A stretch of 64,000 nt of DNA from NCBI RefSeq assembly GCF_039596395.1, contig NZ_JBCNJT010000001.1:1275315-1339314 (forward strand). Direction: 5' to 3'. Positions 1-64,000 of this stretch are shown piece after piece (within the stretch, counting starts at the first letter, position 1; every line of letters starts with the position of its first letter). Position numbers and translations under genes: made by a program. The stretch comes from Fluviicola sp. Its GTDB lineage: Bacteria > Bacteroidota > Bacteroidia > Flavobacteriales_D > Crocinitomicaceae. Below the pieces are notes generated by a model, which made no database searches, had not been told where the DNA came from, and was given only the letters and a program-made list of their open reading frames with translations.

Positions 1-1
1 G

Positions 2-271
2 GCTCCATTGTTCCAAAAAGCAGTGGTTCATTTGGCGGAAGGGAAGCAGCTTGTTTTGAATGCGCCGCAAAATTCGGCAGAGAACCGATATGTTTCTTCC
101 ATGAGCATTAATGGCAAAGTCTATTCAAAACTCTTCCTGAAACATTCGGAATTGGTGAAAGGAACAGTGATTGATTTTAAAATGTCGGGAACACCTGCTT
201 TGGAGCAAACATTTTCGGAAAGTGATTTGCCGTATTCCTTTTCGAGGGAAAATCTGCCTGCAAAAAAGTAG
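2..271 (+). CDS. C-terminal end of a GH92 family glycosidase (partial)
   Basis: This is the last 89 codons of a gene that begins before the window; the reading frame is open from base 2. The residues (APLFQKAVVHLAEGKQLVL, then a SINGKVYSKLFLKHSELVKG block, then a FKMSGTPA motif) match the C-terminal beta-sandwich region of glycoside hydrolase family 92, exo-acting alpha-mannosidases that are usually secreted or periplasmic in Bacteroidota. The catalytic acid and base lie further upstream and cannot be checked. No T9SS tail follows; the protein stops at a short basic end (LPAKK). The family call rests on this tail alone. Confidence 0.72.
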   Translation, partial: APLFQKAVVHLAEGKQLVLNAPQNSAENRYVSSMSINGKVYSKLFLKHSELVKGTVIDFKMSGTPALEQTFSESDLPYSFSRENLPAKK

Positions 272-372
272 CGAAAGATTCTGTTAGTATGAATTGCTTT
301 TGCAGAAAGTACCGAATTTTTACGGATAGCCCCGGTTTGAAAATTTAGTCTCCCGGAATCCGGGCCTGAAGC

Positions 373-380
373 TATATTTG
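373..380 (+). promoter_or_regulatory. Bacteroidota-type -7 box (TATATTTG)
   Basis: TATATTTG fits TAnnTTTG exactly and lies 28 bp before the ATG at 409. No TTG/TTTG -33 element sits at the usual 17-23 bp; the nearest TTTG (336-339) is too far. Probable start of the transcript for the secreted protein at 409. Confidence 0.5.
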
Positions 381-408
381 AACAACCTTAACGATTAAAC
401 CTCTTGTT

Positions 409-1062
409 ATGAGACGAAAAATCAGTTGCTTCCTGTTTATGCTGTGTGTCGTTTGTGTTCACGGACAAAAAACATCCATCCTTGTCGATGAAATGACTGC
501 GCATCATTTAAGACAATTACCGGAAGAAAAGCGATCTCATTTCGATAGCATTCTCCAAAACAGCATGCGAAAAAACTGGCTGTCGCGTGCGGATGAACGC
601 TCGTTTGATGTTGCATTTATAGAAGAGGAATTTTGTGAGAAAATGCATTCAGTCACAACAACGGAATACTATTTTAACCGGGGAGACAGCATTCCGGCTT
701 ATTTATACGAACAGGGGGAAATGGTGGAAGTGAAAAACAGATATGGTTTTCCGGTTACCTGGTATTATCAACATGTGATTCATTATCAAACGTTTCAACC
801 ATTATTCGAAACATACAGCAAATTTCAACCCATGCAGGAATTGGCTTACGAGAAGGAGCAAATTTTGGATTATTCCTGCATAGGTAGAGCGAAAGATCAG
901 GATAAACGGTTTGAAGATCAGCGAACTGCGGAACTCAAAACAACTTACCGCATTAACACCATGATCGACAAAAAATCGAATACAATCCTGGTTTCAGTTC
1001 AATATGCGCCGGAAAAACCGAAGTTTGAAATAAAAGGCTACAGTTCTGCATGGGATTGGTAA
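409..1062 (+). CDS. Secreted protein of unknown function
   Basis: A 217-residue protein with an N-terminal signal peptide (basic MRRK, hydrophobic core, cut probably after HGQ near residue 20), so exported to the periplasm or beyond. The mature part is polar, rich in Tyr, Gln and Glu, with no membrane segment and no lipobox. It begins with a possible helical stretch (residues 25-60) and ends in beta-strand-like sequence (SNTILVSVQYAPEKPKFEIKG). I do not recognise a family. It stands alone between the GH92 gene and the pyruvate-kinase-like gene, with its own -7 box at 373. No T9SS sorting domain is visible. Confidence 0.75.
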   Translation: MRRKISCFLFMLCVVCVHGQKTSILVDEMTAHHLRQLPEEKRSHFDSILQNSMRKNWLSRADERSFDVAFIEEEFCEKMHSVTTTEYYFNRGDSIPAYLYEQGEMVEVKNRYGFPVTWYYQHVIHYQTFQPLFETYSKFQPMQELAYEKEQILDYSCIGRAKDQDKRFEDQRTAELKTTYRINTMIDKKSNTILVSVQYAPEKPKFEIKGYSSAWDW

Positions 1063-1231
1063 GTTCATTACTTTTAACCTCGTTGATTCCGATAATTATT
1101 GGAATTAGAACCTTTGAACTTTTAAACTTTTAAACCTTCGAAGCTCGCAACGCTTATGCTGAAGCTTCAGCGAAGGCACAGAGCGAAGAAGATTTGAACT
1201 TTCTTAAACTTTCCTTGAACCAGTAAACACC

Positions 1232-2227
1232 ATGATAAAAACCTATTTGACCTATTCCAGGGATGCTGGAGACTTTAAGTTTGATCTTGTAGCATTGAGC
1301 CAAAACGGGCTTTCGGGAATTCGCCTGATAAACAAAGGAAAAACAGCAGAAGAATTCACTGACCGGATTGCTGAAATTTTAGCTTATGGAAAAAAGAATA
1401 ACCTGGAACTGGAAATCCTGGTCGATTTGCCCGGAGAAAAGGCCTTGATCGGGAATGTTGGCAAAGGCATTCAAATTGAAAAAGGTGAAGTTTATCAATT
1501 ATGCAGTGAAAACCAGGAGGAGAAATCAAGCGATATTCCAACCACCGGATTCCTGTCACAATTGGATCCGGAAATCGTTCGTGCGGGAGATGTTATTTCC
1601 ATTGCTGACGGCGAACTGGATATGAAAATTCTGGAGGTCATGAAAACTTCAGTAAACTGCGAAGCGCTGAATTCCTTTTTTCTTACGTCAAACAGGTCGT
1701 TTACGATTAAAGGGAATAAATTGCCTGTTCAGCCTGTTTCAAATCACGATAAGATTCTTTTGGAGTCCTTGCAGCCAGCGGCATTTTCCGGTCCGGTGAA
1801 GATCCTGGTTTCATTTATATCGGACGTTTCACATGTGGAATACGTCAGGCAGCTGGTTCCCGGATTTCACATCGTATCTAAAGTAGAGACATTGATTCCT
1901 TCGGAGAAGCTGGAAGAAATTATACGGGCCTCAGACAGCATCATGCTAGGACGTGGAGATTTGACAAGTACCAGTAAAATGAGTGAGGTATTCCCGTTTC
2001 AAAAAGAGGTCATCAGGCTTTGTAATAGCTACCAGAAAGAATTGATCCTGGCCACAGGTTTATTCGGAGATTTAAAAAACAGCGGCAAACCGAGTATTTC
2101 CGACATGATGGATTTCGGGTTCCTGAGAAACCAGGATGTTAGTGCCTTTTTGATTGCAGGTTCCAATGCGAATCAATATCCTTTTGAAACCTTGGATTTG
2201 ATTACAAATTTTGAGAACTTAGACTGA
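1232..2227 (+). CDS. Minimal pyruvate-kinase-like barrel protein
   Basis: A 331-residue protein resembling the TIM-barrel part of pyruvate kinase. The N-terminal third has the beta-strand and VDLPGEKALIG segment corresponding to the PK DLPGPKIR region. Near residues 218-222 is SKVET, matching the PK signature with its catalytic lysine and metal-binding glutamate, followed by DSIMLGRGDL (PK: DGIMVARGDLG) carrying the second metal ligand, and ILATGLF in place of ATQML. Normal pyruvate kinases are about 470-590 residues; here the C-terminal regulatory and tetramer domain is absent. The first PK motif (R-N-SHG) is altered to RLINKGKT. PEP chemistry is possible but the true substrate is unclear. 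A DinB-like gene follows after 15 bp and is probably co-transcribed. Confidence 0.72.
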   Translation: MIKTYLTYSRDAGDFKFDLVALSQNGLSGIRLINKGKTAEEFTDRIAEILAYGKKNNLELEILVDLPGEKALIGNVGKGIQIEKGEVYQLCSENQEEKSSDIPTTGFLSQLDPEIVRAGDVISIADGELDMKILEVMKTSVNCEALNSFFLTSNRSFTIKGNKLPVQPVSNHDKILLESLQPAAFSGPVKILVSFISDVSHVEYVRQLVPGFHIVSKVETLIPSEKLEEIIRASDSIMLGRGDLTSTSKMSEVFPFQKEVIRLCNSYQKELILATGLFGDLKNSGKPSISDMMDFGFLRNQDVSAFLIAGSNANQYPFETLDLITNFENLD

Positions 2228-2242
2228 AATTCAAAGATACAG

Positions 2243-2707
2243 ATGAGTTTATCCAAACAATTGGCAAAGCATTTAAGAGATGTTCATTTCGGAGGAAACT
2301 GGACAGAGACGGATTTGAAAAAAACATTGTCGGATGTAACCTGGAAAGATGCATTGACACAAGTCTATTCGCTGAATTCCATTGCTGCGCTTACCTTCCA
2401 TGCAACTTATTATTTGGATGTACTGATTACCGTTCTGGAAGAAAACAAGCTCACCGGAAAAGATGAGATCAGCTGGATTCTGCCATCCATTCAGTCGCAG
2501 CAGGATTGGGAAGCCTTGCAGGAACGCATCTGGGAAAGGGCGGAGAAGGCCGCTTCATTGATAGAAACTTTGCCGGATGAACAGCTGACCCAGGATTTCA
2601 TTGATCCGAAATATGGGACCCAATACCGCAACATCGCAGGGATTGTGGAGCATCTCCATTATCATTTAGGGCAAATTGTAATCATCAAAAAATTGCTTGT
2701 ACAATAA
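2243..2707 (+). CDS. DinB-like four-helix-bundle protein
   Basis: A 154-residue soluble protein predicted to be mostly helical. It resembles the DinB/DUF1572 superfamily: a conserved His (HATYYLDVL, near residue 51) in the second helix and a C-terminal HLHYHLGQIVIIKKL helix with the two metal-binding histidines. Family members are metal-dependent and include thiol-S-transferases and damage-inducible proteins, but the reaction of this one cannot be told. It lies 15 bp after the PK-like gene, so the two probably share a message. Confidence 0.7.
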   Translation: MSLSKQLAKHLRDVHFGGNWTETDLKKTLSDVTWKDALTQVYSLNSIAALTFHATYYLDVLITVLEENKLTGKDEISWILPSIQSQQDWEALQERIWERAEKAASLIETLPDEQLTQDFIDPKYGTQYRNIAGIVEHLHYHLGQIVIIKKLLVQ

Positions 2708-2717
2708 ATAACCGCGA

Positions 2718-2751
2718 TTTGTCCACCTTTACAAGTGGTGTGTCGGACAAA
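2718..2751. promoter_or_regulatory. Inverted repeat, candidate operator
   Basis: TTTGTCC (2718-2724) is mirrored by GGACAAA (2745-2751), with an inner CCAC/GTGG pair (2723-2726 / 2735-2738). No T-tract follows, which argues against a plain terminator. It sits just before the -7-like box of the SIP-type flavoprotein gene, so it may be an operator, perhaps for the AraC protein encoded after that gene. This role is inference. Confidence 0.35.
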
Positions 2752-2769
2752 AGCCAGTTGCCGAGTTTT

Positions 2770-2777
2770 TACTTTTG
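2770..2777 (+). promoter_or_regulatory. -7 box (TACTTTTG) abutting a start codon
   Basis: TACTTTTG matches TAnnTTTG exactly and ends immediately before the ATG at 2778. If used, transcription would start near 2784, which would favour the second in-frame ATG at 2790 as the real, nearly leaderless start. No -33 TTG lies at proper distance. Confidence 0.4.
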
Positions 2778-3485
2778 ATGAAAAAAAATATGGCAGCTAT
2801 TCTTAAGAAAGCCATGTCGGGGCTTTTGGATAAAATGCTCGGAACGGCTAAAGTCATCGGGGTTAATCGCTGGGAACCTGAAACGATGGTGGAAATAGAC
2901 GTTCAAATGCCCGGTTTGAATATGGATAAGTGGAAAACGATCCATCGTGTCAAATGCAAGGTCGGAGAACTGGAATACCGCGATTACACGCCTTCTTGCT
3001 GGAATGCAGAAAAAGGAACCTTTAAATTGTATGTGGAAGCCGGACATGATGGCGTAGGAAGTCGCTGGGCGCAGCAAATACAGGCCGGAGATACCATTTT
3101 ATTGGGATCGGTTCATGCTTCTCAAATACCGGTGAAAGAAGGGAAGGTACTTTGCTTGGTGGATTTGAGTGCTTTGGGACATGCATTGAGCCTGAAACAA
3201 TTAACGGATCACACAAAATTCCCATTGGAAGTTGGGGTATTTTTACATGAATCGTATGAAATTCCCCAAGTGCTGATAAACGAAAACCCGGAATTTGAAT
3301 TTCTTTACCGGGAAAATGAACACAATGTACCAGTTTTGGAAAAATGGCTGATGTCAAAAAAATTAGCTAACTATGAATCCATTTGCATAGCAGGAAATAC
3401 CCCGATGGTTTCACAGCTGCGGAAAAAGCTGAAAGCCATTCCGGAAGTCGGCGCAAGGATCCTGGCACAGGGATTTTGGTCCTAG
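2778..3485 (+). CDS. Siderophore-interacting protein-type FAD-binding oxidoreductase
   Basis: A 235-residue protein of the SIP / FAD-binding-9 type. The N-terminal half is a ferredoxin-reductase-like beta-barrel with the FAD motif YRDYTPS (family R-x-Y-T/S-P-S) near residues 72-78; the C-terminal half is an NAD(P)H-binding fold (LCLVDLSALGHAL, a WLMSKKL segment typical of SIPs, ICIAGNTPMVSQLRKKL). SIPs reduce ferric siderophores in the cytoplasm to release iron. Start: ATG 2778, or ATG 2790 if the -7 box just upstream is real. An AraC regulator begins 11 bp downstream, as expected for a regulated uptake function. No siderophore transporter is nearby. Confidence 0.8.
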   Translation: MKKNMAAILKKAMSGLLDKMLGTAKVIGVNRWEPETMVEIDVQMPGLNMDKWKTIHRVKCKVGELEYRDYTPSCWNAEKGTFKLYVEAGHDGVGSRWAQQIQAGDTILLGSVHASQIPVKEGKVLCLVDLSALGHALSLKQLTDHTKFPLEVGVFLHESYEIPQVLINENPEFEFLYRENEHNVPVLEKWLMSKKLANYESICIAGNTPMVSQLRKKLKAIPEVGARILAQGFWS

Positions 3486-3496
3486 AAAAAAAGAAG

Positions 3497-4363
3497 ATGA
3501 GTAGAGAGCAGATCCAGTTGGTTCAATTACCCGGTAAAACACGTGGAATCGAATTGTTTCGAATTACGGAAGAGCTGGTTTCTTTTGTAGAAACGGAAAT
3601 GGCACTATTGCCGCACCGGCATGATCATTATACCTGTTTTTTTATTGAAAGCGGCACGCTTTACCTGGGAATCGATTTCAAATCCGTAAAAATAACCGGG
3701 CCGGCGATGCTCGTTTCTTATCCCGGACAAATGCATCACCATTTAAATGCGCTGGAATCTTCAGAGATTGAAGGATGGATTCTGGCTTTTGATCCGAAGT
3801 TCATCCATGAAAGTGCTTCCGTAGCCATTGAAGAATCCTTCTCTGAAGTAATCCTGGTTCCTTTTAGCGAGGAACAAAAAGCGTGGTTTTCCGGTTTATT
3901 TGAATTGATTCATACAGAAGTGAAACAGGCAGATCCGGCCGGGAATCCCGTAGCGGGACACTTAATAAACGGATTCTTTTCCAAAATTGCCGGGCTCTTT
4001 CAGCAGCAGGAAAAAGAACGCATTCTGGCATTTTCTTCCCGGAGCCTTGAAATTGTAAAAACGTTCCGCAGATTGGTGCGTGAAAAATACAGTTACCTGA
4101 AAAAGCCGTCCGAATACGCTGAGATCATGAATATCAGTGTCAGTTACTTAAATGATACGGTAAAGTCAATGACCGGTTTTTCAGCTACGGGTTTTATTCA
4201 ACAGGAAATTTTCAGGGAATCGCAGCGTTTGCTTTGCTATACGAATAAAAGTATCAAGGAAATCGCTGTTCAATTGGGATATGAAGATTACAAATACTTC
4301 ATTCGCCTGTTTTCCAAATCTGTCGGAGTTTCACCCTCAAACTTTCGTAAACAACATCAATAA
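3497..4363 (+). CDS. AraC family transcriptional regulator
   Basis: A 288-residue one-component regulator. The N-terminal part is a cupin-like ligand domain (LPHRHDHYTCFFI with His/Asp cluster, then GPAMLVSYPGQMHHH). The C-terminal ~100 residues form two helix-turn-helix motifs (YAEIMNISVSYLNDTVKSMTG and KSIKEIAVQLGYEDYKYFIRLF) with the typical ending VGVSPSNFRK. The open frame extends back into the preceding gene, but ATG 3497 gives the normal family length and follows the SIP stop by 11 bp. It likely controls the SIP gene; the ligand is unknown. Confidence 0.88.
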   Translation: MSREQIQLVQLPGKTRGIELFRITEELVSFVETEMALLPHRHDHYTCFFIESGTLYLGIDFKSVKITGPAMLVSYPGQMHHHLNALESSEIEGWILAFDPKFIHESASVAIEESFSEVILVPFSEEQKAWFSGLFELIHTEVKQADPAGNPVAGHLINGFFSKIAGLFQQQEKERILAFSSRSLEIVKTFRRLVREKYSYLKKPSEYAEIMNISVSYLNDTVKSMTGFSATGFIQQEIFRESQRLLCYTNKSIKEIAVQLGYEDYKYFIRLFSKSVGVSPSNFRKQHQ

Positions 4364-4381
4364 TCGTATTTTTAGTCCGTA

Positions 4382-4894
4382 ATGAAAAAAGAGGACAAAG
4401 ACGAAAAGGCGATTCATTTCCATGCAGTAATTGATATTATCGGGATCAATCCGTTTGTGTTTGTACCCGGGGAAATTCTCAGTGATCTGTTCTGCGAATT
4501 CGGGAAGGATAAAGGACCGGTTCCTGTAAAAGGAACCATTAACGGGAAACCATACCAACAGACATTGGTGCGTTTTGCCGGAGAATGGCGGTTGTATATC
4601 AACACCAAAATGCTGGCGAAATCTCCGGAAAGGATCGGAGAGCGGGTAGCAATAAGCATCGAAGTGGATTTTTCGGACCGTACGATTCATCCGCACCCGA
4701 AACTGGTTCAGGCTTTGAAAGAGAATTCCCGGGCGAATGCCGTTTTCGAAAGTCTGGCGCCTTCCCTTCAGAACGAAATTGTTCGCTATATTGCAAATCT
4801 GAAAACAGAAGCAAGCATAGACCGGAATGTGCTGAAAGCAATTGATTTTCTCCTCGGAAAAGAACGCTTCATCGGTCGTGACGGCATAAAATAA
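4382..4894 (+). CDS. DUF1905 / YdeI-type protein
   Basis: A 170-residue cytoplasmic protein in two parts. Residues ~10-95 look like DUF1905, a small beta-barrel (GPVPVKGTINGKPYQQTL, ending DRTIHPHPKL). Residues ~100-165 look like the YdeI/OmpD-associated helical module (LVQALKENSRANAVFESLAPSLQNEIVRYI...RNVLKAIDFLLG). Members are linked in annotation to bacteriocin or peptide resistance, but biochemical function is poorly defined. It lies 18 bp after the AraC gene and may form a loose operon with the DUF1801 gene downstream. Confidence 0.75.
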   Translation: MKKEDKDEKAIHFHAVIDIIGINPFVFVPGEILSDLFCEFGKDKGPVPVKGTINGKPYQQTLVRFAGEWRLYINTKMLAKSPERIGERVAISIEVDFSDRTIHPHPKLVQALKENSRANAVFESLAPSLQNEIVRYIANLKTEASIDRNVLKAIDFLLGKERFIGRDGIK

Positions 4895-4938
4895 CTTTGG
4901 AGGATTCACCCCGAATCTTTCATTCAAAACTGAAACAC

Positions 4939-5361
4939 ATGGCAAAAACAAAAACAGCAGAAACAACCAAAGATGTCTATGAGTTCATCCTGGAATTCAC
5001 TGATTCCGAGCAAAAACGGAAAGACAGCCGGGAACTCATTCAATTGATGGAGGAGGTTTCCGGTTTCAAAGCCAAAATGTGGGGACCGAGCATCATCGGT
5101 TTCGGAACCTATCATTACAAATATGCTAGCGGACACGAGGGCGACGCTCCTTTACTGGGTTTTTCTCCGCGAAAAGCAGCCATTTCGCTGTATGTTTCAA
5201 CGGGCGAGCAGGGACAGGAAGCCCTGATAAACGACCTGGGAAAGTTTACCATGGGAAAGGCCTGTATTTACATCAAGAAATTGGCAGATATCAATCCCGA
5301 AAGCCTGGTGAAGCTCATGAAAGATACGATGGCGCGAACTACTGAAAAATACGGATCATGA
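4939..5361 (+). CDS. DUF1801 domain protein
   Basis: A 140-residue soluble protein with the DUF1801 (YdhG-like) fold: FKAKMWGPSIIGFGTYHYKY, GFSPRKAAISLYV, GKFTMGKACIYIKKL and the closing DINPESLVKLM helix. Members are small frataxin-like proteins of unknown activity, some annotated as having possible iron-chaperone character. ATG 4939 is chosen over the TTG at 4897 because it gives the family's normal N-terminus. Its stop overlaps the next gene's ATG by 4 bp, implying translational coupling. Confidence 0.8.
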   Translation: MAKTKTAETTKDVYEFILEFTDSEQKRKDSRELIQLMEEVSGFKAKMWGPSIIGFGTYHYKYASGHEGDAPLLGFSPRKAAISLYVSTGEQGQEALINDLGKFTMGKACIYIKKLADINPESLVKLMKDTMARTTEKYGS

Positions 5362-5870
5362 AGTTGATAGCGATTTTAGGGCTTCTGTTGAGCTTTCAGC
5401 TAATTGCTCAGGAACAGCATGTCCGATTATTGAAGGGGCAGAAAAATTACCGCCTGGTTTCAAAAAATGAACAGTCCGATCTCAAGTACAAGTTGTTCAA
5501 CCAATTCGGTTCAGTGAAAATTTATTCCGGCGGGAAAATCGAAAAAGCTTTTCAGCCGAAAAAGGGGAAATTCACGGTCTATGTATTCGTTGCGGAATAC
5601 CAGGGAGATTCATTCGACGGCACGCGTAAAACATTCCACGACAAACTGATCCTGAAAGTAAATCCGGAAACCAGCGAAGTCCTGGACGGATTCCAGTATA
5701 CTATGGAATGGGCGGAGCCACCGGCAGCCTACGATTTGTATCGTGTAACGGAAGATGGCGTTGTGCTCACTCATCATATGGATTTGGATGAGCTTCAAAT
5801 GCGGGTTGATGATAAATTTCAGGGTGAGTACATGGATCTGGAAGATCACGGAATTGTTTGGTTGGAATAA
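5358..5870 (+). CDS. Secreted protein of unknown function
   Basis: A 170-residue protein with a clear signal peptide (MKLIAILGLLLSFQLIAQ, cut near residue 18). The mature part is beta-rich with several KxYSGG and FTVYVFVAEYQG-type strands and an acidic C-terminus. No lipobox, membrane segment or known domain is recognised. The ATG overlaps the stop of the DUF1801 gene by 4 bp (ATGA), so it is translated from the same message. Confidence 0.72.
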   Translation: MKLIAILGLLLSFQLIAQEQHVRLLKGQKNYRLVSKNEQSDLKYKLFNQFGSVKIYSGGKIEKAFQPKKGKFTVYVFVAEYQGDSFDGTRKTFHDKLILKVNPETSEVLDGFQYTMEWAEPPAAYDLYRVTEDGVVLTHHMDLDELQMRVDDKFQGEYMDLEDHGIVWLE

Positions 5871-5919
5871 CCGTAAAAGATGGAACTGAACTTGATCGCA
5901 GACAAATTTCCGAAGGAAA

Positions 5920-6240
5920 ATGAATAGGGAAGATATAAAAAAACACTTTGAAAGTAATGGCTATACCGGATGGCATACACTGATTGATATCGTTTATGAC
6001 AGAAAACCGGATCATATTGAAATCAAAGAAGTTTTTGAAAAATATGCATGGTTGGAAGTACGTTATAATGGAGAAGATGAAGATTACAAGTATCTGCTTC
6101 AGGCAATCAAAACAATCAGTGAGTGCATGTGCCAGGTTTGTGGAGAAAGCGGCGGACATTCGCTGATAGATGGCTGGGAAACGACGCTTTGTGATAAGCA
6201 CTTCGAAAGTGCGGATGCTGCATTAAAGTTGCGCGGATAA
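5920..6240 (+). CDS. Small protein with possible Cys/His metal site
   Basis: A 106-residue cytoplasmic protein, not recognised. The N-terminal half is charged and helical (MNREDIKKHFESNGYTGWHTLID). The C-terminal half carries CQVC near residue 72 and a CDKH about 18 residues later, a spacing that could bind a single zinc. It follows the secreted protein by 49 bp, and a few bases after its stop transcription probably ends. Function unknown. Confidence 0.65.
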   Translation: MNREDIKKHFESNGYTGWHTLIDIVYDRKPDHIEIKEVFEKYAWLEVRYNGEDEDYKYLLQAIKTISECMCQVCGESGGHSLIDGWETTLCDKHFESADAALKLRG

Positions 6241-6391
6241 TAAGCGCGACCAGGCTTAAAGAATTTTCATGCCATTAGTCGGATCAATCTGTTTTTGTAA
6301 TTATTACTGAATTACCATTTATTAACTCTGGCGGTTTTGTATCGGAAATTGGTTTCCCTAACTTGAAGATAATTATTAAAAATTTTCAGTT

Positions 6392-7756
6392 ATGGAATTC
6401 AAAAAGTTACTTTTTATCGTTTCGCTTGGGTTTGCACCGATGGTCCATTCTCAAACGACACAAGTTATCGGTACTACGACTTTGACTATCGATACCTTGT
6501 CAAACGAAGTGTCCATTCCATGGGAAATTCAAGTGGAAGGGGAGAGTTACCTGTGGGTAACGGAGCGTGCAGGAATTGTTAGCCGGATAGATTTGCTGAC
6601 CGGGGAAAAAGATACGTTGCTGGATTTGACAGCTGACGTTCATGCAGCAGGAGAAGGAGGTTTATTGGGAATGGCGTTGCATCCGGATTTTCCGGTGATC
6701 GCAGAAGTATTCCTGGTGTATACCTACGGAACCGAAGACAGTCAGGGATTTTTCAAAGAACGATTGGTGAAATACACGTTTGATAATACAGACCTGGTTA
6801 CACCGGATACGTTGATTGATGATATTTTGGCTTATAGTAATCACAACGGGTCACGGTTGCATTTCCTTCCGGATAAAACCCTGCTGATGTCGACCGGAGA
6901 ATGTTCTCAAAGTCAGTTGTCACAAGATACCAGTTCGCTTTCAGGGAAATACCTGCGTTTGAATACAGACGGAACTATTCCGGCAGACAACCCAACGCCC
7001 GGATCTTACATTTATACTATGGGGCATCGAAACTCGCAGGGAATTTGTACCCTTCCGAACGGGAAAGTGATTATTTCGGAGCACGGACCTTCAACGGATG
7101 ATGAGTTGCAGGTACTCGAAGCCGGAAACAACTACGGCTGGCCGCTCATTCATGGTTTTTGCGATGAACCGTTTGAAGATGCTCCGTGTGCAACCGGTTT
7201 GTATACCGAACCTATTCGCGCCTGGACACCGACGATTGCAACCTCCGACCTGGTTTATTATCAAAACACCTTATTTCCGGAATGGAATAACCGCGTGCTG
7301 ATGGTTACGCTTAACGGCCAACGGTTGGTAGCGATGGAATTAAACGCACAAACAACGGCTGTTACAGACGAAGATCAGTATTTCCAGGGACTTTTCGGAC
7401 GCTTGCGAGATATCGCGATCGGTCCGAATAAGGAAATTTATATTGCCACGAATTCCGGTACCAATCCGATTATTCGTTTGACACCTTCCAACCCATTAAG
7501 CATTACGCAATTGGAAGATCAGCCGCCGTTAATCATTCCGAATCCGGCAGAAAGCTATATTCAGTTGGCAAACTATCAGCAGGCCGACCAGGTTTCTATC
7601 CTGGATCTGACCGGGAAAACGGTATTGGAATTGAAAAATGTGGAAAGCGGGAACCAGATCGATATTACCAAACTACCGACGGGAACTTATTCCGTGGAAG
7701 TAAAATATACGGGAAATGATCAGGTTGTGCGCTCTAAGCTGATTAAAGAAAGATAA
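6392..7756 (+). CDS. Secreted PQQ-type sugar dehydrogenase with T9SS sorting domain
   Basis: A 454-residue secreted protein. After a signal peptide (cut near HSQ, residue 21) comes a six-bladed beta-propeller of the soluble glucose/aldose sugar dehydrogenase family (residues ~30-370). Landmarks are WEIQVEGESYLWVTERAG, GGLLGMALHPDFP, NHNGSRLHF, GHRNSQGI and ISEHGPSTDDELQ, regions that in known enzymes contact pyrroloquinoline quinone and calcium. The last ~75 residues (IIPNPAESYIQL ... GTYSVEVKY ... SKLIKER) are a type A T9SS C-terminal sorting domain, so it is probably exported across the outer membrane and attached to the surface or released. Some homologues act on other substrates without PQQ. 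It stands alone as a transcription unit. Confidence 0.88.
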   Translation: MEFKKLLFIVSLGFAPMVHSQTTQVIGTTTLTIDTLSNEVSIPWEIQVEGESYLWVTERAGIVSRIDLLTGEKDTLLDLTADVHAAGEGGLLGMALHPDFPVIAEVFLVYTYGTEDSQGFFKERLVKYTFDNTDLVTPDTLIDDILAYSNHNGSRLHFLPDKTLLMSTGECSQSQLSQDTSSLSGKYLRLNTDGTIPADNPTPGSYIYTMGHRNSQGICTLPNGKVIISEHGPSTDDELQVLEAGNNYGWPLIHGFCDEPFEDAPCATGLYTEPIRAWTPTIATSDLVYYQNTLFPEWNNRVLMVTLNGQRLVAMELNAQTTAVTDEDQYFQGLFGRLRDIAIGPNKEIYIATNSGTNPIIRLTPSNPLSITQLEDQPPLIIPNPAESYIQLANYQQADQVSILDLTGKTVLELKNVESGNQIDITKLPTGTYSVEVKYTGNDQVVRSKLIKER

Positions 7757-7842
7757 AGAATGAATCTGAGGATCTGTGAAGGATGATACTTTGCAGATCC
7801 TTAAACTTTTCCTTCCTTTGTAAAAAAGGAAGGATTATCGTT

Positions 7843-8433
7843 ATGAAAAAAGCGGAAGCAACACGCTTAACCATTCTGCAAAAAGCATTTGAGCTCATTT
7901 ATGTCAAAGGATATCAAACCACCAGTATTGATGATATCCTGGCCACCACGCAAGTAACGAAAGGAGCTTTCTATTATCATTTCAAGAATAAGGACGAAAT
8001 GGGATTAGCGATCATTAACGAGGTCCTGAAACCGACCATGACCGAAAGCTTCATTCTTCCTTTACAAAGTCAGGGCGATCCATTGGAGTTTATTTACGAT
8101 ATGATGTATCATTTGCTGATCGGAAATCCATTCCTGAAACCGGAATTCGGTTGCCCCGCGTCCAACATGACCCAGGAAATGACTCCCTGGAATGCAGATT
8201 TCGGCCGGGCAATGAACGAACTCGTCGTGGAATGGGAACAAACACTGATTCATGCGCTGGAAACCGGCAAACAGAATGGTTTTGTAAGAACTGATGTTCA
8301 GTCGAAACAAGTCACGGTTATGGTCATGTCGGGATATTGGGGCGTGCGGAATTTGGGCAAACTGGATCATGGAAAAGAATCATATCACCTTTATTTAAAA
8401 GAGCTTAAGAATTATTTGACAAGTCTGAAATAA
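7843..8433 (+). CDS. TetR/AcrR family transcriptional regulator
   Basis: A 196-residue one-component regulator. Residues ~5-52 form the TetR DNA-binding domain (TRLTILQKAFELIYVKGYQT, TTSIDDILATTQVTKGAFYYHFKNKDEMG). The rest is the helical ligand and dimer domain, containing NFG/CPASN-like FGCPASNMTQEM, as in the YxaF/LmrA-like subgroup. ATG 7843 is used because it gives the standard N-terminus; the frame is open further up. The gene lies directly upstream of a 26-bp palindrome and a promoter for three further genes, which suggests it represses that operon. Its ligand is unknown. Confidence 0.9.
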   Translation: MKKAEATRLTILQKAFELIYVKGYQTTSIDDILATTQVTKGAFYYHFKNKDEMGLAIINEVLKPTMTESFILPLQSQGDPLEFIYDMMYHLLIGNPFLKPEFGCPASNMTQEMTPWNADFGRAMNELVVEWEQTLIHALETGKQNGFVRTDVQSKQVTVMVMSGYWGVRNLGKLDHGKESYHLYLKELKNYLTSLK

Positions 8434-8444
8434 TTTTTTTGACC

Positions 8445-8470
8445 AAAAACATACTAAGTAGTATGTTTTT
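8445..8470. promoter_or_regulatory. 26-bp near-perfect palindrome, probable TetR operator
   Basis: Two 12-bp arms, AAAAACATACTA (8445-8456) and TAGTATGTTTTT (8459-8470), flank a 2-bp centre. The centre is too short for a good RNA hairpin loop, so an operator is more likely than a terminator. It begins 12 bp after the TetR stop codon and covers the place where the -33 element of the following promoter would be, so a bound repressor dimer would block RNA polymerase. Confidence 0.75.
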
Positions 8471-8474
8471 GAAT

Positions 8475-8482
8475 TATTTTTG
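8475..8482 (+). promoter_or_regulatory. -7 box (TATTTTTG) of the TetR-linked operon
   Basis: TATTTTTG fits TAnnTTTG exactly, 4 bp after the palindrome and 19 bp before the ATG at 8502. A short leader with no visible Shine-Dalgarno is typical of this phylum. Confidence 0.65.
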
Positions 8483-8501
8483 CATCGATAACTGATTTTC
8501 G

Positions 8502-8960
8502 ATGTATTCAACGCTCATATTTCTGCATTCTTTAACCCGCTGGCTGGTAGTTATCAGTTTGCTCCTGGCCATTTATCGGGGTTATACCGGATTTAAATTC
8601 CAAAAGACATTTACCAAAAGTGATAATTCTATCAGGCACTGGACCGCCACCATTGCGCATGTGCAATTGATCATCGGAATTTTGGTTTATACCCAAAGTC
8701 CGGCCATTCAATATTTTTGGAAACACACCAGGGAAGCACTACACAATTGGGATGTTACGTTCTATTCACTCGTTCACGCATTGCTCATGCTGCTTGCAAT
8801 TGTAATCTTAACGATTGGTTCGGCCAAAGCCAAGCGTATGCAAACCGATTCCGATAAGTTCAGAACGATGTTTCTTTGGTTCCTCATAGCTTTCATCCTC
8901 ATTTTTATTGCCATTCCGTGGCCATTCTCCCCGTTGTCAAACAGACCTTTTTTCAGATAA
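8502..8960 (+). CDS. Four-helix integral membrane protein
   Basis: A 152-residue inner-membrane protein with four predicted transmembrane helices (about residues 10-28, 48-68, 85-108, 123-142). Histidines lie near helix ends (LHSLTRW near residue 9, HWTATIAHVQ near residues 45-52, LHNWDVTFYSLVHALLM), a pattern that could bind haem as in small cytochrome b-like proteins, but there is no definite match. It is the first gene of a three-gene operon controlled from the palindromic promoter; the next gene begins 1 bp after its stop. Confidence 0.75.
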   Translation: MYSTLIFLHSLTRWLVVISLLLAIYRGYTGFKFQKTFTKSDNSIRHWTATIAHVQLIIGILVYTQSPAIQYFWKHTREALHNWDVTFYSLVHALLMLLAIVILTIGSAKAKRMQTDSDKFRTMFLWFLIAFILIFIAIPWPFSPLSNRPFFR

Positions 8961-8961
8961 T

Positions 8962-9282
8962 ATGTTACAGATCATTCAATCAAAAGTAGGCCGCTTGCGC
9001 CTCATCGGATTCCTGGAAGGAATTTCCCTGCTCATTCTTTTATTCATAGCACTTCCTCTGAAATACGGTTACGGAATACCCGAAGTTTCCAAAGTAATGG
9101 GAACCGTTCACGGGGCTTTATTCCTGCTTTTTGTTTTCAACACTTTGAGCGTGGGAGTAGAGTATCAATGGAAATTCCGGGAAACAACCTGGAAAGTATT
9201 GCTGGCTTGTATCGTTCCGCTGGGAACGTTTTACATCGATCAGAAAATTTTAAAACGAATGGATCCTTCAAACAGCAAGTAA
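8962..9282 (+). CDS. DUF3817 domain membrane protein
   Basis: A 106-residue protein with three predicted membrane helices. It matches DUF3817: LRLIGFLEGISLLILLFIALPLK at the start, then GTVHGALFLLFVF, and the ending VPLGTFYIDQKILKR, which is a family hallmark. Function is not known; members occur as single membrane proteins or with transporters. ATG 8962 is chosen because it starts just after the preceding stop and yields the family's normal length. The rhodanese gene follows after 1 bp. Confidence 0.85.
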   Translation: MLQIIQSKVGRLRLIGFLEGISLLILLFIALPLKYGYGIPEVSKVMGTVHGALFLLFVFNTLSVGVEYQWKFRETTWKVLLACIVPLGTFYIDQKILKRMDPSNSK

Positions 9283-9283
9283 T

Positions 9284-9646
9284 ATGAAAACCATTGGAAT
9301 TATTTTGGGAGTTTGCCTGGTTCTTTATATCGGCTATCGCACGTACCGTTTTTTGAATCTCGATAAAGGATTGGGGAAGAAAATAGAACAAGGAGCAGTA
9401 ATCCTGGATGTAAGAACACCGTCTGAATATAAAACCGGGCACATTGAAGGATCTGTCAATTTGCAGTTGAGCCGCTTGCATGCAGACAAGCTTCCTCTGG
9501 ACAAGGACAAAACTTATATCACCGTTTGTTCGCACGGACTCAGAAGTGTCAAAGCCATGAACTTACTGAAGGAAAAAGGATACAAAGTGTTCAATGGCGG
9601 TGCTTTAGCCGACCTGGAAAGCGAAATTAAACAAACAGAAAAGTAA
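9284..9646 (+). CDS. Membrane-anchored rhodanese-like protein
   Basis: A 120-residue protein with an N-terminal membrane anchor (residues ~3-20) followed by a single rhodanese domain (ILDVRTPSEYKTGHIEGSVN, active-site loop CSHGLRS with Cys near residue 82, then KGYKVFNGG). Rhodanese domains carry sulfane sulfur on that cysteine and transfer it to thiol acceptors. The anchor suggests the domain faces the periplasm or sits at the membrane with its two operon partners. Genes are spaced by 1 bp, so all three products are made together. Confidence 0.88.
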   Translation: MKTIGIILGVCLVLYIGYRTYRFLNLDKGLGKKIEQGAVILDVRTPSEYKTGHIEGSVNLQLSRLHADKLPLDKDKTYITVCSHGLRSVKAMNLLKEKGYKVFNGGALADLESEIKQTEK

Positions 9647-9684
9647 GCCCTGCATGCAATATTTGCGTACTTTCAGAGGGTAAT

Positions 9685-10053
9685 TTGAAAGTAAGGAAAG
9701 TGGATATTGAAGCAATCAGAAGTATTTGCCGGCAATTTCCCGGAGTAACAGAAGATGTGAAATGGGAACATGACCTGGTTTTTTCCGTGGGGTTGAAAAT
9801 GTTTTGTGTAGTGGGGCTGGATGAAACACCCGTTTCAGCTTCTTTCAAAGTCAGGGATGAAGAATTTGAAGAAATGGCCGGCCGGCCGGGGTTTAAACCG
9901 GCACCTTACGTAGCTAAATACAAATGGGTGCTTATCGATGACATTACCCGGATGAAACGAAGCGACTGGGAATTTTACCTGAAACAATCTTATGAACTGG
10001 TTAAAGCAAAACTTCCGGCTAAAACACGAAAAGCTTTGGATTCCAATGGTTAG
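9685..10053 (+). CDS. MmcQ/YjbR family protein
   Basis: A 122-residue cytoplasmic protein of the MmcQ/YjbR family: SICRQFPGVTEDVKWEHDLVF, then ASFKVRDEEFEEM, KWVLIDD and a closing SYELVKAKLPAKTRK helix. The fold is a double-wing DNA-binding-like (CyaY-like) domain; function is unsettled. No ATG gives the right length. TTG 9685 or GTG 9700 are the likely starts; the family usually begins close to the second. It follows the rhodanese gene by 38 bp and may be read through from that operon. Confidence 0.78.
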   Translation: MKVRKVDIEAIRSICRQFPGVTEDVKWEHDLVFSVGLKMFCVVGLDETPVSASFKVRDEEFEEMAGRPGFKPAPYVAKYKWVLIDDITRMKRSDWEFYLKQSYELVKAKLPAKTRKALDSNG

Positions 10054-10097
10054 TAAAAGCTGAAACATTTTAAACCTTTAAAACAAAACCTTCTGCT

Positions 10098-10559
10098 ATG
10101 AAAAAAATCTGGTTATTATTCCTGGTTTCAGCGTTGTTCTCTTGCGGGAATTCCATAGAAACAAAAAAAGAAAACACTGCCCGGGAAAGCGAAGTTGACC
10201 GGAAAATCGCATTGGAAGTACTGAATGATTATGTGGCTAGCTGCAATGCGCTGGAAGATCCGGAAAAATGGGTTTCAACGAATCCCTTACTGACAGCGGA
10301 TTTCAAGTCAGCGTATCAAAAAATGATCAAAGATGCCCGGGAAGAAGATCCGGAATTGGGCCTTGGTTTCGATCCGATATTCAACGCACAGGATTACCCC
10401 GACAAAGGTTTCACAATTGCTTCCGGTAAATCTTCGGATGATTCAGTGGTCGTTTTAGAAGGAATTGATATGAAAATGACCGTGAAAGTGAGGTTGAAAG
10501 CAGTGAACGGGAAATGGCTGGTTGACGGAGCAGGAGTTATCCGGATGGATGATAAATAA
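10098..10559 (+). CDS. Lipoprotein, NTF2/DUF3828-like
   Basis: A 153-residue lipoprotein: the signal peptide ends in a lipobox (SALFSC, Cys near residue 16). The mature part looks like the DUF3828 / NTF2-like group, with helix LEVLNDYVASCNALED, the NPLLTADFKSAYQKMI segment and C-terminal strands ending KWLVDGAGVIRM. Such proteins are periplasmic and of unknown role. It lies 44 bp after the MmcQ-like gene and is followed by a separate promoter for the next gene. Confidence 0.72.
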   Translation: MKKIWLLFLVSALFSCGNSIETKKENTARESEVDRKIALEVLNDYVASCNALEDPEKWVSTNPLLTADFKSAYQKMIKDAREEDPELGLGFDPIFNAQDYPDKGFTIASGKSSDDSVVVLEGIDMKMTVKVRLKAVNGKWLVDGAGVIRMDDK

Positions 10560-10591
10560 ACCTGTTTCCGCGGAAATGGATAGTTTTGAGC

Positions 10592-10599
10592 TATATTTG
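10592..10599 (+). promoter_or_regulatory. -7 box (TATATTTG)
   Basis: TATATTTG matches TAnnTTTG and lies 19 bp before ATG 10619. No TTG lies at the -33 position. It supports ATG 10619 over the upstream in-frame start at 10586, which would precede the transcript start. Confidence 0.55.
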
Positions 10600-10618
10600 G
10601 GATCTAAAATCAATACTA

Positions 10619-11674
10619 ATGAATCGAATTAAATTATTCACGTTAGGTGTGTTTGCAATAACTGCACTTGCGTCAAAAGCTCAAACACTTGTTTTCCAGG
10701 CAAAAACCGTTGAAAACCAACTTTGGGGTTATTCAAACATGGAAGGAGAACTCGTTATCCCGGCTGAATACGACAAATGTTATCCGTTCTCATCCAATGG
10801 GCTTGCTGTAATTTACGACGAAAAAGAGCGTCAGTACCATTTCATTGATGTGAAAAACCAGCGATTAACAACCAATCCTGCCAAGTTTAAGATCAAAGAC
10901 GGGCTGGGATTCAATGTAAGTGGTTTCAACGATCATTTGTTCCTGGTTCAGGTGAACAACAAATGGGGCTACATGAATGATGAGGGAAGCCTGGCCATTC
11001 CCGCAAATTATGATAACGGAAGTGATTTTAACGGAGGTTTTGCTACGGTTACCAAAGGAAAGCAATTTTTAGTAATAGATAAAGACGGAAATGAAACACC
11101 TCTTGAGAGCGGAATAACCGAAGTAAAAGAGTTTTCGGATGGGCTTGCACCGGTGAGAATGAGTAGCAAAAAATATGGATTCATTGATACCAAAGGGAAA
11201 CTGGTAGTTCCGGCTGAGTACGAAACCGTGGGATATTTTGTAGACGGATTGGCATGGGTGAAGACTGCAGCTGGGAAATTGGGATACATTGACAAAAGCG
11301 GCCAGTGGATCATCAAGCCTGAATTTGAAGCAGGAAAGGATTTCGACCATACTAGCGGACTTGCGCGTGTTAAGAAGGGCGAAACCTGGTGTTATGTGGA
11401 TAAATCCGGCAAGATCCTGTATGTGAAAGATACCGAAAGCTGGGGTGATTTTTCAGAAGGTTTGGCAGATGGGAAAAAAGGCGGAATGCGAGGATTTTAC
11501 GATCATACCGGTAAATGGGTAATTGAGCCTAAATTCCTGGCTGTTCGTGATTTTCACAATGGCTATGCAGCTGCCAAGTCGGCTGACAATAAATGGGGAA
11601 TTATCGATAAAACCGGAAAATGGGCGGTAGAACCCAAATTTGATTCAGTGAAAGATGTAACCCGGATTAAATAA
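10619..11674 (+). CDS. Secreted WG-repeat protein
   Basis: A 351-residue exported protein: signal peptide (cut near KAQ, residue 22), then about seven WG-type beta repeats, each of the form WGYxNxxGxLVIPAxYDxxxxFSxGLAxV. Clear copies carry LWGYSNMEGELVIPAEYD, WGYMNDEGSLAIPANYD, YGFIDTKGKLVVPAEYE, LGYIDKSGQWIIKPEFE and WGIIDKTGKWAVEPKF. WG repeats (KWG Leptospira repeats) make surface or periplasmic repeat structures of unknown role. A strong terminator follows at 11693. A second WG-repeat gene lies 1.85 kb downstream at 13523. Confidence 0.86.
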   Translation: MNRIKLFTLGVFAITALASKAQTLVFQAKTVENQLWGYSNMEGELVIPAEYDKCYPFSSNGLAVIYDEKERQYHFIDVKNQRLTTNPAKFKIKDGLGFNVSGFNDHLFLVQVNNKWGYMNDEGSLAIPANYDNGSDFNGGFATVTKGKQFLVIDKDGNETPLESGITEVKEFSDGLAPVRMSSKKYGFIDTKGKLVVPAEYETVGYFVDGLAWVKTAAGKLGYIDKSGQWIIKPEFEAGKDFDHTSGLARVKKGETWCYVDKSGKILYVKDTESWGDFSEGLADGKKGGMRGFYDHTGKWVIEPKFLAVRDFHNGYAAAKSADNKWGIIDKTGKWAVEPKFDSVKDVTRIK

Positions 11675-11692
11675 AATGATTTCAACAGATAG

Positions 11693-11725
11693 AAAGCCCT
11701 GGCGATAAATGCCGGGGCTTTTTGT
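11693..11725 (+). terminator. Rho-independent terminator
   Basis: An 11-bp stem, AAAGCCCTGGC (11693-11703) against GCCGGGGCTTT (11711-11721) with one G-T pair and a 7-base loop, followed by a short T run. It ends the WG-repeat gene transcript. Confidence 0.85.
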
Positions 11726-11874
11726 TTACGGTGGGTAAATTTCGGTCTTTAAATCGTATTGAACGTCAGGAACAAATTCCTCAAACGAATTAAAATGGCC
11801 AGATAACGTTAAATTGTTTGTCAGCTAAACGGTAATTGGTAACTTAACTCCTCTTAGAACCCAAATTCACACAA

Positions 11875-12657
11875 ATGAGCAGATCCTTGAGTGTTGCTGT
11901 TATTACTTTACTGTCCTTCGGATGCTATTTTTTCTTATCACAGGCCTATTTTTCGGAACTCAGGATATGGATCAACGGATATATCCCGGATTTGGGAATT
12001 AGCCATTTGCTGGTATATCTGCTGGTTTCCCTTCCGGTTGTTTTAGGCGCTTCCGTTATCAATGAATTCAAGCGCTGCCAAACAACATTGGGACTGAACC
12101 GTTCCATAGTCAAAGGAGTTTTGTTCCCGCTGGTTTGTACCCTTCCAATGTTTATAGGCTTTGCCTTGTGTTTTTCAATTAACAAGCATTTGACCGCTGA
12201 TGAGATCCTGATTACAGCAGTTGCGGCTGCATTTTTTGAAGAGTTTATTTTCCGGGGTTTTCTTTTCGGGCAATTATTCCGGTTCACGAAACTGGGCTTC
12301 ATTCCGGCTATTTTGCTCGGAGCGTTCTTATTTGCAGCCATGCATTTGTACCAAAGCAATGATTTACCGGTTTTGATCGGAGTGTTCTCCACCACCTTTA
12401 TGGGGGCGGTGCTTTTTGCTTGGCTTTTTGCCGAATGGAATTTCAACTTGTGGATTCCGGTTTTCCTGCATTTCTTCATGAACCTGGCCTGGATGCTTTT
12501 TGCGGTTTCAGATAACGCTTTCGGAGGTTTTTATGCCAATATTTTTCGTTTGCTCACCATTGCGTTGGCTATTACTTTGACGCTGGTTTATAAACGCCGG
12601 AAACAGCTTCCCCTCAAAATCAATAAGGAAACTATCTGGATCAAGAACCGGAATTAA
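11875..12657 (+). CDS. CPBP family intramembrane glutamic protease
   Basis: A 260-residue inner-membrane protein with about seven or eight hydrophobic helices. The three CPBP (Abi/CAAX) motifs are present: EEFIFRG near residues 122-128 (EExxxR), AAMHLYQ near residue 158 with the second-motif His, and FLHFFMN near residue 200 with the third. This family includes Rce1-type CAAX prenyl proteases; in bacteria roles vary from bacteriocin self-immunity to processing. A lipoprotein gene follows after 16 bp. The 200 bp upstream contain no clear promoter. Confidence 0.88.
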   Translation: MSRSLSVAVITLLSFGCYFFLSQAYFSELRIWINGYIPDLGISHLLVYLLVSLPVVLGASVINEFKRCQTTLGLNRSIVKGVLFPLVCTLPMFIGFALCFSINKHLTADEILITAVAAAFFEEFIFRGFLFGQLFRFTKLGFIPAILLGAFLFAAMHLYQSNDLPVLIGVFSTTFMGAVLFAWLFAEWNFNLWIPVFLHFFMNLAWMLFAVSDNAFGGFYANIFRLLTIALAITLTLVYKRRKQLPLKINKETIWIKNRN

Positions 12658-12673
12658 TGATTAATATTGAGTG

Positions 12674-13477
12674 ATGAAACACACGATCAGCTTCTTGTTA
12701 ATTGCCTTGTTGTTTGCCTGCAATTCTACCGAAACTCCAAAGGTAAAAACGCTTAAACAAATCCTTGTCTTTGAATCCCGTTTTGAATTAGGGAAGGAGC
12801 TGGAACCACGCCTGGTTGAACGGGAAGTATACAATGAAAAAGGATTACTGATTTCGCAAGTGGCCTATGAAGAATCGGGAACCGTAGATTACCGAAGCGA
12901 ATTGGTTTACGACGCGAAAGGACGGAAAATAAAGGATACTTATTTCCTGGGAAATAAATGCCATTCCATTTCAGAGTTTCTCTATAAACCAAACGATAGC
13001 CTTCACATCATTGTGGTTTACCAACCGGATATGAAACTGGATTTTACCATTCAGCCGCTTTACGATAAAAAGGGATTTAATTACAGGGATGTTTGCCGGG
13101 AAACGGATCATAAGCTGCGTTTTTGGGATACCTACGAACGGTATAAATCCGGGAGGCTCAAAAAATGGACGCGTTTTAATCCTGACTCAACAGTCCAGTC
13201 CAAAGCTATTTATTACTACGACCGGAAAGGACGGGAAATCAAAAATGTGTGTTCGGGAGAATTAGGCGGGACTTATCTTCACAAATACAGCAAGAAAGGA
13301 TTGGTAACAGAAGAAATCGGCTACAACACGCTGGATCATTCGTTTTTGTGGCTAAAGGTTTTCCGATACGATAAATCGGATAACCTGGTTAAAATCATAG
13401 AATACGACAGCCTGAAGGACCGTCCTAAAAATCCGTGGAGAGTACGCTATTACAAATACGAGTTTTGGGAGCCTTAA
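12674..13477 (+). CDS. Lipoprotein with YD/RHS-like strand repeats
   Basis: A 267-residue lipoprotein: short signal peptide ending LLFACN, Cys near residue 16. The mature part consists of antiparallel strand pairs of the type EREVYNEKGLLISQVAYEES, ELVYDAKGRKIKDTYF and YYYDRKGREIKNVC, like YD/RHS or MORN-variant repeats common in Bacteroidota lipoproteins. It is attached to a membrane face and of unknown role. It lies 16 bp after the CPBP protease and 45 bp before the second WG-repeat gene, so these three may be co-expressed. ATG 12674 is used rather than the GTG just before it. Confidence 0.75.
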   Translation: MKHTISFLLIALLFACNSTETPKVKTLKQILVFESRFELGKELEPRLVEREVYNEKGLLISQVAYEESGTVDYRSELVYDAKGRKIKDTYFLGNKCHSISEFLYKPNDSLHIIVVYQPDMKLDFTIQPLYDKKGFNYRDVCRETDHKLRFWDTYERYKSGRLKKWTRFNPDSTVQSKAIYYYDRKGREIKNVCSGELGGTYLHKYSKKGLVTEEIGYNTLDHSFLWLKVFRYDKSDNLVKIIEYDSLKDRPKNPWRVRYYKYEFWEP

Positions 13478-13522
13478 AAGAAAAAGATTGTAGATTTGAA
13501 TGAAACCAATAGAATAGGACCT

Positions 13523-14602
13523 ATGAAAAAAACAATCCGTTTGGCAATGAGTCTGGCGCTGATTTTTTCTCTTGCAGCCTGCTCATCAGGAGAGAGTTCC
13601 GCTCAAACGACTAAACGCGAGAAAAACCTGTTTCCTGATAACAGCGGTTTATACCCGATTATACAGGACAGCCTTTTCGGATATATCAATACAAAAGGCG
13701 AGGTAGTGATCAAACCACAGTTTGAAAAAGCTGCCCAATTCAGTGAAGGATTGGCGTATTTTGAAAAAGACGGAAAATACGGATTTATCAACACAAAAGG
13801 AGAAGTGGTTATTGAACCTGTTTACACCAAAAAGTCGAGAGGATGGCTCAAATTGGCTATTGAACCATTGGGAGAAACCTATTTCAAGGAAGGGTTGGCC
13901 GCAGTGAATAAAAATGGCTTATTCGGCTACATCGACAAAAAAGGACAGGAAGTAATTCCTGCTCAATTTTCAGAAGCAAATGCGTTTTCACAGGGATTCG
14001 CGTATGTCAGAAACGGTCAGCAAATCTATTTTATCAATCAAAAAGGAGAAAAGCAATTCGGAAGAGATTTTGAATGGACATCAGGTTTCAACGACAGCCT
14101 GGCCCTGGTAATGACCGATCAAAAAGTGGGTTACATCAATACTTCCGGGAAATGGGTCATTCCAAACAAATACTACACCGGCGGAATCTTTATGGATGGA
14201 TATGCGGCAGTAAAAGATACCCGCGAGGGAAAAACCTGGAAATTGATTGATAAAAAAGGAAAAGTCCTGTTTGAAAAAGAAGCTGACAGGATGCATAAGG
14301 GATTCGGAAATTATGTTTACTTCAATGAGGGGAGAAACGAAGGACTGCTGGATTTGAAGGGACAGGTGGTTATTCCGGCTAAGTACGATGTACTATTTTT
14401 CCTGGACGAGGTAATTATTGTAAAAACAGATTCGAAAGAAGACCGTTTCGGGCTTATCAACAAAAAAGGAGAATGGGTGACTGAAGCTAAATACCACGCA
14501 TTGTTTCCGGCGGGAGATAATATGATCCTGATGGGAACTGAAAACAGGGAGTTGGGATACATTGATTTTTCCGGGAAAGTAATCTGGAAACCAACGAAAT
14601 GA
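13523..14602 (+). CDS. WG-repeat lipoprotein
   Basis: A 359-residue lipoprotein (lipobox SLAACS, Cys near residue 20) carrying about seven WG-type repeats, such as FGYINTKGEVVIKPQFE, YGFINTKGEVVIEPVY, FGYIDKKGQEVIPAQF, VGYINTSGKWVIPNKYY and FGLINKKGEWVTEAKYH. It is a clear paralogue in architecture of the gene at 10619 but is membrane-anchored where that one is soluble. The ATG at 13523 gives a proper lipoprotein signal; the TTG at 13496 would add residues before it. Confidence 0.85.
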   Translation: MKKTIRLAMSLALIFSLAACSSGESSAQTTKREKNLFPDNSGLYPIIQDSLFGYINTKGEVVIKPQFEKAAQFSEGLAYFEKDGKYGFINTKGEVVIEPVYTKKSRGWLKLAIEPLGETYFKEGLAAVNKNGLFGYIDKKGQEVIPAQFSEANAFSQGFAYVRNGQQIYFINQKGEKQFGRDFEWTSGFNDSLALVMTDQKVGYINTSGKWVIPNKYYTGGIFMDGYAAVKDTREGKTWKLIDKKGKVLFEKEADRMHKGFGNYVYFNEGRNEGLLDLKGQVVIPAKYDVLFFLDEVIIVKTDSKEDRFGLINKKGEWVTEAKYHALFPAGDNMILMGTENRELGYIDFSGKVIWKPTK

Positions 14603-14668
14603 TCACTGAATTTGCGAATTTATTCATATGAGTTGAACCGATTGTTGAAATAGCTGTATCGTTGTCAT

Positions 14669-15649
14669 ATGAAAAATTACCTGGTTGTTATTTTGCTTTT
14701 CCTGGTGAAAACAGGCTTTTCACAAAATCAGGAAGTGTATTACCAAACTTCTGAGAAGAATTATGCCTTTAAACTGTATGGAAATACCTGCAGCTTGTAT
14801 GAACTTTCAAACTATGGCAGTTGGGTTAACCGGGAATGGGAGCTTCCAGCCGTTTACAGACCTGAAAGTGCACTGGATAGTTTGGGAATTCTTTTTTCAA
14901 ACGAACAATACGCCATTTCATACGATTACAAGTATTTCCGGGTGTGTAAACTGAAAAACGGGAAGATTAAAGAGCGTCATACCTATGTAGCAAAAAAGCT
15001 GGAAAATCCTGCTAAACTCTATGAAGCGATCAACCATTCTTACTGGGAAGTGCTTTACCGCACAACAATTGATGAAATGAGAAATAATTATCCCGGTTTC
15101 CATGCATACAGGTATCCATATTACCGGTATGGAAGTCCGGAAGCCTGGGAGTCACTAACCTTTAAACAGGCTGAACCTTCGGAGTTTGAAGTACTTTCAC
15201 GAAAGCAAAATCAATTCATAAAAGACAGTTTAATCCGAACAAACAACCGGTTGATTTTCCTGAATGATTCCATTGAAACCCATATTTCTACATTAACACT
15301 TGAAGCATTGAAAAGCAATTTCATGAGCCGTCCGATACACGTAAATGCTTATGACGAATACCAGCAGGTCATGCTGAAATTTGTTGCCGAAAAGCGCCCG
15401 GATTTGTTTTATGACCTGGTAGAATCGTTACCGGAAGAGAAGAAATACCTGTTCCACAAAGTTTCATACGGGGATTCGTTTAAATCACTGAAGAAATTTG
15501 AGACCGTTTCTCCTGTTAAAAGAGAATTCCTGAAATACAAACGAAAAGAGAGCTTAAAAGCAGGCTTAATGGTAACAGGTGCCGGATTGCTGGAAGTAGG
15601 TGTAATCGGAGGAGCGATTACCGGAATTGTTTACTGGATCCGGAAATAA
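14669..15649 (+). CDS. Exported protein with C-terminal membrane segment, unknown
   Basis: A 326-residue protein. It has a signal peptide (cut near FSQ, residue 19), a Tyr-rich middle (residues 90-160, including HAYRYPYYRYGSPEAW), a charged helical part (residues 180-290), and a hydrophobic glycine-rich stretch at the end (residues ~298-322) followed by RK. The last stretch could be a membrane anchor, which would leave most of the protein in the periplasm. No known family is recognised. Confidence 0.7.
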   Translation: MKNYLVVILLFLVKTGFSQNQEVYYQTSEKNYAFKLYGNTCSLYELSNYGSWVNREWELPAVYRPESALDSLGILFSNEQYAISYDYKYFRVCKLKNGKIKERHTYVAKKLENPAKLYEAINHSYWEVLYRTTIDEMRNNYPGFHAYRYPYYRYGSPEAWESLTFKQAEPSEFEVLSRKQNQFIKDSLIRTNNRLIFLNDSIETHISTLTLEALKSNFMSRPIHVNAYDEYQQVMLKFVAEKRPDLFYDLVESLPEEKKYLFHKVSYGDSFKSLKKFETVSPVKREFLKYKRKESLKAGLMVTGAGLLEVGVIGGAITGIVYWIRK

Positions 15650-15676
15650 TCAACCGGATTTTTTACTTTAGCTGCT

Positions 15677-16309
15677 ATGAGTGTAATCCATGAATTGGCA
15701 AGTTCTCTCAATCGCAGAGATGAAGTTCCGAACCAGGAGTTGGCAGCAAAAATAGCGTCTTCAAAAGACATGCAAGGAGTAAAGGAACTGATCGAAAACC
15801 TGCAATCGAATAGCAAGGATATTCAAAACGATTGCATTAAGGTGTTATATGAAATCGGCGCATTGGATCCGACATTGATTGCAGCATATGCGCAAACATT
15901 CCTGGATTTGTTAAAGCACAAAAACAATCGTTTGCAATGGGGCGGAATGGCAGCCCTGGACAATATTGTTTCTGAAAAACCGGATTTCATGTACGAATCT
16001 GTTCCTTCAATCCTGGACGCGGTTTCCAGGGGGTCGGTTATTACAATGGATGGTGCGGTGAATATTTTTATCAAACTGTGCGGCATTGCAAAATATGCCG
16101 ATCATGCTTTCGATGTATTGCTGGAAGTGATCCGGAAAGCGCCTGTGAACCAGTTTCCCATGTATGCAGAGCGCGCAATGCCAATAGTAACGCCTCCAAA
16201 CAAGACGCGTTTCGTAACCATTTTAAGCAGTCGGCTGCAGGAAATTGAAAAGGAATCGAAGCGCAAACGGGTAGAGAAAGTAATGCAGAAACTAGCGAAG
16301 GCCGGGTAG
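15677..16309 (+). CDS. HEAT-like helical repeat protein
   Basis: A 210-residue soluble protein that is almost entirely helical, with HEAT/ARM-like helix pairs: DIQNDCIKVLYEIGALDPTL, RLQWGGMAALDNIVSEKPDF, SVPSILDAVSRG, AFDVLLEVIRKAP, ending in a basic helix (KRKRVEKVMQKLAK). Such repeats bind other proteins or act as adaptors. It lies 39 bp before the SUFU-domain gene. Function unknown. Confidence 0.72.
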   Translation: MSVIHELASSLNRRDEVPNQELAAKIASSKDMQGVKELIENLQSNSKDIQNDCIKVLYEIGALDPTLIAAYAQTFLDLLKHKNNRLQWGGMAALDNIVSEKPDFMYESVPSILDAVSRGSVITMDGAVNIFIKLCGIAKYADHAFDVLLEVIRKAPVNQFPMYAERAMPIVTPPNKTRFVTILSSRLQEIEKESKRKRVEKVMQKLAKAG

Positions 16310-16347
16310 GCAATGAATATAAAATCATCTGAATTAAAAAGTTAAAC

Positions 16348-17070
16348 ATGGAAAAATCAGAATCAGGATCACCGATTTACAGGTATCAGGAAAACGACAG
16401 GAATGAATTTCAAGCACCTTCCGGAGAAGGGAACCTTGAAGAAATTTCTAAACACATTGAAAAATATGTAGGTGAGGTGAATATGGTGTTTCATGAGTTG
16501 ATCTCAGACCAGGTACATATTGACCTTCATTGGATAAAACCTACTTCGGAACGTCCTTATCATACATTAGTAACTTCAGGGATGAGCGATAAGCCGATGA
16601 CAACTCCTTATGAAATGAATGGCTCCCGGTATGCCGAGTTGAGTATTTGTTTACCGGCAGACTGGAAAATTTCGCAGGAAGATTTTGAAGACGAAGAAAA
16701 TTACTGGCCTTTGAGATGGTTGAAAATACTTTCACGTTTTCCGCATGAATACAATACCTGGTTAGGGTATGGACATACGATTCCAAATGGAAATCCACCC
16801 GCACCATTTTCGAACAGGACCAACTTGAATACGATGGTTTTGCTTCCTTCAATCCTTTTTGATCCGGAGTTTCATGAGTTGAAGATCAATGATGAAAAAA
16901 CGATTTGTTTTTATACAATCTACCCGCTTTATACGGAAGAAGTTGACTTGAAGATGAAAAAAGGAGTAGATGCCTTATTCGATGGATTTGAACGAATCGG
17001 ATTAACAGATGTCCTGGAAATAAACCGGGAAAATTCGGTTAAACGTAAAAAACTGTTCGGATTATTTTGA
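16348..17070 (+). CDS. Suppressor-of-fused (SUFU) domain protein
   Basis: A 240-residue protein whose central region matches bacterial SUFU domains: HIEKYVGEVNMVFHELISD, HIDLHWIKPTSERPYHTLVTSGMSD, YAELSICLPADWK, NYWPLRWLKILSRFPHEYNTWLGYGHTIPNG and FYTIYPLYTEEVDLKMKKG. In bacteria SUFU proteins are frequent immunity proteins of polymorphic toxin systems, and can be free-standing. No toxin is adjacent here, so the link to toxin immunity is by family only. It follows the HEAT-like gene by 38 bp. Confidence 0.85.
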   Translation: MEKSESGSPIYRYQENDRNEFQAPSGEGNLEEISKHIEKYVGEVNMVFHELISDQVHIDLHWIKPTSERPYHTLVTSGMSDKPMTTPYEMNGSRYAELSICLPADWKISQEDFEDEENYWPLRWLKILSRFPHEYNTWLGYGHTIPNGNPPAPFSNRTNLNTMVLLPSILFDPEFHELKINDEKTICFYTIYPLYTEEVDLKMKKGVDALFDGFERIGLTDVLEINRENSVKRKKLFGLF

Positions 17071-17128
17071 AGACCTTAAAATCGATTTAGTCACAAAAAT
17101 TGTTTAAAAAGTGAAGTTTCAAACATTC

Positions 17129-17148
17129 TGTTCTAACTTAATAGAACA
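17129..17148. promoter_or_regulatory. 20-bp inverted repeat before a GNAT gene
   Basis: TGTTCTA (17129-17135) and TAGAACA (17142-17148) form a 7-bp inverted repeat with a 6-bp spacer, 15 bp before the next ATG. It could be an operator or a weak hairpin in the leader. No repressor gene is adjacent. Confidence 0.35.
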
Positions 17149-17162
17149 CAAAAACAGATGTT

Positions 17163-17711
17163 ATGGAAACGACTTTATGGCAGCCGCGGCTTGAAAATGA
17201 GTTAGTACTTCTACGTCCGTTGGAACACTCAGATTACGAAGCATTGTATCAGGCCGCATCAGATCCGTTGATCTGGGAGCAGCATCCGGCATATAACAGG
17301 CACGAGCGTGAAGAATTCGATTCTTTCTTCGGGGAATCCATTGCCTGCGGAAAAAGCTTTGTGATCATTGATAGAAAAACAAACAAAATTATCGGCAGTA
17401 CCCGTTATTACGATTACGATCCGGAAGATTCATCGATTAAGATCGGGTTTACATTCCTGGACCGCGCACATTGGGGCGGAAGTTTCAATTTTGCGAACAA
17501 GCAGTTACTGGTTGAATACGCCTTCCGCTATGTAGACAAGATTATTTTTGAAATTGCGGAAGTGAACATTCGTTCGCAGAAGGGAAATACCCGGTTGGGA
17601 CTGGAAGAAGCAGGACATTTTATGAAAGACATCAAAGGGAAACAGTATCCGTATATTACGTATCTGCTGACCCCCGAAATGTGGGCAAACGCCAAGCGCA
17701 TGCGTGCATGA
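17163..17711 (+). CDS. GNAT family N-acetyltransferase
   Basis: A 182-residue acetyltransferase of the RimJ/RimL-like type: N-terminal LVLLRPLEHSDYEALYQAASDP, central IIGSTRYYDYD and IKIGFTFLDRAHWGGSFNFANKQLL (the R/Q-x-x-G-like acetyl-CoA loop is replaced by HWGGSFN, as in several family members), then VNIRSQKGNTRLGLEEAGHF. It would move an acetyl group from acetyl-CoA to an amine of unknown identity. It is preceded by the inverted repeat at 17129. Confidence 0.85.
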   Translation: METTLWQPRLENELVLLRPLEHSDYEALYQAASDPLIWEQHPAYNRHEREEFDSFFGESIACGKSFVIIDRKTNKIIGSTRYYDYDPEDSSIKIGFTFLDRAHWGGSFNFANKQLLVEYAFRYVDKIIFEIAEVNIRSQKGNTRLGLEEAGHFMKDIKGKQYPYITYLLTPEMWANAKRMRA

Positions 17712-18017
17712 TTTTTTATTGACCGCAAAGAAATGGAGAACGCAGGGTTGCTCGTTTTACTAGCGTTTTTTCACTTTTGTGTTTCTGTCTTTCAGAAGAA
17801 ATTCCGTCTTGATCAGCTATGCAGGCCGTTCTTTGCGGTTAATTTTCCGGTATTCTCAGTACTCCGGGAAAAGCATCTTCCGGGACGTCATTGCCATATT
17901 ACAACATTGAGATATTGCAATATTTAAACTTTGCAACTTTGCAACATTGCAATATAGCCATGTCCGATTCATCGGTCGCAAGCTGTAATATTTATTTTTT
18001 CTTTATAGGATTACCTG
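17712..18017. other. Non-coding interval with short repeats
   Basis: About 300 bp with no convincing gene. ACCGCAAAGAA near 17721 is mirrored by TTCTTTGCGGT near 17829, an 11-bp inverted pair about 100 bp apart. From 17886 to 17960 the sequence repeats short motifs (TTGCAATAT twice, TTTGCAAC twice). A 64-codon frame at 17733-17927 lies across these repeats and is not credible as a gene. Confidence 0.5.
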
Positions 18018-18025
18018 TACTTTTG
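18018..18025 (+). promoter_or_regulatory. -7 box (TACTTTTG) of the potassium locus
   Basis: TACTTTTG fits TAnnTTTG and lies 15 bp before the TTG start of the sensor kinase. The in-frame TGA at 18035 limits the possible start and agrees with a short leader. Confidence 0.6.
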
Positions 18026-18040
18026 TTTAGATTTTGACCT

Positions 18041-19120
18041 TTGAAGTACACGAAAACCCGTCATATTTCCCTGTTCAGGCAATTTATCCTCAATTGTTTT
18101 CTGGTGCTTTCCGTATCGGGGCTTTGCTATTATTTCAATCACCTGATCGACAATCGGATTGTTGCGCTGATCCTGCTGATGACCGTTTCAATCTCAGCCA
18201 TGATCTTCAATATCTGGCCGGTTTTGTTGGGGGCAACCTTAAGCGCTTTTATCTGGAACTTCTTTTTCATCGAGCCGCTGTTTACCTTTCATATCAACGA
18301 GGCAGAAGATTTCCTGACCTTCCTGATGTATTTCGTGATTGCTTTTATCAATGCGGTACTGACCTTCCAGATCCGGAGAGCAGAACGAAAAGCGCGTGAT
18401 AAGGAGGAAAAAGAGAAGGAAGTGAAATTGTACAATACGCTCTTCAATTCACTTTCCCACGAATTGAAAACACCTTTGTCCACCATTCTTGGTTCAGTAG
18501 ATATCCTGAAGGAAAACGGGTCAAAACTGACTGCTGAACAGCAACTGGATTTGTTGCGTGAAATAGATAAATCGGGGATGCGCCTGAAGCGGCAAGTTGA
18601 AAACCTGCTGAATATGAGCCGGCTGGAGAACGGAATGCTGCAACTGAAACTGGACTGGGTGGATATAAACGAGTTGATACATCAATTAATCCAGCGTCAC
18701 GAAGAGTTTTCCGATCAACGGATTTTATACCGGTCAAACGAAGGATTACCGCTCATGAAGCTCGATTCCGGCCTGTTGGAAACAGTGCTTGATAACATTG
18801 TCTACAATGCAGCCCAGTATACTCCCGATCACTTGCCGGTAGAAATAGCCGTACAATGTGAGGACAACCGGTGTACCATTTTAATTTCCGATTCAGGACC
18901 GGGTTTCCCGGAAGCATCCATGGATCACATTTTTGAAAAGTTTTACCGTTTACCGGAATCGAAAGCCGGCGGAACAGGCCTTGGATTATCCATCGTGAAA
19001 GGTTTCGTGGAAGCACATGGCGGAAGGGTGGAAGTGAAAAACAAACCGCAGGGAGGTGCGGAATTTAGCATACATTTACCGGTGGAAACTTCCTTTATGC
19101 ATCATCTGAACAATGAATAA
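18041..19120 (+). CDS. KdpD-like sensor histidine kinase lacking the N-terminal sensor part
   Basis: A 359-residue kinase: a DUF4118-type four-helix membrane domain as in KdpD (residues ~12-110), a charged linker, HisKA with phospho-acceptor His near residue 140 (SLSHELKTPLS), and an HATPase domain (DNIVYNAAQYTP, ISDSGPGFP, GGTGLGLSIVKGF). Full KdpD has about 900 residues, with an N-terminal KdpD ATP-binding sensor domain and a USP domain; both are missing. An in-frame TGA at 18035 and a promoter at 18018 show the short form is the real gene, starting at TTG 18041. It overlaps the response-regulator gene by 8 bp and is followed by a Kup transporter, which suggests potassium or osmotic control. 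Confidence 0.87.
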   Translation: MKYTKTRHISLFRQFILNCFLVLSVSGLCYYFNHLIDNRIVALILLMTVSISAMIFNIWPVLLGATLSAFIWNFFFIEPLFTFHINEAEDFLTFLMYFVIAFINAVLTFQIRRAERKARDKEEKEKEVKLYNTLFNSLSHELKTPLSTILGSVDILKENGSKLTAEQQLDLLREIDKSGMRLKRQVENLLNMSRLENGMLQLKLDWVDINELIHQLIQRHEEFSDQRILYRSNEGLPLMKLDSGLLETVLDNIVYNAAQYTPDHLPVEIAVQCEDNRCTILISDSGPGFPEASMDHIFEKFYRLPESKAGGTGLGLSIVKGFVEAHGGRVEVKNKPQGGAEFSIHLPVETSFMHHLNNE

Positions 19121-19790
19121 AGCAGAAATACTGGTTATTGATGACGAACCGCAGATTCGTAAATTGCTCGAGATTACGCTTGAAAGCAACGATTACAAGG
19201 TTATTTTAGCCGAAACTGCCAAAGAAGGCATCCTGAAAGCCGCCAATCATCCGCCGGAATTGATCCTTCTCGATTTAGGACTTCCGGATAAGAGCGGCCA
19301 TGAAGTCATCCGTGAACTGAGGACCTGGTACAACAAAGCGCTCATTGTGCTTTCCGTGCAGGATTCGGAGGAAGATATTGTACGAGCTTTGGACGACGGA
19401 GCAACCGATTACCTCACCAAACCTTTCCGGAATGCGGAATTGCTGGCCCGGATCCGTTCTGCCATTCGCAGGAACCATTCTTCCAATGCAAAAACCGTCC
19501 TGCAGTTGTGCGACCTGGAACTGGATATTCCGGGAAGAGTGCTGAAGAAAGGCGGAGAGATTGTGAAACTAACCTCTACGGAATTCAACCTCATCGTCCT
19601 GTTTTTCAAGAATGAAGGAAGGGTACTGACCCACCAGTTTATCCTGAAAGAGATCTGGGGAGTTGGTTACCAGACAGAAACGCAATACCTGCGTGTTTTC
19701 GTGAATACGCTGCGGAAAAAAATCGAAGACGATCCGAACCATCCGAAATACATTGTGACCCAAAGCCGGGTGGGATACCGGTTTTCTTAA
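19113..19790 (+). CDS. KdpE-like OmpR-family response regulator
   Basis: A 225-residue regulator with a receiver domain (VIDDEPQIRKLLEITL, phospho-acceptor Asp in LLDLGLPDKSG near residue 54, LSVQDSEED, Lys in YLTKPF) and a winged-helix output domain (VKLTSTEFNLIVLFFKNEGRVLTH, WGVGYQTETQYLRVFVNTLRKKIEDDP, SRVGYRF). The GYQTETQYLRVFVNTLRKKIE block is typical of KdpE. It is translationally coupled to the kinase (8-bp overlap). The nearest target is the Kup gene 157 bp downstream; no kdpFABC genes are in the window. Confidence 0.9.
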   Translation: MNKAEILVIDDEPQIRKLLEITLESNDYKVILAETAKEGILKAANHPPELILLDLGLPDKSGHEVIRELRTWYNKALIVLSVQDSEEDIVRALDDGATDYLTKPFRNAELLARIRSAIRRNHSSNAKTVLQLCDLELDIPGRVLKKGGEIVKLTSTEFNLIVLFFKNEGRVLTHQFILKEIWGVGYQTETQYLRVFVNTLRKKIEDDPNHPKYIVTQSRVGYRFS

Positions 19791-19856
19791 TGATCAATTA
19801 TCAATTATCAATGAATCAAGCCCATTCTTGATAATTCCAGCATTTATAATTGATCA
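19791..19856. repeat. Long imperfect inverted repeat after the response regulator
   Basis: TGATCAATTAT (19791-19801) pairs with ATAATTGATCA (19846-19856), with a second inner pairing of ATTATCAA/ATCAAG-like sequence against CTTGATAAT (19827-19835). It starts right after the stop codon and lies before Kup. A related ATTATCAAGAG/CTCTTGATAAT hairpin occurs at 46003. It probably ends or attenuates transcription. Confidence 0.5.
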
Positions 19857-19947
19857 TTTCATTTATGTTTTCTTTATAAATCCGCACAATCCTTTAATAT
19901 TTCCCCAAGGTCTGAACCCCCAACTTTGACGTATCAAATGAAGATAC

Positions 19948-21900
19948 ATGAAAAAGATGTCAAACGGACTGAAAGCCAGGGTCACCGCAGGATCTCTGCT
20001 GATCGCATTGGGAATTATTTATGGGGATATCGGTACGAGCCCGCTCTATGTACTGAAAGCAATTGTAGGAGACAGGACCATCACGGAAGACCTGGTTCTG
20101 GGAGGAATATCCTGTGTGTTTTGGACTTTATTGCTGCAAACGACCGTTAAATATATCTGGCTGACCTTAAAAGCAGATAACCAGGGTGAAGGAGGAATCT
20201 TTTCCCTGTATGCACTGGTTCAGAAAAGGGGCAAATGGCTGGTTATTCCTACGATTCTCGGAGCAACTACACTCCTGGCCGACGGAATAATCACTCCGCC
20301 CATTTCAGTGGCATCTGCAGTAGAAGGATTAACGATGGTGAAATCACTGGGAGAAATCCCGGTTGTACCGATTGTTATTGTCGTCTTATCGCTCCTGTTT
20401 TATTTCCAGCGTTTCGGTACCCAAAAAGTAGGCTCTGCATTTGGCCCGATCATGGTGATCTGGTTTACCATGCTGCTGGTTTTGGGATTGAACCAGATTG
20501 TGCATTTTCCCAGTGTTTTCAAAGCATTGAGTCCGCATTATGCTTACAACCTGTTGGTGAATTACCCGCATGGATTCTGGATTTTGGGAGCGGTATTCCT
20601 GGCAACAACCGGAGCAGAAGCCCTTTATTCGGATTTGGGGCATTGCGGGCGTAAAAATATCCGCATTACCTGGGGATTCGTGAAGCTGAGCCTGGTTTTG
20701 AACTATTTGGGACAAGGAGCGTGGCTGCTGCACCAAGGCGCTGACAAACTGGATGGTATCAACCCGTTTTTCGGGATTGTTCCACCGTGGTTCCTGTTGC
20801 CAAGTATCCTGATCGCAACAGCTGCTGCAATCATTGCATCACAAGCTTTAATCAGCGGTAGTTATACGCTTATCAATGAAGCAATTAATTTGAATTTCTG
20901 GCCGCGGGTTTCTGTCAGACAACCTTCCGACAACAAAGGACAGATTTACATTCCAAGTGTCAACAACATTCTGTGGATCGGTTGTGTACTGATGATCCTT
21001 TATTTCAAATCATCCACGCACATGGAAGCGGCTTACGGATTCAGTATCACGGTTGCCATGATGATGACTACGATCCTGCTTTGTTACTTCCTGATTTACC
21101 ACCTGAAATGGCATTGGTTACTGGTTTTATCCGTTCTGTTGGTATTCTCTGCGGTAGAGATTTCTTTCTTCGTAGCGAATGTTGCCAAGATTAAAGAGCG
21201 ATGGATGTTCCTGTTCTTCGAATTGTTTATTTTCCTGGTGATGTATGTGTGGTTTTACGCCCGCAAGATCAACAACAAGTACATGCGTTTTGTAGACCTG
21301 GGGAAATTTGCTCCGCAGATCAAGGAATTGAGCGAGGATGAATCCGTTCCGAAATTTGCAACACACCTGATTTATTTGACGAAGGCCAATCACCGCCACG
21401 AAATAGAGGACAAGATCATCAAATCTATTTTTGCGAAAAAGCCGAAACGCGCGGATGTTTATTGGTTTGTGCATATCAACCGGACAGAGCATCCGTCCAC
21501 GCTGGAATACGATGTGACCGAACTGATTGACGACAAGCTTATCAAGATCAATATTCACGTGGGATTCCGGGTGCAGCCCAAGACCGAATTGTACTTCAAG
21601 AAAATAGTACAGGATTTGGTGCAGAACAAGGAACTGAACCTGCACAACCGGCCCGATGGTTCGACTAAATACAACCAGGAACCGGATTTCAAGTTCATTG
21701 TGTTCAAGAAATACCTTTCGGTGGAAAACGAACTGGGAATCAAAGACGGGTTCCTGCTGAAGTCCTATTTCCAACTCAAAAAACTGGGGCAAAGCGACGA
21801 GCGTGCCTTCGGGTTGGATAAAAGCGACACGGAGGTGGAAAAAGTACCGTTGCTGCTTTCAAACTGTACGCAATTCCATTTAATACGTAATCAAAATTAA
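19948..21900 (+). CDS. kup: Kup family potassium uptake protein
   Basis: A 650-residue inner-membrane K+ transporter (K+/H+ symport in the family) with about 12 helices in the first ~440 residues and a cytoplasmic C-terminal part. Family landmarks: GIIYGDIGTSPLYVLKA near residues 19-35, TLKADNQGEGGIFSLYAL, GGTTLLADGIITPPISV-like block, a DLGHCGRKNI loop, ASQALISGSYTLINEAI and YIPSVNNILW. The promoter region lies between it and the KdpE-like gene; the DNA contains CAACTTTG (19922-19929), one base off the TAnnTTTG consensus. An outer-membrane porin begins 14 bp downstream, so uptake across both membranes may be co-expressed. Confidence 0.95.
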   Translation: MKKMSNGLKARVTAGSLLIALGIIYGDIGTSPLYVLKAIVGDRTITEDLVLGGISCVFWTLLLQTTVKYIWLTLKADNQGEGGIFSLYALVQKRGKWLVIPTILGATTLLADGIITPPISVASAVEGLTMVKSLGEIPVVPIVIVVLSLLFYFQRFGTQKVGSAFGPIMVIWFTMLLVLGLNQIVHFPSVFKALSPHYAYNLLVNYPHGFWILGAVFLATTGAEALYSDLGHCGRKNIRITWGFVKLSLVLNYLGQGAWLLHQGADKLDGINPFFGIVPPWFLLPSILIATAAAIIASQALISGSYTLINEAINLNFWPRVSVRQPSDNKGQIYIPSVNNILWIGCVLMILYFKSSTHMEAAYGFSITVAMMMTTILLCYFLIYHLKWHWLLVLSVLLVFSAVEISFFVANVAKIKERWMFLFFELFIFLVMYVWFYARKINNKYMRFVDLGKFAPQIKELSEDESVPKFATHLIYLTKANHRHEIEDKIIKSIFAKKPKRADVYWFVHINRTEHPSTLEYDVTELIDDKLIKINIHVGFRVQPKTELYFKKIVQDLVQNKELNLHNRPDGSTKYNQEPDFKFIVFKKYLSVENELGIKDGFLLKSYFQLKKLGQSDERAFGLDKSDTEVEKVPLLLSNCTQFHLIRNQN

Positions 21901-21914
21901 TATCAAATAAAAAA

Positions 21915-23294
21915 ATGAAAACACTTGTTTTTACAGGCTTTTTATTGGCAGCCTTGACCGGTTCTGCGCAATCAGAACCCGATACCATTATTCCCAATAA
22001 ACAAAAGGGAGAACCGTTCAACAATGCCGATATGAGCTGGGCCAACGGGAGTGATCGCCGGACTTCCAATATCTGGAAGAACCTGAAGTATTTTACTCCA
22101 AGCGTTTTAGTCGACGTGAATTATACCTATTCGTTCAATAACCCGAATGACAACACAGTAGTCGGATCGACAGCTTTGGCACGGAACAATGAATTTCAGC
22201 TTTCGGCACTTCATTTCGGAGGAGATCTCGAATACAAGGGAGCAAGAGCGCGCTTCATGACCCAGTTCGGTACACGTTCAACCGTCATTCCAAGAAATGA
22301 TTACAGTCCGTATAAAGGCCAGTACCAATTGGCAAACATTTACCGCTATGTGAGCGAAGCTTATGCAGGGTATCACATCAACCGGCTTCACGGAATCAAT
22401 ATCGACGCCGGTTTATTCATGTCCTATATCGGTTTGAACTCCTTCTACCAGGCAGAAAACTGGGAATACCAGGCATCCTTTACATCGGATAATACGCCGT
22501 GGTTCTTCAACGGGTTGCGCACCCAGATCTATCCCAACAGCCAATTGAAAATAGAAGCCTGGATTATCAACGGCTGGCAAAGTTACGGACGTTTCAATGC
22601 AATGCCCGGTTTCGGGGGAAACCTGACCTGGATCCCGAACGACAAACTGAAATTGCTGACCAATGATTATTACGGAACGGATGCAGCCGGAATCAAGGAC
22701 CGCAAGCGTTTCCACAGCGACAACAGCTTATTGTACAAATACTTCGACAGACCGAATTCGAAGGGGATTTCCAGGATGGCCTTTTCCCTGACAGCCGATT
22801 TCGGGTTTGAGAAAGGAGGAGGAGTAAACGGGTTGAAAGATGGAGACAGCATTGCCGGACCTGCGCAGTATTTTGCCAGTGCCATGTTTTACAACCGGAT
22901 CTGGTTCTTTAAAAACAAGTTTGCCTGGACAATCGGAGGAGGAGTGATGACCAACCCCGGACGTTACCTGGTGCTGTACCCGACAGGGCAGGCGAGTCCG
23001 CTCCCGAATCCCAATAATCCGACACAAACGGAAGGTGCGTTTCCTTTTTCTGCAAATCCCGGAGATCAGTTTAAGGGATGGGATTGTTCTACAAACATTG
23101 ATTTTATGCCGAACCAGAGTATTACTTTCCGGGTGGAGTTTGTTTACCGGGCTTCGAGTGTTCCTTATTTTGCGGGAAGAGGAGGTGTGACTTCCCAAAC
23201 CGGTTATGCCACAACGCCTTTGGATCCTAACTGGAAACCTGACCTGGTGAAGCATGAAAACCGGATTATTTTTGCGCTGCTGTTCCGGATATAG
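21915..23294 (+). CDS. Outer-membrane beta-barrel porin
   Basis: A 459-residue outer-membrane protein: signal peptide (cut near GSAQ, residue 19), then alternating amphipathic strands through to the aromatic/hydrophobic C-terminal strand RIIFALLFRI, as expected for BAM-inserted barrels. It resembles the BBP2/putative-porin group of Bacteroidota (VDVNYTYSFNNPND, FHFGGDLEY-like strands, AYAGYHINRLHGINIDAGLFMSYIG, FRVEFVYRASSVPYFAGRGG). Only 14 bp separate it from kup, so it is probably a channel for the same ion or for small solutes in the potassium response. Substrate is inferred from context only. Confidence 0.85.
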   Translation: MKTLVFTGFLLAALTGSAQSEPDTIIPNKQKGEPFNNADMSWANGSDRRTSNIWKNLKYFTPSVLVDVNYTYSFNNPNDNTVVGSTALARNNEFQLSALHFGGDLEYKGARARFMTQFGTRSTVIPRNDYSPYKGQYQLANIYRYVSEAYAGYHINRLHGINIDAGLFMSYIGLNSFYQAENWEYQASFTSDNTPWFFNGLRTQIYPNSQLKIEAWIINGWQSYGRFNAMPGFGGNLTWIPNDKLKLLTNDYYGTDAAGIKDRKRFHSDNSLLYKYFDRPNSKGISRMAFSLTADFGFEKGGGVNGLKDGDSIAGPAQYFASAMFYNRIWFFKNKFAWTIGGGVMTNPGRYLVLYPTGQASPLPNPNNPTQTEGAFPFSANPGDQFKGWDCSTNIDFMPNQSITFRVEFVYRASSVPYFAGRGGVTSQTGYATTPLDPNWKPDLVKHENRIIFALLFRI

Positions 23295-23337
23295 AGAGGG
23301 TTCAAGGGTTCAAAGGGGTCAAAAGGTTCAAATGTTC

Positions 23338-23392
23338 AAAGAGTTCAACTAAATTGATTAAACTTTTGAACTCTTTTTGAACTCTTTTTTTT
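23338..23392. terminator. Terminator after the porin gene
   Basis: AAAGAGTTCAA (23338-23348) pairs with TTGAACTCTTT (23366-23376), followed by a second TTGAACTC copy and an 8-T run near 23384-23392. It is preceded by repeated GGTTCAA motifs (23299-23340). It ends the kup-porin transcript. Confidence 0.75.
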
Positions 23393-23429
23393 CTAACTCC
23401 GACAAAAAACCATCAAACTCCTCAATTGT

Positions 23430-23460
23430 TTTGCGAGGCTTTGGGCTGTGCTTAATTTTG
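23430..23460 (+). promoter_or_regulatory. Complete promoter not in front of a protein gene
   Basis: TTTG (23430-23433), a 19-bp spacer, then TAATTTTG (23453-23460): both -33 and -7 consensus elements of Bacteroidota at correct spacing. It is one of the two most complete promoters I see in the window, and no plus-strand ORF follows for about 600 bp. Confidence 0.65.
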
Positions 23461-23466
23461 GTTCAG

Positions 23467-23655
23467 TGAATAAGTTAGGTGTAAGCATTTTTATTTTCTC
23501 AAATCGTAAAAATGACTTAAGATTATTGATTAAAAGTTAGCACTAAAATCAAACGTTTCAGTTTTCTCACCAAGATTCTGAAATGCAAAATGGAGCTAAT
23601 ATTTGTAGTATTTAGGTGGTTAGGTTAAGGAAAAGTTCGCTTAGGCGGACTTTTT
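23467..23655 (+). ncRNA. Candidate small non-coding RNA (~190 nt)
   Basis: Bounded by the full promoter at 23430-23460 (start expected about 7 bases after the -7 box) and by the hairpin-T5 terminator at 23631-23655. There is no credible open frame on the plus strand. I compared the two ends for 6S-like long pairing and did not find it; I cannot assign an RNA family. The 3' part is purine-rich with TTAGGT/GGTTAGG repeats. Existence is inferred only from its promoter and terminator. Confidence 0.5.
23631..23655. terminator. Hairpin terminator, usable on both strands
   Basis: AAAAGTTCGC and GCGGACTTTT (one G-T pair) around a TTAG loop, followed by a T run on the plus strand. On the minus strand it lies 13 bp past the stop of the small ORF at 23669-23860, with TTTTCC after the stem, so it may serve both transcripts. 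Confidence 0.75.
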
Positions 23656-23668
23656 CGTTTTAACGAGG

Positions 23669-23860
23669 TTACGGTTGTGAGAAGTGGAAACGGTACTTTG
23701 ACTCCCGCTCAGCAACTTTTCCGTCTTCTCTTATTTTGCACTTTAAACCTTTGAGATTTGTTTCATATCCCTGTTGTGTTCCGATTATATCCGGTTTTCC
23801 GATCGTTTTCAGCCGGATTGTTAAAAATAAGGTGATTTGTTGGAGGAATAACGTTTTCAT
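23669..23860 (-). CDS. Possible small protein next to 11-bp repeats
   Basis: A 63-residue open frame on the minus strand with ATG at 23860. The product begins with a hydrophobic, signal-like stretch (MKTLFLQQITLFLTIRL) and continues as a basic, polar segment (GLKCKIREDGKVAERESKYR). I do not recognise it. Support is circumstantial: the tandem 11-bp array lies just upstream on its strand and a terminator lies 13 bp after its stop. It could be a real small gene, a remnant of a larger mobile-element gene, or chance. Confidence 0.3.
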   Translation of the reverse strand: MKTLFLQQITLFLTIRLKTIGKPDIIGTQQGYETNLKGLKCKIREDGKVAERESKYRFHFSQP

Positions 23861-23867
23861 ACTATAC

Positions 23868-23911
23868 CCGTACTTGACCTATACTTGACCCGTACATGAC
23901 CCGTACTTAAC
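23868..23911. repeat. Four tandem copies of an 11-bp repeat
   Basis: CCGTACTTGAC, CTATACTTGAC, CCGTACATGAC and CCGTACTTAAC follow each other without gaps (23868-23878, 23879-23889, 23890-23900, 23901-23911). The consensus is CCGTACTTGAC. The 11-bp period is about one helical turn, so a protein binding each copy would sit on one face of the DNA. It is too short and spacer-less to be a CRISPR array. Confidence 0.85.
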
Positions 23912-24056
23912 CCTCGCAGTTCCGGATTTGATTTTGGCTATCACTTCTCTGGTTACACATTTGATAAGTGCGACGGTTGGTTTCTTTTATGATACCAGCT
24001 ACAAAAATTAACGCTTTGCGGTTTGCCGGGAGTTCCTCAATCCGTAATTTTAACGC
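23912..24056. other. Remainder of the 760-bp non-coding interval
   Basis: No gene seen. Just before ATG 24057 is TAATTTTA, one base off the -7 consensus, which may be the promoter of the flavin-dependent oxidoreductase. Confidence 0.4.
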
Positions 24057-25061
24057 ATGAAAAAGATCAAATATTCCGTCCTGGATTTATCCGTGATTAC
24101 CAAGGACGGCAACGCAGCAACAGCCATTCAACGAACAGTAGATTTAGCACAAAAAGCAGAGGAATTGGGGTATGAACGCGTTTGGCTGGCAGAACACCAC
24201 AACATGGAGTTCATTGCCAGTTCGGCAACTTCTGTATTGATCGGACACGTGGCTTCTAAAACCAAAAGCATTCGCGTGGGGTCGGGAGGAATTATGCTTC
24301 CTAACCATGCGCCCTTAGCCATTGCAGAACAATTCGGGACGCTGGAAACTTTGTATCCTTCACGGATTGACCTGGGATTGGGAAGAGCACCGGGGACGGA
24401 TCAGCAAACGGCCATGGCTCTGAGAAGGGGAGATTTGAATACGGCTTATCAATTCCCCAACGATGTTACGGCGCTTCAAACATATTTCAGTGAAGCCAAC
24501 AAAACAGCAGCTGTGCGCGCTTTTCCCGCCGAAGGGTTGAATATCCCGATCTGGATTCTGGGTTCCAGTACGGACAGCGCTTATTTAGCGGCGGAAATGG
24601 GATTGCCTTATGCATTTGCGTCGCATTTCGCCCCGAAACAATTCAAGATCGCTATACAGATTTACCGGACTAATTTCCGTCCGTCTCAATACCTGGAAAA
24701 GCCTTATGTGCTGGCCTGTGTAAACGGGATTGCAGCGGACAGCAACGAGGAAGCAGAATTGTTGTCGATGAGTTTGTACCAGATGTTTTCAGGTATTCTG
24801 ACCAACTCGCGGAAACCTTTGTCGCCACCTATCCCGAATCTGCTGGCATCCTGGCCACAGGAATTACTGGATGCCGTACAGGGAATGACTGCTTGTACGT
24901 TTGTGGGCGATAAAGATACGCTGATTGAGCAATTCAGCCGCTTTGTTGAAGAGCATGGTGTGGATGAACTGATGATTACCGGGAATATTTTTGACAATGA
25001 AAAGCGGTTGAGGTCTTACGAAATCCTCTCAGAGGTTTTCAATGCGATCAACCTGTCTTAG
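24057..25061 (+). CDS. LLM-class flavin-dependent oxidoreductase
   Basis: A 334-residue cytoplasmic protein of the bacterial luciferase-like (MsnO8-type) family: a TIM barrel beginning [10 protein letters not shown], then [69 protein letters not shown], and [28 protein letters not shown]. Members use reduced flavin and oxygen to oxidise varied substrates; the specific one cannot be told. It is monocistronic or leads into the lipoprotein gene 36 bp downstream. Confidence 0.92.
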
Positions 25062-25097
25062 AATTGAGGGAAATTGATTAGCTTGCGGAACCAATCG

Positions 25098-25820
25098 ATG
25101 TTCATGCGTACTATTCAATTTCCCGTCCTTTTAATCATTATCCTCACCGGATTCCTTATTTCATGCGAAGATAACACACCTGTTTCGAAACAGCCTGCAG
25201 CAACAGAAGCTACTCCTGGAAAAGACAGTTTGATCGGCGAACAGAAAAGCAGTTTTGAAAGCCTTCTCAACAAATACCGGACTATTTCCTTTGATACGCT
25301 GAAAGTGTATTACGGATTTGATGAAAACGACAAGCGATTTGCCGGGCAGGAACTGACTTTTAAAGAAGCGAAGAGCTTGCCGATCGGATTCCGGGAACGG
25401 TATTTCGGAAAACTATCGGGAGTGTATGCCTGTTACCGGTTTGCACTGGATTCCACGCGTTTAGGACTCATCACGCGAATTCCTTCGGAGTACGAATCTT
25501 CTTCACTTGTTTTATTGGTTTTTGATCGCATAAAAGACCGGTTCCAGGACGAATATTTCTATTTGGGAACTTCAAACGGGGATGCGGGTGAGATCTATAC
25601 ACGGGTTTCCTGGTTATTCCAAACGAAGAAGAAGCAATTCCAGGCATTTGTTTATACTTACCGGTCTTCCCATGAGATAGATGATACGCTTACAACCGAA
25701 TCACACTATTACTTCCTGGTGGATTGCATGAAACCAACATTCGATTCGGTATCCACCAACCAGACACAACTCAAGAAACGCTTCAAAGGGCTTTTGCGAA
25801 CGGAAGAAGAAGGAATTTAA
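25098..25820 (+). CDS. Lipoprotein of unknown function
   Basis: About 240 residues; a hydrophobic signal peptide ends in a lipobox (TGFLISC, Cys near residue 23 from this start), so it is membrane-anchored. The mature part starts with a low-complexity Thr/Pro/Ala stretch and continues as a mixed globular domain (FESLLNKYRTISFDTLKVYYGFDE; VYACYRFALDSTRLGLITRIPSEYESSSLVLLVFD). No family recognised. ATG 25098 and 25104 are both possible starts; the TTG at 25074 would lengthen the signal without benefit. Confidence 0.72.
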   Translation: MFMRTIQFPVLLIIILTGFLISCEDNTPVSKQPAATEATPGKDSLIGEQKSSFESLLNKYRTISFDTLKVYYGFDENDKRFAGQELTFKEAKSLPIGFRERYFGKLSGVYACYRFALDSTRLGLITRIPSEYESSSLVLLVFDRIKDRFQDEYFYLGTSNGDAGEIYTRVSWLFQTKKKQFQAFVYTYRSSHEIDDTLTTESHYYFLVDCMKPTFDSVSTNQTQLKKRFKGLLRTEEEGI

Positions 25821-25858
25821 CGAAACCGCTCATTAATTCAATCGAATTGATTAAGTTC

Positions 25859-26533
25859 ATGATCAAAAAATCAAACCGACAATACATGGAAACCGGATCT
25901 ATTAACGAACAAGCAAATATCCTTCACTTAGAAGCAAGGGAAGCCGGTCAGGCGGGAAATTACCAACTGGCGATCGAAAAATTACTGGAAGCAATGAGTA
26001 TAGAACCTGCGTGGGCTTATCCGGTTTATGACCTGGCATTTACTTATTTGTTAATGGGTGATTTTGGGAATGCCCTGAAATATTACCGGGAAACAGACGC
26101 TTTGGAGCCGGATGGATTTTTTACCACCAAAACCGCAATCTATACACTGGAAGGTGAACAGGAGGGATTGTTCCCAGAAGGATTGTATACGTATTACATG
26201 CAGATCGAATGGACGGATGAGCCCGAAAAGAAGTACCACATAGCCAAACAAATTGCAGACAATGTACCTGGATTTGCACCGGCCTGGAAAGAGATCGCTT
26301 ATTTGCAGACAGACCCGGAAGAACGCTTGTATTGTATCGAACAGGGACTTGCAGGAAACCCGGACCGTGAAACCAAAGGCATTTTATTGCTGAATAAAGC
26401 CATGATCTTCAGCGAAAGAGGAGATAAGGAAACCGCGAAAAAATTACTTTCCGAGATTATTGATTCGCAGGAAACCACGCTTGCCAACAGTGAGATAGCG
26501 CGGGTGGCGCTGAAATCGATTAAGGATAATTAA
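25859..26533 (+). CDS. Tetratricopeptide repeat protein
   Basis: A 224-residue soluble protein with TPR helix pairs: HLEAREAGQAGNYQLAIEKL, YDLAFTYLLMGDFGNALKYY and LLNKAMIFSERGDKETAKKLL, separated by less regular helices. It is likely a protein-protein adaptor. The frame is open back into the preceding gene, but ATG 25859 lies after that gene's stop and gives a sensible start; ATG 25886 (METGS) is also possible. Confidence 0.8.
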   Translation: MIKKSNRQYMETGSINEQANILHLEAREAGQAGNYQLAIEKLLEAMSIEPAWAYPVYDLAFTYLLMGDFGNALKYYRETDALEPDGFFTTKTAIYTLEGEQEGLFPEGLYTYYMQIEWTDEPEKKYHIAKQIADNVPGFAPAWKEIAYLQTDPEERLYCIEQGLAGNPDRETKGILLLNKAMIFSERGDKETAKKLLSEIIDSQETTLANSEIARVALKSIKDN

Positions 26534-26719
26534 AATCAAAAGGGATCGTAAAATTTTATGGCCCTGGTGATTTTTGTCTGGCTGTAGCTAAGGTTCGTCG
26601 AATTGACTTTTTTTAACATTCAATTCTACCGGTTCTTTAAGGGGCTGGACACCAAATCTTTTATTTGAGAATTTTCAATTATTGATGTGTTAATGAAAAA
26701 TTAGCATCCTCTTGCCACA

Positions 26720-26750
26720 TTGCAAAGCCTGCCATGAACCAGTATTTTTG
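26720..26750 (+). promoter_or_regulatory. Promoter of the beta-helix protein gene
   Basis: TTG (26720-26722), a 20-bp spacer, then TATTTTTG (26743-26750), 23 bp before ATG 26774. Both elements fit the Bacteroidota consensus. Confidence 0.65.
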
Positions 26751-26773
26751 CGGGAAATTTTTAAATAATCGAT

Positions 26774-29700
26774 ATGAAATCACCTTTACAATGGCTCGTA
26801 GTAGCCTCCGTCACGATGGTTTCCGGTATCAGCTTTTCTCAGACGCGTTATGTTTCCGCCACCGGATCAGATGCGTCTAATGACTGCCAAACTCCGGGAA
26901 GTCCATGTGGAACAATTCAACATGCGTATTCGCAGGCTTTGGCAGACGATACGATCAAAATTGCTCCGGGGAACTACAACCTTACTTCTACACTTAGTTT
27001 ATTACAACCTGTAGTAATTACGGCTCTTGATCCGTCAAACAGACCCGTACTTACTACAACTGCATCTGATGTAATTTCTGTCGGAGCTGCGAATGTGACT
27101 ATTTCGCATTTGCAACTGAACATGGGCCTTACTGCAGCAAACGGTTTGAGAGGTATTGTGGGAACGGCAGATTATGATGGGTTGAATGTACATCATAACC
27201 AGTTCATCTCTACCAAAGCCGTTTCTACCGGGATGGTTTTCGGTGCTTATGCTGTGGATTTAACCGCTCCGGTGGGAGATTCTTACAGTGTAACACTGGA
27301 CAACAACACGGTTGCAACAGCCGGTCCGGTTGGTTACGATATCTTCGGAAGAGGATTCGGATTGGGGAAAGGTGCAACTGACGGCCCTTCAGGAGAAGTG
27401 TCAAACAACACGATCCTGGCGTATTATGCTATGCAGGCAGTGAGAAATACGGCTAACCTGACTGTTTCCGACAACATCCTGATGGGAATTACGATGGTCA
27501 ATTACCCGATTCTCGGAGCGCAAATTCATTTGAATAATAACACATTTACAGGTGTTGCTGCTGCTTTGGCGGATAATTTATACGCGATCCTGGACATTCG
27601 TGCCATCGAAGAAGGCGCTGTATTCGTAGAGGGGAATACTATTTCCAACTACACGAATATCGGGTTGTTGAGCATGGCTTCCAAAAACGTAAACGTTTCC
27701 GGGAACAACTTCAATCCTTTAACTACGGCAAACAACTTCATTTCATTAATGGCGAACACGAAATTAATGACAAACGGAGTTCAGGGAAACACCTTCAGCG
27801 ATGAAATCTCCATCAAAGGAAATACCTTCAATGCCGGTGTTGCAGGAACCGGAAAAGCAATCGTTTTTGCGGATCATTACGGAGCAAACACCCCGGCATT
27901 CGCAAACATCACCATCGGTGGTGAAACGGTTTCCGATAAGAATGTTTTTGTAGCTTCACTGGGGAATTACATTGTCCTGGACGAATTGTCAGGAGCAAGT
28001 ACTTCTTACCCGTTATGGGCTCCATATACGGCAACAACCATGGTTCCGTTTGACCAGGACGTAAATGCCTATGCGGTTTACAATACTTACAACCAGGCCG
28101 ATTTTGCTTCCGTAGATGCCAAGAACTACCAGCAATTAAACAATCCGGTACTGGGAACCGTGAACTTATCACCGGCAGGAAATATCCGCTATGTTTCCGC
28201 AACAGGATCCGATGATTTGAATACCTGTACACTTCCGGGAAGCCCGTGTTTGACTCTTGCACATGCTATTTCCGTAGCAGCAATCGGAGACTCCGTTTTG
28301 GTTGCCCCGGGTAACTACGCGCAAACAAGTATCCTGACGATTACCCAGCATGATTTAACACTTGCTGCACAAGACCTGAATGATAAGCCTGTTTTGACAA
28401 CGAATCAATCTACAATGATCGATATCAATGCGGAGGGTGTGCACATCGACGGATTCCGCCTGGAATTAGGTTTGACCGCAACAACCGGGAAATATGGAAT
28501 CATTTCCACTTCCAATACATTTGACAGCCTGAGCCTGACTAACAATGAGATCGTTTCTACTTCCCCGATTATTCCTTATGGAATGGTTTGGGATGCGTTT
28601 GCAGTTCGTTTGAATGCGAATACCGGTGAGAATACCAGTGTAAACATCCAGAATAACGTAATCGGAGAAGCGGTTGCAGGAACAAACAACATCTTTGGGC
28701 GTGGAATCAGCCTCGGTTCTGCCATTTTTGACGGTCCGGGCGGAGTGATCGCGAACAACGAGATCATGGCATACTATACGGTTCAGGCTATCCGTTCTCA
28801 AAACGAACTGGCAGTGAACAACAATGATTTTGCAGGAATCATGATGGTGAATACACCATTGTCTGACATTCACGTACACAATAACAACTTTGACGGCCAG
28901 ACACCGATGTCAATGGACAGTTTGTATGCATTGGCAGAATTGCGTTCCGTAGAGAATGCATCTGTTATGCTGGAGAACAACGTATTTACAAACTACACCC
29001 GCATTGCTTTGTTGAGCGAAGCGTCAAAAAATGTGGTGGTAAACGCCAATGAATTCAACCCGAGTACAACTGCAACAGCTTTCGTTTCCGTAATGGCAAA
29101 CACGAAGTTGATGACGAATGGTGTTCAGGGCAATACATACGCTGATGAGATCGAGATTACAGCAAACGACTTTCATGCAGGTACAGCGGGGGTTGGAACA
29201 GCAATCGTTTTCGCGGACCACTACGGAGCAAATACTCCGGCATTCGGAACAATTACCATCGGAGGAACAACAGCAGCGGCGAAAAATACTTTTGATACAG
29301 ATTTGGGATCATTCATCGCTTTGGATGAATTGACAGGAGCCAGTACTTCTTTCCCGTTATGGGCTCCGTACCCGGCTACAACGATGGTTCCTGTATCCCA
29401 GGATGTTGTTGCATTGGCAATTGAGAACAACTATGGGTTGGCTGATTTCGCAGCAATCGAAGCAAAAAACCACGACGAACTGGAAAATGCAGCTTTGGGT
29501 AAAGTGATCATTAAAGCAGCAGGAGACAACCGTTACGTTGCAAATACAGGAGTTGACGTTTCAAACGACTGTACATTGCCCGGAAATCCATGTGCTACTA
29601 TTGCACAAGCCATTTCAGTTGCGGCAGTGAATGACACCGTTTTCGTAGCAGGCGGTGCATATCCACAAACAAGCGTACTAAACGTGAATGTGGACGGATT

Positions 29701-31129
29701 GACTATTCTTGCACAGGACATTACAGACAAGCCGGTAATCACCACCAATCAACCAACCGTATTTGATATAGACGGAACAGATGTTTCCATTTACGGAATG
29801 AGAATGGAACTGGGATTAACTGCAACAACCGGGAAATACGGGATCGTTTCCACGACATCCAATTTCGATGGTGCTGTGATCCAAAAAAACGAGATCGTTT
29901 CCACTTCCCCGGTTATTCCTTACGGAATGGTTTGGGATGCGTTTGCAATCCGTTTGAATGCCCCGGCTTCCACATCTACTTTTGTGGCTATTTTGGATAA
30001 TACCATCGGAACAGCTACACCGGCAGGAAACAACATCTTCGGTCGGGGAATCAGTCTTGGTTCCGGTTCTTCAGATGGTCCGGGCGGAACAGTGATCAGC
30101 AACGACGTAAAAGCATATTATACAATCCAGGCGATCCGCACCAACCAGGATATGAACATCGCGAACAACAACTTCAGCGGTATTGCCATGTTGAATGCAC
30201 CATTGACAGGAACAGATATCCAATTCAGTTCAAACGATGTAGATGCAGTAACTCCGATGACAGCAGACAGCCTTTACGCTTTAATAGATGTTCGTGCTAT
30301 TGAGAACGGAACAGTTTCGATCGTTGATAACCATTTGACAAACTATACACGTATCGGTTTATTGAGCATGGCTTCCAAAAATGTAAGCGTTATAAACAAC
30401 CAGTTCACTCCTGAAGCTTCCGCTGCTGCGTTTACATCGGTAATGGCAAACACCAAACTGATGACAAACGGAGTACAGGGAAATACTTATTCCGATGAGA
30501 TTTCTCTTAAAGGAAATACTTTTGATGCAGGTGCAGCAAACGGAGGAACAGCAATTGTTTTTGCAGATCATTACGGGGTAAATACTCCTGCATTTGCAGC
30601 TGTTACAATCGGTGGAACGGCAGCGTCTGAGAAAAACACCTTCAACGCATCTTTAGGAAACTACATCGTATTGGATGATAAAACAGGAACAAGTGCAGCC
30701 GTTTCTTTATGGGCACCTTATTCCGTGACTACAATGAAGCCATTCACGCAGGATGTTGAAGCATTGTACATCCACAACACTTACAACCTTCCGAACGTAG
30801 CATCTGTTGAATTGAAAAATACCGATTCAGTAGACAACACGATTTTAGGAAAAGTGATTTTGGCTTATACCTTCTTAGGATTGGATGAAGCAGTAACTGT
30901 TGAAGCAAAACTTTACCCGAACCCGGCAATCAGTAACTTGACAATCGAGTTGACAGATAACGTTGCAATTGCAGAACTAACCGTGGTTGATTTGTCAGGG
31001 AAGGTGGTTTACACTTCTACGATCACTGGTTCTGAAACTATCGATGTCAGCAACCTGACTTCCGGAGTTTATGTGGTTCGTTTGAACAATAACGGACAGG
31101 TTTCAAGCACACGATTCGTGAAGAAGTAA
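26774..31129 (+). CDS. Triplicated right-handed beta-helix surface protein with T9SS sorting domain
   Basis: A 1451-residue secreted protein. A signal peptide (residues 1-23) is followed by three tandem units of about 448 residues, beginning at residues ~25, ~472 and ~920, each opening RYVSATGSD...C..PGSPC.TI.HA, a common start of parallel beta-helix (pectate-lyase/PbH1-type, DUF1565-like) domains. Within units, runs such as NNTFTG, GNTISNYT, NVNVSGNNFNP and MANTKLMTNGVQGNTYSDEI repeat as helix coils. Residues ~1375-1451 (LYPNPAISNLTIEL, LSGKVVYTS, GVYVVRLNN, STRFVKK) are a type A T9SS sorting domain. It should be surface-attached or released; possible roles are polysaccharide binding or adhesion. 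No catalytic residues are assigned. Promoter at 26720, terminator at 31167. Confidence 0.9.
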   Translation: MKSPLQWLVVASVTMVSGISFSQTRYVSATGSDASNDCQTPGSPCGTIQHAYSQALADDTIKIAPGNYNLTSTLSLLQPVVITALDPSNRPVLTTTASDVISVGAANVTISHLQLNMGLTAANGLRGIVGTADYDGLNVHHNQFISTKAVSTGMVFGAYAVDLTAPVGDSYSVTLDNNTVATAGPVGYDIFGRGFGLGKGATDGPSGEVSNNTILAYYAMQAVRNTANLTVSDNILMGITMVNYPILGAQIHLNNNTFTGVAAALADNLYAILDIRAIEEGAVFVEGNTISNYTNIGLLSMASKNVNVSGNNFNPLTTANNFISLMANTKLMTNGVQGNTFSDEISIKGNTFNAGVAGTGKAIVFADHYGANTPAFANITIGGETVSDKNVFVASLGNYIVLDELSGASTSYPLWAPYTATTMVPFDQDVNAYAVYNTYNQADFASVDAKNYQQLNNPVLGTVNLSPAGNIRYVSATGSDDLNTCTLPGSPCLTLAHAISVAAIGDSVLVAPGNYAQTSILTITQHDLTLAAQDLNDKPVLTTNQSTMIDINAEGVHIDGFRLELGLTATTGKYGIISTSNTFDSLSLTNNEIVSTSPIIPYGMVWDAFAVRLNANTGENTSVNIQNNVIGEAVAGTNNIFGRGISLGSAIFDGPGGVIANNEIMAYYTVQAIRSQNELAVNNNDFAGIMMVNTPLSDIHVHNNNFDGQTPMSMDSLYALAELRSVENASVMLENNVFTNYTRIALLSEASKNVVVNANEFNPSTTATAFVSVMANTKLMTNGVQGNTYADEIEITANDFHAGTAGVGTAIVFADHYGANTPAFGTITIGGTTAAAKNTFDTDLGSFIALDELTGASTSFPLWAPYPATTMVPVSQDVVALAIENNYGLADFAAIEAKNHDELENAALGKVIIKAAGDNRYVANTGVDVSNDCTLPGNPCATIAQAISVAAVNDTVFVAGGAYPQTSVLNVNVDGLTILAQDITDKPVITTNQPTVFDIDGTDVSIYGMRMELGLTATTGKYGIVSTTSNFDGAVIQKNEIVSTSPVIPYGMVWDAFAIRLNAPASTSTFVAILDNTIGTATPAGNNIFGRGISLGSGSSDGPGGTVISNDVKAYYTIQAIRTNQDMNIANNNFSGIAMLNAPLTGTDIQFSSNDVDAVTPMTADSLYALIDVRAIENGTVSIVDNHLTNYTRIGLLSMASKNVSVINNQFTPEASAAAFTSVMANTKLMTNGVQGNTYSDEISLKGNTFDAGAANGGTAIVFADHYGVNTPAFAAVTIGGTAASEKNTFNASLGNYIVLDDKTGTSAAVSLWAPYSVTTMKPFTQDVEALYIHNTYNLPNVASVELKNTDSVDNTILGKVILAYTFLGLDEAVTVEAKLYPNPAISNLTIELTDNVAIAELTVVDLSGKVVYTSTITGSETIDVSNLTSGVYVVRLNNNGQVSSTRFVKK
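26846..30872 (+). repeat. Three tandem 1.34-kb coding repeats
   Basis: Unit starts lie at 26846, 28187 and 29531 (periods 1341 and 1344 bp). A marker, ATGGCnAACACnAA, lies at 27749, 29093 and 30443. Units 2 and 3 share longer identical peptides (GLTATTGKYGI, IPYGMVWDAFA) that are altered in unit 1, so units 2 and 3 probably separated most recently. Third-base differences are common, so this is old duplication and not an assembly artefact. Confidence 0.85.
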
Positions 31130-31166
31130 GATCGTTTCTTTAAATAATGCACGTATGAGACGTGCC

Positions 31167-31204
31167 AGTAAGGGTGAAAAATTTTTCACCCTTACTTTTT
31201 TTTA
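31167..31204. terminator. Palindromic terminator after the beta-helix gene
   Basis: AGTAAGGGTGAAAAA (31167-31181) is followed directly by its exact complement TTTTTCACCCTTACT (31182-31196) and then a T run. It belongs to the A/T-centred palindrome family also seen at 53320, 55123, 62421 and 63888. A smaller GCACGT/ACGTGC hairpin precedes it at 31149-31165. Confidence 0.85.
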
Positions 31205-31266
31205 ACCTGACAGCCAACCATTTATAGAATCCTGCGTCTTTTTGACAAGCTATAATACTTGTACTT

Positions 31267-32712
31267 ATGAAAAGATTCATACTATTCATTGCCTTGAGTT
31301 CACCTGTTGCGTTCGGTCAAACCACGGTGATTATTCCGCAGGAAACCTACAACCAGATGAAAGCGAACGGAGCATTGGATCCTTCGGTGACTTACCAGCT
31401 CACTTCCAATACAACCGATCCGGTGGTTCATTATTCCGGAAGCCCGGAGAAAAACGGAGTTTGTAACTGCATGGTGCCGCTGGACAGCACCTTTATCCTT
31501 GCCATGCAGCCGAATGACGATTACTATTCCAACCTGATCTCGCTTCCGTTTACCTTTGATTTCTACGGAAACACTTATAATTCCCTGTACATCAATAATA
31601 ACGGGAATATTTCCTTCCTGGCGCAGTACCCGACATTTACAGCAAATCCTTTCCCGGATGCACAATACAACATGATTGCGCCTTTCTGGGGAGATGTGGA
31701 TACCCGTGATTCTTTGATGATGGGAGGAAGTAACGGAAATGTGTGGTACAAAATGACACCGAATGCGCTGGTGGTTGTCTGGGACCAGGTAGGATACTAC
31801 AATGTGCACGGAGATAAAAGAAATACTTTCCAGCTGGTTATTTCGGATGGAACCGACCCGTTGATCCCGATCGGCAACAACGTTTCTTTCTGTTACGGAG
31901 ATATGCAATGGACAACCGGTGATGCATCCAGTGGAATCAATGGATTCGGAGGTGTTCCGGCTACGGTAGGAGTGAATTACGGAAACGGGATCGATTACTT
32001 CCAGGTAGGAACATTCGATCAGCCGGGAACAGGCTTCGACGGGCCATACAATGCTCCTGACGAGGTTGATTTCCTGGATAACATGGAAATGTATTTCAAT
32101 GTAGCGGGAGCAAGTTCTTCCAATACGCCTCCGATGGTGATTGCAGCAGGGATTTGTGATACGATCGATGTGTATTCCGGAGATACGCTGAAATCCATCC
32201 ACACCGCAGATTTCACTGTGATGGTAGCAACTCCGGAGATCAACCAGTCATTACAGGTGGATGTTACCTGTCCGGATTACCCGAACGCAATCGCGGTAAC
32301 ACAAACACCGATCGGGAATGAATTTGTAACGGTTGACATTACATTTGATGCAACTTTGGTTCCCTCGGGAATGTATAACGTTCTAATCACTGCAACGGAC
32401 AACGGTGTGCCGGCAGCTACAACCGTGAAATCCATTCCTATCCACGTTCAGCTGGACGAGTCACTTGGCCTGAAGGAGTTTGAGAATACGTTCTCTGTTT
32501 ACCCGAATCCGGCATTTGACAAGCTGAATATTCAGTTGAATAACGGCAAACAGGCATCTGTAGAGATGATCGACTTGTTGGGAAATACCGTTTATTCAGG
32601 AGAAGTGGGTGCTACCAAATCCATCGACATTGCACATTTGAATGCAGGAGTTTATTTGGTGAAAGTAACCATGGATAACCAGGTTTCAAGCACGCGTTTC
32701 GTGAAGAATTAA
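31267..32712 (+). CDS. Secreted nidogen-like (NIDO) domain protein with T9SS sorting domain
   Basis: A 481-residue secreted protein. Signal peptide near residues 1-17 (AFGQ). Residues ~70-280 resemble a NIDO domain, as in extracellular matrix and surface proteins: LPFTFDFYGNTYNSLYINNN, GNISFLAQYPTF, MIAPFWGDVDTR, LVVVWDQVGYY, NTFQLVISDG and NNVSFCYGDMQWTTGDAS. A following ~100-residue beta domain resembles a cadherin/Ig-like fold. Residues ~405-481 (SVYPNPAFDKLNIQLNN ... GVYLVKVTM ... STRFVKN) are a type A T9SS sorting domain, very like that of the upstream beta-helix protein. Likely adhesion or matrix role at the cell surface. Confidence 0.86.
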   Translation: MKRFILFIALSSPVAFGQTTVIIPQETYNQMKANGALDPSVTYQLTSNTTDPVVHYSGSPEKNGVCNCMVPLDSTFILAMQPNDDYYSNLISLPFTFDFYGNTYNSLYINNNGNISFLAQYPTFTANPFPDAQYNMIAPFWGDVDTRDSLMMGGSNGNVWYKMTPNALVVVWDQVGYYNVHGDKRNTFQLVISDGTDPLIPIGNNVSFCYGDMQWTTGDASSGINGFGGVPATVGVNYGNGIDYFQVGTFDQPGTGFDGPYNAPDEVDFLDNMEMYFNVAGASSSNTPPMVIAAGICDTIDVYSGDTLKSIHTADFTVMVATPEINQSLQVDVTCPDYPNAIAVTQTPIGNEFVTVDITFDATLVPSGMYNVLITATDNGVPAATTVKSIPIHVQLDESLGLKEFENTFSVYPNPAFDKLNIQLNNGKQASVEMIDLLGNTVYSGEVGATKSIDIAHLNAGVYLVKVTMDNQVSSTRFVKN

Positions 32713-32730
32713 TAGTTTTTTTAATAAAAT

Positions 32731-32775
32731 AAAACAGTTAGGCACGCAATTAATCGCGTGCCTAACTGTTTTTAA
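32731..32775. terminator. Palindromic terminator
   Basis: A 17-bp stem: AAAACAGTTAGGCACGC (32731-32747) against its exact complement at 32756-32772, around AATTAATC, followed by a T. The centre is related to the CGATTAATCG palindromes at 42615 and 54505. Confidence 0.85.
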
Positions 32776-32896
32776 ATGAATTCGCAAGCCGGCATTCGTA
32801 ATGGCAAATTGTTTAATAACCTGTTCATAAACTTTCCTAAAACTTTTCGCCAGGGCTCCGATTTTCGCTAATTTTATAGAAACACAACGATAGCGT

Positions 32897-34297
32897 ATGT
32901 TTGACTGGGAAGACGATAACGACAATTTTGAGAACCACCTGAATGATGATTTGGCGCGTTTCGAATCACAGCTTGAAACAAACTCGGTGGGCTTTTTTGA
33001 CAGTGATCGTCTGGAGGCGATTATTGATCATTACCTGATGAACGGGAATTACTCCAAGGGAGAATTAGCCGCAGAGGTCGGAATACAGCAATATCCTTTC
33101 AATACCTTATTCCAGATTCGCAGGGCGCAGGCCATGTCGGGTTTGGGAAAACTGAAAGAAGCATTGGAATTACTGGATGCAGCTGAGCAGATCGACTCGG
33201 AATCCATGGAGCTTTACCTGACAAAAGCAACTATTTTCAGCCAGTTGAGAGACAGCAAAAGGGCGGTAAACTTTTTCCGTCGTGCACTCGAACTGGCCGA
33301 CCGGGAGGAAAAGGACGAGATTTTCCTGGACCTGGCAACCGAATTGGAGCAATTAAAAGACTTTAAAGGTGCTGTAGAAGTACTGGAGGAGGCAATGCGT
33401 TCCAATCCGAAGAACGAGGGGGCTTTGTACGAACTGGCGTTCTGTTTTGACCAGCTTGGAAATAATGCCCGTGCGATTCAAACATACCGTCGCTTTCTGG
33501 ACGATAATCCTTATTCATTCACCGCCTGGTATAATTTAGGGAATACCTATTCGAAAGAAGAAAAATTTCACGATGCCATTACGGCTTACGAATATTGCGT
33601 GGCCATTAACGACCGTTTTTCGCCTGCATATTTCAACATGGGAAATGCCCAGCTGACAGTAGAGCAATACAAAGAATCAATCGACTCTTTTGAGCGCTGC
33701 ATTGAGATTGACGGAGACGATCCGCTGACTTATTGTTATTTGGGAGAAGCAAACGAGCAGTTAAACAATTTAACTGTTGCCTGGGATTTTTACCAGAAAG
33801 CCTTGTCCATGTCACCGACACTGGCAGAAGCCTGGCTGGGATTGGGGATCGTTAAGGATTTGCAGGGGCAGCCGAAAGAAAGCCTTCACTACATCGAAAG
33901 AGCATTGGAGCTGGAACCGAACATGGACGGATACTATCACGTTTATGCAGGAGCGCTTGAAAATGCAGGATTGATACCTGAAGCGGAAGAAGCTTACCTG
34001 GCATGTTTAACATTGGACCCGGAAAACGAAGATTGTTTCTTTGATTACGTGGACTTTTTGCTGGAACATAAGGTAGGAGAGGCGCGCACTTTCGTGGAAA
34101 ATTACATTTTGAGACATCAATTGTTTTTCTCGGTGCTTCCGATTATTTATTTCAATTGGGTAGCTGGAAATGAGGAAGGTGCTAAGTTAGTGCTAGTTGA
34201 GTCCCTGAATAAAGACCGTGAAAAAACAAAAGAAGTATTTATTCGCTATCCCGAATTGGCAGATGTGCAAGAATTAGTAAATTTGACACGCTCATAG
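32897..34297 (+). CDS. Tetratricopeptide repeat protein
   Basis: A 466-residue cytoplasmic protein with an acidic N-terminus (FDWEDDNDNFENHLNDD) and about ten TPR units, such as FQIRRAQAMSGLGKLKEAL, GALYELAFCFDQLGNNARAI, AWYNLGNTYSKEEKFHDAI, AYFNMGNAQLTVEQYKESI and TYCYLGEANEQLNNLTVAW. It is widespread in Bacteroidota next to the phosphosulfolactate-synthase-like gene (recollection, not checked here). The partner is unknown. TAATTTTA before the start is one base off a -7 box. Confidence 0.87.
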   Translation: MFDWEDDNDNFENHLNDDLARFESQLETNSVGFFDSDRLEAIIDHYLMNGNYSKGELAAEVGIQQYPFNTLFQIRRAQAMSGLGKLKEALELLDAAEQIDSESMELYLTKATIFSQLRDSKRAVNFFRRALELADREEKDEIFLDLATELEQLKDFKGAVEVLEEAMRSNPKNEGALYELAFCFDQLGNNARAIQTYRRFLDDNPYSFTAWYNLGNTYSKEEKFHDAITAYEYCVAINDRFSPAYFNMGNAQLTVEQYKESIDSFERCIEIDGDDPLTYCYLGEANEQLNNLTVAWDFYQKALSMSPTLAEAWLGLGIVKDLQGQPKESLHYIERALELEPNMDGYYHVYAGALENAGLIPEAEEAYLACLTLDPENEDCFFDYVDFLLEHKVGEARTFVENYILRHQLFFSVLPIIYFNWVAGNEEGAKLVLVESLNKDREKTKEVFIRYPELADVQELVNLTRS

Positions 34298-34341
34298 AGT
34301 ATTAGTTTGACATGTGTCGATAGTACCCAATTACACAAAAC

Positions 34342-35163
34342 ATGAATTTTAGTTTACCACACATTCCGGAACGTACACAACAACCGCGTAATAACGGTAT
34401 TACCATGATGATGGATAAAGGCCTGAGTTTGAATGAAGCAGAAAACTTCATCCAGGCAAACGGTCATTTGACGGATATAATCAAATTTGGTTTCGGAACT
34501 GCTTTTGTTACAAACAACCTGGAAGAAAAACTTAAATTATACCGTTCTGCGGGTTTAAGGCCTTATTTCGGAGGAACTCTTTTTGAAGCCTTTTATGCGC
34601 GTGGCCGTTTTGAAGACTACCTGCGTTTACTGGATAAATACGATCTGGATCTTGCTGAGATCTCTGATGGTTCGATCATTATCAACCACGACGAGAAACT
34701 GGAACTGATCCAGCGCTTGGCAAAAACGAGAACGGTACTTTCAGAAGTCGGGTCGAAGGATTCCGGGATTTTGATCAGCCCGGGAAGATGGATCAAGATG
34801 ATGAGCTCGGAACTGGAAGCGGGATCCTGGAAGGTGATCGCAGAAGGGCGTGAAGCGGGGAACGTCGGTGTTTTCCGTCCGAACGGAACTGCGCACACGA
34901 TGCTGATCAACAAGATCATTGCGAAGGTGAAGCCGGAAGATATTTTGTGGGAAGCCCCGCAGAAAAATCAGCAGGTTTGGTTCATTAAATTATTCGGAGC
35001 AAACGTAAACCTGGGGAATATTGCACCGAACGAGGTTATTCCGCTGGAATGCCTGCGTTTGGGACTTCGCGGGGACACTTTCTTTGAATTCCTTCCGGAA
35101 GATTACGCACAGCGCTTAAAACAAGTCGATTCAGACGAGCCTGAAGAGGAAGAAGAAGCATAA
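34342..35163 (+). CDS. Phosphosulfolactate synthase (ComA) family protein
   Basis: A 273-residue TIM-barrel enzyme of the ComA family, which adds sulfite to phosphoenolpyruvate to make phosphosulfolactate. Landmarks: RNNGITMMMDKGLSLNEAENF, DIIKFGFGTAFV, GLRPYFGGTLFEAFY, LDLAEISDGSIIINHDEK, VLSEVGSKD and WKVIAEGREAGNVG, corresponding to the family's DKG, KFGWGT, GGTLFE and EvSdG segments. ComA was found in coenzyme M biosynthesis; Bacteroidota do not make coenzyme M, and a role supplying sulfolactate or cysteate for sulfonolipids is an inference. A highly acidic tail ends the protein. It overlaps the WD40 gene by 1 bp. Confidence 0.85.
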   Translation: MNFSLPHIPERTQQPRNNGITMMMDKGLSLNEAENFIQANGHLTDIIKFGFGTAFVTNNLEEKLKLYRSAGLRPYFGGTLFEAFYARGRFEDYLRLLDKYDLDLAEISDGSIIINHDEKLELIQRLAKTRTVLSEVGSKDSGILISPGRWIKMMSSELEAGSWKVIAEGREAGNVGVFRPNGTAHTMLINKIIAKVKPEDILWEAPQKNQQVWFIKLFGANVNLGNIAPNEVIPLECLRLGLRGDTFFEFLPEDYAQRLKQVDSDEPEEEEEA

Positions 35164-36056
35164 TGTTTCAGTCAAAAGTTGTATTGAACGGACATGCGGG
35201 ACCGGTTTACGCGGCTTCCCTGGACGGACATTTTCTATACAGCTCTTCGGGTGATAAATACGTCACACGCTGGGACCTTTCCAAAGGCCTGCAGGATTCT
35301 TCGTTTACCGTAAAACTGGAGCATGCGGCATATACCCTGCAAGCAGGAAATCACTTTTGTTTTATCGGGTGTACGGACGGCACCTTGTCAGGGATCAATA
35401 CGGAAACCAAACAACTGGTTTGGGAACACAATTTCTTCGGGAATGCCTGGTTTTCCCTGTTGATCGATCCGGAGCGAAACTGGCTGATAGCCGGTGATTC
35501 GGAAGGAAACCTGGTTGTTTTGGAATTGCAGACCGGCAAACGGATTTTACACCTTCCGCTGGCAGCCGGGAAAATCCGGTCGATAGTGATAGCCGGTGAC
35601 CGTTGTTATGTAAGCACCCAGCTGATCGGCATCCTGGTATTTTCCTGTGAGAACTGGAACGAACTGGCTTCCTGGGAACCCAACGAATTGGGAAGTAATG
35701 TCTTACTGGTGAACCCTGCACAAGGAGAAGTGATTACCGGTGGAAGAGATGCACATCTTGTTATCAGCAATACGCATTACGAAATCCTGAAAAGAATTCC
35801 GGCTCATTACCAGACTGTTTACGGCCTGATACGAACAGGGAAGCAATTCGTCACCGCATCCATGGATAAAACCATTAAGGTTTGGAATGCTGACTTTTCC
35901 AAAGTAGAGCAGCGTATTGAATTTAAGCATGGCGGGCACAACCGCTCAGTCAACGGTTTAGTGGCTATTGACGACCAAACTTTTGCCAGTTACGGCGACG
36001 ATAAAAAAATCATAATCTGGAAAAAAGCTCCTGTAATTTTGCCATCCGATAATTGA
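35163..36056 (+). CDS. WD40 repeat protein
   Basis: A 297-residue soluble beta-propeller. WD-type blades are visible, ending YVTRWDLSKG, GLIRTGKQFVTASMDKTIKVWNADF and DDQTFASYGDDKKIIIWKKA, and the first begins VLNGHAGPVYAASLD. There is no signal peptide. About seven blades fit the length. It overlaps the ComA-like gene (TAATG) and is probably co-translated, so it may form a scaffold with that enzyme or its neighbours. Confidence 0.88.
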   Translation: MFQSKVVLNGHAGPVYAASLDGHFLYSSSGDKYVTRWDLSKGLQDSSFTVKLEHAAYTLQAGNHFCFIGCTDGTLSGINTETKQLVWEHNFFGNAWFSLLIDPERNWLIAGDSEGNLVVLELQTGKRILHLPLAAGKIRSIVIAGDRCYVSTQLIGILVFSCENWNELASWEPNELGSNVLLVNPAQGEVITGGRDAHLVISNTHYEILKRIPAHYQTVYGLIRTGKQFVTASMDKTIKVWNADFSKVEQRIEFKHGGHNRSVNGLVAIDDQTFASYGDDKKIIIWKKAPVILPSDN

Positions 36057-36090
36057 TTCTGAGAAAGTTATTTTGTACATTAGTATTATT

Positions 36091-37038
36091 ATGGACAACG
36101 ACTTTAATTCTCTGTATCCGCCAAAACCTTTTTTGGAAAAGGAGCCCGTAAGGCAAGGGCACATTGCTGTTACGGTATTTTCTCTGATGCTCTTTATCCT
36201 GAGTTTTTTGGTGTTCTTTAATAACCAGCTTCTTTTTTTGATTGAATTGGTAGCTGTATTAATCCTTCACGAAGGCGGACATTATTTATTCATGAAATTG
36301 TATAAGTATGAAAATGTCCGGATGCTGTTCCTGCCTTTGATGGGTGCTTTTGTTCACGGGCACAAAGAATCTTACCGCCAAAGGGAAAGTTTGATGGTGG
36401 TACTTGCCGGGCCGCTTCCTGGAATTATTGTCGGAATTGCCCTGTGGTTGCTGGGATTCCACTATGAAATCCACTGGATGGTCGAAACGGCAATGATCCT
36501 GTTTGCCGTAAATATTCTGAACCTGCTTCCGATCCTTCCATTGGACGGCGGACGCATGCTGAGCATTTTGTTTTTCGAACGCATCGAATTATTCCAGGTT
36601 ATTTTCTCGTTCATCTCGTCTTTAGCTTTAATTGCGATCGGTTATTTCTTTGAATTTTATGTGATTATGATCTTCGGGTTTTTGATGGGATTCCAGGTAA
36701 GAAGTTTGCACCGCCGGTATTTGATCCACAAAGGACTGAAAGAAGACGATGTGAACTTCAATTCGACTTATGATAACCTTTCCGATCGTTCGTATCATTT
36801 TGTGAAGAATCATGTATTGGAAAACACGCCGGGCCTTCGCCGCTTTGTGGAAAACATGGAAGGCGAGGACACCAAAACGGTGGTTGCCAATGAAGTGAAG
36901 AACATGCTTGTTCCGCCAATGGTGCAGGATGTGAATGCATTTATGAAAGTGATCGTGATCATTGCCTGGATTTTGGCTATTTTTGGCCCGATTTACCTGA
37001 TGTGGAGTCGGGGTGTTTTTAACGCAATATATGTTTAA
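36091..37038 (+). CDS. Site-2 protease family (M50) intramembrane metalloprotease
   Basis: A 315-residue inner-membrane protein with about six helices. The zinc site is HEGGH at residues 60-64 in the second helix; the third ligand Asp lies in LLPILPLDGGR near residue 152. The family cleaves membrane-anchored proteins, often anti-sigma factors. No PDZ domain is seen, and the C-terminal region (residues ~205-285) is soluble. ATG 36091 is used rather than the upstream TTG. It overlaps the Smr gene by 8 bp, so the two are co-translated. Confidence 0.9.
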   Translation: MDNDFNSLYPPKPFLEKEPVRQGHIAVTVFSLMLFILSFLVFFNNQLLFLIELVAVLILHEGGHYLFMKLYKYENVRMLFLPLMGAFVHGHKESYRQRESLMVVLAGPLPGIIVGIALWLLGFHYEIHWMVETAMILFAVNILNLLPILPLDGGRMLSILFFERIELFQVIFSFISSLALIAIGYFFEFYVIMIFGFLMGFQVRSLHRRYLIHKGLKEDDVNFNSTYDNLSDRSYHFVKNHVLENTPGLRRFVENMEGEDTKTVVANEVKNMLVPPMVQDVNAFMKVIVIIAWILAIFGPIYLMWSRGVFNAIYV

Positions 37039-37567
37039 GGTCGGACAGAAAGTATCTTTTTTATACGAAAAGGGAGACGGGATTATTTTGAGCCTGGAGA
37101 AAAACCGGGCGCAGGTCACGGATGATTCCGGGTTTGACCGTTGGTTTCCCCTGAATGAATTGGTTTTCATTCATTCCGAAAAGTATGCAGACGATGAAAT
37201 AACGATTTCCAAAGAAGACCTGGAACCGGAAACGACGTTCCGTGTGATCCAGGAGCGAACAGGAGCAAAGAAGCCGCGAACTGTCTGGGAAATCGACCTG
37301 CACATTGAGGAAATCCTGGAGTCTACGCAAGGAATGTCGAATACGGAGATCTTACTCAAGCAAATGGCCGAATTCCGTGCTACTTTCAAAAAAGCAAAAA
37401 ATCAATCCATTCATAAATTGGTAGTGATCCATGGAGTAGGAGAAGGAGTTCTGAAAAACGAGATCCGCACCTATCTGGCGCAGCAGGATCAAATTGAAGT
37501 ATATGATGCGGATTTCCTGGAATACGGAAAAGGAGCTACAGCTATTGAGTTTCACCCGAATTGGTGA
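37031..37567 (+). CDS. Smr domain protein
   Basis: A 178-residue cytoplasmic protein. The N-terminal 60 residues form a small SH3-like barrel (FKVGQKVSFLYEKGDGIILSL). The C-terminal ~80 are an Smr domain: EIDLHIEEIL, then KLVVIHGVGEGVLKNEIRTYL with the HGxGxGxLR-type motif, where the Arg is replaced by Asn. Smr domains act on DNA or RNA as nickases or endonucleases, as in MutS2; recent work links them to ribosome rescue. The ATG is within the end of the protease gene (8-bp overlap). Confidence 0.88.
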   Translation: MFKVGQKVSFLYEKGDGIILSLEKNRAQVTDDSGFDRWFPLNELVFIHSEKYADDEITISKEDLEPETTFRVIQERTGAKKPRTVWEIDLHIEEILESTQGMSNTEILLKQMAEFRATFKKAKNQSIHKLVVIHGVGEGVLKNEIRTYLAQQDQIEVYDADFLEYGKGATAIEFHPNW

Positions 37568-37572
37568 TTGAA

Positions 37573-38091
37573 ATGGAAAGTCGACCAATCGATGAACTGA
37601 ATTTTAGTCAACCGAACCTTCGCAAAAAAGATCCGGCTGTAAAAATTGTTGCGATAGTTCTTTGCGTAATTTTCCTGCTATTCAGTTTTCTATGTTTCAG
37701 AGATATTTTTGATGTAATCAGAGACTATTTTACTTTCAGACATAAATTCGTCATCTACTTTGATCTTCACCGGATGATAACAGCGGTTGCCATTTCGAGT
37801 ATACCCTTGACAGCCTATTCGGCCTGGCGAAGACGGTTTAACAAAGAACGCTTTACTTCCTATTTAGTTTTATTGACCATACTACTTTTCTTGTTTATAG
37901 TACTAGGTATTATTGGAATTGAAGTGATTTTTTCTTTTTCTGTAACAAGGTTTGTTGGAAATTCTTTCTCTCCGAGTTATACTCTTTATCCACCAATTCC
38001 AACTCTTTGCTTCAACCTGTTGTTTATCCTGGATGCATTGATTCTGTATTTAGTGTTCTTAATTGTTAGCAGAAGAAAAAACTCGATTTAA
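37573..38091 (+). CDS. Four-helix membrane protein of unknown function
   Basis: A 172-residue inner-membrane protein with four hydrophobic segments (near residues 25-45, 65-82, 95-120, 140-165) and a polar N-terminus. It is not recognised. The ATG at 37573 follows the Smr stop by 5 bp, so it may be the last gene of that operon. It ends 5 bp from the converging MliC-like gene; no terminator lies between them. Confidence 0.68.
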   Translation: MESRPIDELNFSQPNLRKKDPAVKIVAIVLCVIFLLFSFLCFRDIFDVIRDYFTFRHKFVIYFDLHRMITAVAISSIPLTAYSAWRRRFNKERFTSYLVLLTILLFLFIVLGIIGIEVIFSFSVTRFVGNSFSPSYTLYPPIPTLCFNLLFILDALILYLVFLIVSRRKNSI

Positions 38092-38096
38092 AATAC

Positions 38097-38432
38097 CTAA
38101 TCACATAAACAATACGTAGAATCCTCCGTTCCGAATTTGAATTCGCCCTGGTGTTCCCAGAAAATGTATTTCTCGTCTTTGGAGGCGTATTTCACGCCGC
38201 TTGCTGCGCGAACCTGCTTCATGTCGAATTTGCGGTTTAGTTCCGGGCTTTTCACTTTTACGGTAATTTTCCCGGTGCTGTCGGAAGCGGTGATCGTGAT
38301 GCTTTCTGTGAAAACTACGTGAAAATCATTGCTGCAATCGAACTCCATGTGGCGGTTCTTGTTCATGACCGTGTTTCCTGCGCATGCTCCCAAAACGAGC
38401 GTTAATGCAATTCCCGAAATAAGTTGTTTCAT
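38097..38432 (-). CDS. MliC-like lysozyme-inhibitor lipoprotein
   Basis: A 111-residue lipoprotein (lipobox LVLGAC, Cys near residue 17). The mature part has the pattern of MliC/PliC inhibitors of C-type lysozyme: EFDCSNDFHVVFTES at the start, the core RAASGVKYASKDEKYIFWEHQGE (family: xSASGxxYxxxxxxFWxKG), and a final Cys pair (CLC) that could make disulfides. In this family the conserved Ser and Lys/Tyr of that loop enter the lysozyme active site. The assignment rests on the loop. Confidence 0.7.
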   Translation of the reverse strand: MKQLISGIALTLVLGACAGNTVMNKNRHMEFDCSNDFHVVFTESITITASDSTGKITVKVKSPELNRKFDMKQVRAASGVKYASKDEKYIFWEHQGEFKFGTEDSTYCLCD

Positions 38433-38462
38433 CGATTTTGATTTCAGGCAAGTTACAAAAAA

Positions 38463-38963
38463 TCAGGATAGGTGTTTGACCATGATGAAATCATCCATGA
38501 CATACCCGTTCCCGATATCCAACACTTCTTCGTGATCTATCACAAAACCGTGTTTCCGGTAAAAACCAACCGCGTTATTTCCTTTGTTGACATTTAAATG
38601 AAGTGTGTTGTTGCCATGTTTGCCGGCTTGATCTTCCACGTGGTCCATGAACAATTTCCCCAGGCCGGAACCTTGTGTATCGGGGAGAATGTACAATTTG
38701 TGGATGCGGGTAATTCCAGCTTCCGGGTATCCGTGTTCAATTCCGCAAAAACCCAGCACTTTTCCATGTTCTTCGGCCAGCCAGAAAGCTTGGTTGGGAT
38801 CAGTAATTGCCGTTTCCAGTTTTTGGTTGCTGTACATCAAATCCAGCATGTAACGGATTTGTTCGGGCGAAATAATTTCCTGGTAGGAAACGGGCCAGGT
38901 GCTTTCTGCAACCTGTTGTATCGAAGAAATGTCTGCCAGTGCAGCTAAGCGGAGAGTAATCAT
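38463..38963 (-). CDS. GNAT family N-acetyltransferase
   Basis: A 166-residue acetyltransferase: N-terminal ITLRLAALADISSIQQVAESTWP, central FWLAEEHGKVLGFCGIEHG, the acetyl-CoA loop DTQGSGLGKLFMDHV (Q/RxxGxG/A) and the closing NAVGFYRKHGFVIDHEEVLDIG. It resembles the PaiA-like subgroup (IRYMLDLMYS, GNGYVMDDFIM). The substrate amine is unknown; PaiA homologues use polyamines. ATG 38963 lies 4 bp past the upstream gene's stop, so it is in an operon with it. Confidence 0.88.
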   Translation of the reverse strand: MITLRLAALADISSIQQVAESTWPVSYQEIISPEQIRYMLDLMYSNQKLETAITDPNQAFWLAEEHGKVLGFCGIEHGYPEAGITRIHKLYILPDTQGSGLGKLFMDHVEDQAGKHGNNTLHLNVNKGNNAVGFYRKHGFVIDHEEVLDIGNGYVMDDFIMVKHLS

Positions 38964-38967
38964 GTTT

Positions 38968-39468
38968 TTAAACGTCTTTTCCGAAGGAATACATGTCGTT
39001 GTGGTTGAATTCAATTTTGTCTTTCACGTTTTTGATCGTTTTGATCAAGCCGAAAATGAATTCATCGGTGTGGAGATTGAGCCATTTGAAGCCGGATTCT
39101 TCGCCTTCAATGGCCATGGCTGCCTGGTATAAAAATTCGAATCCGTGTACCTGGAGCCAGTGCTGAGCGCTTTCATTTCCTTCTGCAGCATTAACAAAAG
39201 CCATTAAATGCGGGTATCCGTTGGCAAGCAACCAGTCGCGTGCTTCCTGTTTCAGCGTTAAAGCCTGGTTTAAAAAGAAGATTTCCTGGTAACCATTGTC
39301 GTAGAGGAATTTTTCGAGGTCTTTGTGTCCTTCCAGCGCTTTGATCCAGGCTAGAATAATTTTGGTCGGGTAATTAAACTCCGCAAATGCAATGTCAGCC
39401 TTTTTCACCTCTACCTTTTTCTTTTCCTCTAAAGGCTCTTTTCCAAATATGCGTTTAAACCAATTCAT
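38968..39468 (-). CDS. Protein of unknown function with ~33-residue repeats
   Basis: A 166-residue soluble protein, helical and rich in Trp/Phe. After a basic N-terminal segment (MNWFKRIFGKEPLEEKKKVEV) it repeats a motif of the form W(I/L)xxxGxxxLxxFLxxA about four times: IKALEGHKDLEKFLYDNGY, WLLANGYPHLMAFVNAAEG, WLQVHGFEFLYQAAMAIEG and WLNLHTDEFIFGLIK. Such units probably stack as helix hairpins. Its gene is between the SpmAB fusion (2 bp) and the GNAT (4 bp), so all three are in one operon. Confidence 0.75.
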   Translation of the reverse strand: MNWFKRIFGKEPLEEKKKVEVKKADIAFAEFNYPTKIILAWIKALEGHKDLEKFLYDNGYQEIFFLNQALTLKQEARDWLLANGYPHLMAFVNAAEGNESAQHWLQVHGFEFLYQAAMAIEGEESGFKWLNLHTDEFIFGLIKTIKNVKDKIEFNHNDMYSFGKDV

Positions 39469-39469
39469 A

Positions 39470-40702
39470 TTATGAGAAGAATAAATAGGCGATCAGAATC
39501 GCAGCTACTGCACCTACTAAATCACAGAATAATCCTGCTGTAGCTGCATAACGCGTTTTTTTGATCCCTACAGAACCGAAATATACGGATAAAACGTAGA
39601 AAGTAGTCTCTGTACTTCCCTGGAAAGTTGCGGATAAATTACTGACAAAGGAATCAGGTCCGAAAGCTTTCATATTTTCAACCATGAGGCCACGTGCTCC
39701 GGAACCGGAAAAGGGTTTCATTAGCATCACCGGTAATGCATCGATAAACTCAGTTGATTTGACACCCATTTGAATAACCAACCATTTCAGGCTATTCATT
39801 AAATCGGTCAAAGCTCCGCAAGATTTAAATAAGCTGATGGCGCACAACATGGCAACCAGGAAAGGGAGAATATTTATAGCAACCTGGAATCCACCTTTTG
39901 CACCTTCCACAAAGGATTCGAATGCGGCGATTTTGCTTTTGATCGCCATGATGATAAAGAAGGTGATAAAACCGAACATGATCGTGTTGCTCAATATTCG
40001 CGAAATGAAATTGACCTGGTCCGGATGTGAGTTCAGGTACCAAAGTAGTAAAACGATCAGGGAAGTCAATCCTCCGATATATGCCAGAATTGTGGTGTTT
40101 AATAAATTAATTTTTTGCCGGATGGCAACGAAAAGAAGTCCGCCGAGTGTGGCGAAATAAGTTGTCAACAAGATTGGGATAAACACGGATGTGGGGCTAG
40201 CTGAACCAGCGCTGGCGCGTGCTGCAATGATTGATACCGGGATGATCGTTAACCCGGAAGCATTCAGTACCAGGAACATGATCTGTGCATTGGATGCTTT
40301 GTCTTTTTCCGGGTTAATTTCCTGTAATTGCTGCATGGCTCTTAGTCCGGCTGGAGTTGCTGCATTATCCAATCCCAGCATATTTGCAGAAAAGTTGAGC
40401 ATGATACTACCCATCGCAGGGTGGTTTTTGGGAACTTCCGGAAATAGTTTGGAAAAGAGCGGGTTTACCAGTTTCGACATCACGGTTACAGCGCCGCTAT
40501 CTTCCCCGATTTTCATCAATCCCATCCAGAGACATAAAATCCCGGTCATCCCGATCGCAAGGGTAAAAGCAGTTTCTGCAGTCTCAAAAAGACCGTCCAT
40601 CATGTGTTTCAGTATCCAGGTGTCTTGCCAGAAGATAAACTTCGAAAACCCCATAATGATTGCAATGACAAACATTCCAATCCAAACCCGATTCAATACC
40701 AT
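39470..40702 (-). CDS. SpmA-SpmB fusion (nucleoside recognition domain membrane protein)
   Basis: A 410-residue inner-membrane protein. The N-terminal half (residues ~1-200) matches SpmA: GLFETAETAFTLAIGMTGILCLWMGLMKIGE, NHPAMGSIMLNFSANMLGLDNAATPAGLRAM, NAQIMFLVLNASGLTIIP. The C-terminal half matches SpmB: ESFVEGAKGGFQVAINILPFLVAML, DALPVMLMKPFSGSGARGLM, and STETTFYVLSVYFGSVGIKKTRY. In Bacillus these two separate proteins act in spore core dehydration; here they are fused in an organism with no sign of sporulation, as is seen in other Gram-negatives. The transported solute is not known. Confidence 0.9.
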   Translation of the reverse strand: MVLNRVWIGMFVIAIIMGFSKFIFWQDTWILKHMMDGLFETAETAFTLAIGMTGILCLWMGLMKIGEDSGAVTVMSKLVNPLFSKLFPEVPKNHPAMGSIMLNFSANMLGLDNAATPAGLRAMQQLQEINPEKDKASNAQIMFLVLNASGLTIIPVSIIAARASAGSASPTSVFIPILLTTYFATLGGLLFVAIRQKINLLNTTILAYIGGLTSLIVLLLWYLNSHPDQVNFISRILSNTIMFGFITFFIIMAIKSKIAAFESFVEGAKGGFQVAINILPFLVAMLCAISLFKSCGALTDLMNSLKWLVIQMGVKSTEFIDALPVMLMKPFSGSGARGLMVENMKAFGPDSFVSNLSATFQGSTETTFYVLSVYFGSVGIKKTRYAATAGLFCDLVGAVAAILIAYLFFS

Positions 40703-40730
40703 GCATCAAAAATCGGAAATAATCGGGTTT

Positions 40731-41297
40731 CTATTGCGGATGGCGTTCGCAAATATGAACAAAGTTTTCAAGAATAATAACGCCGTGATTCCCGGATACT
40801 TCCGGGTGGAACTGAACACCGTACAATGGGAGCGTTTTATGCATCATTCCTTCATTGACCGTTGCATCGGAAACGGCTACGTGGATGAAGTCTTTTGGAA
40901 TACTGATAGCTTCGCAGTGGTCTTCCATCAATTCAACCTCTTCCGGGAGTTTATCAAAAAGCGGACAATCTGCAATTACAGCGATGATCTGCCAGTCGCG
41001 GTCTTCCCGCTGACGGTTTGAAAGCGCGCCGAAAGTCAGTCCCAGCATCTGGTGCCCGAAGCAAATTCCCAATACAGGCAGGGTTTCGGTTTTTAACCAT
41101 TCGAATTGTTTCAGATATGGCTCGGTATCTACTTCGGTAATCAGGATGGGAGCTCCTGAGATCACGAAGCCAAGCGCGTCGTTATGCAATTCTCTTTGAA
41201 ATTCAAACAGAGGAACAACGCGCGTATCCATGAATTCATAAACAATGGATTCAATCAGGGGTGTTTTCGAGCTTCCGCAATCAATAATGACAATCAT
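40731..41297 (-). CDS. Class I glutamine amidotransferase, GuaA-like
   Basis: A 188-residue protein equal to a free-standing type I glutamine amidotransferase domain: VIIDCGSSKTPLI at the start, oxyanion region ISGAPI, nucleophile Cys in LGICFGHQMLG near residue 84, and the His-Glu pair in VQFHPEVSG. It resembles the GATase half of GMP synthetase, which would deliver ammonia to a partner synthase. No synthase subunit is adjacent. It overlaps the upstream YrdC-type gene by 4 bp (ATGA), so is translated with it. Confidence 0.88.
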   Translation of the reverse strand: MIVIIDCGSSKTPLIESIVYEFMDTRVVPLFEFQRELHNDALGFVISGAPILITEVDTEPYLKQFEWLKTETLPVLGICFGHQMLGLTFGALSNRQREDRDWQIIAVIADCPLFDKLPEEVELMEDHCEAISIPKDFIHVAVSDATVNEGMMHKTLPLYGVQFHPEVSGNHGVIILENFVHICERHPQ

Positions 41298-41911
41298 AAA
41301 TCTATCTGGCCAACTCCCTGACGAATAATTTCCGTGTTCCCGTTTGTGCAATCAACAATGGTGGAAGCATCCAGTTTTCCCGGACCACCATCGATAATCA
41401 TGGCTACTTCATCGTCGTAACGTTCGTAAATAGAAGCCGGGTCCACGAAGTAATCCATGATCTCATCTTCCGAATCGTGGAGTGAGGTAACTGCCATTGG
41501 ATTTCCGAGTTGTTCTACAATTGCCTGAACAATTTTATTATCCGGGATACGGATACCGATTTCTTTTTTGCTGGAATCGAATAATTTGGATACTTCATTG
41601 GTGGCATCCAGGATAAACGTAAACGGACCGGGCAGGTAATGTTTCAATAAACGGAAAGTATTCCTGTCGAGTTGTTTGACGTATTCGGAAACCTGGCTCA
41701 TGTCCGAGCAGATAATGGAAAAGTTGGCTTTCGACAATTTCACATCTTTCCATTTGGCCAATTCCGCCAATCCTTTTTTGTTCATCACATCACAAGCTAC
41801 CGCATAAACCGCATCGGTCGGAATGATGATGATGCCGCCTTTCTTTAATTCATCAACTACTTGCTGGATGAGACGGTTGTCAATATTATCCGGATTAATT
41901 TCTATGAACAT
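41294..41911 (-). CDS. L-threonylcarbamoyladenylate synthase (Sua5/YciO/YrdC/YwlC)
   Basis: A 205-residue protein with the YrdC fold: GGIIIIPTDAVYAVACDV near residues 25-40, KANFSIICSDMSQVSEYV (family KP.s.l), HYLPGPFTFILDAT, IGIRIPDN and MAVTSLHDSED. YrdC/TsaC uses threonine, bicarbonate and ATP for the t6A modification of tRNAs reading ANN codons. The YciO branch is similar but weaker in activity; the altered KANFSII (usual KRPxxxPL) points toward YciO. First gene of a two-gene operon. Confidence 0.85.
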   Translation of the reverse strand: MFIEINPDNIDNRLIQQVVDELKKGGIIIIPTDAVYAVACDVMNKKGLAELAKWKDVKLSKANFSIICSDMSQVSEYVKQLDRNTFRLLKHYLPGPFTFILDATNEVSKLFDSSKKEIGIRIPDNKIVQAIVEQLGNPMAVTSLHDSEDEIMDYFVDPASIYERYDDEVAMIIDGGPGKLDASTIVDCTNGNTEIIRQGVGQIDL

Positions 41912-42009
41912 CTCTGTGTAATTTCTAGTATAAATTTAATGAAAATCGGAGAGAAAAAGTTGTAAAAATCCTACTTCTCTTATTTGGTTTAGTTTTTGCA
42001 ATCCACGTG

Positions 42010-42110
42010 ACTTCGGCATTTCGATCAGCTGCGGCTGACTCAATGACCGAAGTTCAGCACTTTCCATGAATTTGTGTTAATGATTGGATACTGAGCGGAG
42101 TCGAAGTGTT
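42010..42110. repeat. Intergenic hairpin-forming repeat element
   Basis: ACTTCGG (42010-42016) pairs with CCGAAGT (42047-42053), with inner TCAGC/GCTGA arms (42024-42038). A second motif, ACTGAGCGGAGTCGAAGTG near 42090-42108, follows. Both are of a type scattered in Bacteroidota intergenic DNA (recollection). Only one copy of each is in this window. Confidence 0.55.
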
Positions 42111-42120
42111 AATTATGAAG

Positions 42121-42128
42121 TATCTTTG
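42121..42128 (+). promoter_or_regulatory. -7 box (TATCTTTG)
   Basis: TATCTTTG matches TAnnTTTG and lies 15 bp before ATG 42144, supporting that start over the frame's earlier one at 42084, which lies inside the repeat element. Confidence 0.6.
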
Positions 42129-42143
42129 CACAAAATTGAAAAC

Positions 42144-42611
42144 ATGAAATACCTGATTCTTATTTTGATAGCTGTAGTGAGTTTGAGCTCGTATTCCCAA
42201 TTGGACCGTAAAGCCATTTATAGCGCTTTGGCGAGCGATTCCAAAGACATCGTTCAAAAACAACTGGACGGGGTACAAGGCCTGAAAGAATCTTCGGAAG
42301 TGAAAGCATTTAAAGGAGCGTTGCAAATGAAAGCTGCACAGTTCCAGAAAACAGCAAAAGATAAGTTGAACCTGTTCAATGCGGGAAAGAAATTATTGGA
42401 ATCGGAAATTAAATCCAATGATTCCAATGTGGAATACCGCTTTTTGCGTTTGCTGATCCAGGAGAATGCGCCCAAGCAGTTGAAATACAACGGAAACATC
42501 GAAGAAGATGCGTTGAATATTGCGGCGGGTTATAGCAAGTTGAAAGAATCAACTAAAGCTGCGATTGAATCGTATGCGAAGAAATCGGCTTCGTTGAAAG
42601 GATTGTTGTAA
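42144..42611 (+). CDS. Secreted helical protein of unknown function
   Basis: A 155-residue protein with a signal peptide (MKYLILILIAVVSLSSYSQ, cut near residue 19). The mature part is predicted fully helical, with alternating charged and hydrophobic residues (IVQKQLDGVQGLKES; EYRFLRLLIQENAPKQLKY). No family is recognised. Promoter at 42121 and terminator at 42615 make it monocistronic. Confidence 0.78.
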   Translation: MKYLILILIAVVSLSSYSQLDRKAIYSALASDSKDIVQKQLDGVQGLKESSEVKAFKGALQMKAAQFQKTAKDKLNLFNAGKKLLESEIKSNDSNVEYRFLRLLIQENAPKQLKYNGNIEEDALNIAAGYSKLKESTKAAIESYAKKSASLKGLL

Positions 42612-42614
42612 AAT

Positions 42615-42646
42615 ATGCAGGCACACGATTAATCGCGTGCCTGCAT
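42615..42646. terminator. Palindromic terminator between converging genes
   Basis: ATGCAGGCACACGATTAATCGCGTGCCTGCAT is read in two arms of 16 bp (42615-42630, 42631-42646) with one mismatch. It lies 4 bp from each flanking stop codon and belongs to the CGATTAATCG family. Confidence 0.85.
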
Positions 42647-42649
42647 GGG

Positions 42650-43147
42650 TTATTGTACATCCGCCTTCACTTTCACCACGGTAATTCGCGGATTGGTATT
42701 GGCTGTGATCGTAATTGTTTTTTCACTGACTCCTTTGCCGTTCGGTTTGAAACCTACCTCAATTTTGTCAGACTTTCCCGGAGCGATCGGGCCTTCCGGC
42801 TTGCTTGGTGTTGTACAGCCGCAGCTTGCTTTTACATCTGAAAGTACCAAAGGCTTGTCACCGGTGTTTGTTACGGTAAATGTACAGTGGTTTTCAACTC
42901 CTTCAGTAACTTTCCCGAAATCGTGGATTTCTTTGTCGATGGTCATGGAAGTTACAGATGCCGCTTCAATGCGCTGTTGTTCTTTTAATTCCTTTAAAGC
43001 TTGTTCGTTTGCTTTGATGGTTTCCGGATCATCCGCAACTTCCATCAAAGGAGCGTCGGAGTCTTCGGTTTTTTCTGTGTTATTTGAACAAGCGCTTGTC
43101 ATTCCGCCTAAGATTAGAAGGCCGATAAAGAAACTTTTCTTTTTCAT
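42650..43147 (-). CDS. DUF1573 lipoprotein
   Basis: A 165-residue lipoprotein (lipobox GMTSAC, Cys near residue 20). Residues ~40-65 are a charged helix; residues ~70-165 are a DUF1573 Ig-like domain (ASH/MSP-like): HDFGKVTEGVENHCTFTVTNTGDKPLVLSDVKASCGCTTPS is its hallmark, including the CGC. Members occur widely in Bacteroidota, unknown role at the cell surface or periplasm. It lies 3 bp after the S41 protease gene stop, so the two are co-transcribed. Confidence 0.9.
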   Translation of the reverse strand: MKKKSFFIGLLILGGMTSACSNNTEKTEDSDAPLMEVADDPETIKANEQALKELKEQQRIEAASVTSMTIDKEIHDFGKVTEGVENHCTFTVTNTGDKPLVLSDVKASCGCTTPSKPEGPIAPGKSDKIEVGFKPNGKGVSEKTITITANTNPRITVVKVKADVQ

Positions 43148-43150
43148 GGT

Positions 43151-44764
43151 TTAGTTTAATGCCAGTTTTTGTTTGTCGTATTCGTTGGATTGAAGCAATT
43201 GAATTGCTTTCTGCAGAATTTCATTCTTTTGGTTGTAGATCATGTAGAAGGCTTCAATGCCATATAAATCATTGGCAATAGTCGCTTTCAATCTCAATTC
43301 CATGATGTTCTGACTGATCTTATATTCATCTTCCTTGAACTCGAAATCCTTGTTTTCTTTCTTGACATATGCAAAGAACTCGTCCATCAGTTTTTTATCG
43401 ACTTTAAAATTAGCGATGAACTGTTCCACTGTTTCGTATTTTTTATGCAATTCGTCCCGGTTCTTATCTACATAAGTCAGAGGGAAACTGGTAAATGCTC
43501 CGTTTTGAACGGTATTTCGGTAAAGGTCCGTGATTTCGGAAGTATCAATCGGCACAAAGAAATCCGGCATAATTCCACCACCGCCGTAAACCGGTCTTTT
43601 GGTCACACGCGTTTCAAATTTCAGGGAATCCGGAAGCTTGATGCTGTCGATATGGGAGAATTCTCCGTGCATGAATCGACGCATGTATTCGTTCTTGTAA
43701 TCGTCGATGTTTTCGTAAGGACGTTGAATGAAACGCCCGGAAGGAGTGAAGTATCGTGCAATTGTGAGACGCATTTGAGAGCCATCGGAAAGATCGATCG
43801 GCCGTTGTACCAATCCTTTTCCATAGCTTCTTCGGCCTACAATGAGTCCGCGGTCCCAGTCCTGGATTGCACCTGAAAGAATTTCGGAAGCAGAAGCAGA
43901 GTTGTCATCGATCAAAACGATCACTTTCCCTTTTTCCCACGAACCGCTTCTTCCTGCGCTCAGATCCTGGCGTGGTTGAGCACGGCCTTCCGAGTAAACG
44001 ATCAGTTTGTTATCCGACAGGAATTCATCAGCAATTAATTGTGCTGCGTAAAGCAACCCTCCGCCATTTCCCTGTAAATCCAGGATCAGGCTTTCCATTC
44101 CCTGTGCTTTCAGCTTTTCAAGGCCTTTTTTGATTTCGTCGTGTGAACTGCGCGAAAAGGAAGTCAGTTTCAAATAACCGATTTTCGGACCTACCATGTA
44201 GGCACAATCTACCGAGTTTACAGGAACTTTGTCACGTGTAATGACATAGTTGATCGGTTTTTTCTGAGCTTTACGCATGATATCCACACGTACTTTCGTT
44301 CCGGCTTCGCCCAATAATTTTTCACGCACCTGGTTGTTCTTCAACCCGATTCCGGCTACGTTTTGTCCATCAATTGTAACAATCTTATCGCCGGCACGGA
44401 TACCCAGTTTTTCAGACGGGCCGCCCACAATCGTTTCAACCACCATCAAGGTGTCTTTCAGGATCTGGAAGCGAACACCGATGCCCACAAAACTTCCGTC
44501 GATAGCTACGTTTGCAGCTTCCACTTCATCTTTGGGAATATAAACCGTGTGCGGATCCAGTTTCTCCAGCATGCCGATGATTGCGGCATCCATTAACTCT
44601 TTATCATTTACCGGATCGACATATAATTTGTCGACATAAGTGAAAATTTCGTCCAAGCGCTGACCGTTCGTAGGTGTTTTTGGTTCGGATGGAACCTTTT
44701 GAGCGGTGGATGTGAAGGTGTTGATACTTAATCCAAGTACCAGCAAAACGCCATAATATTTCAT
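43151..44764 (-). CDS. S41 family C-terminal processing peptidase
   Basis: A 537-residue periplasmic protease. Signal peptide (residues ~1-21), a helical N-terminal part (GQRLDEIFTYVDKLYVDPV), a PDZ domain (residues ~90-175: GIGVRFQIL, GPSEKLGIRAGDKIVTIDG), and the S41 core with catalytic Ser near residue 291 (DNSASASEIL) and Lys near residue 316 (GRRSYGKGLVQ). A helical C-terminal domain of ~150 residues is typical of Bacteroidota members. It would degrade or trim periplasmic proteins. Followed at 3 bp by the DUF1573 gene. TATATTAG upstream is one base off a -7 box. Confidence 0.93.
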   Translation of the reverse strand: MKYYGVLLVLGLSINTFTSTAQKVPSEPKTPTNGQRLDEIFTYVDKLYVDPVNDKELMDAAIIGMLEKLDPHTVYIPKDEVEAANVAIDGSFVGIGVRFQILKDTLMVVETIVGGPSEKLGIRAGDKIVTIDGQNVAGIGLKNNQVREKLLGEAGTKVRVDIMRKAQKKPINYVITRDKVPVNSVDCAYMVGPKIGYLKLTSFSRSSHDEIKKGLEKLKAQGMESLILDLQGNGGGLLYAAQLIADEFLSDNKLIVYSEGRAQPRQDLSAGRSGSWEKGKVIVLIDDNSASASEILSGAIQDWDRGLIVGRRSYGKGLVQRPIDLSDGSQMRLTIARYFTPSGRFIQRPYENIDDYKNEYMRRFMHGEFSHIDSIKLPDSLKFETRVTKRPVYGGGGIMPDFFVPIDTSEITDLYRNTVQNGAFTSFPLTYVDKNRDELHKKYETVEQFIANFKVDKKLMDEFFAYVKKENKDFEFKEDEYKISQNIMELRLKATIANDLYGIEAFYMIYNQKNEILQKAIQLLQSNEYDKQKLALN

Positions 44765-45067
44765 ACCATTTTCTTAAGAATACTAATATAGTTATAAAAC
44801 GTTCAAACGACTTGTTAGAAACGGTCTAAGTTGTTGAATCGTGTTAAAAAAACAAAATGAGAATGAGAGCGAGAATGCGTGAAAAACCTTCAGTGGACAA
44901 GCTAAGAGAAGAGAAAGCAGGATTCCTGGAAATTATACTGTTTTTCCTTTCCTCATTCTCATTCCCTGTTCTCATTCTGTTGTGTGAGTTACGAACAATT
45001 GGCTGTTGGTCTTTTATTGGATTGACAAAGAGGTGCTTTTTGTAATTTTAAAGCGTATAGTTCAGAT
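44765..45067. other. Non-coding interval with inverted GAGAATGAGA-type repeats
   Basis: About 300 bp between two divergent genes. AATGAGAATGAGAG near 44859 and CATTCTCATTCCC near 44952 form a long imperfect inverted pair around ~80 bp. A 62-codon frame at 44857-45045 lies over this and is not credible. TAATTTTA near 45041-45050 may be a weak -7 box for the NlpC/P60 gene. Confidence 0.45.
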
Positions 45068-45982
45068 ATGAAGCACTTAAAAAGCATCTTTTTATTGACC
45101 GCCCTTGTTTTTATTTCATTGACTTCTTTCGGGCAGGTAAAAGCGTTGGATAAACTGGAAGTCCTTTACGATCAGGGGCATTACAAGATGGTTTTGCGGA
45201 AGGCGAACCGTTTGCTGGACCAGCCGGACTATGATTATTCATTCAAACCTGAATTCTACAAAAGTCTGGCACTTTTCCAGTTGGCCGACAAAGGGCTTTG
45301 GGCTGAGTTTCACCCGAAAGCTTTGCAGGAAGCCCGCGAATTATTCAGCCAGGTATTGGCTTCTCCCGACGGAATTAAAGTATTCAATACGCATTTGAAC
45401 CACGTTTCCCAATTGAAACGCGATCTGGTTCAGAAAGCTTTGGCATACAAGGCTGAAGGGAAACAAGCAAAATACGACGAAATCCAGCAAATCCTGTTCG
45501 GTTTGTTTGACCGCATTCCGGATTTGGATGTTCCGGGAGAAATCCAGCCGCCGGTTGTGGATGCACCTGAGATTAAGGAAACAGCAGCAAGTACGGAAGA
45601 ACGCGAGAAAATTGTGAAGTATGCGAAGAAATACCTGGGAGTTCCGTATAAATGGGCCGGGGTAGATGCCAATGGTTTTGACTGCAGCGGATTTACCAGC
45701 TTCGTGATGAAGGAGTTCAAAGTGACTTTGAGCAGAAGGGCAGAAGACCAGTACAATTCTTCCGCGAAGGTGAAACAGAAAAATGCTCAAAAAGGAGATT
45801 TGGTGTTCTTTAACAATGGATCGGGAATTTCCCACGTGGGAATTATTGTTTCTGCAAAAGGAGAACCTTTGACAATGATCCATGCCAGTTCCAGCAAAGG
45901 AGTGATTATTACCAATATTGAAGATTCCGAATACTGGCTGAAGCGTTTGTATGCAATCGGGACATACGTAAAGGGAGAGTAA
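45068..45982 (+). CDS. NlpC/P60 (C40) peptidoglycan hydrolase
   Basis: A 304-residue secreted enzyme: signal peptide (cut near FGQ, residue 25), an N-terminal helical region (residues 27-160) and a C-terminal NlpC/P60 domain. The active site shows Cys near residue 206 (GFDCSGFTSFVM), His near residue 256 (GISHVGIIV) and a third polar residue, His in MIHASSSKGV. The enzymes cut peptide stems of peptidoglycan, usually D-Glu/meso-DAP bonds. It is monocistronic, ended by the hairpin at 46003. Confidence 0.92.
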   Translation: MKHLKSIFLLTALVFISLTSFGQVKALDKLEVLYDQGHYKMVLRKANRLLDQPDYDYSFKPEFYKSLALFQLADKGLWAEFHPKALQEARELFSQVLASPDGIKVFNTHLNHVSQLKRDLVQKALAYKAEGKQAKYDEIQQILFGLFDRIPDLDVPGEIQPPVVDAPEIKETAASTEEREKIVKYAKKYLGVPYKWAGVDANGFDCSGFTSFVMKEFKVTLSRRAEDQYNSSAKVKQKNAQKGDLVFFNNGSGISHVGIIVSAKGEPLTMIHASSSKGVIITNIEDSEYWLKRLYAIGTYVKGE

Positions 45983-46002
45983 TTATCAATTATAAATGCA
46001 GA

Positions 46003-46036
46003 AATTATCAAGAGCATTTTGTTTCTCTTGATAATT
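46003..46036. terminator. Bidirectional hairpin terminator
   Basis: AATTATCAAGAG (46003-46014) pairs exactly with CTCTTGATAATT (46025-46036) around a 10-base loop, between two converging genes. Confidence 0.8.
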
Positions 46037-46042
46037 CATAAT

Positions 46043-46567
46043 TCAGTCATTTATAATTATATCTTCTCTTTTGGGGTTGAACAGGAAAATATTCATGAGC
46101 ACTATCAATCCGGAGATAATAGCACTGATGAACCCGATGTTCATTAAATACGGGGATTTATCGATGAACAGGAAGGCAACAAGGCTGGTTACCAATAAAG
46201 CCAGCAACAGCCATTTCGAGAATAATCTTCTTTGAATAAACCGGTTATTGAGATCGAGCAGATACACATGTGTGGCCGCCAGCAGGAACAGCATATTCAA
46301 TTTCCAGATCTGGGCGATTTCTACTATAGCCAGCAGAAAAGAAGCCAGGAAAAGTACCTGCACGACCAGTAGCGAAGTGTTGATCAGCCTGAATGTGCGT
46401 GAATTGATCTTGCTAACCGTTAATACCTGGAAAAACAGGAACAGGCAACTGATGAAAAACGGAAGTACCCTGGTCAGTCTCCAGGAAAATTCACTCCATC
46501 CCAAATAAAGTAAGATCATAAGTGCCAGGAACACCCATGCTAATAATGCGGGCCATTTAGCTCTCAT
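46043..46567 (-). CDS. Membrane protein of unknown function
   Basis: A 174-residue inner-membrane protein with five or six hydrophobic helices and few loops (e.g. LPALLAWVFLALMILL-like first helix, WLLLALLVTSLVAFLF). It is not recognised. Its ATG overlaps the end of the 1103-residue signalling gene by 11 bp, so it is likely its functional partner, perhaps part of the membrane signal path. Inference from the overlap only. Confidence 0.72.
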   Translation of the reverse strand: MRAKWPALLAWVFLALMILLYLGWSEFSWRLTRVLPFFISCLFLFFQVLTVSKINSRTFRLINTSLLVVQVLFLASFLLAIVEIAQIWKLNMLFLLAATHVYLLDLNNRFIQRRLFSKWLLLALLVTSLVAFLFIDKSPYLMNIGFISAIISGLIVLMNIFLFNPKREDIIIND

Positions 46568-49500
46568 GTGAAGGTTTTATATATTTTACAGCAAAGACGC
46601 AGACATCATCCACCTGGTCTACATCGTGTTTCCAGGAATCAAACGTTCGTTGGATTTCTTTGTATTGTTCATCCATATCCAGGTGATAAATGGTTGAAAG
46701 CAAGGTTTTGAAAGGCCGGGACTTGAATTTTTTCAGTCGGTCACCACCAAACTGATCCACGTACCCATCGGTGTACAAATACACACAATCTCCGTGTTCC
46801 AGCTGGAATTCCTGCATATCGAACGGTTTTGCATCGATAAACTGGCCGATCGGTTGTTTGTTCGGTTTCAATTCAATGACTTCCCCGTTGCGAATGATGA
46901 CACATTCGTTATTTGCGCCGGCGAATTTTAATATTCCTGTTTTCTGATCAATGGAACAAAGCGCGATGTCCATCCCGTCTTTTACGTCGGATTGACCTTC
47001 GGCACGGAATGCATCAATTACAATCTCGCGTAATTTGTTCAGGATATCATTCGGCTCGGTCAGTTTGAATTCATTGATTGCGCGCAATAAACCGTTGTTA
47101 CCGACAATACTCACCAATGCGCCCGGAACTCCGTGCCCGGTACAATCGACAGCAGAGAAAATCACTTTCCCCTGAACTTCGCGTGCCCAGTAGAAATCAC
47201 CCGAAACGATGTCTTTCGGGCGGTAGAACACAAAGTGTTGGCGGAACAATTCGTTCAAGCGGGAAGTAGTCGGAAGGATCGTGGATTGAATCCGTTTCGC
47301 ATAGTGGATACTATCCAGGATATCCATTGTTTTAGCGGTAATTTCTTCTTTCTGGATTTCCAGCTGGTGATTTTGTTCTGCAATTTCTTTTGTTCGCTGC
47401 TGTACAATCTCTTCCAGTTTCTGATTTTGTCTTTTCACACGCTGCGTAGAAAGCTGCACTACGAAATAGATCAGGAAGATTAACAAGATGACATAGAAAA
47501 TATAGGCCCAAACTGTTCGGTACCAAGGGGGACGCACAATTATTTCATACGTCAGTACTTCGCTTTCAATTCCATAAGCGGATTTTGCTTTTACCTTGAA
47601 GGTGTAGGTTCCTTCCGGAATTTTCTCGAAGTTGGCAAAGTTCAATGGCGACCATTGCGACCACTGATCACTAAAGCCTTCGAGTTTGTAGCTGAAAGTT
47701 GTAGGCCCTAAGCAGGAGAAAGAATTGGCGTGGAAAATCAGTTTGAAGGAATTTTGGGCGTAATCCAGGCCTTCCAGTTTTTTGCTTTTTGAAATGTCGA
47801 ACAGGAAACTTTTTCCATTGACCTCGAAACGATCGATCTGCACTTTGAACGGATTCCGGTTTTTGCGGATCGCATCCAGGTTCAAAACAAATAATCCGTC
47901 GTTTGCACCGATCCAGACTTCGTTTGCTGCAGGATTCTTTTCAACGGCAAAGACCAATCCGGCGTTTTTCAAACCGGTCAAAGGCCATGCTGTCCATTCC
48001 CATTCGGAGCCGCGTTTGCGGAACCACCCGAAAATATTTTCAAACTTTCCGTCTTTTTTATCCTGGTAAACAACCACCCAGAGTTGTTCGTCGTTCACAT
48101 TGATAATCCGGTGAATGGTATTCTTGTAATTTTTCGTTTTGAAGGCTTTCGAAGGTTCGAACGGATCAATTTTCCCGGTTTTTTCGTTGTAAACGAACAT
48201 TCCGTTTGCCGTTCCTACAAAGATTTGCCCTTTAAACTCTTCCACATAGAAGTTGTTGTTCTGATCCTCTTTACTCAGGCTCGGAATGTTTACCGATTTA
48301 AATTTCTTGGTAGCCAGGTCATAAATCCCGACTCCTTTTGAGCGGATACTGAAGTAAACCTTGTTGTGCAGGTAAGCGAGACTCACCGTTTCACCGCCGG
48401 CATCTCCGACCAATTCTTCGAAATCCCATTTCCCATTCGGGAGCAGGGTCATTTTTGCCAGCCCGCCTTCCAGCGTGAGGTAAATGGAATTCGGGTCTTT
48501 GGGATTTTTCTCGAAAGCAATGGCATACCGGTAAGATGCTGAAATGTGCTTCGAAGTCGCAGGATTCAGATCGAAAACCCCGTTGTACCCGATGATCATG
48601 GATTTATTCCCTTCGCGGGTTTTGATCGTTTCGATGTCGAAAATAATCTCGTTCAGTGATCCGTAAGGAACCAGTTTTGTTCCCGATTCGCTTTTCTGAG
48701 GAGAAATAAGCCCGTTGTGTGTCCCGATCAAAGGAATCCCGGAATTGAAATCAATGGTCTCAATTTGTGAGATGACTCCTTCGTTCTTGTGAAAGTAGGA
48801 GAGCGGAGAACCTGTTTCAATGAACTGGATCCCGTTTCCAAGACAAAGCCACAGGTTGAAATCGTTGTCAAAAAAAGATTGATTGATCGTTAAGTTTGCC
48901 AGGTCATCGTCGAGGTTGTATTCGCGGATGATTTTCCCGGAAAGGTCACCAATCACCAACCCGTCGTTTTCGGTACTTACCAGCAGGTAATTCCCGGCTT
49001 TTGTAACGGTATTCACGAAATATTTGCTCAGGCACGGGAATTTGGTACGCGGCACCGAATCCCAGCGCTGTGTATTCCCGGCAGAATTGCTGACACTGTA
49101 AATTTTACTGCGGGCATCGACTACATACCAGATATTATCGATCTGGAAACTTCCGCGGATATTCTTAATGTGTACCGAATGCGGCAATTTGATTTCTTTC
49201 AGTTTCGAATTGACTACATCGTAGTACAAATAGTTCTCTACCCGTGATTTGAATTCGGCTTTTGACTGGAAGGTCATTAGAACACCGTTCAGCACCCTGC
49301 AGGAAGTTTTGCATTCCAATTCCTGGTAAGCAGCCGGCAGTTGAAGCGCAGTAGCTTTCCCGTTCTTAAAAACGTACAATCCTTTTTCAGCAGCGAAGAG
49401 CATGGAATTGTCTCCCAGTTCAAAGATGTTCCAAACCTGCCCGATATTGTTCTTTAATCCGCCGTAAAACACCGGGTAATAAACCAATTCGCCTTTGCTG

Positions 49501-49868
49501 GAATAATCCAGGTAACCGAAGTTATTATCGCGGCCCACGTACACGCGGTCGTCGGAAGCCAGGTATAATTTGGAAACGTAAGTATCCGTACAACTTTCCT
49601 GGATGGCTTTCTTTGTTTTTTCCTTATCGGTTTTGATTTTGGACCATTCGATCCCGTTGAAAGAAAGGATGTCCTGGCGGTTCCCGAAAAGTACATTTCC
49701 GTTGGCAGCTTGTAACCCGGTCCAGATCTGACCTGCACTACCGTAATCGTTAATCGAAAAGTGTTTCGTATTGATCCGCCCCTGCAGGGTAATGTTCTGA
49801 GCGGGGGAAAGTACCGCAAAATGAACAGTAAAAAGAATCAATAAGAGTACCAGCTTGTTTTTCAGCAT
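46557..49868 (-). CDS. Beta-propeller / Y_Y_Y sensor with SpoIIE-type PP2C phosphatase output
   Basis: An 1103-residue membrane signalling protein. Signal peptide (1-24); periplasmic beta-propeller of two-component-regulator type (residues ~30-690; blades such as GQIWTGLQAANGNVLFGN, VFAVEKNPAANEVWIGANDGLFVL); Y_Y_Y domain (~700-770; YKLEGFSDQWSQWSPLN, EGTYTFKVKAKSAYG); one membrane helix (~780-803); coiled coil (~805-855); then SpoIIE/PP2C domain (~870-1098) with GDFYWA, DCTGHGVPGALVS, GANNECVII and LYTDGYVDQFGG, carrying the metal-binding Asp residues. It probably senses an extracellular signal and dephosphorylates a cytoplasmic target such as an anti-sigma-factor antagonist. No such partner is nearby; the small membrane protein overlaps its 3' end. 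Confidence 0.93.
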   Translation of the reverse strand: MLKNKLVLLLILFTVHFAVLSPAQNITLQGRINTKHFSINDYGSAGQIWTGLQAANGNVLFGNRQDILSFNGIEWSKIKTDKEKTKKAIQESCTDTYVSKLYLASDDRVYVGRDNNFGYLDYSSKGELVYYPVFYGGLKNNIGQVWNIFELGDNSMLFAAEKGLYVFKNGKATALQLPAAYQELECKTSCRVLNGVLMTFQSKAEFKSRVENYLYYDVVNSKLKEIKLPHSVHIKNIRGSFQIDNIWYVVDARSKIYSVSNSAGNTQRWDSVPRTKFPCLSKYFVNTVTKAGNYLLVSTENDGLVIGDLSGKIIREYNLDDDLANLTINQSFFDNDFNLWLCLGNGIQFIETGSPLSYFHKNEGVISQIETIDFNSGIPLIGTHNGLISPQKSESGTKLVPYGSLNEIIFDIETIKTREGNKSMIIGYNGVFDLNPATSKHISASYRYAIAFEKNPKDPNSIYLTLEGGLAKMTLLPNGKWDFEELVGDAGGETVSLAYLHNKVYFSIRSKGVGIYDLATKKFKSVNIPSLSKEDQNNNFYVEEFKGQIFVGTANGMFVYNEKTGKIDPFEPSKAFKTKNYKNTIHRIINVNDEQLWVVVYQDKKDGKFENIFGWFRKRGSEWEWTAWPLTGLKNAGLVFAVEKNPAANEVWIGANDGLFVLNLDAIRKNRNPFKVQIDRFEVNGKSFLFDISKSKKLEGLDYAQNSFKLIFHANSFSCLGPTTFSYKLEGFSDQWSQWSPLNFANFEKIPEGTYTFKVKAKSAYGIESEVLTYEIIVRPPWYRTVWAYIFYVILLIFLIYFVVQLSTQRVKRQNQKLEEIVQQRTKEIAEQNHQLEIQKEEITAKTMDILDSIHYAKRIQSTILPTTSRLNELFRQHFVFYRPKDIVSGDFYWAREVQGKVIFSAVDCTGHGVPGALVSIVGNNGLLRAINEFKLTEPNDILNKLREIVIDAFRAEGQSDVKDGMDIALCSIDQKTGILKFAGANNECVIIRNGEVIELKPNKQPIGQFIDAKPFDMQEFQLEHGDCVYLYTDGYVDQFGGDRLKKFKSRPFKTLLSTIYHLDMDEQYKEIQRTFDSWKHDVDQVDDVCVFAVKYIKPSHES

Positions 49869-49904
49869 TTCTTTCCGTTATACGATACGAATATATAAAT
49901 AAAA

Positions 49905-49937
49905 AAACACCTGAAGTCTATTTTTCTTCAGGTGTTT
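49905..49937. terminator. Hairpin terminator of the polyamine operon
   Basis: AAACACCTGAAG (49905-49916) pairs with CTTCAGGTGTTT (49926-49937) around a 9-base loop. It lies 24 bp after the stop of the agmatinase-family gene and before the start of the SpoIIE-type gene on the same strand. Confidence 0.8.
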
Positions 49938-49960
49938 CCCTCACTGTTTGAAGTGAAATA

Positions 49961-51007
49961 TCAGTAGTTTAACTTTCTGCTTTTTTCTGTTGCACAAACC
50001 AGATTCCACAAGGCTCTTGCACCAACGTTGGCGTCCCAGTCACTGTCTTTTCCGGGAGCAACTTCGTTCAGGTCAAAACCAATAATTTTCTTCCCGGATT
50101 CTACCAACCGGAAGAATAAATAATTGATCTGCTCCAATTCAAATCCTCCTACAACCGGAGTTCCGGTATTCGGGCACAAAGACGGAAGCAATCCGTCGAT
50201 ATCAAAGGAAATGTAAACGCGTTCCGGCAATTCGTTCAGGATCATGGAAACCTGCTCTTTCCAGGTTTGACCTTCGTATAGTCCTTTTTTCAAGTCCCAG
50301 TCGTAGAATGTTTTCACCCGCGGGTCCGAATCGGAAAGCATGACTTCTGAATGTGCAATATCGCGAATCCCGACCTGAACCAGTTTTTCCAGGTTGTTGC
50401 ACGATTGCAATACATTGTACATGATACTTGCATGTGACTGCTGAAAACCTTCGTAAGCTTCTCTTAAATCTGCATGCGCATCAATCTGAAGAATACCAAA
50501 TGGTTGTCCCTGGTCATTTAAAGCTTCCATTAAACCCAAAGGAGTACTGTGTTCACCTCCCAGAACCGCTACAATTTTATTCTCAGCGAGTAATTTCGTG
50601 GCACGTTCTTTCAGGTTGTTTCTCAGCAAATCCGAAGTGGCGTTCACTTTTTCAAGTACTTCCACATACGGGCTGTTTTCCTCCAATTCGCCACCTTCTT
50701 CCAGGAAACCAATGTACTGAACGGTATCAATACACATCTGATCGTTGATCTGTTTCATTTCTGCGGAAATAGGAGTCATGAAAACCTGCGTATTCCATGC
50801 TTCCGGCAATTGCGGATGATAAAAATCCAGCTGGGTACTTGCGTCCAGGATTGCTTTCGGGCCATCGCTTGTTCCTTTTCCGTAAGATGCGGTTGCATCC
50901 CATGGAACGGGGATAATCACAATATTTGCATCCTGTTCTTCCACCGGAAAACCAAAAATGTTCCCGTTTGCTATACCAACTCCGTTCGGATCGAATTTCT
51001 TATCCAT
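49961..51007 (-). CDS. speB: Agmatinase/arginase family ureohydrolase
   Basis: A 348-residue cytoplasmic enzyme of the arginase family. The Mn2+ ligands are in [10 protein letters not shown] (His), IDAHADLRE (Asp-x-His-x-Asp) and [10 protein letters not shown] (Asp-x-Asp). Its gene overlaps the SpeD-SpeE fusion gene by 8 bp, so by context it should be agmatinase, splitting agmatine into putrescine and urea; arginase or guanidinobutyrase are possible. It is longer than usual (about 300) with an N-terminal extension and an insert near residues 90-125. Arginine decarboxylase is not in the window. Confidence 0.88.
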
Positions 51008-52283
51008 TAATCAGGCTTTTCACGAAATTAGGTAAGGCGAAACTTGCTTTGTGAATATCCGAATTGTAGTATTTCAATCCTTTCGCGCTTACAAACTCGT
51101 CGATTTGAGCATCGTTTGTAATGGATTTTGGCTGAGCACTTCCTTTTAATCCGTACTGGAAGCTCCACATTCCAGTTGGGTATGTAGGAACGAAGAACAA
51201 AGACACCGGTGCATTTTCTTTTCCGAAAATATGCTGAAGGGTAATGTTCAATTCGGTAAATGCCTGCTCGTTGAATTTAGGAGATTCTCCCTGGGCAACC
51301 AAAATTCCTCCCGGTTTCAAAATACGGTGACAGTTTCTGTAGAATTCTACGGAGAATAATCCTTCAGCCGGTCCTACAGGATCCGATCCGTCAACGATTA
51401 CCAGATCAAACTCTTCGTTTGCAGCTTCTTTTGCGAAAGCAATTCCGTCGCCAACGATCAGGTTCAATTTCGGATGGTCGAATGAAGCAGCAATTCCCGG
51501 TAAATGTTCTTTACATGCTTTGATTACTTCCCCGTCGATTTCCACCATTGTTACTTTCTCCACACCTTCATGGCGTAAGAACTCACGTACAGTTCCACCG
51601 TCGCCACCACCGATCACCAAAATGTTCTTGGCATTTCCATGAGTAAACATAGCAGGGTGGGAGATCATTTCGTGGTAATGGAATTCATCTTTTTCAGTTG
51701 TCATGAACATATCGTCCAAAGTCAGCAACTTTCCGTACTTAGGAGATTCCAAAATACGCACGCGCTGGAACGGAGATTGAACATCGTAGAACACTTCACC
51801 TGTATAGCGTAAAGACAGCGCCTGGTTATCGTCCTTGTCTGTAAACCACACGTTACGGGTATACATTTCAGGATTTGTCCATTCACCGGCTTTCTGACGC
51901 ATCGAAGAGATATCGAAGTCATTTCTTGTTAATAACTGAACTGCTCCACGCTTCATTTCCAAAGCAGAATAGTTCTTGGCACCAAAACATTCTTTCAGGT
52001 AATCGAATGAAATCCAGGCATCCATTTCCCCGCAAGTGAATAAATCCACTGCAGCATACCCGTATTCCGGCCATGTATGAATCGCCAAATGGCTTTCTTG
52101 AATTACCACTACACCTGAAACTCCGTATGGAGAAAAATGGTGGAATGTAGAATTAATCACAGTTGCACCTGCTTTCAAAGCCGCGTCTACCATGTCGCGC
52201 TCGATCGAAGATACATCATTCATAATGTGCGGATCGCACCCCATAAACTCAACCAGAATATGGTTCCCCAATGCATTACTCAT
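51000..52283 (-). CDS. AdoMet decarboxylase-spermidine synthase fusion (SpeD-SpeE)
   Basis: A 427-residue two-domain protein. Residues ~1-120 are a bacterial AdoMet decarboxylase proenzyme: the self-cleavage site is Glu63-Ser64 in [20 protein letters not shown], with His69 and Cys84 (FTCG) in the positions of known processing and catalytic residues; Ser64 would become the pyruvoyl group. Residues ~140-427 are spermidine synthase: [26 protein letters not shown] (AdoMet site), [23 protein letters not shown]. Together they would make decarboxylated AdoMet and use it to aminopropylate putrescine. It overlaps speB by 8 bp. AdoMetDC relatives that decarboxylate arginine or ornithine exist, so substrate needs care. 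Confidence 0.92.
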
Positions 52284-52319
52284 TAGCTATTCAGTATAAA
52301 TTATAAAAACGAGCGCAAA

Positions 52320-52327
52320 GGTACTGG
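52320..52327 (-). promoter_or_regulatory. -7 box (TACCTTTG) of the polyamine operon
   Basis: On the minus strand TACCTTTG fits TAnnTTTG, 36 bp before the start codon at 52283. No -33 TTG at proper spacing. Confidence 0.55.
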
Positions 52328-52395
52328 TTTTAGATGGTTTAGAGGCGAATAATTTGAAAAAATAACAGAGAGTTAATTCCGAACTGCGAATTCCG

Positions 52396-52537
52396 AATTG
52401 CGAATGATTGGATTGGCTGTTAAAATGCAATTTTTCCACCAGGTGTTGATTTGATTAATGAGCTCATTTTTAGTGGATAAAAGAAGAAATAAAGAAAGGG
52501 CGTTTAATCCGGAATTAAGAATTCGTCATTCGCAATT
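52396..52537. repeat. Inverted AATTGCGAATGA pair reaching into a gene end
   Basis: AATTGCGAATGA (52396-52407) is mirrored by TCATTCGCAATT (52526-52537). The second arm supplies codons for the C-terminal QLRMTN of the alpha/beta hydrolase, so the end of that protein may be repeat-derived. No other gene lies in 52284-52514. Confidence 0.5.
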
Positions 52538-53300
52538 GGTTAAACCCGTTTTCAATTTCCCGGATGATCAGGTCTTTCTTTTCCAGGTGCGGATGATGGC
52601 CGCAATTCGGAACCATTATTCCCTTCCGGTTTATCTTGTCCAGGACAATAGAATTTACCTGTTCTTCTGTTCCGTATTGATCGTTTGTTCCCTGCATGGC
52701 TAAAACGGGAATGTTGAACGATTGGATTTCTTCCCGGATGCCCCAGTTTCTGAATTCCGGATTTAGCCACGTGTTTGCCCAGGCATAAAACAATTCTTTG
52801 GTCTTTTCTCCGTGAATGCGGTACAAACCGTCCAGCTTACCGGATTCAAACGCTTCGATTGCGGGATGGATTCCAGCCAGGGTTTCTTCTTCTACAAAAG
52901 TATGCGCAGCCATTGTTACAACAGCCAACAGGTTTTTCAGTTGTCGTGAAGCGAGGATCAGGGCAATACTTCCACCGTCGCTGTGACCGACCAGGATGAT
53001 TTTTTGGTCCGGGTTCAGGATTTCTTTCAGGACGTCCTGCGTTTCATCCGCATAATTGTGCAGGTAACGGATATCGCGCTCACCGGCCAAATCGCTTGAT
53101 TTTCCGTGTCCGCTCCGTTCAATAACAATTCCCGGAAGGTTGAGCGCGTGGCATAATTCTGCCGGGAAACTTTTCCACTGGATAATGCTTCCCAGGGCTT
53201 CGTGAAGAAATACCAGAACCGGTTTTGGTCCGTTCAAAAGATTTGAATTGATCCATTGAATGTTGATTTCTTTGGTGCCTGATCGAATGATTTTTTCCAT
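52515..53300 (-). CDS. Alpha/beta hydrolase
   Basis: A 261-residue cytoplasmic hydrolase: LVFLHEALGSIIQWKSFP (oxyanion region HEALGS), IVIERSGHGKS, nucleophile Ser in VGHSDGGSIALIL (GxSxG variant GHSDGG) near residue 98, and the late His in VPNCGHHPHLEKKD. It is probably an esterase- or thioesterase-like enzyme; substrate unknown. The frame is open to 53354, but the extra 18 residues would come from the palindromic terminator at 53320, so ATG 53300 is the true start. Confidence 0.88.
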   Translation of the reverse strand: MEKIIRSGTKEINIQWINSNLLNGPKPVLVFLHEALGSIIQWKSFPAELCHALNLPGIVIERSGHGKSSDLAGERDIRYLHNYADETQDVLKEILNPDQKIILVGHSDGGSIALILASRQLKNLLAVVTMAAHTFVEEETLAGIHPAIEAFESGKLDGLYRIHGEKTKELFYAWANTWLNPEFRNWGIREEIQSFNIPVLAMQGTNDQYGTEEQVNSIVLDKINRKGIMVPNCGHHPHLEKKDLIIREIENGFNQLRMTNS

Positions 53301-53319
53301 TTCCGGATCGTTATATATG

Positions 53320-53349
53320 GGTAGGGGCGGAAAATTTTCCGCCCCTACC
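53320..53349. terminator. Palindromic terminator after efp
   Basis: A perfect 30-bp palindrome with centre GGCGGAAAATTTTCCGCC. It is 28 bp past the efp stop (minus strand) and precedes the hydrolase gene. Confidence 0.85.
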
Positions 53350-53377
53350 ATCATTATTTATTCAGAATGTATTCGAA

Positions 53378-53944
53378 TCAGTTCTTCACGCGCTCTACGT
53401 AAACACCTGTTCTTGTGTCGATTTTAATGACTTCTCCCATGTCGATGAACAAAGGAACTTTCACTTCAGCACCTGTTGCAATAGTTGCAGCTTTCATAGA
53501 GTTTGTAGCTGTATCGCCCTTCACTCCCGGCTCCGTGTAAGTTACTTCGGAAATCAGGTACATCGGTAATTCAACTACCAAAGGAACTTCGTCGTTTGCA
53601 TCGTATAAAATATTACAAACCATTCCTTCCATTAAGAATGCAGGTTTTTCGATCATCTTTGCAGGAATAGTCACTTGCTCGAATGTTTCGTTGTTCATGA
53701 AAATGAAATCCTGATCTTCCTGGTACAAGTATTGGTATTCGCGGTTCTCCACACGAACGATCTCAATTTTGTGACCTGCAGAAAAGGTGTTGTCAATTAC
53801 TTTCCCTGTTTCGATAATACGCATTTTAGTACGTACGAAAGCAGGACCTTTTCCTGGTTTTACGTGTTGGAATTCAATGATCTGGCTGATCTTGTCATTG
53901 AACTTGATACATAACCCGTTTCGAATATCTGCGGTAGTTGCCAT
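53378..53944 (-). CDS. efp: Elongation factor P
   Basis: A 188-residue translation factor that helps ribosomes form peptide bonds at consecutive prolines. All three beta-barrel domains are present: GLCIKFNDKISQIIEFQHVKPGKGPAFVRTK with Lys in the PGKG loop near residue 34 (the site modified or left bare in different lineages), FMNNETFEQVTI, and GDTATNSMKAATIATGAEVKVPLFIDMGEVIKIDTRTGVYVER. Length is normal for the family. -7 box at 53970, terminator at 53320. Confidence 0.97.
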   Translation of the reverse strand: MATTADIRNGLCIKFNDKISQIIEFQHVKPGKGPAFVRTKMRIIETGKVIDNTFSAGHKIEIVRVENREYQYLYQEDQDFIFMNNETFEQVTIPAKMIEKPAFLMEGMVCNILYDANDEVPLVVELPMYLISEVTYTEPGVKGDTATNSMKAATIATGAEVKVPLFIDMGEVIKIDTRTGVYVERVKN

Positions 53945-53969
53945 GCTTTTTGTTTATTGTTTTCGGGCG

Positions 53970-53977
53970 CAAATATA
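53970..53977 (-). promoter_or_regulatory. -7 box (TATATTTG) of efp
   Basis: TATATTTG on the minus strand, 25 bp before the efp start. A TTG lies 16 bp further upstream (53994-53996), slightly close for a -33 element. Confidence 0.55.
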
Positions 53978-54055
53978 ACCAAATTTTCATCCGCAACCCG
54001 ATTAAAAATTAACGTTTCATAAGACGATCCGCTAGGATAGGTCAATTAAATCGAT

Positions 54056-54063
54056 TACTTTTG
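54056..54063 (+). promoter_or_regulatory. -7 box (TACTTTTG) of tatA
   Basis: TACTTTTG matches TAnnTTTG and ends 8 bp before the tatA ATG, giving a nearly leaderless transcript. Confidence 0.55.
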
Positions 54064-54071
54064 TTGTCATT

Positions 54072-54494
54072 ATGACAGTTTTACCCTTATTTCTAAGTGA
54101 TGTCGGCGGTTCTGAGATCGTCTTGATCTTACTGGTTATATTGATGTTTTTTGGTTCAAAGAGCATCCCGGGAATCGCCCGTACCATGGGGAAAACAATG
54201 CATCAGATCAGACAAGCTTCACAAGATGTTCAAAACGAGATTAAAAAATCGGCAGGAGATGTGAAGACGGATTTCGATTTGCAGAAAATGGTCCGTGAAA
54301 CGACCGATATCATTGAAAAACCGCTTTTGGAAGAATCGGTAAAAATGGATCAGATTATCCAAACTCCGACTCAATTCTCCAAACCTTTCGGTGCAATGCC
54401 GAATCCTTCATCGACCCCGGTCACAGATACGGATGTAAAGCCAACACTGGACCAGCCGGTTGCGGAACCCAATAAAGATTTAGCACAGGAATAA
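54072..54494 (+). CDS. tatA: TatA/B family twin-arginine translocase subunit
   Basis: A 140-residue membrane protein: N-terminal membrane helix (residues ~12-30, SEIVLILLVILMFFGSKSIPGIARTMGK) with the FG-hinge typical of TatA (FFGSKSIP), an amphipathic helix (GKTMHQIRQASQDVQNEIK), and a Pro/Thr-rich, acidic tail. TatA oligomers make the pore for folded Tat substrates in the inner membrane. No TatC is adjacent. It diverges from efp. Confidence 0.92.
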   Translation: MTVLPLFLSDVGGSEIVLILLVILMFFGSKSIPGIARTMGKTMHQIRQASQDVQNEIKKSAGDVKTDFDLQKMVRETTDIIEKPLLEESVKMDQIIQTPTQFSKPFGAMPNPSSTPVTDTDVKPTLDQPVAEPNKDLAQE

Positions 54495-54504
54495 TATTTA
54501 ATAT

Positions 54505-54532
54505 GTAGGTTCGCGATTAATCGCGAACCTAC
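54505..54532. terminator. Palindromic terminator between converging genes
   Basis: GTAGGTTCGCGATTAATCGCGAACCTAC in two 14-bp arms (54505-54518, 54519-54532), a perfect palindrome, 10 bp from each flanking stop codon; CGATTAATCG family. Confidence 0.85.
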
Positions 54533-54541
54533 TGTTTTATA

Positions 54542-55108
54542 TTAGCTAGTCATTTGAAATACCAGATCCTGGTAAACCTGCGCATTTCCCTTTTGCAGGT
54601 ATTCGATTTCTTCCGCGCCTCCAAATGCAAGAATAGGAACAAAGGTAAATACTTCGTGTTTTTTTAATTCCCCCTGTTGTTTGAATGCTTCCCTGAACAA
54701 GCTTTCGCGCAACCAAACATTGCGGTCTTCTTCGTCTAGTAAAAGATCTTCGAAAAAGCCATTCATGCTCCAGATGAGGGTTTTGATTTCGCGGTACTGA
54801 ATATCAATGATGCAGACATCTTCATCTACTTCCGTCAGTCTTCGGTAATAGAACAATTCTCCGAATGCGCTGATTGCAAAAGGAACATAATTGGGAACTT
54901 CTCTTCCGAGCCAGGTCCACAAACTGTCTTCAAAATCTGCCGGATTCACAAACTCAATCAGCCCGTCGTTGTATTTCCCGAATCCGCTCGTTTTCCAAAT
55001 CTCAATCAGTGATCCAGGAACTTTGTTTTCGTATTTCCGGATCGTTTCTTCCGATGCTGGAACGCAGTCTGAACCGGGTTGGTAATAGGATTTGAAATTT
55101 TCAAGCAT
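54542..55108 (-). CDS. GAD-like / DUF1851 domain protein, possible immunity protein
   Basis: A 188-residue soluble protein. The N-terminal part has the GAD-like pattern (VPGSLIEIWKTSGFGKYNDGLIEFVNP, YVPFAISAFGELFYYR), followed by DUF1851 (EEDRNVWLRESLFREAF; YTFVPILAFGGAEEIEYLQ-like FVPILAFGG). These domains, as in the T6SS immunity protein Tdi1, protect against toxins. No toxin or secretion locus is seen next to it; the call is by domain only. It is the last minus-strand gene before tatA's terminator. Confidence 0.78.
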   Translation of the reverse strand: MLENFKSYYQPGSDCVPASEETIRKYENKVPGSLIEIWKTSGFGKYNDGLIEFVNPADFEDSLWTWLGREVPNYVPFAISAFGELFYYRRLTEVDEDVCIIDIQYREIKTLIWSMNGFFEDLLLDEEDRNVWLRESLFREAFKQQGELKKHEVFTFVPILAFGGAEEIEYLQKGNAQVYQDLVFQMTS

Positions 55109-55122
55109 AGGTTATAAATTAT

Positions 55123-55150
55123 GTAGGGGCGGAAAATTTTACGCCCCTAC
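55123..55150. terminator. Palindromic terminator
   Basis: GTAGGGGCGGAAAA / TTTTACGCCCCTAC, 14-bp arms with one mismatch (55123-55136, 55137-55150). It lies 6 bp past a minus-strand stop and 14 bp before the next start. Confidence 0.8.
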
Positions 55151-55156
55151 TATTTG

Positions 55157-55696
55157 TTAGTCTTCGTCCTGGTAGGTCGTTTCTTTCAATTTGAAATCTT
55201 TCCGGATTTCCGGATGTGAGATCTCGCCACCGGAATTCCCGACTTCTTTGGCAAAATAGGCGGCAATAACCCCAACGATCAAAACGATGATGGAAGCAGG
55301 CATCGCCATGGATTTCTTTTTGAATTCCAGGAATAAAGCGATGATTGACAGCGCCATAATTCCCCACATAATCGGCATTAATTCTTCCGCATGTTCTTCG
55401 TGGATATGGATCAGTGTTTCTGTTTCTTCACTGTTTTCCAATGTTTGCTGGATAGCATCCGGGCAATCCTGGGAAATGGTTCGTTGCTCCACAGCTTCTT
55501 CCACGAAATGTTCTGCACCTTCACCGGTCGCATCCGAAATTTGAGCGGTAATTCCCGCAATGACGAATAATAAAAGTCCGACTCTACGAGTAACGGATGA
55601 TTTTGCCAGGATCCCGATCAATAGAACGATGATTCCTAAAATCAGCCCGATAATCGGAAAATGGTTAATGATTAAGTGTGAATGTGCTGCGTTCAT
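55157..55696 (-). CDS. Membrane protein, DUF2231-like
   Basis: A 179-residue inner-membrane protein with four helices (near residues 10-28, 38-58, 110-128, 134-152). It begins MNAAHSHLIINHFPIIGLIL, resembling the HxxxxHFP start of DUF2231-type proteins. A His/Glu-rich loop (HIHEEHAEEL near residue 100) lies between helices 2 and 3 and could bind metal. The C-terminus is acidic. ATG 55696 fits; the frame is open upstream. Role unknown. Confidence 0.72.
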   Translation of the reverse strand: MNAAHSHLIINHFPIIGLILGIIVLLIGILAKSSVTRRVGLLLFVIAGITAQISDATGEGAEHFVEEAVEQRTISQDCPDAIQQTLENSEETETLIHIHEEHAEELMPIMWGIMALSIIALFLEFKKKSMAMPASIIVLIVGVIAAYFAKEVGNSGGEISHPEIRKDFKLKETTYQDED

Positions 55697-55788
55697 AAGC
55701 GTTGAATTTGGGGTCGAAAATACGAGAATAAACGAATAGTGCACCATGACAGACAATAAAAATCTGTGGGACACATCCGGCGATTTTT

Positions 55789-56925
55789 TTAATCATGCAG
55801 AAGCAACGCAAGCCTTTCACCTATTAATGAGCCGATTGCGACACCCATTCCTCCGAGACGTACTCCAACGGCAATGTTCGGTTTGATTTTTTCCAGGATC
55901 GGGCCTTTTTCAGTTCCGACTCCCATGGTTCCGGACCAGCGGTAATCGATCGAGAACTCTGCGTTTGGAATGATTTGTTCGCGCAGCAATTTCTCCAAAG
56001 CCTGCTGAATGAGTGCTGTTTGGTTGAGATCAAAGGTGTTTTCAGCTTTAAAATCCAGGTTCCTTCCACCGCCGAATAAAACCCGGTTCCCGACATTCCG
56101 GAAGTAGTAATAGCCTTTGTCCAGGTGAAAGGTTCCTTTGGCTCGGAGCCCTTTGATTTCCGAAGTGACCAAAACCTGTGCTCTTGCCGGTTCTACAAGT
56201 AAACCCGGTAAGAGTTTTTTAGCAAATCCATTGATGGTAACAGCTACCTTTTTCGACCGTATTTCTCCGTAATTTGTTTCTATGACCGCTTCATGATCGT
56301 CGGCATGTATTTGGGTTACTTCAATTCCATTCAGAACGATGATTCCATTTTTCGCCAGGTCTTTTTGGGTGGCTAAAAGCAATTTCCCGGTGTCGATAGC
56401 GCCTTCCAGTCGATTGAAATAACCGCCTTCAAACCCGCTGAAACCAAACTTCTCATTTACGTTTTTCTCAAAAGAGTAGCAATCCTTTTTACCGGTTATG
56501 AACTCAATCTGTTGGTTCAGGTATGCCAGTTTCGGATGGTAGATGGCTAAATCTTCTTCGTCCGTGATCAGATCGTAAGAACCGCAATTTTCGTAATGAA
56601 TATCCGTGGCAGAGAAGCGTTGCAGCAACCGTTCCAAACCATCGTAGCGCAGTTTTACGGTGTTCCAAACACGTTCTTCCGGCACGTTTTCCAGGTCGTC
56701 CAATAGTTCCGTAACGCTGCCGAAACAAGCGAATCCGGCATTCTTTGTACTGGCCCCGAGCGGCAGATAACTGCGTTCCAAAATCACGATTTTTGCATCC
56801 GGATGTTGCCTTCTCAATTCCAATGCGCATGCCGAGCCAACAATTCCGCTTCCAACTACCAGGAAATCAATATTTTCCAAAAGCGTAACTTTTTCCCAGA
56901 AACTGAGTTGTTTAAATTGAATCAT
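55789..56925 (-). CDS. FAD-dependent oxidoreductase, DAO family
   Basis: A 378-residue cytoplasmic enzyme of the D-amino-acid/glycine-oxidase-like family. FAD-binding GxGxxG is in FLVVGSGIVGSACALELRRQ near residues 22-35, with the acidic residue VILERSYLP after it; GASTKNAGFACFG is the family's second contact; C-terminal YRWSGTMGVGTEKGPI and VGVRLGGMGVAIGS close the FAD site. The substrate is unknown; the family includes glycine, sarcosine and D-amino acid oxidases. It diverges from the giant repeat protein gene. Confidence 0.9.
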   Translation of the reverse strand: MIQFKQLSFWEKVTLLENIDFLVVGSGIVGSACALELRRQHPDAKIVILERSYLPLGASTKNAGFACFGSVTELLDDLENVPEERVWNTVKLRYDGLERLLQRFSATDIHYENCGSYDLITDEEDLAIYHPKLAYLNQQIEFITGKKDCYSFEKNVNEKFGFSGFEGGYFNRLEGAIDTGKLLLATQKDLAKNGIIVLNGIEVTQIHADDHEAVIETNYGEIRSKKVAVTINGFAKKLLPGLLVEPARAQVLVTSEIKGLRAKGTFHLDKGYYYFRNVGNRVLFGGGRNLDFKAENTFDLNQTALIQQALEKLLREQIIPNAEFSIDYRWSGTMGVGTEKGPILEKIKPNIAVGVRLGGMGVAIGSLIGERLALLLHD

Positions 56926-57029
56926 AGCAGCGAAAATGAACTTTTTTTACCGATATTTGTATGAATATACGCAGCGAATTTAAACCAAAATCAATTTCGG
57001 TTGTACTACGACTAGAATAAACTAAAAAC

Positions 57030-60000
57030 ATGAGAGTGAAACTCCTTATTTTAATTTCCTTTTTCTTTCTGACCAACCTGGTTTTTGGGCAGATTGACAT
57101 GAATTTCTTCATCAAAACTACCAACTATACCACAGGTAAGAAGGAATCCGGTGTTACCGTAAAGTTGATGGAAGGTGCCAATACGGTATCTACTGCAACG
57201 ACAGACGCTTCCGGTGAAGTAAAGCTATTACTCAAAGCCGGTAAAAAATACAAAGTCGAAGTTTCGAAAGCCGGAAAAGTTTCCCGCTTATTGAATATCA
57301 ATGTTTCCAATGTCAATGATGAATTGCTGCAAGGAACTTCCAAGCCGGAGGGCCAGGCGCAGATTTCCCTCTTTGACGAACAGCCGAATGTCGATTACAG
57401 CTACGTAAAAACCAACCCGATTACGGAATTTTACTTTGACGGTCAAAATACCGTTTTGCAATACGACCAGATCCTTGCCGATAAAATGGCCAAGCGGATC
57501 GAGAAAATCATGAAAGATGCGGAAGGCGCTGCGAAACAGGGAGAAGCAAACTACAATTCCATTATCAAACAGGCAGATGCCTTGTTTACGGCTAAGAAAT
57601 ACGAAGAAGCTTTGACTCAGTATGAAGCGGCTGTAAAAATCAAACCGACCGAAAAACACCCGAATGACCGTTTGATTGAAATTGACGGAATTTTGAAAGC
57701 GGCTAAATCTGCGAATTTAGCAAATGCTCAATTAGACAGCGAATACAAAGCTTTGATTGCCTCTGCAGATGCGCTTAGAGATCAGAAGAAATACGAGGAT
57801 GCGATCAAGCGTTATCAGGAAGCATTGGCTAAAAAGCAGGAGCAATACCCGAAAGACGAGATTCAGAAAGCAGAAGCTGCAATCGAAGCAGCTAAAAATG
57901 AAGCTGCCAATGCCGAGAAGTACAATGCTGCAATGAAAGCAGGGGATGGATTCTACGGTCAGAAAAGCTGGATGGCGGCACGCGATAAATACAAGGAAGC
58001 CTTAAAGATCAAACCCGGTGATGCAGCTGCAACAGCTAAATTGACGGATCTGGACGGAAAACTGAATGCACAGAAAGCAGAACAGGACAAGAAACAAAAA
58101 TACAACGATGCTGTTGCGGCCGGTGACGCATTGATGGGAGAAGAAAAGTGGACAGAAGCAGTTGCCAAGTACACCGAGGCTTTGACTTTTGAAGCATCAG
58201 CGACTTACCCGAAGGATAAAATTGCGGAAGCAAAAGTAAAACTGGATGAGATTGCAAAAGCAAACGCCCTGAAAGAACAAATTACGAAATTACTTGCAGA
58301 AGGAACAACCGCACTTACAGCTAAACAGTACCCGGGAGCAAAAGCCAAGTTCGAACAGGTGCTGACTTTGGACAAAGACAATGCGGAGGCGAAAACCAAA
58401 TTGGCAGAAGTTGAAAAGCAACTGGAATTTGAAAAAGCAAATGCGGAGAAAATTGCCAAAGCAAAACAATTGGTTACAGAAGGTGATGCACTTGACAAAG
58501 CCTTAAAATATGCGGATGCAAAAGCCAAATACCAGGAATCGATTGCATTAATCCCTGATGCCGCGGTTCAGGCAAAAATCGACGCTGTTGATGCGAAAAT
58601 CCTGGCTGAAGGCAAGAAAGCGGAAAACAAAGCGAAATTCGACCAGGCAATCCTGGACGGAGATGCAAATCTGGCTACATCCAATTTCGAAGCAGCGAAG
58701 AAGAAATACGAGGAAGCTCAATTGCTGGATCCTGCTTCACAGGTTCCGAAACAAAAATTGATCGAGCTTGGTAAAAAAGAAGCGGCGGCTAATGCGGAGA
58801 AAGATAAGAACCAGAAATACCAGGAAGCGTTCAATGCCGGAGTAGCTGCATTGAGTGCGAAAGATTATACCACAGCGAAAGAGAAGCTTACACTAGCTAC
58901 AAGCATTGACAATACCAAGCAGGAAGCAAAGGATAAGCTGGCGGAAGTGACTAAGATCCTGGCAGACAATGCGCAGGCTGCTGCTCAAAAAGAGAAATAC
59001 GATGCAGCTTTAAAAGCAGGGAACGATTTGCTCGGACAAAACAAATTAGCTGAAGCGAAGAAGAAATTTGAAGAAGCATCCGTTTTAGATCCTTCACAGG
59101 CTGAACCTAAAGAGAAAATCAAGGAAGTAGACGCTTTATTGGCAAAAGCGGATAAAGAAAAACAAATTACGCAATTGCTTGCAGACGGTTCTGCTGCCTT
59201 GACTAAAAAAGATCTGAACGGCGCAAAAGGAAAGTTCCAGCAGGTACTGGCTTTGGATCCAACAAACAATACAGCATCCGAAAAGATGACTGAGATTCTG
59301 AAACTGGAAAATGACCAGGCCAGTGAAGCTCAGAAACAAGCTGCTTTTGATAAATTGAAAGGTGAAGGAATGTCTTTCCAGAACCAAAATAAATATGCAG
59401 AAGCAAAGCAGAAATACCTGGAAGCGAAAGCTATCAAATCGGATGAAGAAGTGGAAAAAGCAATCATTTGGTGCGATAAGAAAATTGCGGAAGAACTAAA
59501 AGATGCTGAGTTGAACAAGAAATACAATGCGATCCTGACCGAGGCAAAAGACCTGGAAGCTGCTAAAAAATATGACGAAGCAATCACAAAGTACGGGGAA
59601 GCTTTGGCGGTGAAAAACGAGCAGGAACCGAAAAACCGCATTGAGGCAATCAAAGCGTTGAAGGCTCAGAATGCCGAGCAGCAGAAAGTGGAAGAAGAAT
59701 ACCAGGCAGCAATCAAAAAAGGGGATGACCTTGTTTTGGCGAAGAAATATACGGATGCCATTCAAGCCTACAACTCTGCTTTGGTATTGAAGCCTTATGA
59801 GAAATTACCGGTTGAAAAAGCTGAAAATGCGAAGAAACTTTCCGAGCAGGAAACATTTGACGGTGATCAGGCTTATCAAAAGATCATTGATGTAGGAAAC
59901 AAAGCTTTCGAAGAAAAGAATTACGTGAAAGCAAAAGAGATGTTTAACCGTGCGGCTAACTTCAGACCTGCCGATCAGTATCCGAAGCAAAAACTACAGG

Positions 60001-62402
60001 AAATCGGTGATTTGGAGAAAGCTGAAAAACTGGCTTTGGATCAGCAAAACCAATTCGCAAAGAAAATGGCTGAAGCGGATGGTTTGGCAAAAGCAAACAA
60101 GATCCCTGAAGCAATCAGCACTTATAAAGCAGCAAAAACGATCAAACCGGATGATTTGGCACCGGACCAGAAAATTGCAGAACTGGAAGCGTTGTTGAAT
60201 GCAAGTAAAGTTGATCCCGCTGTAGAAGAGCAAAAACTGTACGATGCGGCCATGTCGAGAGGAAACAATGCAGCCTCTTCAAAAGATTACAACGGAGCAA
60301 TCACACAATACGAAGAAGCACTCAGACACAAAGCAAAAGACCAGACGGCGCAAAATAAGATTGCTGAAATGCGTCAGATCCTGGATGACCTCGCAAAAGA
60401 GAATGCGGCGAATAAAGAACTTCAGGGGCTGATCGCTGCTGCGGACCAGGAATTCAATAACAGCAAGTGGTCGGCTGCGAAGTCTGCTTATGACAATATT
60501 CTTGCAAAATTCCCAAGCAATGCATATGCTTACGAGCAATCGAAGAAGTGTGAGATCAAGTTGAGAGAAGAGGCGGATGCAGACAAAGAACGTGCTTACA
60601 GAAATATTATCAGTGGGGCAGACGATAAGTTTGATACTAAAAACTACGCCAAGGCAAAAGAATTATATGAACGTGCAAGCGGATTGAGACCTTCTGATCC
60701 ATATCCAAAACAGCGATTGAGAGAAATCCAGAATATTACCAGCCAACCGGTAGCAAGTAAAACGAAAGTGGAATCGAAGTCGCAAACTGTTGAACTGGCG
60801 AGTTTGGGAGAAGAAACGGATAATTCCCTGGTAGAAGGTGCTAAAAGATTGCAAAAGACAACCGAAACCCGTAAAGCCAAACGCACCAATAAAATGAATG
60901 AAAAACTTCGTGGTGTTACTGATAAAACAGGGGAATTGGCCGCGTCTCAAAATAACCAGGCATTAGCTACCGACAGTGTTTTCGGGGAGATCAGGATCGA
61001 TAACAGTGCGCGTGATGCTGCTGCGACTGCAAAAGTTCAGAACAATGTGGATGTGATAGTCGAAAAGGAGAAAGAGCTAATCAAAAGTAATGAGGAGAAC
61101 AGAACGATCAATGAGTTGAATATTGTCAACCAGAAACAACAACTGGATGCAGCAACCCAGGCAGTAATTGTATCCAATAGTGCTTTGGACGGTGTTGCAA
61201 TAGATAACAATGAAGTGCTTAAAAAATCATCATCCAATCTGAATACTACGAGTGTTGAAAAGACAAATGAGGCTTATTCGGATATTACGAAAAATGATCA
61301 GGCCTTTACAACGATCCGAATTGACCAGGAGAAAAATACCATTGATGATATGGCAGAAAGACTGGCTGAAGAACAAAAAGTGAAGGATGCCGCCATTGTT
61401 CAAACGGATCTGATGCGCAAGAACTCGGAACAAGCTTCGGAAAGAACCGTTGAAACCAAGGAGGTGTTAAAAGCTGTGGATAACAACATAACTCTTAAAA
61501 CGATTGAAGAAAAACAACTTTCCCTGAACAATGACATAAAGCTCACTGAGATTGAAAAGGTTCAGGCGGAAAATAAACTTGCAAATGATAAGGCACATGC
61601 TGAAAACACACAGCGCTTTGCAGATAAAAACGCGGAAACTTCAAAAGTAGTTGCAGAAGCAATGGCAAGCAGGGTTGAGAAGCATAGTGAGAATATCAAT
61701 ATAATAGAGGGTAAAAGAGATGAGAAAACGGAGGTCGAAAGAGCTGATTTCAATAAAGCTTACCTGAAGAATATCGAAAACAAGAACATACTGAATGAGA
61801 AAGCAATTGGAATGGAAAAACGCAATGAACTTCCTTCAATAGCTGCTGTGGAAAACAAAAAGAGTTTTACCGAAATTCAGGATGCAAGCAATCAGTCAAA
61901 ACTTGATTATCAAAAAGCGAATGATCAGAAAGTAGTAGAGAACAATAGCAGAATTGTAAGTTCTCAAAAAGAGATTCAGGATAATGCCGGTAAAAAAGAT
62001 CACTCTGTAGAAAATGATTTATTGCTTAAGAATTCCGAAAAAGAATTGGGAACTACCAATAAGATCATTGCTGAAAAAAGTGATGACAGAGCAGTGGCTG
62101 CCAAGAAAACGATCGACGAAATTCAGTCTGCCCAACCTGTAAAAACAACGTCAGGTGCTTATGAAGTAGATTTGACGAAATATAAGGAAGGGGTAAACCA
62201 GGAGCAGTTCGATCAAATGGGGTCTGACGGATTGGTTTCTGCAATTGTTACAAGACGTGTGGTTGTAACTAATGGAAAAGCGAATGTATACGTCCGTACA
62301 CAAACGATGAACATTGTAACGTACCAAAAGAACGGAGAACCATCTACCGAATTAGTTTGGCAAAAAGAGACACAAGACGCAAAATTGAAGCGTAATTATT
62401 AA
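57030..62402 (+). CDS. Giant exported TPR / coiled-coil repeat protein
   Basis: A 1790-residue exported protein. Signal peptide (residues 1-21, VFGQ); carboxypeptidase-regulatory-like beta domain (~25-100; KKESGVTVKLMEGANTVST, KAGKVSRLLNINV); about twenty TPR-like units (~170-1235) of the form (Y/F)xxAKxKYEEALxIKPxxxxPKxKIxEI, such as KKYEEALTQYEAAVKIKP; then an Asn/Glu/Lys-rich coiled coil (~1240-1700), and a C-terminal domain of ~80 residues (YKEGVNQEQFDQMGSDGLVSAIV, RRVVVTNGKANVYVRTQTM, TYQKNGEPST). I recall similar terminal domains in Bacteroidota giant proteins. No T9SS motif of type A is clear. It probably forms a long rod in the periplasm or at the surface. The peptide repeats differ, so they are not recent copies. 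Confidence 0.88.
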   Translation: MRVKLLILISFFFLTNLVFGQIDMNFFIKTTNYTTGKKESGVTVKLMEGANTVSTATTDASGEVKLLLKAGKKYKVEVSKAGKVSRLLNINVSNVNDELLQGTSKPEGQAQISLFDEQPNVDYSYVKTNPITEFYFDGQNTVLQYDQILADKMAKRIEKIMKDAEGAAKQGEANYNSIIKQADALFTAKKYEEALTQYEAAVKIKPTEKHPNDRLIEIDGILKAAKSANLANAQLDSEYKALIASADALRDQKKYEDAIKRYQEALAKKQEQYPKDEIQKAEAAIEAAKNEAANAEKYNAAMKAGDGFYGQKSWMAARDKYKEALKIKPGDAAATAKLTDLDGKLNAQKAEQDKKQKYNDAVAAGDALMGEEKWTEAVAKYTEALTFEASATYPKDKIAEAKVKLDEIAKANALKEQITKLLAEGTTALTAKQYPGAKAKFEQVLTLDKDNAEAKTKLAEVEKQLEFEKANAEKIAKAKQLVTEGDALDKALKYADAKAKYQESIALIPDAAVQAKIDAVDAKILAEGKKAENKAKFDQAILDGDANLATSNFEAAKKKYEEAQLLDPASQVPKQKLIELGKKEAAANAEKDKNQKYQEAFNAGVAALSAKDYTTAKEKLTLATSIDNTKQEAKDKLAEVTKILADNAQAAAQKEKYDAALKAGNDLLGQNKLAEAKKKFEEASVLDPSQAEPKEKIKEVDALLAKADKEKQITQLLADGSAALTKKDLNGAKGKFQQVLALDPTNNTASEKMTEILKLENDQASEAQKQAAFDKLKGEGMSFQNQNKYAEAKQKYLEAKAIKSDEEVEKAIIWCDKKIAEELKDAELNKKYNAILTEAKDLEAAKKYDEAITKYGEALAVKNEQEPKNRIEAIKALKAQNAEQQKVEEEYQAAIKKGDDLVLAKKYTDAIQAYNSALVLKPYEKLPVEKAENAKKLSEQETFDGDQAYQKIIDVGNKAFEEKNYVKAKEMFNRAANFRPADQYPKQKLQEIGDLEKAEKLALDQQNQFAKKMAEADGLAKANKIPEAISTYKAAKTIKPDDLAPDQKIAELEALLNASKVDPAVEEQKLYDAAMSRGNNAASSKDYNGAITQYEEALRHKAKDQTAQNKIAEMRQILDDLAKENAANKELQGLIAAADQEFNNSKWSAAKSAYDNILAKFPSNAYAYEQSKKCEIKLREEADADKERAYRNIISGADDKFDTKNYAKAKELYERASGLRPSDPYPKQRLREIQNITSQPVASKTKVESKSQTVELASLGEETDNSLVEGAKRLQKTTETRKAKRTNKMNEKLRGVTDKTGELAASQNNQALATDSVFGEIRIDNSARDAAATAKVQNNVDVIVEKEKELIKSNEENRTINELNIVNQKQQLDAATQAVIVSNSALDGVAIDNNEVLKKSSSNLNTTSVEKTNEAYSDITKNDQAFTTIRIDQEKNTIDDMAERLAEEQKVKDAAIVQTDLMRKNSEQASERTVETKEVLKAVDNNITLKTIEEKQLSLNNDIKLTEIEKVQAENKLANDKAHAENTQRFADKNAETSKVVAEAMASRVEKHSENINIIEGKRDEKTEVERADFNKAYLKNIENKNILNEKAIGMEKRNELPSIAAVENKKSFTEIQDASNQSKLDYQKANDQKVVENNSRIVSSQKEIQDNAGKKDHSVENDLLLKNSEKELGTTNKIIAEKSDDRAVAAKKTIDEIQSAQPVKTTSGAYEVDLTKYKEGVNQEQFDQMGSDGLVSAIVTRRVVVTNGKANVYVRTQTMNIVTYQKNGEPSTELVWQKETQDAKLKRNY

Positions 62403-62420
62403 ATCAGTAATATTATTATG

Positions 62421-62460
62421 AACAAGTGAGGGCGGAAAATTTTCCGCCCTCACTTGTTTT
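62421..62460. terminator. Palindromic terminator after the giant gene
   Basis: AACAAGTGAGGGCGGAAAA followed directly by its exact complement (62421-62439, 62440-62458) and TT; GGCGGAAAATTTTCCGCC family. Confidence 0.88.
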
Positions 62461-62508
62461 ATTGACTTTCAATTCGACTAATTTCGGGCTCAAATTAAAT
62501 TCCTGTTT

Positions 62509-63864
62509 ATGAATGTTCATTTTATTGCAATTGGAGGGAGCGCGATGCATAATTTAGCTATTGCTTTATCCCGGAAAGGAGCACAGGTAACCGGTTCCGA
62601 TGATGAGATATTTGAACCTTCCCGGACGCGCTTGGAGAAACAGGGAATTTTACCGGCTGCAATTGGCTGGTTTCCTGAAAAGATTACTTCGGAACTGGAT
62701 GCCGTTATCCTGGGAATGCATGCCCGTGAAGACAATCCGGAATTGTTGAAAGCAAAGGAACTGAATATTCCCATTTATTCTTACCCGGAATACCTCTACG
62801 AGCAGAGTAAAGACCAGTACCGCATAGTCATCGGTGGGAGCCATGGTAAAACAACCATTACCTCTATGTTGCTTCACGTGGTGAATGAATTGGGACTGAA
62901 TGTGGATTACATGGTGGGCGCGCAACTGGAAGGCTACGATTGCATGGTCAAGCTTTCCGAAGATGCTGCATTTATGATCCTTGAAGGTGACGAGTATTTG
63001 AGTTCTCCGATTGACAGAAGGCCAAAGTTTCATTTATATAAGCCGGATACTGCTTTAATCAGTGGCATTGCCTGGGATCATATCAATGTATTCCCGACCT
63101 GGGAGAATTATGTGGACCAGTTCCGTAAATTCTGTGAAGTGATCGAACCGGGAGGAAAATTGATCTACAATGTTGAAGATCCGACAGTGAAAAGCCTGGG
63201 AGAAGAGTTTGCATCTAAACTGGAAACGAAACCTTACCAAACTCCGGAATACCGGATAACGGAAACCGGAACCATCCTGATCCATGAAGGGAAAGAATAT
63301 GAATTACAGGTTTTCGGAGCTCACAACCTGCAAAACCTCGTCGGAGCCATGCGTTTGGCAGAATCGATGCATATTCCCAATCACGATTTCCTGACAGCTA
63401 TCAAAACATTCAAAGGAGCAGGAAAGAGGCTTCAAAAAGTTGCAGAACAAGGATCTTTTACGATGTTTAAGGATTTTGCGCATTCACCTTCTAAATTGAA
63501 AGCGACCACTTCTGCCGTGAAAGAACAATATCCGAACCGGAATGTAGTTGCGTGTATGGAGTTGCATACTTTTTCATCGTTGAGAAAAGAGTTTTTACCC
63601 TTATACGACGGAGCAATGAATGCAGCGGACGAAGCTCTGGTGTATTTTAGTCCGGCGGTAGTTGCACACAAGAAGCTGGAGCCTTTGACAATCGAACAGG
63701 TTCAGACGGCTTTCGGCGGAAAAGTAAAGGTCGTAAATAACACGGAAGATGTACTGGAATTTATCCGCTCAAAGAATTGGGATAACTCGGTTTTACTGAT
63801 GATGTCGTCGGGGAATTTTGACGGGATCGATTATGAGAAATTGGGAGAGGAGTTGGTTGAGTAG
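62509..63864 (+). CDS. mpl: Murein peptide ligase (Mpl)
   Basis: A 451-residue cytoplasmic ligase of the Mur family. N-terminal Rossmann motif IAIGGSAMHNLAIALSRKG, ATP-binding loop GGSHGKTTITSML near residue 113, LEGDEYLSSPIDRRPKF, AWDHINVFPTWENYVDQF, GAHNLQNLVGAMRLA, and KTFKGAGKRLQKV followed by FAHSPSKLKAT. It joins UDP-MurNAc to the recycled L-Ala-gamma-D-Glu-meso-DAP tripeptide, so the cell recycles murein. The SHGKTT and HSP motifs agree with Mpl more than MurC. Palindromic terminators lie on both sides. Confidence 0.93.
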   Translation: MNVHFIAIGGSAMHNLAIALSRKGAQVTGSDDEIFEPSRTRLEKQGILPAAIGWFPEKITSELDAVILGMHAREDNPELLKAKELNIPIYSYPEYLYEQSKDQYRIVIGGSHGKTTITSMLLHVVNELGLNVDYMVGAQLEGYDCMVKLSEDAAFMILEGDEYLSSPIDRRPKFHLYKPDTALISGIAWDHINVFPTWENYVDQFRKFCEVIEPGGKLIYNVEDPTVKSLGEEFASKLETKPYQTPEYRITETGTILIHEGKEYELQVFGAHNLQNLVGAMRLAESMHIPNHDFLTAIKTFKGAGKRLQKVAEQGSFTMFKDFAHSPSKLKATTSAVKEQYPNRNVVACMELHTFSSLRKEFLPLYDGAMNAADEALVYFSPAVVAHKKLEPLTIEQVQTAFGGKVKVVNNTEDVLEFIRSKNWDNSVLLMMSSGNFDGIDYEKLGEELVE

Positions 63865-63887
63865 ACGAGACATTCGATATTTATATA

Positions 63888-63925
63888 AAACAATAAGGGC
63901 GTAAAATTTTACGCCCTTATTGTTT
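63888..63925. terminator. Palindromic terminator between converging genes
   Basis: AAACAATAAGGGCGTAAAA followed directly by its exact complement (63888-63906, 63907-63925); GGCGnAAAATTTTnCGCC family. It lies between mpl and the minus-strand partial gene, touching the latter's stop codon. Confidence 0.88.
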
Positions 63926-64000
63926 ATTTCGGTTGCCGGAATAATACCCGGCGATAAATGACTGTCAGGACGAGTGCATTGATTACGGAAAGCATTAGCA
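63924..64000 (-). CDS. C-terminal end of a membrane protein (partial)
   Basis: On the minus strand a frame is open from the window edge to TAA at 63924-63926, coding about 25 residues: MLSVINALVLTVIYRRVLF then RQPK. The hydrophobic run with a basic end looks like the last membrane helix of a membrane protein. The palindromic terminator right after the stop supports a real gene end. Family unknown. Confidence 0.6.
   Translation of the reverse strand, partial: LMLSVINALVLTVIYRRVLFRQPK

Follow-up and report, generated by a model that had tools for sequence, protein, structure and literature searches.

A short candidate RNA in a Fluviicola genome and the multicopy UAG-repeat RNA family of the Crocinitomicaceae to which it very likely belongs

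The window analyzed here, a 64,000-nucleotide stretch of the genome of Fluviicola sp., contains a short noncoding segment between a kup-porin locus and a downstream oxidoreductase gene. The features of this segment were as follows.

23430..23460, + strand: upstream match to the promoter pattern, TTTG-N19-TAATTTTG (chance expectation of 0.45; no conservation)
23576..23578, + strand: weak -33 element TTC, spacing 19
23598..23605, + strand: -7 box AATATTTG, with 5 of the 6 fixed bases of TAnnTTTG, separated from the conserved block by 4 bases, which is the family spacing
23610..23656, + strand: predicted small RNA with its +1 predicted at 23610, length about 47 nt
23610..23628, + strand: ATTTAGGTGGTTAGGTTAA, the single-stranded arm at the 5' end, belonging to the family UAG(G) array
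23629..23656, + strand: intrinsic terminator hairpin of 12 bp with T5 in the 3' arm

A first-pass annotation had read this segment as a small RNA of about 190 nt starting at 23467 under the control of the upstream promoter. Much of what it described is present in the letters, including TTTG at 23430-23433, the 19-base spacer, TAATTTTG at 23453-23460, the hairpin with its T5 run at 23629-23656, and a plus strand devoid of open reading frames longer than 30 amino acids. The promoter was correct to the letter but did not exceed chance, as the exact TTTG-N19-TAnnTTTG pattern occurred once in the window versus 0.45 times expected for its composition, and at least one exact match arose in 39 of 100 shuffles. 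An identity as 6S RNA was rejected, in agreement with the annotation, since the long bulged rod is absent and no Rfam family matched; the Rfam scan that the annotation had proposed gave no match for the window or its relatives at either gathering or relaxed thresholds. When positions 23400 to 23700 were searched in 58 related genomes, only short AT-rich matches were obtained for 23400-23586, and no conservation was found between the upstream promoter and about 23600. Positions 23587-23627 gave repeated matches within the genus, several per genome, and these matches led to the actual feature. A conserved family RNA does lie inside the interval first proposed, but it begins about 145 bases later, at a predicted internal start near 23610, with a predicted length of about 47 nt rather than 190 nt. 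A small RNA is probably present at this locus, although probably not over the bases originally assigned to it. The suggestion that it might represent a new RNA family proved well founded, because a conserved multicopy family exists and has no Rfam match in the window or in relatives. Elsewhere in this part of the window, positions 23818-23914 hold a dispersed repeat (...CCCGTACTTGACCTATACTTGACCCGTACATGACCCGTACTTAACC...), of which the genome has about 14 other copies that are 75-92% identical, and positions 23300-23390 hold a TTCAAAGGGTTCAAA-type intergenic repeat, which matched about 40 sites across the genome, on either strand.

Family loci follow a pattern in which TAnnTTTG is followed by 4 bases, by GATTTAGGTGGTTAGGTTAGGTTGATTA, and then by a strong hairpin; that is, a -7 box precedes a TTTAGGTGGTTAGGTTA-type arm and a terminator. 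The family arm is GATTTAGGTGG, and the RNAs are predicted to start at the G of GATTTAG. Among 97 copies of the main type (type A), the box occupied positions -12 to -5 relative to a 5' block that was identical throughout and ended 4 nt before the conserved G, with a profile of T.97 A.99 nn T.99 T1.0 T.75 G.79, and a -33 TTG at a spacing of 19 was present in 37 of the 97. A perfect box was found in 65% of 114 copies compared to 4% of random windows. The sigmaA box of Flavobacterium, TAnnTTTG, is likewise located at -12 to -5 of mapped transcription starts (PMC9723704), and because this spacing matches that of the family, the predicted +1 coincides with the first base of the conserved block. The first 28 positions were invariant among 13 copies drawn from two genera, while the hairpins differed in sequence with their pairs kept. 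Over 94 aligned copies, 97.9% of the cells of the terminator hairpin were paired and 16 of 17 pairs had changed on both sides, in an alignment that was fitted to the R1 covariance model and for which slid controls dropped to 43-55% paired; none of 500 shuffles paired as well. The apical ACGCYYGU is nearly fixed in the family terminator. The invariant arm, in turn, is an unpaired (U)UAGG array, with 4 UAG units in type A (shuffle P = 0.006) and 5 in type B (shuffle P = 0.002). An intramolecular pseudoknot between GGUG and the CGCC loop was considered and rejected, as types that have CUCC loops or lack GGUGG do not conserve it.

Besides type A, the following forms were distinguished.

Type B: GUAGUAGUAGGUUAGGUUGAUUAG, widespread like type A
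Type C: few UAG units, with GGUGAGGA at its end
Type D: about 97 nt, a unique 5' part, then GAAUAGUGGUUAGGUUAGGUUAACG, then a terminator; found in the genus
Type E: GAUUUUAGAGGUUAGUUUUCAUAAGUAGUAGUAGUUUAGGUUGG; found in the genus
Types F and G: found in the genus; possibly 3'-UTR-derived

In types D to G, UAG(G) arrays are re-used ahead of different terminators, and the ACGCYYGU loop is absent from types D, F, and G; what is common to the types is a UAG(G) array immediately before the terminator. This does not reflect a general enrichment of UAG before terminators, which was rejected because ordinary terminators in a 464-kb genome sample had 15 UAG versus 31 in shuffles; the simple terminator finder used did not list the window copy and thus misses some terminators. 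Type D is highly conserved in the genus (L088 1480-1600, L228-L233, L235, and L236), with a unique 5' part that includes ...AAAAGGAGCTGATATCTTCAGTTTCTGATTCAGT, and type E, at L243-L246, combines several UAG units with a ACGCCCGU loop.

Matches to R1 were found in all 14 Fluviicola genomes, at 1 to 12 copies each, and in 100 of 150 Crocinitomicaceae genomes representing 17 of 24 genera. Copies also occur in tandem, with 4 in 0.8 kb (L090), 5 in 1.5 kb (L100), and 2 in L093; an array of 4 copies is that of Lishizhenia tianjinensis. An exact 27-mer of the family was present in 77 contigs, most of which carry the label Fluviicola, Brumimicrobium, Lishizhenia, or Flavobacteriales. Judging from the record titles, a few of these contigs are probably mislabelled, and the complete genome CP034120.1 (L150, L151, and L160), which carries family RNAs, is titled Glaciecola amylolytica, probably wrongly. 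In other families of the order, weak matches in 14 genomes (E values of 1e-5 to 1e-3) were treated as noise. Outside the order, the phylum gave two matches, of which one was convincing, a type B RNA in genome G666; it is on a contig piece of less than 1.8 kb and possibly represents contamination. On the basis of these searches, the family appears to be confined to the Crocinitomicaceae apart from this one doubtful match. A literature search for the sequence or for small RNAs of Fluviicola found nothing relevant. We conclude that this multicopy UAG-repeat RNA family of the Crocinitomicaceae was previously undescribed and that no Rfam family matches it.

Full-length family copies, scoring 68 to 74 bits, were also identified on two IMG/VR contigs. 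One (L184, 5936-6006) is among genes that look Mu-like, with portal and head-morphogenesis proteins judged by eye. The other (L183, 9323-9396) is beside a DNA adenine methylase gene and near dnaE and accC, so that it probably borders an integrated prophage. Collections of named phages and plasmids gave no family match, and viral 16-mer matches (L203, L208-L210, L212, and L216) were discarded as repeats or chance. In a Bacteroidota phage represented by three overlapping contigs (L202 3844-3888, L200, and L217), AGGTGGTTAGGTTAAGG, a sequence shared with the window, separates the stop codon of a metallophosphoesterase-like gene from a terminator; given the size of the collection, chance could account for it.

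The R1 model, built without the window copy, matched the window at 23609-23663 with 30.5 bits and a genome-wide E value of 0.0012. In the window copy, the -7 box is one base off the consensus and the arm is exact over 16 nt, although this arm is shorter than the family arm and contains just 2 UAG units (shuffle P = 0.17). This genome has exactly five occurrences of the 16-mer concerned, TTAGGTGGTTAGGTTA, four in clear family members and one in the window copy. The terminator is strong (minimum free energy of -16.3 kcal/mol over 55 nt; z = -3.7), but its sequence is unrelated to the covarying family terminator, and it has a UUAG loop of its own in place of ACGCYYGU. The RNA was absent next to orthologues of the downstream oxidoreductase in 7 congeners and next to porin orthologues in 5 other genomes, and the link to kup-porin loci that had been proposed was abandoned, since orthologues of both the porin and the downstream gene occur without the RNA. 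The modest score, the foreign terminator, and the lack of synteny would all be expected if the window copy were a decayed or chance look-alike of a family that is itself real, and the weak matches in the 14 genomes of other families point the same way. Such a look-alike is nevertheless improbable, because it would have to share an exact 16-mer with four certain paralogues of the same genome and to hold it directly between a -7-like box and a strong terminator. The window copy is very likely a species-local, divergent paralogue descended from the family. It could be decaying, in view of its one-off -7 box, weak -33 element, 2 UAG units, foreign terminator, and lack of a syntenic copy in relatives.

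It is also possible that a form of about 190 nt is made from a second start at the 23430..23460 promoter and ends at the same terminator. If this were the RNA of the locus, the UAG array would be just its 3' module, as in type D, where a unique 5' part is followed by a UAGG array and a terminator, and the perfect promoter match would be explained. However, a promoter match of this kind arises by chance too readily in shuffles, the upstream part is unconserved, the homology with type A sets in precisely where type A RNAs start, and a -7-like box is at the type A distance. We therefore regard the longer RNA as unlikely and retain the 47-nt paralogue as the preferred assignment.

Because the family arm is both unpaired and invariant, something presumably reads its sequence. 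RbpB, an RRM-1 protein of Bacteroides, is reported to prefer GUAGGAUA (Adams 2021 as quoted in PMC12119571) and to bind the 5' portion of the multicopy FopS RNAs (PMC11697453). Two RbpB-like RRM-1 proteins are encoded in this genome (L084 1492-2211 and L085 1165-1719), which score 99.2 and 92.9 bits with the NCBIfam model Rbp_regulator, slightly short of the cut-off of 100; their presence is weak evidence, since neither reaches the cut-off and proteins of the RRM-1 type are common throughout the phylum. Taken with the motif preference of RbpB and its binding to the 5' portion of FopS, the two proteins favor RRM-1 binding. We infer that each family RNA would be transcribed from a housekeeping Bacteroidota promoter (-33 TTG/-7 TAnnTTTG), would begin at the conserved block, which would be single-stranded for 20 to 30 nt, and would end at an intrinsic terminator, such that the (U)UAGG-repeat arm may act as a landing array for RbpB-like RRM-1 RNA-binding proteins. 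The family RNAs could then load an RRM-1 protein and regulate by base pairing, following the example of FopS and RbpB, or could titrate the protein so that less of it reaches mRNAs, in the manner of CsrB-type RNAs and CsrA. That the family consists of multicopy, RRM-1-protein-bound small RNAs, with chaperoned regulation or titration as the outcome, is the interpretation that we prefer, although we hold it to be about evenly poised.

An invariant single-stranded 5' end would also suit a shared antisense seed, pairing with the start-codon regions of a few conserved mRNAs and leaving proteins in a secondary role, and GibS and FopS of Bacteroides pair with mRNAs in that manner, FopS repressing susC-type mRNAs. 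Against 377 start regions of this genome (a 10% sample), however, the arm was indistinguishable from shuffled arms, with means of -11.55 versus -11.54 kcal/mol and 5th percentiles of -16.8 versus -16.7, so that no general FopS-type pairing signal was seen at start codons, and no site elsewhere in the genome had a 14/16 complement; both tests would miss a handful of real targets. An antisense seed is consequently a doubtful primary explanation. Far less probable is a ribosome decoy, in which AGGUGG would mimic a Shine-Dalgarno sequence and occupy the 16S 3' end. Presumably AGGUGGUU could pair with that end, but types B and E lack AGGUGG and yet keep the UAG array, and the idea was dropped.

In anatomy and number of copies, the family resembles the FopS RNAs of Bacteroides; FopS is multicopy and RbpB-bound and whose sequence has also been found in a phage (PMC11697453). 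Both have many paralogous copies, here 1 to 12 per genome of the genus with tandem arrays of 4 and 5, and both have a conserved single-stranded 5' end followed by an intrinsic terminator. The arm of the present family is a UAG(G) array, the family is confined to the Crocinitomicaceae apart from one doubtful match, and the likeness drawn here is one of description. There was no relevant Rfam match up to an E value of 5, in a set of models that may not include FopS. GibS of Bacteroides thetaiotaomicron (PMC7366714) likewise has an unstructured conserved 5' seed region and an intrinsic terminator, but it is a 145-nt RNA from a single intergenic gene with another promoter motif (PM2). With CsrB/RsmX, the family would share the working principle of several short protein-binding motifs per small RNA; however, it lacks their array of repeated GGA in hairpin loops, its motifs being UAG(G) in an unpaired arm, and rsmX in Rfam matched with just 19.7 bits versus a cut-off of 56. 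Rfp18 of Flavobacterium psychrophilum is a conserved small RNA of a related group but has been described as strongly structured, with several stem-loops, and its description shows no UAG array (PMC9723704).

More speculatively, the UAG(G) array plus terminator may be the Crocinitomicaceae counterpart of the enterobacterial Hfq-binding module, with RRM-1 proteins as the small RNA chaperones and phage copies as competitors for the same protein. In such a case, types A to G, as unrelated small RNAs, would share the UAG(G) module because RRM-1 proteins, and not Hfq, serve as chaperones; we consider this rather unlikely. To our knowledge, the classical RNA chaperones known from Pseudomonadota are missing in Bacteroidota, where the handling of small RNAs is still a question, with FopS/RbpB of gut Bacteroides as the case worked out so far. 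The present family adds to the known RNAs one that is absent from Rfam and has more than 100 ready members. As a second multicopy family, with an arm of repeated motifs that is exceptionally well conserved, in a distant, free-living lineage and carried by phages too, it would provide a defined RNA with which to test RRM-1 proteins.
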